Origin: a virus
IMG/VR virus record: IMGVR_UViG_3300009181_000270
Location: 1 to 28,605 of that record
Direction: 5' to 3' (one strand)
Length of the DNA: 28,605 nucleotides
Shown here: piece by piece, positions 1 through 28,605 of the stretch
Layout: every line of letters starts with the position of its first letter
Position numbering within the stretch: the first letter of the stretch is position 1
Program-made: the position numbers and the translations under genes
The notes under the pieces: generated by a model
What the model was told of the DNA's origin: nothing
The model's database searches: none
What the model saw: the letters and a program-made list of their open reading frames with translations, nothing else

Positions 1-1
1 A

Positions 2-2452
2 TTTGTAGATACATCAGGACCAGGATTTATTCAAGTAGATGGAGGTTTAAGATATAATCCTAACCAAGATCTATTAACAACTACCTCCTCATACACTCTT
101 CTAGCAAATACTGCTTCTTACGTGCAAAATGCACAAACAGCTTCATATGTTGTAAATGCTATAAGTGCTTCATATGTAAACTTAGCCCAAACAGCTTCAT
201 ATTTTAGTGGAAGTATATCTAATGCAACAAATGCAACAACGGCATCATATGTTCAAACAGCACAAACGGCATCATATGTTAATCCATTAACCCAAAATGT
301 TGTAGTTACAGGTTCATTAAATGTAACAGCTGATATTACGGGATCTGGATTACAAATTACAGGTTCAACATCAGTAGATCTAGTTAGAATTACACAAACC
401 GGAGCGGGTAACGCATTTGTGGTAGAAGATTCTACTAACCCTGATTCAACACCATTTGTAGTAAGTAATGCAGGTAATGTTGCTATTGGTATAACATCCC
501 CATCTAGACTATTACACACCTCAGGATCGGCCAATGTTACGTCAGTGCCGTTATTTGAGGGTATGGCAAGTAGTGAAACTAGATTTTTAACAATAAAAAG
601 AACCGATAGTACTGCAGAAGCCTTTATTAATTATACTGGAGTTGATTTAGCATTTGGTGCTAATGGTGTAGAAAGACTTAGAATTGGAAGATATGGTGAT
701 ATTGCTATTGGAACTGCTGTAAGTGCACCAGGTGCTAGATTATATTTAACAGGTAATGACGATGGAAATATTATCCGAACAACCCCATTATTAATAGCAT
801 CAGCATCATCAAACACAGATTTAGTTAGATTTACTCAAACAGGAACAGGTAATTCGTTTGTAGTTGAAGATACAAATACACCAGATTCTAGTCAATTTGT
901 AATTAATAATGTAGGTGATGTTAGTATTGGAAATACTACTCCTAATGCTAAACTAGATGTAAATGGTAATACTATTATTACAGGTTCATTAACAGTAACC
1001 GGTAGTATAAATTCATATGATAATATAACGTTATTACAAAACGCAACATATTTACAAGGAAAAAATTCAAGCAACGTAACAACTAGAATGATGGGTATCA
1101 ACTCGTCAAATATATTATATATAGGTTCTGTAGATGCTGCGGTAGGTTCAATATTCTTTAACATTAATGGATCTAATTTAATGCAAATATCATCCTCTGG
1201 AGATGTTGGTATAGGTAAATCGAATCCAACAGCTAGATTAGATGTAAATGGTAACACTATAATTACCGGATCATTGAATGTAACTCAAGGTATTACTGGT
1301 TCTGCATTACTAATTACCGGTTCTACTACAACCGATTTGGTTAGAATTACACAAACAGGTACGGGTAATGCTTTTGTAGTCGAAGACTCAACAAACCCAG
1401 ATTCAACTCCATTTGTAATTGATAATGCCGGCAATGTTGGGATTGGTACAACTACTCCAATAACTAAACTAGATGTGAATGGCGCACTACATATCAGGTA
1501 TACCGGAAGTAATGAGAATTACTTTTATCAATCTAACGGCGCCTTTGGCTATGGTAAAATGACTCCATTTAATAGTAATGGACAATTTGCATTTGACACA
1601 TATTATAGTAGTTCAGTATTACCAAGTGGATTTGTATTCTCATATAGCGGATCATCTCCGTTATTTTTCATATCAGGATCTGGAAATGTTGGTATAGCTA
1701 AATCTACAAATTTAAATGCTAAATTAGATGTATTAGGTAGTGCTATTATCACAGGTTCATTGAATGTAACAGCAGGTATTACAGGTTCGTTATTAGGAAC
1801 TGCAACAACGGCTTCATATGTTCAAACAGCACAAACGGCATCATATGTTAATCCATTAACCCAAGATGTTGTAGTTACAGGTTCATTGAATGTAACCCAA
1901 AATATAACAGGTTCTCGATTATTATTATCAGCGTCAACTGGAACTAATAGTGGATCTGTGTTAACAGTATATGGATCTGGATCTGCACAACCAGTATTCA
2001 CTGTACAAGGTTCACAGGGAGAATTATTCTCAGTTACTGATTCATTGTCGGGATCATTATTCTCAGTTAATGATATTTCCGGATTGCCAATATTAGAAGT
2101 ATTTTCAGACAATACTACATTAATAGGTAGTTATCAAGATCCAATGTTGATAACAACTACAAAATTAGTAACAACTGCATCCGGTGCATTTACTATATAT
2201 AGTTTACCAACTGCTTCATATGATACAGCATTTTTTGAGTACTCAATTCGCTCTGGGTCAAATGCGAGAGCTGGGTCTATAATGGCTATACAAAGTGCAT
2301 CTGCGGTTAATTTTACAGAAACAACTACAACAGATTTTGGTTCAACCGCTGGTTTAGCATTTACTGTTTTAATTTCTGGATCAAATATGTTATTAACAGG
2401 TTCTGCAACAACATCGGGATGGACTTTAAAAACGATAATAAGAAGTATATAA
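2..2452 (+). CDS. Repetitive tail fibre / adhesin protein, 5' end outside the window
   Basis: The frame is open from base 2 with no stop, so the gene begins upstream; the GTG at 122 is internal. The visible 816 residues are low-complexity, Ser/Thr/Asn/Gly-rich and built from recurring units: TASYVQTAQTASYV stretches, VTGSLNVTxxITGS stretches, and a 38-residue unit (DLVRITQTGxGNxFVVED...PD...FV...G.V.IG) at nt 377-490, 818-931 and 1334-1447. Units of the GNVGIGTTTPxxKLDVNG kind are common in phage fibre and tailspike proteins, where they form elongated trimeric beta structures. No S74 chaperone or enzymatic domain is visible and the C-terminus simply ends. The next gene, a lectin-like protein, starts 3 nt after the stop, which suggests one adhesion operon. 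Function as a host-binding fibre is inferred from composition and context; the exact virion position is unknown. Confidence 0.75.
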   Translation, partial: FVDTSGPGFIQVDGGLRYNPNQDLLTTTSSYTLLANTASYVQNAQTASYVVNAISASYVNLAQTASYFSGSISNATNATTASYVQTAQTASYVNPLTQNVVVTGSLNVTADITGSGLQITGSTSVDLVRITQTGAGNAFVVEDSTNPDSTPFVVSNAGNVAIGITSPSRLLHTSGSANVTSVPLFEGMASSETRFLTIKRTDSTAEAFINYTGVDLAFGANGVERLRIGRYGDIAIGTAVSAPGARLYLTGNDDGNIIRTTPLLIASASSNTDLVRFTQTGTGNSFVVEDTNTPDSSQFVINNVGDVSIGNTTPNAKLDVNGNTIITGSLTVTGSINSYDNITLLQNATYLQGKNSSNVTTRMMGINSSNILYIGSVDAAVGSIFFNINGSNLMQISSSGDVGIGKSNPTARLDVNGNTIITGSLNVTQGITGSALLITGSTTTDLVRITQTGTGNAFVVEDSTNPDSTPFVIDNAGNVGIGTTTPITKLDVNGALHIRYTGSNENYFYQSNGAFGYGKMTPFNSNGQFAFDTYYSSSVLPSGFVFSYSGSSPLFFISGSGNVGIAKSTNLNAKLDVLGSAIITGSLNVTAGITGSLLGTATTASYVQTAQTASYVNPLTQDVVVTGSLNVTQNITGSRLLLSASTGTNSGSVLTVYGSGSAQPVFTVQGSQGELFSVTDSLSGSLFSVNDISGLPILEVFSDNTTLIGSYQDPMLITTTKLVTTASGAFTIYSLPTASYDTAFFEYSIRSGSNARAGSIMAIQSASAVNFTETTTTDFGSTAGLAFTVLISGSNMLLTGSATTSGWTLKTIIRSI
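232..327 (+). repeat. 96-nt near-identical direct repeat, copy A
   Basis: By eye, this differs at only about three positions from 1801-1896, exactly 1569 nt (523 codons) downstream in the same frame. It encodes TASYVQTAQTASYVNPLTQ followed by VVVTGSLNVT. Near-identity at the DNA level implies recent duplication or gene conversion. Confidence 0.8.
377..490 (+). repeat. 38-residue fibre module, copy 1
   Basis: In-frame 114-nt unit encoding DLVRITQTGxGNxFVVED...PDSTPFV...GNVAIG. It has the same length and phase as copies at 818, 1334 and 4134. Confidence 0.8.
818..931 (+). repeat. 38-residue fibre module, copy 2
   Basis: 114-nt in-frame unit encoding DLVRFTQTGTGNSFVVED...PDSSQFV...GDVSIG. It is more diverged at the nucleotide level than copies 1 and 3. 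Confidence 0.8.
1334..1447 (+). repeat. 38-residue fibre module, copy 3
   Basis: 114-nt in-frame unit encoding DLVRITQTGTGNAFVVED...PDSTPFV...GNVGIG, very close to copy 1 in protein sequence. It is followed by a TTPxTKLDVNG linker. Confidence 0.8.
1801..1896 (+). repeat. 96-nt near-identical direct repeat, copy B
   Basis: Partner of 232-327, in the same reading frame. Recombination between the copies would delete or duplicate 523 residues of the fibre in frame. Confidence 0.8.
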
Positions 2453-2455
2453 GTT

Positions 2456-3124
2456 ATGGCATTTAATTATTCACCAAAAATAGTAACTGATGGTCTAGTA
2501 TTATGTCTAGATGCAGCTAATACTAAATCATATGTTAGTGGATCTAGTACGTGGACAGATATTAGTAAAAATAGAAATAATGGAACATTAATTAATGGCC
2601 CAACATTTAATAGTGGTAATGGTGGCTCAATTGTGTTTGATGGAACAAATGCACACGTAACAACAACCTTTAATACACAATTAACAAATTTTACAGTATG
2701 TTTATGGTTTAGACCAACAGATTCAACAAACCCAACTTATGCAAGATTATTAGATAAAAATTATGGTGGTGGTTTTTGGTTAGGAAAAGGTACTTCTACA
2801 AATAGTTGGGGAGGTGGTGTTTTAGAAGGATCTTCACCATTTGGTAGGTATTTGACTTTAACAGATGGCCAATGGAATTTTTTAGTTTCAATCAGATCAG
2901 GAATAACACATACATTGTATGGAAATGGAATTACTAATACAACGAGTGGTACTGTATCTTCAAACGCATTAGATACTACAAATTTAATGATTGCTAGGTA
3001 TATTGACGGTGGAGGATATAATTTTAAAGGAAATATATCACAAACCTCAATTTACAACCGAGCACTCTCCGCATCCGAAGTACTTCAAAACTTCAATGCA
3101 ACCAGAGCACGTTTCGGAATCTAA
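2456..3124 (+). CDS. Concanavalin A / laminin-G-like lectin-fold protein
   Basis: A 222-aa protein with the hallmarks of the LamG/ConA-like jelly-roll family (Laminin_G_3 type). It opens with GLVLCLDAANxxSY...WTDIS, continues with NNGTLINGPTFN...GGSIVFDGT, then FTVCLWFRP, a DGQWNFLV strand and a NGI..TTSG turn, and ends with the typical closing strand GNISQTSIYNRALSASEVLQ. Such domains bind carbohydrate or protein and are common on phage tail and fibre proteins. There is no signal peptide or membrane segment. It starts 3 nt after the fibre stop, so it is probably translationally coupled and likely a fibre accessory or receptor-binding subunit. The fold assignment is strong; the ligand and virion location are inferred. 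Confidence 0.78.
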   Translation: MAFNYSPKIVTDGLVLCLDAANTKSYVSGSSTWTDISKNRNNGTLINGPTFNSGNGGSIVFDGTNAHVTTTFNTQLTNFTVCLWFRPTDSTNPTYARLLDKNYGGGFWLGKGTSTNSWGGGVLEGSSPFGRYLTLTDGQWNFLVSIRSGITHTLYGNGITNTTSGTVSSNALDTTNLMIARYIDGGGYNFKGNISQTSIYNRALSASEVLQNFNATRARFGI

Positions 3125-3126
3125 TC

Positions 3127-3143
3127 ATATTTATATATAAATA
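3127..3143 (+). promoter_or_regulatory. AT-rich promoter-like element before second fibre gene
   Basis: ATATTTAT (3127-3134) is followed at once by TATAAATA (3136-3143), which equals the T4 late-promoter core. It lies 30 nt upstream of the ATG at 3174 in an otherwise short intergenic gap. Promoter activity is inferred. Confidence 0.45.
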
Positions 3144-3173
3144 ATAAACCCATAACTTGGATAGGGAAAAGGA

Positions 3174-4724
3174 ATGGCAAACGAATTCATAATAAAGAAT
3201 GGATACTTCTCACAAGGAAGTTCTAACATCACAGGTTCGCTTAATGTAACTGCGGGTATTACCGGATCATTGTTCGGAACTGCATCTTGGGCACAAAATG
3301 CCATAACCGCATCTTTTATAACAACAGCACAAACTGCATCTACTATTATATCAGAAAGAAATATTACTAATGCTAATTTTTTCCCGACATTTGTAGATTC
3401 GAATAACAATCCATTTGCAGCAGAACGATTATATACTAGTACTATAACATATAATCCTGCATTAAATTCGATGACATTAGGTAGTGTAACTGCATCGTTA
3501 TTAGGAACTGCGTCATCTGCTGCATCTGCATCATATGCAATAACAGCATCAAATGCTACTGGTTTAAGCACATTAAACCAAAACGTTGTTATATCTGGTT
3601 CACTAGGTGTAACCGGTTCATTAGTTGTATCTAATACATCAGCTTCAGTAACATACACTGCTATAAATACTATAAATAATGTAATTCAAAAGGTTGATAC
3701 AACCCTTAATCCAACAGCAATTAACGTGATTGATTGGAACCTTGAAACATTAAACACATATGATTTCTCAAACGATAGTGAGTATACTACCGTCGATTGG
3801 AATAATAGAATTTTATATACACCAGGAACACCATATGGTGTTAACAGAGAAACAGTCGATTGGGGTAATCGGAATTTAAAATACAATAAAACTACTTTAG
3901 GAGGTACACCATCGATGTCAATTGATTGGGGTGCTGGGACATTGAATAATACTAACGGTTCAACTGCATTGCAATGGAATACGCCAGGAATATTAACAGT
4001 AACCGGATCATTGATAATTTCTGGATCTGCTACAGCATTAAACGTAGTTGGTAATACTACGATAACAGGATCATTAAACGTAACACAAAATATTACTGGT
4101 TCTGGATTACTGATAACAGGTTCAACCTCAACCGATTTAGTTAGAATAACACAAACAGGAACAGGTAATGCATTTGTTGTAGAAGATTCCACAACACCAG
4201 ATACATCTAAATTTGTTATAGATGCGTCTGGTTATGTCGGTATTGGTGGTGGTATCGATCCAACATATAAATTATATGTTAATAGTAGCGAAACATGTAT
4301 ATTTGGACAAAGTTCTTTTAATAATGGAGTTCAAGGTAATGGTCTTATAGGGGTTGTTGGCGATGGTGCGACTACTGGTGTTCAAGGTAATGGCATATCA
4401 GTTGGTGTTGAAGGTAATGCTGGTCAAACGGATGAGTTTGGTGTTATATCTGAGGGTATTGGAGGTAAGTTTGCCGCTAATACCAATTATGGATCATTTC
4501 CTGCATATTCAGTACAATTACAAGACACTACTGAAGGTATTGGTAAAGTATTAGTATCACAAACATCAGATGGTAAAGCAAATTGGTCAACCAAATTATC
4601 CGGGGCATATGAAATAACAGGTTCATTAGCAATATCTGGATCAGTAAAATCACAATCATGCAATACTATATCTAGTGATGCATTATTACAAGCAACACTG
4701 TTATATTTATCTAACAATTTTTAA
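3174..4724 (+). CDS. Second repetitive tail fibre protein
   Basis: A 516-aa protein of the same architecture as the upstream fibre. It has an N-terminal NEFIIKNGYFSQGSSNITGS lead-in, then GSLNVTAGITGSLFGTA and TASYAITASNA-type stretches. A unique segment at about residues 160-260 repeats a D-W-(N/G)-x-R/G pattern (IDWNLETLN, VDWNNRILY, VDWGNRNLK, IDWGAGTLN). Next comes one 38-residue LVRITQTG module, then a glycine-rich GVQGNGL...GVQGNGI...GVEGNAG region (about residues 385-415) and an ITGSLAISGSVKSQS tail. A purine-rich GGGAAAAGGA just upstream supports the start. The C-terminal stretch lacks a recognisable chaperone or lectin domain. Structural fibre is well supported; which receptor it binds is unknown. 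Confidence 0.72.
   Translation: MANEFIIKNGYFSQGSSNITGSLNVTAGITGSLFGTASWAQNAITASFITTAQTASTIISERNITNANFFPTFVDSNNNPFAAERLYTSTITYNPALNSMTLGSVTASLLGTASSAASASYAITASNATGLSTLNQNVVISGSLGVTGSLVVSNTSASVTYTAINTINNVIQKVDTTLNPTAINVIDWNLETLNTYDFSNDSEYTTVDWNNRILYTPGTPYGVNRETVDWGNRNLKYNKTTLGGTPSMSIDWGAGTLNNTNGSTALQWNTPGILTVTGSLIISGSATALNVVGNTTITGSLNVTQNITGSGLLITGSTSTDLVRITQTGTGNAFVVEDSTTPDTSKFVIDASGYVGIGGGIDPTYKLYVNSSETCIFGQSSFNNGVQGNGLIGVVGDGATTGVQGNGISVGVEGNAGQTDEFGVISEGIGGKFAANTNYGSFPAYSVQLQDTTEGIGKVLVSQTSDGKANWSTKLSGAYEITGSLAISGSVKSQSCNTISSDALLQATLLYLSNNF
4134..4247 (+). repeat. 38-residue fibre module, copy 4 (second fibre gene)
   Basis: 114-nt in-frame unit encoding DLVRITQTGTGNAFVVED...PDTSKFV...GYVGIG. 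It is the same module as in the first fibre gene, about 2.7 kb away, showing module exchange between genes. Confidence 0.8.
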
Positions 4725-4728
4725 TCAA

Positions 4729-4751
4729 AATATTTATTAATATAAAATATA
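4729..4751 (+). promoter_or_regulatory. AT-rich promoter-like element
   Basis: AATATTTATTAATATAAAA (4729-4747), extending to TATAA, is in the 31-nt gap before the ATG at 4756. It matches the recurrent ATATTTAT element of this genome. Promoter role inferred. Confidence 0.4.
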
Positions 4752-4755
4752 AATT

Positions 4756-5184
4756 ATGGCAACAAGTTTAACATTCACAGGTGCATTGTTAGCATCATCA
4801 TCGTTTTTAGTGAGTTCATCGCAATTAACACCATTAGTTATAGCACAAGGAGGTCCAAATGGATCTCGTATCTATAGCATCACAGTTGGGACAAATTCAT
4901 CAACAGCAGCCAACCACTTATTAGGACTTTCAAGTTCTGCAGGTATTGCTCGTTTAGGTGTATTAGCAGTAACTATTAACTCAGGTTATACAGCTGGTAC
5001 TGCAACGTTTGACTTTTTTGGTAATTCAGTTTTTGCTGGGGTATTTCAAAAACAAAAAGATGCAAATGGTGTGCCTTATTACAATTTACCGCCAAACACA
5101 TTTTTAACAATGCAAACATCGGCATCTGTATTTTTATCTCCAACATCTACATCTAGTATATTCGTTAATGGTGAATTTTATTAA
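4756..5184 (+). CDS. Small Ser/Thr-rich putative virion protein
   Basis: A 142-aa protein with no family I recognise with confidence. It is rich in Ser, Thr and small residues, and predicted by eye to be mostly beta-strand: SRIYSITVGTNSS, GIARLGVLAVTIN, ATFDFFGNSVFAG, PPNTFLTMQTSASVFL, SIFVNGEFY. The N-terminal LTFTGALLASSSFLVSSS is mildly hydrophobic but lacks a basic start and is not a convincing signal peptide. It sits between the second fibre and a ConA-like protein, with 2 nt to the next gene, and is probably a structural or fibre-associated protein. Function is inferred only from composition and context. Confidence 0.6.
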   Translation: MATSLTFTGALLASSSFLVSSSQLTPLVIAQGGPNGSRIYSITVGTNSSTAANHLLGLSSSAGIARLGVLAVTINSGYTAGTATFDFFGNSVFAGVFQKQKDANGVPYYNLPPNTFLTMQTSASVFLSPTSTSSIFVNGEFY

Positions 5185-5186
5185 TC

Positions 5187-6080
5187 ATGGCTAGAACGGG
5201 TTTAGTAAAAGGTTTTAATCAAGGCAGATTGCAAGGTGCAAAAACTGGGTTAGGAATGGCAGGATATCGTACCGGATTTGCTGGAGGTCGTACTGATGGT
5301 ACTGCTAACATGGATAAAATGCAAGATCCGGTTACATTAACAGGCGTAAAAAAACCATTAATCTTTTGCAATGCTGATAACGTTACAACTAATACTGGTA
5401 CGGTAATTACACTAACTGATTTAATTAGTTCCGGATTTACACTTACAAATGCACAAGGTTCTGGATTTACGCCAGATATTATCACAAACGATATCTTCAA
5501 TTTACGTAACTCGTTAGATTTTAATGATTCTAGATGTTCATTATATCCAACACCGACATTAAATTTTAGTGGTGATTCTGAGGTATCAGCTATAATGGTT
5601 GTTAAATTAAAACCAATTGCTAATCAGATTTTTTATGTATTTGACAATATTACACCAGGTGGTGTTGATTTATCTATGTCAGATGCAAATCGAACCATAC
5701 GAAGTATATATTATGGAGGTCAGCCAGGTTCGATAACTAATAGTCAATATGATACATATGCATCACAAGCAGAGCGAGAAGATTGGATGATATTAACAGT
5801 TAAATATCGATTAAAACAACCTGGCGGCATTGGTTCCGAACAAGAAGTATATATTAATGGAACATTGAAGAAACAATTATTTACATCTAATTTCAACATA
5901 GTAACTACTGCGATGACTGCAGGACAATCATTTTATGTGGGTAATACCAATATTACAACAGGTATTATGGGGGCTGGAATGTATTTTGGTGCATTTTTAC
6001 TATTTGATTATTGGTTGAATGAATCTGAACAATTAAGATTAGAAAATTATTTTAGAGATTATTATGGTCGCAAATTTTGA
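5187..6080 (+). CDS. Concanavalin A-like domain tail protein
   Basis: A 297-aa protein. Residues 1-45 are a Gly/Arg-rich leader (MARTGLVKGFNQGRLQG... TGFAGGRTDG). The body looks like a ConA/LamG-like jelly roll: LIFCNADNV...TLTDLISSG, RNSLDFNDSRCSLYPTPTL, VSAIMVVKLKP, WMILTVKYRL, QEVYINGTLKKQLF, GQSFYVGN, ending with FGAFLLFDYWLNESEQLRLE, the final strand and helix typical of phage ConA-like lectin proteins. It is a likely receptor- or glycan-binding tail component, and the second lectin-like gene within 3.5 kb. The start at 5187 follows the upstream stop by 2 nt; no strong Shine-Dalgarno site is seen, so coupling is likely. Fold assignment is moderate; ligand unknown. Confidence 0.65.
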   Translation: MARTGLVKGFNQGRLQGAKTGLGMAGYRTGFAGGRTDGTANMDKMQDPVTLTGVKKPLIFCNADNVTTNTGTVITLTDLISSGFTLTNAQGSGFTPDIITNDIFNLRNSLDFNDSRCSLYPTPTLNFSGDSEVSAIMVVKLKPIANQIFYVFDNITPGGVDLSMSDANRTIRSIYYGGQPGSITNSQYDTYASQAEREDWMILTVKYRLKQPGGIGSEQEVYINGTLKKQLFTSNFNIVTTAMTAGQSFYVGNTNITTGIMGAGMYFGAFLLFDYWLNESEQLRLENYFRDYYGRKF

Positions 6081-6273
6081 TGCATCTACGCAAGAATTAG
6101 TATTTCGAGTAGAATACTTAACTGAACAACCACCGTTACCAATTACGGTTATAAAAAATGGATTAGAATATATGACAATATATCCTGATCAAGTAACACA
6201 ACAAGAAATGATTGATTATTATACAATACACAATTTATGGCATTTGTTTGATATTGTAGATAAACCGGTTTGA
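6064..6273 (+). CDS. Small hypothetical protein overlapping the ConA-like gene
   Basis: A 69-aa frame starting 17 nt before the end of the preceding gene, in a different frame. It is acidic and hydrophobic with beta-rich then helical character (LVFRVEYLTEQPPLPITVIK, then TQQEMIDYYTIHNLWHLFDI). Codon use is AT-rich like its neighbours, and the region after 6080 has no other reading frame, which supports a real gene. There is no Shine-Dalgarno site; translation is probably coupled to the upstream stop. Function not recognised. Confidence 0.55.
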   Translation: MVANFDASTQELVFRVEYLTEQPPLPITVIKNGLEYMTIYPDQVTQQEMIDYYTIHNLWHLFDIVDKPV

Positions 6274-6280
6274 ATTTCAA

Positions 6281-6300
6281 TATAAATTTATTATATTATA
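6281..6300 (+). promoter_or_regulatory. AT-rich promoter-like element
   Basis: TATAAATTTATTATATTATA lies in the 50-nt gap before the ATG at 6324. It resembles the genome's other AT-rich intergenic elements but is less exact. Low-confidence promoter. Confidence 0.3.
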
Positions 6301-6323
6301 TTATACATTAAAAAAAATAAGTT

Positions 6324-6593
6324 ATGACAAAAAAATTAGACAAAGAACATTTAGAAGCAATTACAACTCTTCGCAATGATTTTGCACAAAACACTCAATT
6401 ATTGGGTACGGTTTCAATTGAAGAACATGTGCTAGAATCTAAACTAGACATTGTGAAATCTCAAAAATCACAATTGCTTAATCAATTTACTAGATTGCAA
6501 GAACGCGAATCGGAGTTATTAGATTTACTTAAAGATCGTTACGGCGATGGGTCTGTAAATATAGAAGATGGAACATTTACCCCTGCTGTGTAG
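6324..6593 (+). CDS. Small coiled-coil protein upstream of the sheath
   Basis: An 89-aa, charged, helical protein with heptad-like hydrophobic spacing from about residue 8 to 70 (LEAITTLRNDFAQNTQLLG, LESKLDIVKSQKSQLLNQF, RLQERESELLDLLKDRYG). It ends in a short DGSVNIEDGTFTPAV tail. Proteins with this coiled coil plus GxGSxNxExGxFTP ending occur in uncultivated T4-like phages, but I know no assigned function. Its place directly before the tail sheath suggests a small structural or assembly protein. No Shine-Dalgarno site is evident (AAAAAAATAAGTT before ATG). Confidence 0.65.
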   Translation: MTKKLDKEHLEAITTLRNDFAQNTQLLGTVSIEEHVLESKLDIVKSQKSQLLNQFTRLQERESELLDLLKDRYGDGSVNIEDGTFTPAV

Positions 6594-6610
6594 GTTTGGG
6601 ATTTACAATC

Positions 6611-6625
6611 TATATTTATATTAAA
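6611..6625 (+). promoter_or_regulatory. Promoter-like element before the tail sheath gene
   Basis: TATATTTATATTAAA lies about 20-30 nt upstream of the sheath ATG. It is another copy of the recurrent ATATTTAT element. A strong AAAGGAG Shine-Dalgarno sequence follows at about 6629-6635, 7 nt before the ATG at 6643. Confidence 0.45.
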
Positions 6626-6642
6626 ATTAAAGGAGTAATTTA

Positions 6643-9108
6643 ATGGCAGAAAGAATAATATCGCCGGGTGTATTTACGAATGAAGTAGATCAATCGTTTT
6701 TAGCTGGTGGTGTAGCACAATTAGGGGCGGCAATTGTCGGACCAACAGTTAAAGGTCCAGCACTTGTACCAACTAAAATAACATCGTGGGGAGAATTCAC
6801 ACAAAAATTCGGATCATATACAGATGATTCATATGTTCCATATGTAGTTCAAGACTATTTAAGAAATGGAAATGTAATCACAGTAACTCGTCTTTTATAT
6901 GAAGATGGATATAAATTAACAAATGGGGCAATGGCAATCGTTGCAACATCAGCATCAGTTAGCAGAGTAACTCACGTATTGCACCCAACACAGGCAATTA
7001 CAACAACAGGAGCATCAGCGGTATTTGAAGATTCAGTTCTTTTAGATGCAGGCTCAGGTTCATTTGCAATTAAAATTTCTGGTTCATATGCAGTACCAAC
7101 TGGTACCGATGCAAATGCAATTGGATATTCAGGAGCATTCCTAGTAGCAGAAGGCGTTGCAATTTCAGGTTCAGTTGTAGAATCGAGTAACAAGTATGTT
7201 AACAAAGTTTTTGGAGCATCACCAAAATCTGTTGATTATCCAGTATATGTACAATATGAAGATAAAACTGCAACTTCAGCATTTAATAACATAGGCAATG
7301 TTACATTATCATTAGTTAAATATTCTAACTATGAATTTATACAAGATTATAACACAGCAGCAACACCTTATATAACATCACAAAAAATTGGAAGTGTTAC
7401 TAAAGATTTATTTAGATTCCATACATTATCACATGGTACATCAGTAAATCATGAAGTTAAAATTGGTATTTTTGATGTTAGAACATCTAACGAAGTTACC
7501 GATCCAAATGGATATGGTACTTTTAGTGTAGAGGTACGTAGAGTTAATACATCAAATATTGTTAATTCTCCATATTCATCTCAAGATACAGATAAAACAC
7601 CAGATACAGTTGAGATATTTCAAAATGTAAATTTAGATCCAACATCTCCTAGATACATTGTAAATTTAATTGGTGATCGTTATCAAACAGTAACAGATGC
7701 TAATGATTTAGTAGTAAATGGTGATTATCCAAATAAATCTAAATTCATTCGCGTAGAAGTAACAGACGCTGTGAAATATGGTACAAATGAAAAATCATTG
7801 ATACCATTTGGATTTAGAGCATTAACATCTCCAATACCAAATGCGGGTGCTGCTAACTTAACTGGTGCTACATATGTAACAACCCAAGTTCAAACAACAT
7901 ATAGCGCTAAAAATTATTTTGGATTTGATTTTAATAATACAACAAATTTAAATTATTTAGCACCATTACCATCATCAGGATCAACAACTGGTAGCAATGT
8001 AGATTTTTATTTAGGCAATATTAATCAAGATGCAGCAGCAGCATTCCCATCATCGACAGCACCTTACTCTGGTTCAGTTGAATCTGCATTAATAGGTGGT
8101 ACATTTACTGATAACATTTCTTCATATACTCGTAAATTCATAGTACCATTCCAAGGTGGATTTGATGGAACTCGTCCAAACTTACCAAAATATTCAGGTA
8201 AATGGATTGCAAATACAAATGCATTCGGATTTGATTGTGCAACTAGTACATCGACAGGTACTAAAGCATATAACAAAGCATTTACATTGTTAAGTAACAC
8301 TGATTATTATGATATGAATATGATTGTTACACCTGGTATATTGAATAGTAAACATAGTGCGGTAACATCATTAGCAATTAATCTAGCAGAAACTCGTCAA
8401 GATACATTTTATGTAATGGATTCAAACGGATTAGAAGATCCAATCTCAACAGTTGTTTCTGACACTGCTACATTAGATAGCAGTTACACAGCAGCATATT
8501 GGCCATGGGTTCGTATTGTTAATCCTTCTAAAAATGTTCCTGTTTGGGTACCACCGAGCGTTGTATTGCCGGGTGTATTAGCATTTAATGATAAAATTGG
8601 AGCTCCATGGTATGCACCTGCTGGTTTAACTCGTGGTGGTTTAACTACAGTATCTGATACATATATTAACTTATCACAAGCAATGCGTGATACATTGTAT
8701 GAAGCTCGTATTAATCCTATTGCGAACTTACCTAATGAAGGAGTAGTGGTTTGGGGTCAAAAGACATTACAAGCTAGACCAAGTGCATTAGACCGAGTGT
8801 CAGTGCGCCGTTTGTTGCTAGAACTTAAAAAATTCATTGCATCATCTACACGTTATTTGGTATTCGAACAAAACACAGATCGAACTAGAAATATTTTCTT
8901 ATCAATCGTTAATCCATATATGGAAACAGTAAAAACGAAACAAGGTTTATATGCGTTTAGAGTAGTAATGGATTCGACGAATAATACACCAGATGTTATT
9001 GATAGAAATATTTTATACGGTCAGATTTTCTTGCAACCAACAAGAACAGCTGAGTTTATTGTATTAGATTTCAATATTCAACCAACCGGAGCACAATTTC
9101 CAGGATAA
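6643..9108 (+). CDS. Contractile tail sheath protein
   Basis: An 821-aa protein of the T4 gp18-like tail sheath family, the subunit that polymerises around the tube and contracts on infection. The N-terminus has the family signature ISPGVFTNEVD followed by AIVGPTVKGPA, ITSWGEFTQKFGS and VVQDYLRNG. The C-terminal sheath domain is clear at about residues 680-821: EARINPIANLPNEGVVVWGQ, TLQARPSALDRVSVRRLLLE, FVFEQN-like YLVFEQNTDRTR, and AEFIVLDFNIQPTGAQ at the end. It is longer than T4 gp18 (about 660 aa); the extra length falls in the variable middle (about 120-480), where surface domains are inserted in other sheaths. It has a strong AAAGGAG ribosome site and is followed by a terminator, so it can be transcribed as a single high-level unit. 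Confidence 0.95.
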   Translation: MAERIISPGVFTNEVDQSFLAGGVAQLGAAIVGPTVKGPALVPTKITSWGEFTQKFGSYTDDSYVPYVVQDYLRNGNVITVTRLLYEDGYKLTNGAMAIVATSASVSRVTHVLHPTQAITTTGASAVFEDSVLLDAGSGSFAIKISGSYAVPTGTDANAIGYSGAFLVAEGVAISGSVVESSNKYVNKVFGASPKSVDYPVYVQYEDKTATSAFNNIGNVTLSLVKYSNYEFIQDYNTAATPYITSQKIGSVTKDLFRFHTLSHGTSVNHEVKIGIFDVRTSNEVTDPNGYGTFSVEVRRVNTSNIVNSPYSSQDTDKTPDTVEIFQNVNLDPTSPRYIVNLIGDRYQTVTDANDLVVNGDYPNKSKFIRVEVTDAVKYGTNEKSLIPFGFRALTSPIPNAGAANLTGATYVTTQVQTTYSAKNYFGFDFNNTTNLNYLAPLPSSGSTTGSNVDFYLGNINQDAAAAFPSSTAPYSGSVESALIGGTFTDNISSYTRKFIVPFQGGFDGTRPNLPKYSGKWIANTNAFGFDCATSTSTGTKAYNKAFTLLSNTDYYDMNMIVTPGILNSKHSAVTSLAINLAETRQDTFYVMDSNGLEDPISTVVSDTATLDSSYTAAYWPWVRIVNPSKNVPVWVPPSVVLPGVLAFNDKIGAPWYAPAGLTRGGLTTVSDTYINLSQAMRDTLYEARINPIANLPNEGVVVWGQKTLQARPSALDRVSVRRLLLELKKFIASSTRYLVFEQNTDRTRNIFLSIVNPYMETVKTKQGLYAFRVVMDSTNNTPDVIDRNILYGQIFLQPTRTAEFIVLDFNIQPTGAQFPG

Positions 9109-9123
9109 TAATTAACTAAAAAT

Positions 9124-9151
9124 AAAGGTGAGATTAGTTCTCACCTTTTTT
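9124..9151 (+). terminator. Rho-independent terminator after sheath gene
   Basis: Perfect 10-bp stem AAAGGTGAGA / TCTCACCTTT with a 5-nt loop (TTAGT), followed by a run of T. It sits 16 nt past the sheath stop. Confidence 0.9.
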
Positions 9152-9158
9152 ACTTTGC

Positions 9159-9178
9159 TAATATTTATTTATAAAATA
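9159..9178 (+). promoter_or_regulatory. Promoter-like element before tail tube gene
   Basis: TAATATTTATTTATAAAATA lies directly after the sheath terminator and 13 nt before the tube ATG. A promoter is needed here if the terminator is efficient. Confidence 0.5.
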
Positions 9179-9191
9179 GGATAATGAAAAC

Positions 9192-9719
9192 ATGGCATTA
9201 GAAAATTTAATATCTGGCTCATATGTGGATCAAGCTGGTATGTTCGGGAATGCATACAGCTGGGAACCAAAAAAGCAACATCAATTTGTTTTGTCAGTAA
9301 ATAACAGCGGGGTAAATATACCATCATATTTAATTAAAGCATCAGGTAAACCACAATTAACTCAAGGTGAAGTTACTTTAGATTACATAAATGTACAACG
9401 ATATGTGAAAGGTAAATCTAATTGGAATGCTTTATCAATAACATTGTATGATGCAATTGTCCCATCTGGTGCACAAGCAGTAATGCAATGGATAATGCAG
9501 CACCACGAATCGCATACTGGTAGAGATGGTTATTCTACATATTATAAAAAAGAATTATTATTGCAACAATTATCACCATTAGGTGAAATTATTGAACAGT
9601 GGAAATTAAATGGTGCTTGGATAACTGATTCAAACTGGGGTTCATTGGATTGGAGCACAGAAGATGTTGTTACTATTGAATTATCGATTCGATATGATTG
9701 GGCACAATTAAGCTTCTAA
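9192..9719 (+). CDS. Tail tube protein, T4 gp19-like
   Basis: A 175-aa protein matching the T4 gp19-like tail tube family in length and pattern. It has an N-terminal NAYSWEPKKQHQFVLSV strand, a SYLIKASGKPQLTQGEVTLD core with YINVQRYVKGKSNWNALSIT, and a C-terminal EIIEQWKLNGAWITDSNWG followed by DVVTIELSIRYDWAQL, as expected for the stacked hexameric tube. It lies right after the sheath, the standard gene order. A terminator precedes and another follows, making it a one-gene unit with its own promoter-like element, consistent with a need for many copies. Confidence 0.93.
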   Translation: MALENLISGSYVDQAGMFGNAYSWEPKKQHQFVLSVNNSGVNIPSYLIKASGKPQLTQGEVTLDYINVQRYVKGKSNWNALSITLYDAIVPSGAQAVMQWIMQHHESHTGRDGYSTYYKKELLLQQLSPLGEIIEQWKLNGAWITDSNWGSLDWSTEDVVTIELSIRYDWAQLSF

Positions 9720-9740
9720 TATTAAAATAATATATTCATT

Positions 9741-9769
9741 AATGGGGGACTAAATATCTCCCATTTTTT
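9741..9769 (+). terminator. Rho-independent terminator after tail tube gene
   Basis: Nine-pair stem AATGGGGGA / TCTCCCATT with one G-U pair and a 7-nt loop, followed by six T. It lies 22 nt past the tube stop. Confidence 0.88.
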
Positions 9770-9775
9770 GTGTTT

Positions 9776-9794
9776 TATATATTTATAATAAAGG
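9776..9794 (+). promoter_or_regulatory. Promoter-like element before gp26-like gene
   Basis: TATATATTTATAATAAAGG follows the tube terminator and lies about 20 nt before the ATG at 9814. An AAAAGGAG Shine-Dalgarno sequence lies between. Confidence 0.45.
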
Positions 9795-9813
9795 TTATTT
9801 AAAAGGAGTTATT

Positions 9814-10581
9814 ATGACACAGATGACAGATCGTGTATCAAATCAAAAAATCGTAGAATTAGCAAAACAACAATACGAATCACAAAAAAGAAGTAAATTA
9901 CCAACAGTTATTGTGAATTTACCAAGTCAAGGAAAAATTTATCCAGAAACACATCCATTGCGTAGTGGTCAAATTGAAATGCGATATATGACTGCATATG
10001 ATGAGGATATTTTAACTAATCCATCATATATTGATAACGGGGTTGTATTTGATAAATTATTAGAATCTATAATCACAACACCAGTAGCAGTTGCAGATAT
10101 TAAAACTTCTGATAAAGATTCATTAATAATTAATGCTAGAATATTAGCATATGGTGTCGAATATCCTGTAAAAGTTACTGATCCTAATACTAAAAAGTCA
10201 ATTGACCGTACTTTGATATTATCTAGATTGCAAAATAAACCGTTTGACTTACAATCTAATGAAAATGGAGAATTTGAATATGAATTTAATAATAACGGAA
10301 CAGATGTCGTATTAAAATTCATTTATATTAATAAAGATATCAATGAAATAACAATTTCAGAATTTTTATCAGCTACAATTACAGAAGTAAATGGTAATAG
10401 AGATAAAACAGATATTGAAAATTTTATACGATATGAATTTTTATCGAAAAATGCAAAAGAATTTAGAAAATACATTGCAGCTAATCTTCCTGGTTTGGAT
10501 ATGACATATGAATTCGAAGGTGAAGATGGGAGCACCTTCAAATCTACATTTCCCATTGGAACAGACCTTTTTTGGTTTTAG
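9814..10581 (+). CDS. T4 gp26-like baseplate / tail-assembly protein (likely chaperone G analogue)
   Basis: A 255-aa protein of the T4 gp26-like baseplate family. The signature is VNLPSQGKIYPETHPL, then GQIEMRYMTAYDEDILTNPS, a VFDKLLESII segment, a KDSLIINARILAYGVEY helix, and the C-terminal FPIGTDLFWF. In T4, gp26 is classed as a baseplate hub component and its gene is followed by 51. Here it sits between tail tube and tape measure, exactly where tail-assembly chaperone genes lie in other phages. It ends in TTT TAG, and an overlapping +1 frame continues for 70 more codons, so a 325-aa frameshift product is plausible. Shine-Dalgarno AAAAGGAG precedes the ATG. Family call is strong; the chaperone role is inferred from position. 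Confidence 0.85.
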   Translation: MTQMTDRVSNQKIVELAKQQYESQKRSKLPTVIVNLPSQGKIYPETHPLRSGQIEMRYMTAYDEDILTNPSYIDNGVVFDKLLESIITTPVAVADIKTSDKDSLIINARILAYGVEYPVKVTDPNTKKSIDRTLILSRLQNKPFDLQSNENGEFEYEFNNNGTDVVLKFIYINKDINEITISEFLSATITEVNGNRDKTDIENFIRYEFLSKNAKEFRKYIAANLPGLDMTYEFEGEDGSTFKSTFPIGTDLFWF

Positions 10582-10792
10582 TCCACCTGATCGCATACAC
10601 TTACATGATTCTTTATTTAAATTAATTTGGTTTGGTGAAGGTAGATGGGACTGGGAAACTGTGTATAATTTACCAATATTTATTCGTAAATTTTATGCAA
10701 ACAAAGTAAATGAGATTTTAGAAGCCAAAGCAGAAGTTGCAGAAAAGCAAACTGAGGCATTATCAAAAAAATCTAGTAGAAAATCTAGATAA
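10505..10792 (+). CDS. gp51-like extension in +1 frame (probable frameshift product of gp26-like gene)
   Basis: A reading frame in +1 phase relative to the gp26-like gene; the stop that opens it is at 10502-10504. The residues encoded beyond the upstream stop look like real protein: SPPDRIHLHDSLFKLIWFGE, then GRWDWETVYNLPIFIRKFYA and a basic, Lys/Ser-rich helical tail. This resembles the W-x-x-x-Y-N-L-P-I-x-x-R segment of T4-like gp51/hub-assembly proteins. Residues read before the overlap end appear to be mere translation of gp26 codons out of frame. Two routes are possible: +1 slippage at TTT TAG (10576-10581), or independent initiation at ATG 10526, which has GAAGG about 5 nt upstream. I favour the frameshift but cannot exclude the second. 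Stop TAA at 10790-10792. Confidence 0.7.
   Translation, partial: HMNSKVKMGAPSNLHFPLEQTFFGFSPPDRIHLHDSLFKLIWFGEGRWDWETVYNLPIFIRKFYANKVNEILEAKAEVAEKQTEALSKKSSRKSR
10576..10582 (+). promoter_or_regulatory. Candidate +1 programmed frameshift site TTT TAG T
   Basis: Phe codon TTT (10576-10578) precedes the in-frame stop TAG (10579-10581). Shifting +1 lets the same tRNA re-pair with TTT at 10577-10579, giving AGT as next codon and continuing into the gp51-like frame. P-site slippage with a slow stop codon in the A site is the mechanism known for RF2 and for phage SPP1 and PSA +1 shifts. Inference from sequence only. Confidence 0.55.
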
Positions 10793-10809
10793 TAATATTT
10801 ATTATAAAG
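10793..10809 (+). promoter_or_regulatory. Promoter-like element before tape measure gene
   Basis: TAATATTTATTATAAAG begins immediately after the preceding stop and ends 12 nt before the ATG at 10822. Same recurrent element as elsewhere. Confidence 0.4.
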
Positions 10810-10821
10810 ATATTTCATACC

Positions 10822-12597
10822 ATGCATACTAAAACAGAACAACATCGATTAATTCGTTATCTTAAATCTAAGCCTAAACATGGTGTTTTTGATTTAGTGG
10901 CACTATTAACTAAATCCTTAACTGCTGCTACCGCATTCAATGACAACTTAACAGCCGTAAAAACGAATTCTGTACAGGCACTAACTGGGTTAGATAAATT
11001 AGCTGGTGCTAATGAAGTATTATTAAATCGATATAAAGACTTAACCGAAGCTTCATTAAAACTTGAGTTACGAAATAAAGCAATTAATGATTCATTTGGC
11101 GTCTCAACAGCAACTGCAGCTAAATTGTCAGCTGCATTTTATACTGTAGCAAAAGAATTAGGTATAACAGGTAAACAGATGCAGGCTTATGGTGCTGGTA
11201 TTAAGAATATAGTACCAACATTAAATCAAGCAGCTGTTAAAAATAAAACATATTATAAAGGATTAATTTCAGTACAACGTGTATTAACTACCAATTTGAA
11301 ATTAACATCAGCACAAGCAGAAGAATATTCATACTATGCATCTCAGCAAGGAGAATCGGCTGCTATGACACTAAAAGCAACTGAAACATTAACAGGGGCA
11401 TTAGATCCATCAGGTACGATGGGGTTATTTAAAGTAGTTACAGCTGGTATTGCAAAAGCAGGTGCTACTATACAATTACAATATGGTAAAATACCGGGTA
11501 ATTTAGAAATGGCAGTACTCAAAGCTCATACATTGGGTCTTGAAATGAAAGATTTACAATCAATATCTGATAATCTATTAAATATTGAAAGTAGCATAGG
11601 GGATGAATTAGAATACCAATTATTATCAGGTCGTCGATTAGTTGGCGATGAAAAAGCACAATTAGATCTTCAAGGCAAAAGTTTAACTAATGCATATCGA
11701 ATGGCAACATTACAACGAGATGGTAATAAACAAGCAGATATTTTAAATACAATATTAACTCAAGAAGGAGGTCAATTAGAAACTAACTTGTTAGCACGTC
11801 AACAAATGTCTAAATTATTAGGTATTGATGAAATGCAATTATCTCGAGCAATTCAAAAGAAAAAAATACTAGAAAAATCTGGAGCTGAAATATTATTTAA
11901 TGTAAAAGGCGATGATTTAATTAGACAAGCAAAAGCTCTAGTTGATACTGGTAAAATGACTGATGAGGGCTTTAAAGAATTGATGTCACTAGAAGATACT
12001 AGAACTACTGACGAAACATTAGGTGAGATATTACAGGTTAATCAAGAATCTGCATTAACACAAATGTTGATATATGATCAAATAAATACAATTGCTCAAG
12101 CCTCTAGCAATGTTAAAACATCTGCAGCAAATATTAAGTTAATAGAATATGTAAAATCTGAAATGGAAGATTTAGGAGGTGCTTTGTTAACAAAACGTAT
12201 GACGGAAATGAGTGCAGCTGATCTCGCAAAACAAATGTCAGAGAACACAGGTGGTTCACCAACGGGTATGGAAGAGGCACAAATACAAGGTGTTAATAGT
12301 CAACACGAAGATGCATTAATGATTAATGATGGTGTAGTAAAATTCAATCCACGTGATAAATTTATGCGAGTTAATGATAGCACTATGATTGCTGGAACAA
12401 ATGTTGATGGTAATAGACAATTAGCAAGATCTATTAATAGTTCTAATTCAGCAATGACAAGTGCGCAAATATCACAATTAGTTCAAGCATTTACCGCAGT
12501 TGGTAACATGATGAAAGATGCAATAGATTCACAAACCTCAGCTCTTAAACGAGACAATTTATTTGCACCTGGTATTAATAGAGGAACATGGGCATAA
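10822..12597 (+). CDS. Putative tail tape measure protein
   Basis: A 591-aa, Ala/Thr/Leu/Lys-rich, largely helical protein. Residues about 20-130 are long amphipathic helices (DLVALLTKSLTAATAFNDNL, ...). A middle region resembles tape measure or tail-length proteins of uncultivated myoviruses: QADILNTILTQEGGQLETNL, LARQQMSKLLGIDEMQLSRA, IQKKKILEKSG. The C-terminal part has PRDKFMRVNDSTMIAGT, a short beta-rich element often found at tape measure ends, and a final helix NSAMTSAQISQLVQAFTAVG. There are no obvious lytic or membrane domains. Position downstream of tube and gp26/gp51-like genes and upstream of baseplate genes matches T4 gene 29. If tail length scales as in other phages, the tail is shorter than one measured by a long ruler. 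The ATG at 10822 lacks a clear Shine-Dalgarno site, so the exact start is uncertain. Confidence 0.7.
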   Translation: MHTKTEQHRLIRYLKSKPKHGVFDLVALLTKSLTAATAFNDNLTAVKTNSVQALTGLDKLAGANEVLLNRYKDLTEASLKLELRNKAINDSFGVSTATAAKLSAAFYTVAKELGITGKQMQAYGAGIKNIVPTLNQAAVKNKTYYKGLISVQRVLTTNLKLTSAQAEEYSYYASQQGESAAMTLKATETLTGALDPSGTMGLFKVVTAGIAKAGATIQLQYGKIPGNLEMAVLKAHTLGLEMKDLQSISDNLLNIESSIGDELEYQLLSGRRLVGDEKAQLDLQGKSLTNAYRMATLQRDGNKQADILNTILTQEGGQLETNLLARQQMSKLLGIDEMQLSRAIQKKKILEKSGAEILFNVKGDDLIRQAKALVDTGKMTDEGFKELMSLEDTRTTDETLGEILQVNQESALTQMLIYDQINTIAQASSNVKTSAANIKLIEYVKSEMEDLGGALLTKRMTEMSAADLAKQMSENTGGSPTGMEEAQIQGVNSQHEDALMINDGVVKFNPRDKFMRVNDSTMIAGTNVDGNRQLARSINSSNSAMTSAQISQLVQAFTAVGNMMKDAIDSQTSALKRDNLFAPGINRGTWA

Positions 12598-12600
12598 CAT

Positions 12601-14085
12601 ATGAGTGATATACAATTTAAAACAGGTTCACTTGCAATGGGTGTAAGTGCTATTTTTGATTTTTCAACACCAATATCATTACCAAGAGATGGTAAATCAA
12701 CTAATATTACTAGTAATTTTGGCGGAAATATTGGATTATTTTCTGAAAATTTAGCATTGAATAGTGCAGCAACATTAACCGGTTATCCGCAAATATTTGA
12801 AATTAATTCAAATAAAACTGAAACGGGTGCATTTGAAACAATATATGCTACGGTACCATTTGATCAATTAAATACAATTCCAGGTTTGCGTTATCAAGAT
12901 TTTCGTTCTAGAATTCCATATGACAATATCCGAGCAAGAAGATTTGATGGCGCATCCGCAGCAACACGCCGTGGTTGGATTGGTGCAATTTATGCAGCTG
13001 CGGCCGCAGCACCAGGTGGAGCATATACTGTATTTAATATTGGTGGTAATAAATATTTTGGAGCTGGTATTGGCGATGAAAGTAATCCATCTGCTATAAC
13101 TAATGATTTTACATTGAGGAGTCATGTTGCAACAAGATGGGATTCAACTCCAATTAATGGTAAACCAGGTAGTTGGAAACCAAGTCTAAATCCACTCGAT
13201 TTAGCAACACCATTTCGTGGAGATCGTGTCACTGTTATAGACTTTGGGCAGCGATCAGAAAAAAATGCATATGCATGGAATCCGGTAGTAAATTCAATAT
13301 TGGGTAGTAAGTTAGGAAGTGGTGATTTAGGAGTTGGTTTAACACAAGATTTTATAAAATTTTATTTTACTGGACCAAAATTATTTAATGGTAGAACGGA
13401 TGACGAAACAGATGATATTATAGTTTTCAGAGCATTAATAAATGGGTTATCAGATTCATTTACTCCCAATTGGACCAATGTTTCTTTAATTGGTAGAGCA
13501 GATCCAAATTACCAATATACTGGATATAGTCGAGATTTACAATTAGATTTTACTGTGTATGCAACAGATAGAGATGAACTTAAACCAATTTGGCGTAAAC
13601 TAAATGCAATGGCAGGATATACTGCCCCGGAATATGATGGAACTACAATCGGATTGAAAGCACCATGGATGCGTATTACAATCGGTGATTTATTTCGACA
13701 ACAACCAGCTATATTAACTTCATTATCTTATACATTGCAAGACTCAGATACAACATGGGAAATTAATATAGAACATGATCCAACCATGATGCAAGTACCT
13801 CGTAAAATTACAGTTAACTGTGGATTTACTTTAATAACAGATTACTTGCCACAAAAAGGAGGAAGATTCTATACATTAGCAAAAGATTGGGATGCAAATG
13901 GTCGTGCAAAACGAGGTGAAAATAACTGGTTAAGTGAAGCAAATGAAGATGTAAATCGACTTATCCAACCAGAAACATTAAAAAATAGAAATAAAAATAA
14001 ACCACTTAATCCGGGAGATCAAGGTTTTATCGGTCCATTGGAAAACGATGACTCGACACCTACAGAATTCAGTTTATTTACTTAA
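12601..14085 (+). CDS. Baseplate / tail tube-junction structural protein
   Basis: A 494-aa protein starting 3 nt after the tape measure stop. The centre (about residues 270-400) is conserved-looking: IVFRALINGLSDSFTPNWTN, VSLIGRADPNYQYTGYSRDL, LDFTVYATDRDELKPIWRKL, NAMAGYTAPEYDG, PWMRITIGDLF, and TLQDSDTTWEINIEHDP. This F-R-A...F-S-D...G-R-x-D-P-x-Y...L-N arrangement occurs in baseplate or tail-tube-like proteins downstream of tape measure genes in T4-like phages, the slot of T4 gp48/gp54. An Ala-rich segment with AAAAAPGGAY (about residues 130-140) and a charged C-terminal tail flank it. A baseplate structural role is well supported by context; equivalence to gp48 or gp54 is only a guess. 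Confidence 0.6.
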   Translation: MSDIQFKTGSLAMGVSAIFDFSTPISLPRDGKSTNITSNFGGNIGLFSENLALNSAATLTGYPQIFEINSNKTETGAFETIYATVPFDQLNTIPGLRYQDFRSRIPYDNIRARRFDGASAATRRGWIGAIYAAAAAAPGGAYTVFNIGGNKYFGAGIGDESNPSAITNDFTLRSHVATRWDSTPINGKPGSWKPSLNPLDLATPFRGDRVTVIDFGQRSEKNAYAWNPVVNSILGSKLGSGDLGVGLTQDFIKFYFTGPKLFNGRTDDETDDIIVFRALINGLSDSFTPNWTNVSLIGRADPNYQYTGYSRDLQLDFTVYATDRDELKPIWRKLNAMAGYTAPEYDGTTIGLKAPWMRITIGDLFRQQPAILTSLSYTLQDSDTTWEINIEHDPTMMQVPRKITVNCGFTLITDYLPQKGGRFYTLAKDWDANGRAKRGENNWLSEANEDVNRLIQPETLKNRNKNKPLNPGDQGFIGPLENDDSTPTEFSLFT

Positions 14086-14104
14086 CGAGTAACGGAAAAA
14101 ATAT

Positions 14105-14404
14105 ATGAGCAGATATACAACAAATTCAATACTACAAGATTCAACCGGCAAACGTCGATTAGGATCTTCAATACTACCTATAGTTCCGGTATCATCGACT
14201 GATGTATACATACAAACAACATCGACCGAACGTTTAGATAAATTAGCTAATACATTTTATAAAGATTCTACGTTGTGGTGGATTATTGCTGTAGCAAATG
14301 GATTAGGAAAAGGAACAATTGTAGTACCTAAAAATTCTAAATTACGTATACCATCGGATAAAAATATACAACAATTGATTAACATATTAAATAATTCAAG
14401 ATGA
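14105..14404 (+). CDS. LysM-like baseplate wedge protein (T4 gp53-like)
   Basis: A 99-aa protein. Residues 35-85 form a LysM-like unit: TTSTERLDKLANTFYKDSTL, then WWIIAVANGLG, GTIVVPKNSKLRIPSD. This matches the LysM-type domain found in T4 gp53 and in other short baseplate proteins, here not for peptidoglycan binding but for baseplate assembly. It is much shorter than T4 gp53 (196 aa), with only a short N-terminal arm. The stop overlaps the start of the next gene as ATGA, indicating coupled translation with the hub. Confidence 0.78.
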   Translation: MSRYTTNSILQDSTGKRRLGSSILPIVPVSSTDVYIQTTSTERLDKLANTFYKDSTLWWIIAVANGLGKGTIVVPKNSKLRIPSDKNIQQLINILNNSR

Positions 14405-16692
14405 GTGATAGTACTAATATATTTTATACAGCTGTAGATCCTAATTTACAAAAAGAATTAAACGCTCGTGGTCGTTCTGGTATAACTAGGAATCCTAGTA
14501 CCAATGATTTGCAGTTTATGCTTGAAAAAATTGCTAATGTTGAAATAGTTGCATATGAAGGTAATAATATAACAACTAAAGAAGTTGATAAATTAGGTGG
14601 TTCTGAGGTTAGGGGAGGTCGATATTTACCAACTGGTGAAGATGGATTTTTAAATGATGCTAGAACATATTCAACAACAACGTCAGAGTGGGATAGTACA
14701 ACTAATCGATTCAAAGATGTTATTAAGAATGATAATAAAGATCAATCTAGATTAATTGGACCATATATTACAGCGGTAGATGTTACCGTAGGTGATCATT
14801 CGATGGGTATATTAAACAAAGCAACGGTTAATATAACAGTACCAAATCCAATGCGAGATTTAGATACAATTGAAGACATTTGGTTACGTCCGGGTAGATA
14901 TATGGCAATTGTAATAGTACATCCAAAATCAGCGATCGTTTCTCAAGACATTACTGCCGGAATATTAACATCTGGATCACTACCACCAATTAAACAATTG
15001 CAAGAACGATATCCAAATTGGACTATAGATGAAGAGCGTCTTAAGCAATTATCTTATATGAATGAATATTTGTTTGAAGGATTAATTACTAATTTTGAAT
15101 TTTCATATCAGCCATCTGGGTATGTGGATATAACATTATCAATAACAGGTACTAGTAATACGTATACTGATATTAAAGTGTTTATGCCAACTGATGAAGA
15201 ATCAAAGAAAGAAGTACCAGCAACTAAAACAGTAAATGTAGTAAGAAATCCTACATATGATCCTGTTATAACAACACCGCCTGCTGATAAAAATAATCCA
15301 CAATCAGTAACTGGTGTTTCTAGTTTTTATCAAAAATTATATAATACTGTTGATACTATAATTAAAGCAACTGCTGGAGATTCCACACCAGTTGGTACTG
15401 GGTGTATACCATATGTAACTAAACCAGGTGAAAAAACATCGACTGATCAATATATAGTATATGGTGAACCATATAGCCCAACTAATCGTCAATTTTATTC
15501 AAATACAAAACGTTATAATACTACTAAATTTAGCAGATATATAACTTTAGGTGGGTTAATTCAATTTATCAACGATTATCCATTAAAATCAATGCAAGGT
15601 AGCGGATCTAGAGCACTTATTGCATGTAATGATATTCAGTGTAAAAGCAATTATTATACAAATTTAGTTTCGTGTAATCCGGATAGTGTTTTACTATTAC
15701 CTAAAAATCCTAATAACCCAAGTGATATGAATTGGTATGGGCAAGACCCAAATGAAGCTGCTATATATTTTAAAGATATAAAACCAGAAACATGGTCTGG
15801 TATACATGAATATGATAATACTACAAATACAGGTATTATATATCCTGCTAGAATATTAATTAATTTAGAAACAATACAAGATATACTATTAGGGATAGAA
15901 GGTAAAGATGGAAAACGAACCGGCGGTATAACTAATGGGGGTACACGTGGATTTGCTTTAAATGAATTTATATCATCAATAAGTTCTGAAATTTCATATG
16001 CAACTGGAAATGCAATTTCAATGCAACTTGCAACACATCCGTTAGAAGAAACATGGTTATTGTTTACTGATACTAAATTTTTAAAATCAACATCCGGCAT
16101 TAAAACAGATCCAGTTAAACCATATTCAATACCAATGTATGCTGCACATGAATTTGGAACAATTGTGCATGATTTTAAACTGTCAGCAACAATTCCAGAT
16201 AACGTAAAAACATTATCATATATATTAAATCAATCAGATGATATTAGTCAGGAAGATATTGCACCGTATATTAATTACATGTATAATTCTAAAACTGCGG
16301 CTGCAAAAAATAAGTTAATTGATGAATATTCAAGCCGCCATAAAAAAGCTATCGCTGATATAATGGAGTCTCGTACGAAATTTGGACTATCACCAGGAGT
16401 ACCTGAATTAGTATCAGCATTATTTAGATCATTAACTACATATTTAAAACATCCGACAGATTCAATTTTAAAATCACAGCAATTAACAGCACCAATATTT
16501 CCATTCTCTGCTGAGTTTACTATAGATGGGATAAATGGACTTAGATATGGTGATGTGTTAACATTTGAAGTATTACCATTAAAATACAGAGAAAATGTTG
16601 TATTTAGTATTATCAGTATAACACACAAAGTTAGTTCAGATGGAAAATGGTTAACATCTGTTAGATGCATAATGAGGCCTAATATATTATGA
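14401..16692 (+). CDS. Baseplate hub protein (gp27 / late control gene D-like)
   Basis: A 763-aa protein. The N-terminal third includes YITAVDVTVGDHSMGILNKA, TVNITVPNPMRDLDTIEDIW, RPGRYMAIVIVHP and YLFEGLITNFEFSYQPSGYV, beta-barrel strands typical of tail hub (gp27/gpD) domains. The C-terminus, from about 690, reads FPFSAEFTIDGINGLRYGDV, LTFEVLPLKYRENVVFSIIS, ITHKVSSDGKWLTSVRC, the characteristic closing strand pair of phage hub proteins. The middle (about 300-640) is an insertion rich in Asn and Tyr with several Cys (GCIPYV, ALIACNDIQCKSN, NLVSCNPD) that I cannot assign; no lysozyme or peptidase motif is evident. It overlaps both neighbours by ATGA-type junctions. Confidence 0.75.
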   Translation: MSDSTNIFYTAVDPNLQKELNARGRSGITRNPSTNDLQFMLEKIANVEIVAYEGNNITTKEVDKLGGSEVRGGRYLPTGEDGFLNDARTYSTTTSEWDSTTNRFKDVIKNDNKDQSRLIGPYITAVDVTVGDHSMGILNKATVNITVPNPMRDLDTIEDIWLRPGRYMAIVIVHPKSAIVSQDITAGILTSGSLPPIKQLQERYPNWTIDEERLKQLSYMNEYLFEGLITNFEFSYQPSGYVDITLSITGTSNTYTDIKVFMPTDEESKKEVPATKTVNVVRNPTYDPVITTPPADKNNPQSVTGVSSFYQKLYNTVDTIIKATAGDSTPVGTGCIPYVTKPGEKTSTDQYIVYGEPYSPTNRQFYSNTKRYNTTKFSRYITLGGLIQFINDYPLKSMQGSGSRALIACNDIQCKSNYYTNLVSCNPDSVLLLPKNPNNPSDMNWYGQDPNEAAIYFKDIKPETWSGIHEYDNTTNTGIIYPARILINLETIQDILLGIEGKDGKRTGGITNGGTRGFALNEFISSISSEISYATGNAISMQLATHPLEETWLLFTDTKFLKSTSGIKTDPVKPYSIPMYAAHEFGTIVHDFKLSATIPDNVKTLSYILNQSDDISQEDIAPYINYMYNSKTAAAKNKLIDEYSSRHKKAIADIMESRTKFGLSPGVPELVSALFRSLTTYLKHPTDSILKSQQLTAPIFPFSAEFTIDGINGLRYGDVLTFEVLPLKYRENVVFSIISITHKVSSDGKWLTSVRCIMRPNIL

Positions 16693-17294
16693 GACAAAAA
16701 TTATACTATACAGTTGATGAGATAACAACTAATTTATATACATCTGGTTCGGAATGGATGTCTGAAGATGGCGTTGAATATGTTGGATTATATCATCGTT
16801 ACATAACAAATGAAATATATACTGGAGAAATATGGAATGCAAAAATATCTCAAAAATTAGTTCCATATAAAAATATAACTGCTACTAGCACAATATATAA
16901 TTCTTTAAAACAATTAAATATTAATTTTAAAGAACCATATGCTGTTGTAGTATCACCAACTGCTGATGATATGAAACGTGGGTCATTTAATAGATACTTT
17001 GTTAAAAAGAACAATGATTCTCGAATTATCGAAATTGATAAAACCCAGTTCGATCTTTATCCAGATAAAATAGATCCAGTAATATATGATGCAATATATA
17101 TTGATTGGGCAATTTCTGGAGAATTAACTGATACTTATATTAATAGTGTATTTAATAGAGGTGTTATAACAAAAAACCGATTAACTACGATTGCAGCAGA
17201 ACAGCGACTACCTGGTATGATAAATGTGTTAACTAATTATTCAGAATTTTATTTGAATACCGATATCGCAACTCCAAAAGATATTAACGCATAA
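16689..17294 (+). CDS. Conserved-looking tail protein of unknown function
   Basis: A 201-aa protein whose start overlaps the hub stop (ATGA at 16689-16692). It opens with QKLYYTVDEITTNLYTSGSE, then EYVGLYHRYITNEIYTGEIW and KISQKLVPYKNI. The second half has PYAVVVSPTADDMKRGSFNR, YFVKKNND, IIEIDKTQFDLYPDKIDPVI, YIDWAISGEL. A Y-x-G-x-Y-H-R-Y...T-G...K-x-L...Y lead with a R-Y-F-V-K-K...EIDKTQ-F core seems shared by hypothetical proteins beside hub genes in uncultivated phages, from memory and not checked. Probably a virion or baseplate component by operon position. No enzymatic motif is visible. Confidence 0.65.
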   Translation: MRQKLYYTVDEITTNLYTSGSEWMSEDGVEYVGLYHRYITNEIYTGEIWNAKISQKLVPYKNITATSTIYNSLKQLNINFKEPYAVVVSPTADDMKRGSFNRYFVKKNNDSRIIEIDKTQFDLYPDKIDPVIYDAIYIDWAISGELTDTYINSVFNRGVITKNRLTTIAAEQRLPGMINVLTNYSEFYLNTDIATPKDINA

Positions 17295-17333
17295 ATTTGG
17301 TTTATTAATTTATTATTCATATAATTATGTTGT

Positions 17334-18659
17334 ATGGTAGTAGATGATTTAACAGATTTAAATGCATTATTTACATATATACATGATCGTAAAACATTAA
17401 TAGTCCCGGTATTAGCAGATCCTAATTTGCATGTATCACAAAATAATGTGTCGTGTATATATGTTTATACTGAGGATGGTGTAGAACGAATAGTACCTAT
17501 CCGCCATACTGAACAACTTATATCCTTTTCCGAACATCTAAGCAGATTCCTAGAGTTATCAAGTGTCTTTGTGTATGACAAGAAACAATGGCTACAGTTG
17601 GGCGGAAACAATACCGTATGGGATATTAAGACACTTTGGTGGTATACTTACGGAGAAGCCTATGATGAAACTCATTATTATACCACAGCTCATACATTTT
17701 ATTGGAGACGTCATCAAACACTGAACAATGTTAATGCACTTGTTCCATTAATGCAACATTTAGCAATGTGTCAGAAAATACGAAAGTATGCTTGGCCAAT
17801 GTGTATAAATTCTAAATTAACAAAATCATATTTACAGTTCAATGAGTTATATCCAGAAACGTTTGCTGCAATTGAACGAAACGGATTGCATGTAACTTCA
17901 GAATTTAAATTGCCTGATTTGATTCATAGCAATACGCGAGTTTATAGTAATTATCATTATCATACCACAACTGGTAGACCTAGTAATGCATATCGAGGAT
18001 TCAACTTTGCTGCAATGAACAAAGAAGATGGAACCCGTGATGCATTTTGTAGCAGACACGATCACGGTGCTTTGGTTGAAATGGATTTTGATGCCTACCA
18101 CGTAAGACTGATTGCTAGATTAATTGGTTATAATTTACCAAATGGATCTGTGCATGAATATTTTGGTAGATTTTATTTCGATACAACTGCATTATCAGAA
18201 GAACAGTATGATCAGGCAAAACAAATAACATTCCGGTTATTGTATGGAGGGATTGATTCTGAATTTTTATCAATTCCATTTTTTAAACAAGTAAATGATT
18301 TTATTTATGATTTGTGGCGACAATGGAAAGCCAATGGATTTATTAAAACACCGATATTGCATCGTACAATTAGTTCTGATACTATAAAAAACATGACAGC
18401 AAATAAATTATTCAATTATTATTTACAGTCAGTAGAAACAGAAGTATCAGTGCAAAAATTACAACAAGTTCAACAAATATTAACCGATACACAAACATGT
18501 ATGATTTTATACACGTATGATTCAATTTTATTTGATGTCCCATTAACAGAAGCTCGAGAAATTTTACCTAAGATTAAGACTATCCTAGAGTCGGGTAATT
18601 TTCCGGTTAAAGTTAAAGTAGGGGATATTTATAGTAAAATGAATATTATATCGTTATGA
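17334..18659 (+). CDS. Divergent family A DNA polymerase, reduced and probably exonuclease-deficient
   Basis: A 441-aa protein carrying recognisable Pol I-family motifs in the right order. TTTGRPSNAYRGFNF matches Pol I TATGRLSS...QN. Motif A MDFDAYHVRLIARL keeps the catalytic Asp, but the Pol I Glu that follows it is His. Motif B YDQAKQITFRLLYGG keeps Lys, Phe, Tyr and Gly; the Pol I Arg754 position is Tyr. Motif C YTYDSILFDV has the second catalytic Asp (Pol I HDE becomes YDS). The N-terminal about 190 residues sit where the 3'-5' exonuclease domain would be; stretches PVLADPN, VYDKKQWLQLG and WDIKTLWWYTYG align loosely with exo motifs, but the DxE acidic pair is missing. There is no 5'-nuclease domain. 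It is small for a replicative enzyme. Stop overlaps the next start (ATGA). Confidence 0.8.
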   Translation: MVVDDLTDLNALFTYIHDRKTLIVPVLADPNLHVSQNNVSCIYVYTEDGVERIVPIRHTEQLISFSEHLSRFLELSSVFVYDKKQWLQLGGNNTVWDIKTLWWYTYGEAYDETHYYTTAHTFYWRRHQTLNNVNALVPLMQHLAMCQKIRKYAWPMCINSKLTKSYLQFNELYPETFAAIERNGLHVTSEFKLPDLIHSNTRVYSNYHYHTTTGRPSNAYRGFNFAAMNKEDGTRDAFCSRHDHGALVEMDFDAYHVRLIARLIGYNLPNGSVHEYFGRFYFDTTALSEEQYDQAKQITFRLLYGGIDSEFLSIPFFKQVNDFIYDLWRQWKANGFIKTPILHRTISSDTIKNMTANKLFNYYLQSVETEVSVQKLQQVQQILTDTQTCMILYTYDSILFDVPLTEAREILPKIKTILESGNFPVKVKVGDIYSKMNIISL

Positions 18660-19900
18660 ATATAAAATCAATACTTACCGAGTGGACTTATAGATTACCT
18701 AAAGGATATCCTGAATCAGATTCTGATTATCAAATTTTAGATAATGTATTGTTAGAAATGACATCATTGGACTCAACGGAACGAAATAACATTGTCGCAA
18801 AAGCTCGTGGAATAAATGAGCAACCAGAAGATACTGTTGACGCACCGCAACCAACATCAATCAATTTTTCAGAAATAGGATTGCCGGCAGATATTGTACA
18901 ACAAGTACAAATACAATATGATGCATTGTCAGACAATGAAAAAGCTGAGTTTGATAAAAATTATAGAGCACATACAATACAATCATATGTCGAACGAGGA
19001 TACAACGCATTTGAAAAATTCTTTTTAGTGAATGTAGGAGGTGCACGTGGTGGTATGGGTAATGGTGAGATTGCTGTATTGTTGGGTGTGGCTGATTCTA
19101 AACCAGGTGGTACTGCTCAGCATGATATTGTGATGCCATATGGTGAATGGGAAGTTAAAGAATTAAAAAGTGGTAAATTTGACCCAGCAGCAGAAGGGTT
19201 AGCATCGAAATTTGTATTAACCGAAAAGATACAATCTTTTTATAAAGATATTGTATTGCCAGTTGACCAAATTGGAGATCCATATCAACAATTACATCAT
19301 TTAGTAGATCCTAGTTCACATGAACAACTTAAACGGTTAATCATGATATTTGAAACACGTTTTTCTGAAGCAATTGATTTAGACAAGTTACAATCATATG
19401 AATGGAAGAAATCTGCCATGTTTAATTGGTATAATGGATTCAAAGAATTACATGACATATTTTATAAAACTAAATTAGATACATCAGTTAAAGATACTCG
19501 TTTAACAGTTAATAATGATGGTAATGAAGAATCTTATTGGATTGATGATGAAGATGCTATTTCTATACGACAATCAGCCGGAACTGATGATACAGCAGAT
19601 ATATTAATCGGAGATCCGGTAACTGATAGCAACAATGATGTTATAATATGGTTTAAACGTGTTGCTCGTAATGAATTTATACGCGAACCTAATAATTTTA
19701 TTGTAGAATTAAATAGAGTTAAATCTACATTTTTTCAAAATATAGCTGGGCTAATATGGTATGATTATAGAAACCCAGTACCTCATATTGGATTGCCAGC
19801 AGATTTTGCTGTTGATACGGTATCACAGGGTAGATATCGGTTTGTATTGAAAAATGTATCAGCAAATAACGGTTATTCATACATAGAACAACAATCATAA
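18656..19900 (+). CDS. Candidate PD-(D/E)XK-type nuclease with LxE leader
   Basis: A 414-aa protein coupled to the polymerase gene by ATGA overlap. At residues 129-170 it reads GARGGMGNGEIAVLLGVAD, HDIVMPYGEWEVKELKSG. E138, D157 and E166-V-K168 are spaced like the acidic and lysine residues of PD-(D/E)XK nuclease cores. The rest is helical and acidic (residues 40-110), with an alpha/beta C-terminal domain that I do not recognise (DVIIWFKRVARNEFIREPN, IAGLIWYDYRNPV). The N-terminus MNIKSILTE ends in LTE, like T4 capsid-targeting leaders cut after (L/I)xE, which would suggest packaging in the head. Nuclease assignment is by motif reading only and other functions remain possible. Confidence 0.45.
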   Translation: MNIKSILTEWTYRLPKGYPESDSDYQILDNVLLEMTSLDSTERNNIVAKARGINEQPEDTVDAPQPTSINFSEIGLPADIVQQVQIQYDALSDNEKAEFDKNYRAHTIQSYVERGYNAFEKFFLVNVGGARGGMGNGEIAVLLGVADSKPGGTAQHDIVMPYGEWEVKELKSGKFDPAAEGLASKFVLTEKIQSFYKDIVLPVDQIGDPYQQLHHLVDPSSHEQLKRLIMIFETRFSEAIDLDKLQSYEWKKSAMFNWYNGFKELHDIFYKTKLDTSVKDTRLTVNNDGNEESYWIDDEDAISIRQSAGTDDTADILIGDPVTDSNNDVIIWFKRVARNEFIREPNNFIVELNRVKSTFFQNIAGLIWYDYRNPVPHIGLPADFAVDTVSQGRYRFVLKNVSANNGYSYIEQQS

Positions 19901-19915
19901 GGAACATGTAAATTG
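19899..19915 (+). promoter_or_regulatory. Ribosome site choosing a TTG start over an ATG-TAA dead end
   Basis: AAGGA (19899-19903) lies 9 nt before TTG 19913. An ATG at 19906 is followed at once by TAA and cannot start a gene. The TTG frame is the only one giving the following protein. Confidence 0.6.
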
Positions 19916-20296
19916 AAAACGCAATTACTGTGCACATTTGCACATAAATCAGATATAAACATCATAACAGACTATATCCAACACAATTACGAGATACCAG
20001 AATCTAGAATCTTTGTGTTTGCTAATTCAACTGTACCTAATACATTGTATTGCACATATAATGCAATGGAATCAAATCGAAGAGGTCAGAATACTATTAG
20101 CATACACCGAAAAAAAGAAACAAACACATTGTATACGGTTAATGCATTAAACGAAGTTATACGAGCAGTGAACAATGGGGTATTAGATAAATCATATCAA
20201 TTAGATTGGCAACAATATCAAAATTCATTTATACTCACAGACGAAGAAGGTTACCGTATAATTAATTTAGTATTTTTTAAGAAGATTATTTGGTAA
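19913..20296 (+). CDS. Conserved-looking phage protein of unknown function, TTG start
   Basis: A 127-aa protein, probably initiated at TTG 19913 with AAGGA nine bases upstream. It reads KTQLLCTFAHKSDINIITDY, ESRIFVFANSTVPNTLYCTY, then NTISIHRKKETNTLYTVNAL, NEVIRAVNNGVLDKSYQLDW and a NSFILTDEEGYRIINLVF end. The C-T-F...T-Y-N...I-x-V-H-R-K-K-E-T-N-T-L-Y-T-(I/V)-N-A-L pattern is familiar from hypothetical proteins of marine T4-like phages, where it has no assigned role. It is likely a small alpha/beta protein, with no membrane segment. It follows the candidate nuclease by 12 nt and is likely in the same operon. Function unknown. Confidence 0.7.
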   Translation: MKTQLLCTFAHKSDINIITDYIQHNYEIPESRIFVFANSTVPNTLYCTYNAMESNRRGQNTISIHRKKETNTLYTVNALNEVIRAVNNGVLDKSYQLDWQQYQNSFILTDEEGYRIINLVFFKKIIW

Positions 20297-20297
20297 T

Positions 20298-20320
20298 CTA
20301 ATATTTATTATATATAATAC
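20298..20320 (+). promoter_or_regulatory. Promoter-like element
   Basis: CTAATATTTATTATATATAATAC... occupies the 42-nt gap before the ATG at 20339, another copy of the recurrent element. Confidence 0.4.
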
Positions 20321-20338
20321 AGAAAAAATTAGGAAAAT

Positions 20339-20878
20339 ATGTCAAAACGCAATTTAGAAAATATCTTAGCTGAAAATATGCGTAGATTTGGTACTAAGAA
20401 TCTAAACGAACGATCTTATTACGGTAATTACGGTAATGGTAGAAGAAATCCAGCAGCTGATGAATACCGACCACAAGGTCAAGCAGTTGAACCAACTCCA
20501 TCAGAATGGGATGAATTGATTGACCAATTAAACAATGATCCTCGTTTTACTACACACAGTAGTGGTGAAAAACAATACGTTAAAAATAACGAGACAGGTA
20601 AAAGTTTTGCAATTCAATGGGATACCATGGATGGATATTGGAGAGCACCGGGTGCTGACACGAAAGCCGAAGATGTTGTTGTGATGGCAAGAAAAGAATA
20701 TGGCTTAAATGGTGGAACTGATAATGGTTTGACTGATGATGAAATGTTAGATATTATAATGTCATATGCCCAAGATCCAGATGATGCAGAAATGGCATTA
20801 CAAACTTATAAAGAAACTGGCGAATTCACTGATGCTGAACTTGAAGCTAATGTAACTAGAGATCCTAGATGGAAATAA
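20339..20878 (+). CDS. Acidic hypothetical protein with LxE leader and FGTKNL motif
   Basis: A 179-aa protein of unknown function. The N-terminus MSKRNLENILAENMRRFGTK, continuing NLNE, contains two possible (L/I)xE prohead-protease sites, LAE at residues 10-12 and LNE at 22-24. It is followed by a Gly/Tyr/Asn/Arg-rich, probably disordered stretch (residues 25-55). The body is acidic: PSEWDELIDQLNNDPRFTTH, KQYVKNNETGKSFAIQWDT, then two short acidic helices (LTDDEMLDIIMSYAQDPDDA; LQTYKETGEFTDAELEA). It is monocistronic between a promoter-like element and a terminator, unlike its neighbours. A head-packaged internal protein is an attractive but untested reading. Confidence 0.6.
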   Translation: MSKRNLENILAENMRRFGTKNLNERSYYGNYGNGRRNPAADEYRPQGQAVEPTPSEWDELIDQLNNDPRFTTHSSGEKQYVKNNETGKSFAIQWDTMDGYWRAPGADTKAEDVVVMARKEYGLNGGTDNGLTDDEMLDIIMSYAQDPDDAEMALQTYKETGEFTDAELEANVTRDPRWK

Positions 20879-20898
20879 ATTAAATAATATACAACTTG

Positions 20899-20924
20899 AG
20901 TAGGCAGAAATGTCTACTTTTTTT
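20899..20924 (+). terminator. Rho-independent terminator with GAAA tetraloop
   Basis: Stem AGTAGGCA / TGTCTACT (8 pairs, one G-U), GAAA loop, then seven T (20918-20924). It separates the 179-aa gene from the SSB operon. Confidence 0.88.
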
Positions 20925-20930
20925 GTGTAC

Positions 20931-20951
20931 TAATATTTATATATGTATTAG
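20931..20951 (+). promoter_or_regulatory. Promoter-like element of the SSB-UvsX operon
   Basis: TAATATTTATATATGTATTAG begins 6 nt after the terminator T-tract. It lies about 100 nt from the SSB ATG, unlike other copies, which lie 10-40 nt from their genes. Confidence 0.4.
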
Positions 20952-21053
20952 ATATAATAAAAAACTTAACAAATAACTTGGAATTATAGAATTAATTATC
21001 TATAATATAATTAATAAATAACATAAATTAATAACTTAACAAAAGGCAAAATT
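20952..21053 (+). promoter_or_regulatory. Long AU-rich structured leader of the SSB gene
   Basis: About 100 nt of almost pure A/T. It contains a perfect 8-bp inverted repeat ATTATAGA (20983-20990) / TCTATAAT (20999-21006) with an 8-nt loop, and a direct repeat AACTTAACAAA at 20963-20973 and 21033-21043, the second overlapping the weak AAAAGG ribosome site. T4 gene 32 is autoregulated by gp32 binding to a structured AU-rich leader, so a similar translational operator is suggested here. Confidence 0.4.
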
Positions 21054-21824
21054 ATGGCTTTAAATTTAGATGCTATCAAAGCAAAACTTAACCAATTAAA
21101 CAAGAGTGACGAAAAGAAAAACAACTTGTGGAAACCAGAAACTGGAAAGACACGTGTTCGTATCGTCCCTTATGTACACAGAAAAGATAATCCGTTCTTG
21201 GAATTATATTTTCACTATGACATTGCAAAAAAATCAATGTTATCTCCAATCACATTTGGCAACACTGACCCAATTGTAGAATTCGCAGAAAAATTAAAGA
21301 AAACTGGTGACAAAGATGAATGGATCATGGGTCGTAAAATCGAACCTAAGATGAGAACATATGTACCGGTAATCGTCCGAGGTAAAGAATCCGAGGGTGT
21401 TAAATTTTGGGGATTCGGTAAACAAATCTACACTGAATTGTTATCAATCATTTCAGATCCAGATTATGGTGATATTACAGACTTAATGAATGGTCGTGAT
21501 ATTGATGTAGAATTTACACCAGCAGAGGGTGGAGGATTTCCTAAAACGACAATTCGTGTTAAGCCAAATACACAACCAGCAACTGAAGATAAAGCAATTG
21601 CTGAAAAAATCATGAACCAACCTGAAATCACTGACATTTTCCCAGAACCATCATATGATGAGTTACAGAAAGCTCTTGAAGAATGGATGAATCCTGAGAA
21701 TGCAGATGCGGATGTAGAAACATCTAACAGCACTAGCACTGACGCATCAGAACCAGCTACAACAAAAGCACCAGCTAATAAAGTTGAGAATGTAGCTGAT
21801 GCATTTAATGATTTATTTAACTAA
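21054..21824 (+). CDS. Single-stranded DNA-binding protein, T4 gp32-like
   Basis: A 256-aa protein with the organisation of phage gp32-type SSBs. It has a basic N-terminal arm for cooperative binding (LDAIKAKLNQLNKSDEKKNN), an OB-fold core starting at LWKPETGKTRVRIVPYVHRK and continuing through LELYFHYDI, MRTYVPVIVRGKESEGVKFW, GFGKQIYTELLSII, RDIDVEFTPAEG, and an acidic disordered tail from about residue 200 to NVADAFNDLFN that would recruit partners. It contains no cysteine, so the zinc site of T4 gp32 is absent. It lies 11 nt upstream of UvsX, in an operon with recombination and replication genes. It coats ssDNA and works with recombinase, helicase and polymerase. Confidence 0.85.
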   Translation: MALNLDAIKAKLNQLNKSDEKKNNLWKPETGKTRVRIVPYVHRKDNPFLELYFHYDIAKKSMLSPITFGNTDPIVEFAEKLKKTGDKDEWIMGRKIEPKMRTYVPVIVRGKESEGVKFWGFGKQIYTELLSIISDPDYGDITDLMNGRDIDVEFTPAEGGGFPKTTIRVKPNTQPATEDKAIAEKIMNQPEITDIFPEPSYDELQKALEEWMNPENADADVETSNSTSTDASEPATTKAPANKVENVADAFNDLFN

Positions 21825-21835
21825 GGAGTAACGAA

Positions 21836-22999
21836 ATGGCAAAGAGTAAAAGCAAACTAGAACTGGAAGATTCTTTAGCAAATACATTAGCAGAAAGTAT
21901 CAATAAACAGTTTAAAGGGCAATCATTAAAAACTGCATTCTTTTTAGAAGGCGATGATGATTCTCCTAGTAATGTATCCGAATGGATTTCATCTGGTTGT
22001 GATATGCTCGATTTAGCAATTTCAAATCGACCGAACGGAGGATTCCCAGTAGGTCGAATTACTGAAGTTACCGGATTAGAAGCATCAGGTAAATCATTAT
22101 TAGTATCACATGTAGTAGCAGAGACACAGAAAAAAGGTGGCTTAGCAGTTTATATTGATACTGAGTCAGCGTCAAGTGCTGAATTTATGTCAGCTATCGG
22201 TATTGATTTAAAGACAATGTTATATGTTCCATTAGAGACAATTGAAGAAATATTTGAAACGATTGAGACTATAGTAGAGCAAGTTCGTAAATCAAATAAA
22301 GAACGATTAGTTACAATTATTGTGGATTCAGTAATGGGTGCTTCTACTAAGATAGAAATGGCTGCTGAATATGACAAAGATGGTTATGCAACAAGTAAAT
22401 CAATCATTTTATCAAAAGCAATGCGTAAAGTTACGAATTGGATTGCTCGAGAAAATATTTGTTTGATATTTACAAATCAGTTACGAACAAAGTTAGGTGT
22501 ATCATTTGGAGACCAATGGACAACATCAGGTGGTAAAGCAATTCCATTCCACGCATCGGTTAGATTGCGTTTAAAAAATACCGGAATGATTAAAGCAAAA
22601 ATTAATGGTGTTGAACAAGTTGTTGGTAGTAAGACAGAAGTACATGTTGTGAAAAATCGTATGGGTCCTCCACACCGAAAAGTAAATTATGACATTTACT
22701 ATGATAGTGGTATTGACAATTACGGCGGATGGTTAGAAATAATGAAAAAGTTTGATCTAGTTAAACAAGCAGGTGCTCATTACACCTTAGATGATACTGA
22801 TATTGAAACAGGTGAAGTGTTTGGTGAAATTAAATTCCAATCAAAAAACTTCGTAGAAAAAGTTATAGATAATAAAGAAATAAAAGATCGTTTATATGCT
22901 AGATTATGCGAATCATACATTTTCAGATACCAAGCAGGTATTGATGGTGGTATAGACGATGTTATTGTTACGGATGAAGTTATTGATGAAGAAGGATAG
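21836..22999 (+). CDS. uvsX: UvsX/RecA-like recombinase
   Basis: A 387-aa strand-exchange ATPase. Walker A GLEASGKS is at residues 80-87, the catalytic-Glu/ESAS region IDTESASSAEF follows at about 110, Walker B VTIIVDSVMG at about 162-171, and the L2 region FTNQLRTKLGVSFGDQWTTS then GGKAIPFHASVRLRL. Preceding GCDMLDLAIS...GGFPVGRITEVTG is the usual RecA/UvsX lead-in. The C-terminus is acidic (DEVIDEEG). It forms filaments on ssDNA and drives recombination-dependent replication and repair, cooperating with the SSB encoded 11 nt upstream. The start has a near-perfect TAAGGAGT Shine-Dalgarno sequence. The stop TAG is followed immediately by the next ATG. Confidence 0.94.
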   Translation: MAKSKSKLELEDSLANTLAESINKQFKGQSLKTAFFLEGDDDSPSNVSEWISSGCDMLDLAISNRPNGGFPVGRITEVTGLEASGKSLLVSHVVAETQKKGGLAVYIDTESASSAEFMSAIGIDLKTMLYVPLETIEEIFETIETIVEQVRKSNKERLVTIIVDSVMGASTKIEMAAEYDKDGYATSKSIILSKAMRKVTNWIARENICLIFTNQLRTKLGVSFGDQWTTSGGKAIPFHASVRLRLKNTGMIKAKINGVEQVVGSKTEVHVVKNRMGPPHRKVNYDIYYDSGIDNYGGWLEIMKKFDLVKQAGAHYTLDDTDIETGEVFGEIKFQSKNFVEKVIDNKEIKDRLYARLCESYIFRYQAGIDGGIDDVIVTDEVIDEEG

Positions 23000-24061
23000 A
23001 TGAATAAATATCAACAATTATTCAAACAATTACAACAAGAAAAGGATAGTGCTCCGTCAAGTGTCAATGATCATATCATGGTGTTTGACGGCACTAACAC
23101 TTTTATACGTAGTTTTGGAGCAACTCCGTCGACAAACGAAGATGGAGATCATATCGGAGGTATCACAGGATTTTTATTTTCAATTGGTAAAGCAATTAGA
23201 GATTTTAAACCTAGTAGATGTATTGTGGTATTTGATGGTAGAGGTGGATCTGCTCGTCGTAAAAAGATTTATGGGGACTATAAAGGTAACCGAGCAAATA
23301 AAACTAGATTAAGACGACATGATCATCACTTTGCTAGTATTGAAGACGAACAAGAAGCAATGCGTTATCAATTTAGCAGGTTAGTTTCTTATTTAGATAA
23401 TTTGCCATGCACACTTATTTCGATTGATGGCATCGAAGCTGATGATACAATTATGTATATTACTGATATGTATAAAGATATTAGTAAAAAGATTACAATT
23501 GTATCGACGGATAGAGATTTTTATCAACTAGTAAGTCCAGTTGTGCAGATCTGGTCGCCTATCAAAAAGAAGATGTACAACACTCAAGATATAGTAGACG
23601 AATTTGGGGTTCACCCAAATAACTATGTTGTATATAGAACGTTTACAGGCGATAACTCAGATAATATACCAGGAGTAAATGGTTTTGGTGACAAAACTAT
23701 ATTAAAATGCTTACCTGAGCTAGCAAATGAGCAAGAATTTACACCAGATGATTTATTTACTAAATCAGAATCATTGTTAAATGAGGCAAAGATTGGTAAA
23801 AAATATCAAACCATTTTAGATTCACGTGAAATCATTGAGAAGAATTATCAATTAATGAATTTAAAGTTATTGGATATATCAGCAACACATACTTCGAATA
23901 TCCGACAAATTATAAATGGGTCAATTCCATTATTAAATAAACTCGAGTTTCAAAGAATATTCATGGAAGATAAAATGTGGACTACTATGAAGAATTTGCC
24001 TGAATGGTTAACTAGAACATGGTTATCATTAAATGCATTCGCACAACAAACGCATAAATAA
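23000..24061 (+). CDS. 5'-3' exonuclease / RNase H, T4 rnh-like (FEN family)
   Basis: A 353-aa protein with the full 5' nuclease (PIN/FEN) metal-binding set: D30 in MVFDGTNTFIRSF, D79 in IVVFDGRGGSARRKKIYG with the following YKGNR, E146/D148/D149 in GIEADDTIMYI, D171/D173 in VSTDRDFYQLV, and D218/D221 in TFTGDNSDNIPGVNGFGDKT, whose last part is the helix-hairpin-helix. In T4 the equivalent RNase H removes lagging-strand RNA primers together with gp32. Length is a little greater than T4 RNase H (305 aa). It starts directly after the UvsX stop (TAGATG), so it is coupled. It fits a replisome role beside SSB and helicase. Confidence 0.9.
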   Translation: MNKYQQLFKQLQQEKDSAPSSVNDHIMVFDGTNTFIRSFGATPSTNEDGDHIGGITGFLFSIGKAIRDFKPSRCIVVFDGRGGSARRKKIYGDYKGNRANKTRLRRHDHHFASIEDEQEAMRYQFSRLVSYLDNLPCTLISIDGIEADDTIMYITDMYKDISKKITIVSTDRDFYQLVSPVVQIWSPIKKKMYNTQDIVDEFGVHPNNYVVYRTFTGDNSDNIPGVNGFGDKTILKCLPELANEQEFTPDDLFTKSESLLNEAKIGKKYQTILDSREIIEKNYQLMNLKLLDISATHTSNIRQIINGSIPLLNKLEFQRIFMEDKMWTTMKNLPEWLTRTWLSLNAFAQQTHK

Positions 24062-24097
24062 TTTGGATTTTAAGTACAAATTATATATATTGGTTAT

Positions 24098-25465
24098 ATG
24101 ACAGATAAATTAAGTGAATATGGTTGGAGCTTTCAAGTTAAAGTTTTGGCAGCAATGTTTTCGGATAGAATATTTTTACAACAAATTGCTGATATAATTC
24201 GCCCTGAGTATTTTGAATCAGATGCGAACAATTGGTTATTAGACGTTACTTTAAACCATTTTATTACATATAAAACACCTCCATCAAAAGATGTGTTAAA
24301 AGTTAAAATTACTGAATTAAGTGATGATGGACCTGAAGCTATATTAAAAGCTTCTATATTAGAGCAGTTAAAAGAAGTACTTCGTTATACAGAATCAGAT
24401 GATTTATCATTTGTGAAACACGAAATATTAAATTTCTGCAAGAATCAAGAGATTAAAAAAGCAATAATGGATTCAGTTAACTTATTAAAAATGGGTAACT
24501 ATGATGAAATTAAAACTAAAATAGATACTGCTATGAAGGCAGGTGCTGACACTGATATTGGTTTAGATTATAAAAAAACAGTTTCAGCTCGTTATGACGA
24601 ATCGGCTCGTAGCACTATTACGACAGGATGGGATGTAGTTGATGATTTAATGGATGGTGGTTTAGCACCAGGTGAATTAGGGGTAGTAATGGCACCTGCA
24701 GGTATTGGTAAATCTTGGTTATTAATTAATATTGGTGCTAATGCAGTGAAAGCTGGTAAAACGGTTATACATTACACATTAGAGTTGAATAAAGAATATG
24801 TTGGACAACGTTACGACTCGGTATTAACTGGTATTAATGCACAGACATTAAAACATCATTTAGATACAGTACAAGATACTATGGATTCACTTAAAGGTGA
24901 ATTAATTGTTAAGTATTTCCCAACTAAGTCAGTAGGCGTAATGGGTCTTAAAGCTCATTTAGAAAAAACAATAATGCTTGGACAACAACCTGAATTAGTA
25001 ATTGTGGATTATGGTGATTTGCTAAAAATTAATACTAAAAAGGATAAGCATGAAGCTCTTGAAGAACTATATGAGGAACTACGAGGAATGGCAGGTGAGT
25101 ACAATGTTCCTGTGTGGACAGCTTCTCAAGCAGGTCGTTCAGCGTTGGAAGAAGATATCATCGAAGCTGACAAAATTGCTTCGTCATATGGTAAAGTAAT
25201 GGTGGCTGACTTTTTAATGTCATTGTCTAGAAAAGTTGAAGATAAAATGTCAGGAACAGGTCGTGGTCACGTAATTAAAAATAGGTTTGGTCCAGATGGT
25301 ATTACATTGCCTAGTAAGATTAATACTAATAATGGTCAGTTTCAATTCTTCGAACCACAAACAACTCAGGGTAAGCAAACTACTCAAGTAATGAAAAGTG
25401 GTGAGAATATAATGAAGAAAAATTTAGCTCAAAAATTTAAAGATATGGGCGGAAGTTTTGGATAA
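24098..25465 (+). CDS. Replicative DNA helicase, T4 gp41 / DnaB-like
   Basis: A 455-aa DnaB-family helicase. The N-terminal helical domain (about 1-150) begins with FQVKVLAAMFSDRIFLQQIA and DIIRPEYFESDANNWLLD. The RecA-like motor follows GWDVVDDLMDGGLAPGELGV, with Walker A APAGIGKS at 199-206, HYTLELNKEYVGQRYDS (motif H1a), Walker B PELVIVDYGDLL, H3 VPVWTASQAGRSA, and a FLMSLSRKVEDKMSGTGRGH / KNRFGPDG segment carrying the arginine finger and DNA loop. It unwinds DNA 5'-3' as a hexamer ahead of the polymerase. A terminator follows. No primase gene lies in this window. Confidence 0.93.
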   Translation: MTDKLSEYGWSFQVKVLAAMFSDRIFLQQIADIIRPEYFESDANNWLLDVTLNHFITYKTPPSKDVLKVKITELSDDGPEAILKASILEQLKEVLRYTESDDLSFVKHEILNFCKNQEIKKAIMDSVNLLKMGNYDEIKTKIDTAMKAGADTDIGLDYKKTVSARYDESARSTITTGWDVVDDLMDGGLAPGELGVVMAPAGIGKSWLLINIGANAVKAGKTVIHYTLELNKEYVGQRYDSVLTGINAQTLKHHLDTVQDTMDSLKGELIVKYFPTKSVGVMGLKAHLEKTIMLGQQPELVIVDYGDLLKINTKKDKHEALEELYEELRGMAGEYNVPVWTASQAGRSALEEDIIEADKIASSYGKVMVADFLMSLSRKVEDKMSGTGRGHVIKNRFGPDGITLPSKINTNNGQFQFFEPQTTQGKQTTQVMKSGENIMKKNLAQKFKDMGGSFG

Positions 25466-25484
25466 AACGATATATATACTAAAT

Positions 25485-25517
25485 AAGGTCCGAGTAGAAA
25501 TACCCGGTCCTTTTTTT
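25485..25517 (+). terminator. Rho-independent terminator after helicase gene
   Basis: Imperfect 12-bp hairpin AAGGTCCGAGTA / TACCCGGTCCTT (two mismatches) with a GAAA loop, followed by seven T. It closes the SSB-UvsX-RNase H-helicase operon. Confidence 0.85.
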
Positions 25518-25530
25518 GTCTAAAAACTGT

Positions 25531-25543
25531 TTTTATAAATAAA
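25531..25543 (+). promoter_or_regulatory. T4 late-like promoter element before nrdB
   Basis: TTTTATAAATAAA contains TATAAATA (25534-25541), identical to the T4 late promoter core, 17 nt before the ATG at 25559 and just after the helicase terminator. Promoter function inferred; in T4, nrd genes are not late, so this may be a different class. Confidence 0.45.
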
Positions 25544-25558
25544 GAAGAAGATTACATT

Positions 25559-26545
25559 ATGTATGTTACAACACAGAAAAGCGAACTTTTAACGCCACGA
25601 TTAGCATTTAAACCATTTAGATATCAATGGGCATATGACTATTGGTTTCAGCAACAAAATGCACATTGGATGTTTCAAGAAATTAATATGCAAAAAGACA
25701 TTTCTGATTGGAAGAGTGAATTGTCTGAAAAAGAAAAAAGTGTTATTGGGCAAATTCTTAAAGGATTTTTTCAGTCAGAAACACAAATTGCAGATTACTG
25801 GAGTACTTATGTGACTAACTGGTTTCCTGTACCTGAGATACGAATGATGGCACAGACATTTGGGGCATTTGAAACAATACATGCAGTAGCATATTCTTAT
25901 TTAAATGAAGTGTTGCATTTAGAAGATTATGAAGCATTTCTCCATGATCCAACAATCATGAACAAATTAGATGTATTAATTAATGTGGATAAAAATGATG
26001 ATTCGTTAACTAACATTGCTCGTTCATTAGCATTATTTAGTGCATGTGCCGAGGGTATTCAGTTGTTTTCTTCTTTTGCTATTATGCTATCATTGAGAAA
26101 GAAAAACTTAATGACAGGAATTGGTCAGCAAATGATATTTTCAATTCGCGATGAATCATTGCATTCAGAAGCTGGGTGTAAACTATATAATACCTTGATT
26201 GATGAAAATCCTGGTTTATATGCTCCGCAATTGGAATATGATATTATTACTGGATTTGATTTAGCATTACGAAATGAGTTTGCATTTATTGATGAAGTGT
26301 TTAAATTAGGTGATTTGGACACAATTACTAAGGCACAGGTTCAAAATTTCATGTATGATAGAGCAAATAGAAAGTTAAAAGAATTACGAGTTAATCACTC
26401 ATATCCAGTAGACGAAGAATTGCTTAAAGAAATGGATTGGTTTTATATATTAGTATCAGGTGAACAACAAACAGACTTCTTTTTTAATAGAGAAACCGGA
26501 TATGCAAAACCAAATGCTGATTGGGAAACAGAGGAATTATTTTAA
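25559..26545 (+). CDS. nrdB: Class I ribonucleotide reductase small subunit
   Basis: A 328-aa R2 protein that makes the radical used by NrdA to reduce ribonucleotides, supplying dNTPs for phage replication. The di-metal ligand set is visible: E74 (FFQSETQIADYW), E105 and H108 in FETIHAVAYS, E165 in SACAEGIQLFSS, and E199/H202 in SIRDESLHSEAG. Tyr112, four residues after H108, is at the tyrosyl-radical position. The first ligand is Glu where E. coli R2 has Asp84; the 31-residue spacing to the next ligand is the same (84/115 versus 74/105). The C-terminal tail ends NADWETEELF, acidic with a final Phe, as needed for docking to NrdA. It is monocistronic with nrdA, 12 nt upstream. Confidence 0.92.
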   Translation: MYVTTQKSELLTPRLAFKPFRYQWAYDYWFQQQNAHWMFQEINMQKDISDWKSELSEKEKSVIGQILKGFFQSETQIADYWSTYVTNWFPVPEIRMMAQTFGAFETIHAVAYSYLNEVLHLEDYEAFLHDPTIMNKLDVLINVDKNDDSLTNIARSLALFSACAEGIQLFSSFAIMLSLRKKNLMTGIGQQMIFSIRDESLHSEAGCKLYNTLIDENPGLYAPQLEYDIITGFDLALRNEFAFIDEVFKLGDLDTITKAQVQNFMYDRANRKLKELRVNHSYPVDEELLKEMDWFYILVSGEQQTDFFFNRETGYAKPNADWETEELF

Positions 26546-26557
26546 TAATTAATATAT

Positions 26558-28294
26558 ATGACAGAAAAAATAGAAACACATCCAATTGCTAAAAAATTAG
26601 GGTGGAAAGTTGGAGAAGATTTCCCGGTTGAAGGAAATAATGCTCTTTATCTAACAACGATTCAAGGTGAATATTTACAAAAAGGAGAAACGCCAAATCA
26701 AGGATATAAACGATTAGCAAGTACAGCTGCAAAATTTCATAATGATCCTACATTAGAACCTAAGTTTTATGATATATTATCAAAGCTTTGGTTAATACCA
26801 TCTACACCTGTTTGTGCAAATTTTGGGACGGATAGAGGTCTTCCTATTTCTTGTTTCTCAGGGAAAGTTGGAGATGATATGTTTGAGCTAAATAGAAAGA
26901 GTACAGAGATGTCAATGCTTTCTAAAGCAGGTGGTGGTACAGCATATGATTTTTCATCAGTTAGACCAATCGGATCTCCAATTAAAAATGGCGAAAATGG
27001 AAAGTCTGATGGTATTATTCCTTTTATTAAAGGATATGACTCTTGGATTTTAGCATCTAAACAAGGAAGTTTAAGACGTGGGGCTGTAGCAATTTATTTG
27101 AATGCAGAACATGAAGAATTTCCTGAGTTTTTAGAAATTAGAGAACCAAAAGGCGAAATACAACGACAATGTCATAACATACACCAAGGTGCAATATTCA
27201 CAGATGAGTTTATGGAAAAGGTTGTTGAAAAAAATGGTAAAGAACGAGAAATTTGGTTGTCTACTTTAAAGAAGCGTGTTAAAACAGGTGAACCATATAC
27301 TATGTTCATTGATAATGCAAATAAAGTAGTACCAGAATGGTGGAAGAATAATGATTTAAAGATCCATCATTCTAATTTATGTTCTGAGATATTTTTACCA
27401 ACTGATTCAAATCATTCATTAGTTTGTTGTTTAAGTTCATTAAACTTAGCTAAATACGAAGATTGGAAAGATACCGATACTGTTTTCTTAGCTACATTAT
27501 TCTTAGATGCTGTTATTTCTGAATTTTTAGAAAAAGCAAAAGATATTAAAGGAATTGAAGATACAGTTAGATTTGCTGAAAAATCGAGAGCATTAGGTTT
27601 AGGTACATTAGGATGGCATTCATATTTGCAATCTAAAATGATTCCTTTCCATGGATTAGAAGCGAGATCGTTAACTAGACTTATATTTGGTGATATTCGT
27701 AAAAAAGCTGAAGAAGCTACCATATGGATGGGTTCAAAATTTGGATCTCCATTGTGGTGTGAAGGAACTGGTAGACGTAATTTAACATTGTTAGCAGTTG
27801 CACCAAACCGTAGTTCATCTAAATTAGCGGGTGGAGTATCGCAGGGGGTTGAGCCAATAGCTGGAAATGTATATGTTGATGATGATGCAAAAGGACTTCA
27901 CATTAGAAGAAATCCATACTTAGAAAATTTATTAATTGAAAAAGGTAAAAATTTACCAGAAGTATGGGATCAGATATCAGAAGATAAAGGTTCTGTACAA
28001 AATATTAGATGTTTAAATAAAGAAGAAAAAGAAGTATTCTTAACATTTAAAGAAATTAATCAAATGGAATTAGTTCGACAAGCAGCAGTTCGTCAGGAAT
28101 ATTTAGATCAAGGACAAAGTATAAATTTAGCATTCTTCCAAGATGCTCCAGCAAAATGGATTAACCAAGTTCATATCGAAGCATGGAAGTTAGGATTGAA
28201 AGCATTGTATTATTTAAGATCTGAATCTAATTTAAGAGCTGATTCAAAAATGCAAAGAGATTTATATAATGAATGTCTCGCGTGCGAAGGATAG
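26558..28294 (+). CDS. nrdA: Class I ribonucleotide reductase large subunit, short form
   Basis: A 578-aa R1 protein. Catalytic residues are in order: C99 in LPISCFSG, N273-x-C275-x-E277 in HSNLCSEI with C275 the thiyl-radical site, and the second redox Cys C290 in VCCLSSLNL. A Tyr-Tyr pair in GLKALYYLRSES belongs to the radical-transfer path, and a C-terminal CxxC (C573, C576 in NECLACEG) accepts electrons from a thioredoxin or glutaredoxin. It is shorter than T4 or E. coli NrdA (about 750 aa) because the N-terminal ATP-cone domain is missing, so overall activity is probably not shut off by dATP. It lies 12 nt after nrdB. No glutaredoxin gene is in the window. Confidence 0.93.
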   Translation: MTEKIETHPIAKKLGWKVGEDFPVEGNNALYLTTIQGEYLQKGETPNQGYKRLASTAAKFHNDPTLEPKFYDILSKLWLIPSTPVCANFGTDRGLPISCFSGKVGDDMFELNRKSTEMSMLSKAGGGTAYDFSSVRPIGSPIKNGENGKSDGIIPFIKGYDSWILASKQGSLRRGAVAIYLNAEHEEFPEFLEIREPKGEIQRQCHNIHQGAIFTDEFMEKVVEKNGKEREIWLSTLKKRVKTGEPYTMFIDNANKVVPEWWKNNDLKIHHSNLCSEIFLPTDSNHSLVCCLSSLNLAKYEDWKDTDTVFLATLFLDAVISEFLEKAKDIKGIEDTVRFAEKSRALGLGTLGWHSYLQSKMIPFHGLEARSLTRLIFGDIRKKAEEATIWMGSKFGSPLWCEGTGRRNLTLLAVAPNRSSSKLAGGVSQGVEPIAGNVYVDDDAKGLHIRRNPYLENLLIEKGKNLPEVWDQISEDKGSVQNIRCLNKEEKEVFLTFKEINQMELVRQAAVRQEYLDQGQSINLAFFQDAPAKWINQVHIEAWKLGLKALYYLRSESNLRADSKMQRDLYNECLACEG

Positions 28295-28306
28295 TAAAGG
28301 TATAAT

Positions 28307-28605
28307 ATGATACGTTTAAAAAATTTATTATTAGAAACATCAAATATTAATAAAATTGAGGAAATAGGACCTCAAAATTTTATTGAGCTATATTTGGATT
28401 GGTTAGAAGAGCTATTAAATGATTTAGAAGATTCTAATGATATTGAGAATATCACAAGATACGATACAGTATTAAATGCTAGGTTTGCATTAGACGATGC
28501 TGATTCTACGGAAATTATACAATATCTACAACGAAAATATGGTAATGATGTTAATCGGATAATATTAAGAATAATCGGCGATACAACAAAATATGATGCA
28601 TCTGG
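28307..28605 (+). CDS. Acidic hypothetical protein with LxE leader, 3' end outside the window
   Basis: Begins at ATG 28307 with AAAGG (28296-28300) six bases upstream, 12 nt after nrdA, and stays open to the edge (99 codons). It reads MIRLKNLLLE, then an acidic helical segment (FIELYLDWLEELLNDLED), NITRYDTVLNARFALDDAD, STEIIQYLQRKYGNDVN. No family recognised. The first ten residues end in LLE, resembling the leaders of two other proteins in this window and T4 capsid-targeting sequences. Too incomplete to assign a function. Confidence 0.7.
   Translation, partial: MIRLKNLLLETSNINKIEEIGPQNFIELYLDWLEELLNDLEDSNDIENITRYDTVLNARFALDDADSTEIIQYLQRKYGNDVNRIILRIIGDTTKYDAS

Follow-up and report, generated by a model that had tools for sequence, protein, structure and literature searches.

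The window, i.e. the whole stretch of DNA analysed here, is a 28,605-base IMG/VR record, possibly incomplete and representing a fragment. On its + strand, a tail sheath gene (6643..9108; PF04984/PF17482, phrog_23 3e-66) and a gp19-like tail tube gene (9192..9719; phrog_4542 5.5e-29) precede a gp26-like ORF of 255 codons (9814..10581). This ORF sits between the tail tube gene and a 591-aa tape-measure candidate (10822..12597, + strand), assigned by position. The candidate had no family match in profile searches, and the gene occupying its slot in Flavobacterium phage immuto is annotated as tape measure. The gp26-like ORF terminates in ...GAC CTT TTT TGG TTT TAG, of which TTT TAG, the end of the short product, is at 10576..10581. 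From 10508, no stop interrupts the +1 frame before a TAA at 10790-10792; the frame runs for 70 codons past the gp26 stop, starting with SPPD and containing WDWETVYNLPI. Its first later start codon is a GTG located 82 nt beyond that stop. If the +1 frame were entered at the motif CTT TTT TGG (10567..10575, + strand), the extension, or T (TAC-C) domain, would span 10574..10792 (72 codons plus TAA), and the predicted fused product would be 325 aa long. A previous sequence-only reading of the window had pointed to this 70-codon extension and to the lack of a good downstream start. Both observations are confirmed, and the downstream protein is conserved.

Terminator-like hairpins are present at 9124-9148 and 9741-9765, on either side of the tail tube gene, so that gp26 may start its own transcription unit. 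Shortly after the tail module, a 441-aa protein (17334-18659) has a partial match to family A DNA polymerases (PF00476, 1.2e-10), and long fibre-like proteins with repeated TASYV and ITGSLNVT motifs are encoded at 122-4724. A host search through genome contigs found no relative.

The gp26-like ORF matched PF12322 (T4_baseplate, 2.7e-7, 30.9 bits vs a curated cut-off of 24.5) and phrog_150 (1e-7). An AlphaFold model of the short form (mean pLDDT 89.8) was compared with BFVD and matched gp26 and baseplate hub proteins, the named match being the baseplate hub subunit of Bacillus phage SP-15 (E 6e-13, TM about 0.7). Against the PDB, the two best VIA-align chains were 3klu (YqbN; Z 5.9, rmsd 3.7, 81 aligned residues) and 2ob9 (the HK97 tail assembly chaperone; Z 5.7, rmsd 3.0, 74 aligned residues), both with Z below 8 and both aligned over gp26 residues 29-114, the next chain being at Z 2.6. 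This likeness of the predicted fold to solved tail-assembly chaperones is suggestive. Foldseek found nothing significant in the PDB, the HK97 chaperone being ranked third with an E of 1.4, and the gp26 profile had no significant match among the sequences of solved structures. The T domain of the window matched no family in Pfam and PHROGs. The T4 proteins gp26 and gp51 belong to the same Pfam and PHROG families, and gp51 also covers the T part of the profile in PHROG. With hhalign, the T domains of T4-like phages in which this frame is in phase -1 (see below) aligned with the gp51 C-terminus at an E of 5e-10. Alignments of the window's T domain were more modest, with an E of 3.6e-5 against the -1 group and 0.018 directly against T4 gp51. 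Judged from these comparisons, the gene is very probably a G/GT-type chaperone.

We collected a first set of 80 relatives, with 54-76% identity, and the downstream domain was in the +1 frame in all of them. The nearest named phages were Flavobacterium phage immuto and Microcystis phage Mel-JY01 (~34% identity). With these two phages and another two members as seeds, wider searches brought the number of usable loci to 378: 218 were window-like, 95 immuto-like and 64 Mel-like, and one came from a jumbo phage. Among these, 200 were non-redundant, and three lineages were distinguished. The conserved downstream domain was in phase +1 in 378/378 loci. Given this constant phase and the conservation of the downstream protein, the overlap of the two frames is not due to chance. 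The sequence-only reading had proposed that a +1 programmed frameshift at TTT TAG joins gp26 to the T domain in the tube-to-tape-measure slot. Alignment of relatives supports the phase but not the site, as the TTT-TAG overlap is not conserved: the frameshift is very probably real, though placed elsewhere.

The element shared by the relatives lies in the T-run just upstream, and reads NTT-[TC]TN-TGG (10567-10575 in the window), the third codon, which would occupy the A site, being rarely TAC or TTC instead of TGG. At one or both of the two codons preceding TGG, a Phe or Leu tRNA could re-pair in +1 in 200/200 loci. In the window's lineage, the motif codons were CTT in 62/62 loci, TTT in 87/88 and TGG in 90/90. 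Synonymous choice was essentially fixed at CTT (62/62, for a usage of 9%), at GAC (63/65) and at TTT (87/88). The stop codon is always two codons from the start of TGG in this lineage. Among the immuto and Mel loci examined, CCT followed the motif in 109/109, and stops were found 3-6 codons from the start of TGG.

These distributions bear on where, and in which direction, ribosomes would slip. A +1 slip exactly at TTT TAG, with slow termination as the driver, is improbable. In the window, TTT followed by T does permit re-pairing, and TTT or CTT precedes the stop in 75/90 loci of the lineage, but 15/90 have neither codon there, and in the sister lineages the stop is 3-6 codons past the start of TGG, which is followed by CCT rather than TTT. 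We therefore rejected TTT TAG as a general slip site. Slippage by -2 at the T-run would lead into the same frame and give a product one residue longer (...DLFFGF...). It would be compatible with re-pairing in 196/200 loci, fewer than the +1 slip, which fits all 200. Standard pairing is impossible at TTT CTA (loci L084, L100, L111 and L122), and at TTT CTT a first-position G-U pair is required; among immuto-type loci, CTT occurs in 26/64 and CTA in 3/64. This makes a -2 slip unlikely. A -1 slip was rejected, as it gives the wrong phase and its heptamer is avoided: a T immediately 5' of the motif was found in 2/199 loci vs about 37% T at wobble sites, which indicates avoidance of T TTT TTT, the -1 heptamer that this T would form with a first codon TTT. 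Further upstream, at 10549-10551 (codon -24), a TTT followed by C, and often preceded by GGG, is nearly invariant among window-like loci (TTT in 90/90). This TTT might serve as another +1 slip site, or else belong to the RNA element upstream of the motif.

In E. coli prfB, a Shine-Dalgarno (SD) sequence is placed 3 nt upstream of the slip site. No such sequence was conserved 3 nt upstream of the slip motif among the loci of the lineages compared. A hairpin of 7 bp was found in the window's lineage, at 10516..10539 (+ strand), 27 nt 5' of the slip motif, farther upstream than known SD-type stimulators. It is formed by GAAGGTG and CACCTTC, separated by a 10-nt, purine-rich, SD-like loop (AAGATGGGAG), and is unique within the window. 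All seven pairs were present in 81/90 loci, vs 7.7% upon synonymous resampling, and compensatory changes were observed (e.g. GGC/GCC, AGT/ACT). The last five bases of the loop are all purines (GGGAG, GGAGG, GGGGA and others). Synonymous choice 5' of the motif is extreme in this lineage, with GGT in 86/89 loci (usage 34%), AGC in 45/45 (10%), ACC in 80/83 (8%) and TTC in 67/90 (18%). Taken alone, the thermodynamic z-score of the hairpin is modest (-1.95). In the sister lineages, RNAalifold found no hairpin, and biased purine codons occur ~25-40 nt 5' of the motif (AGG in 15/16 Mel-like loci, GGG in immuto-like loci). A search of the region against Rfam gave no match, save a sub-threshold chance hit on the opposite strand. 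The stem of the terminator-like hairpin at 9124-9148 (AAAGGTGAG/CTCACCTTT) is similar to that of the frameshift hairpin.

The loop also contains an ATG in the +1 frame (10526..10528, + strand), placed after GAAGG, and the sequence-only reading had named it as an alternative start. The T domain would then be a separate protein, whose SD and start codon, both held within the hairpin, would become exposed by translation of gp26. In the window this start is indeed well formed (GAAGG-5 nt-ATG). In addition, +1 stops between -33 and -6 are depleted in the window's lineage, where they were observed in 2 loci vs 44 expected from synonymous resampling. Most of this deficit is explained by the codon at -18, which ends in A or G in 0/90 loci; this bias could be due to a different constraint on the RNA, or to a certain amount of +1 translation begun at ATG 10526. 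From codon counts, the ATG is present in only about 61/90 loci of the lineage, and in two of its members (L040 and L059) the +1 frame is closed by a stop 3' of the ATG position, with no other start codon between that stop and the conserved domain. These two belong to a group of 34 non-redundant loci, with 15 immuto-like and 17 Mel-like ones, in which none of ATG, GTG and TTG occurs in the +1 frame between its last upstream stop and the slip motif, so that a separate start is unavailable. Moreover, 5' of the motif the sister lineages show selection in frame 0 only: in immuto and Mel loci, the freest position there is the frame-0 wobble (up to 1.7 bits), and beyond the motif it is the +1 wobble. 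Such a switch marks the motif as the point where one coding frame gives way to the other. An independent start as the source of the T domain is thus quite unlikely, being impossible in some relatives. Given the depletion of +1 stops and the ATG present in about 61/90 loci, a minor additional product initiated at ATG 10526 may nevertheless be made in the window. Transcriptional slippage, with RNA polymerase omitting one U at the T-run, is highly improbable: a T6 or T7 run does exist in the window and many relatives, but 29/64 immuto-type loci read TTTCTTTGG or TTTCTATGG, with T runs of at most 3 and an unchanged phase.

We thus favour +1 programmed frameshifting, by which one gene would give both a short chaperone (gp26/G/TAC-N, 255 aa) and a longer GT/TAC-NC form (about 325 aa), and we estimate the probability of this reading, built on comparison of sequences, at about 0.88. 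The slip would take place while the P site holds CTT or TTT and the A site holds TGG, a codon that would be filled slowly: the tRNA for Leu or Phe would move one base 3' onto UUU, and reading would go on in the +1 frame (GGT TTT AGT CCA...), while in the window ribosomes that do not slip would stop two codons on. Slippage is probably stimulated by the purine-looped hairpin on the 5' side, which might, for instance, fold again once the ribosome has passed. If the chaperone works as in λ, the tape measure protein would be coated by many copies of the short form and few of the long one, and these would also bring in the subunits of the tail tube.

The λ pair gpG/gpGT likewise consists of a short and a frameshift-extended chaperone encoded in the slot before the tape measure gene, but the shift is -1 (PMC5009743) and not +1 as here. 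A 2016 review made T4 an exception to G-T frameshifting (PMC5009743). T4-like chaperones were identified in 2022 by Vladimirov, Gautam and Davidson (Virology 566:9-15), according to later papers that cite this work (PMC10885494, PMC12846349). As these papers report it, the chaperones are made by -1 frameshift or, in T4, from separate genes 26 and 51; some T4-like phages have a short gene and a fused long gene in place of a frameshift (PMC10885494), and T4-like TAC-N genes are cited as carrying poly-T signals for a -1 shift (PMC12846349). The proposal of the sequence-only reading that gp26/gp51 are the myovirus form of G/GT agrees with our sequence comparisons, but it was already in print. Its parallel with SPP1 does not hold, since the putative shift behind 17.5/17.5* goes in the -1 direction, at UUUUUUC, and it is the tail tube gene 17.1 that has the +1 shift of SPP1, at CCCUAA (PMC6316719).

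T4-like chaperone genes share with the window a gp26-type short form, the tube-to-tape-measure slot and a T-rich slip site, and probably also the T domain (the gp51 C-terminus). They differ in direction: the T frame was in phase -1 in the nine named T4-like phages checked (including P-SSM2, HTVC008M, phiM7, nt-1, Sf-FP1 and Desulfovibrio 7757), several of which would slip on T TTT TTC or T TTT TTT, and T4 itself uses two genes (26 and 51) and no shift. In the lineages described here the shift would be +1, on YTT YTN TGG, with an added hairpin in the window's lineage. The T preceding the motif, avoided here, is common in phages of the -1 phase (GAT TTT TTC, AGT TTT TTT).

For the +1 direction, E. 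coli prfB offers a parallel in mechanism, as its P-site tRNA also re-pairs on an overlapping codon with a first-position wobble, from CUU to UUU (PMC5009743); the A site contains a stop codon in prfB, and UGG here. The bypassing of T4 gene 60, in which 50 nt are skipped rather than one base, also involves a stem-loop on the 5' side of its recoding site, and this structure has been proposed to push the ribosome forward (PMC5009743). By its description, the G-T gene of Halorubrum myovirus HSTV-2 is another myovirus tail chaperone with a very likely +1 shift (PMC5009743), in an archaeal virus, unlike the window's virus of bacteria.

Since T4-like chaperones and poly-T -1 signals were already known, the contribution of the present analysis is a large +1 lineage with a hairpin. 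Judged against the 2022 work as others cite it, what seems new is the +1 direction, together with the hairpin and the large clade of uncultured viruses. A tentative scenario, which we consider possible rather than probable, is that the +1 slip is driven by the hairpin, with its SD-like loop of purines, folding again in the wake of the ribosome. It would then be a natural one-base counterpart of the gene 60 stem-loop, and would have evolved as this T4-like lineage adopted a +1 shift at a T-run comparable to the one on which its relatives shift by -1. Depending on the lineage, the homologous tail-chaperone gene of T4-like phages would be read with a -1 shift, a +1 shift, or no shift and a duplicated gene, and these opposite directions offer a clean system for studying how frameshift direction evolves. 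With several hundred loci, there is also a natural collection of variant +1 sites that lack an A-site stop codon, together with a candidate 5' RNA stimulator.

A practical consequence concerns annotation, as public records miss the T domain or give it a wrong start. In the record of phage immuto (NC_055915.1, locus L083, 4723-5000), the T domain is unannotated; its frame has no ATG, and the sole start is a TTG 5' of the slip site. In Mel-JY01 (PP395634.1, locus L082, 4809-5045), it is annotated as a separate gene with a TTG start within the end of gp26. Among Kyanoviridae, the records of HTVC008M (L088, 16366-16503) and P-SSM2 (L387, 1623-1796) list a "gp51 baseplate hub assembly catalyst" as a short ORF of its own. 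In both phages the frame of this ORF extends back into the end of gp26 at T TTT TTT or T TTT TTC, a sequence arrangement consistent with a -1 frameshift.
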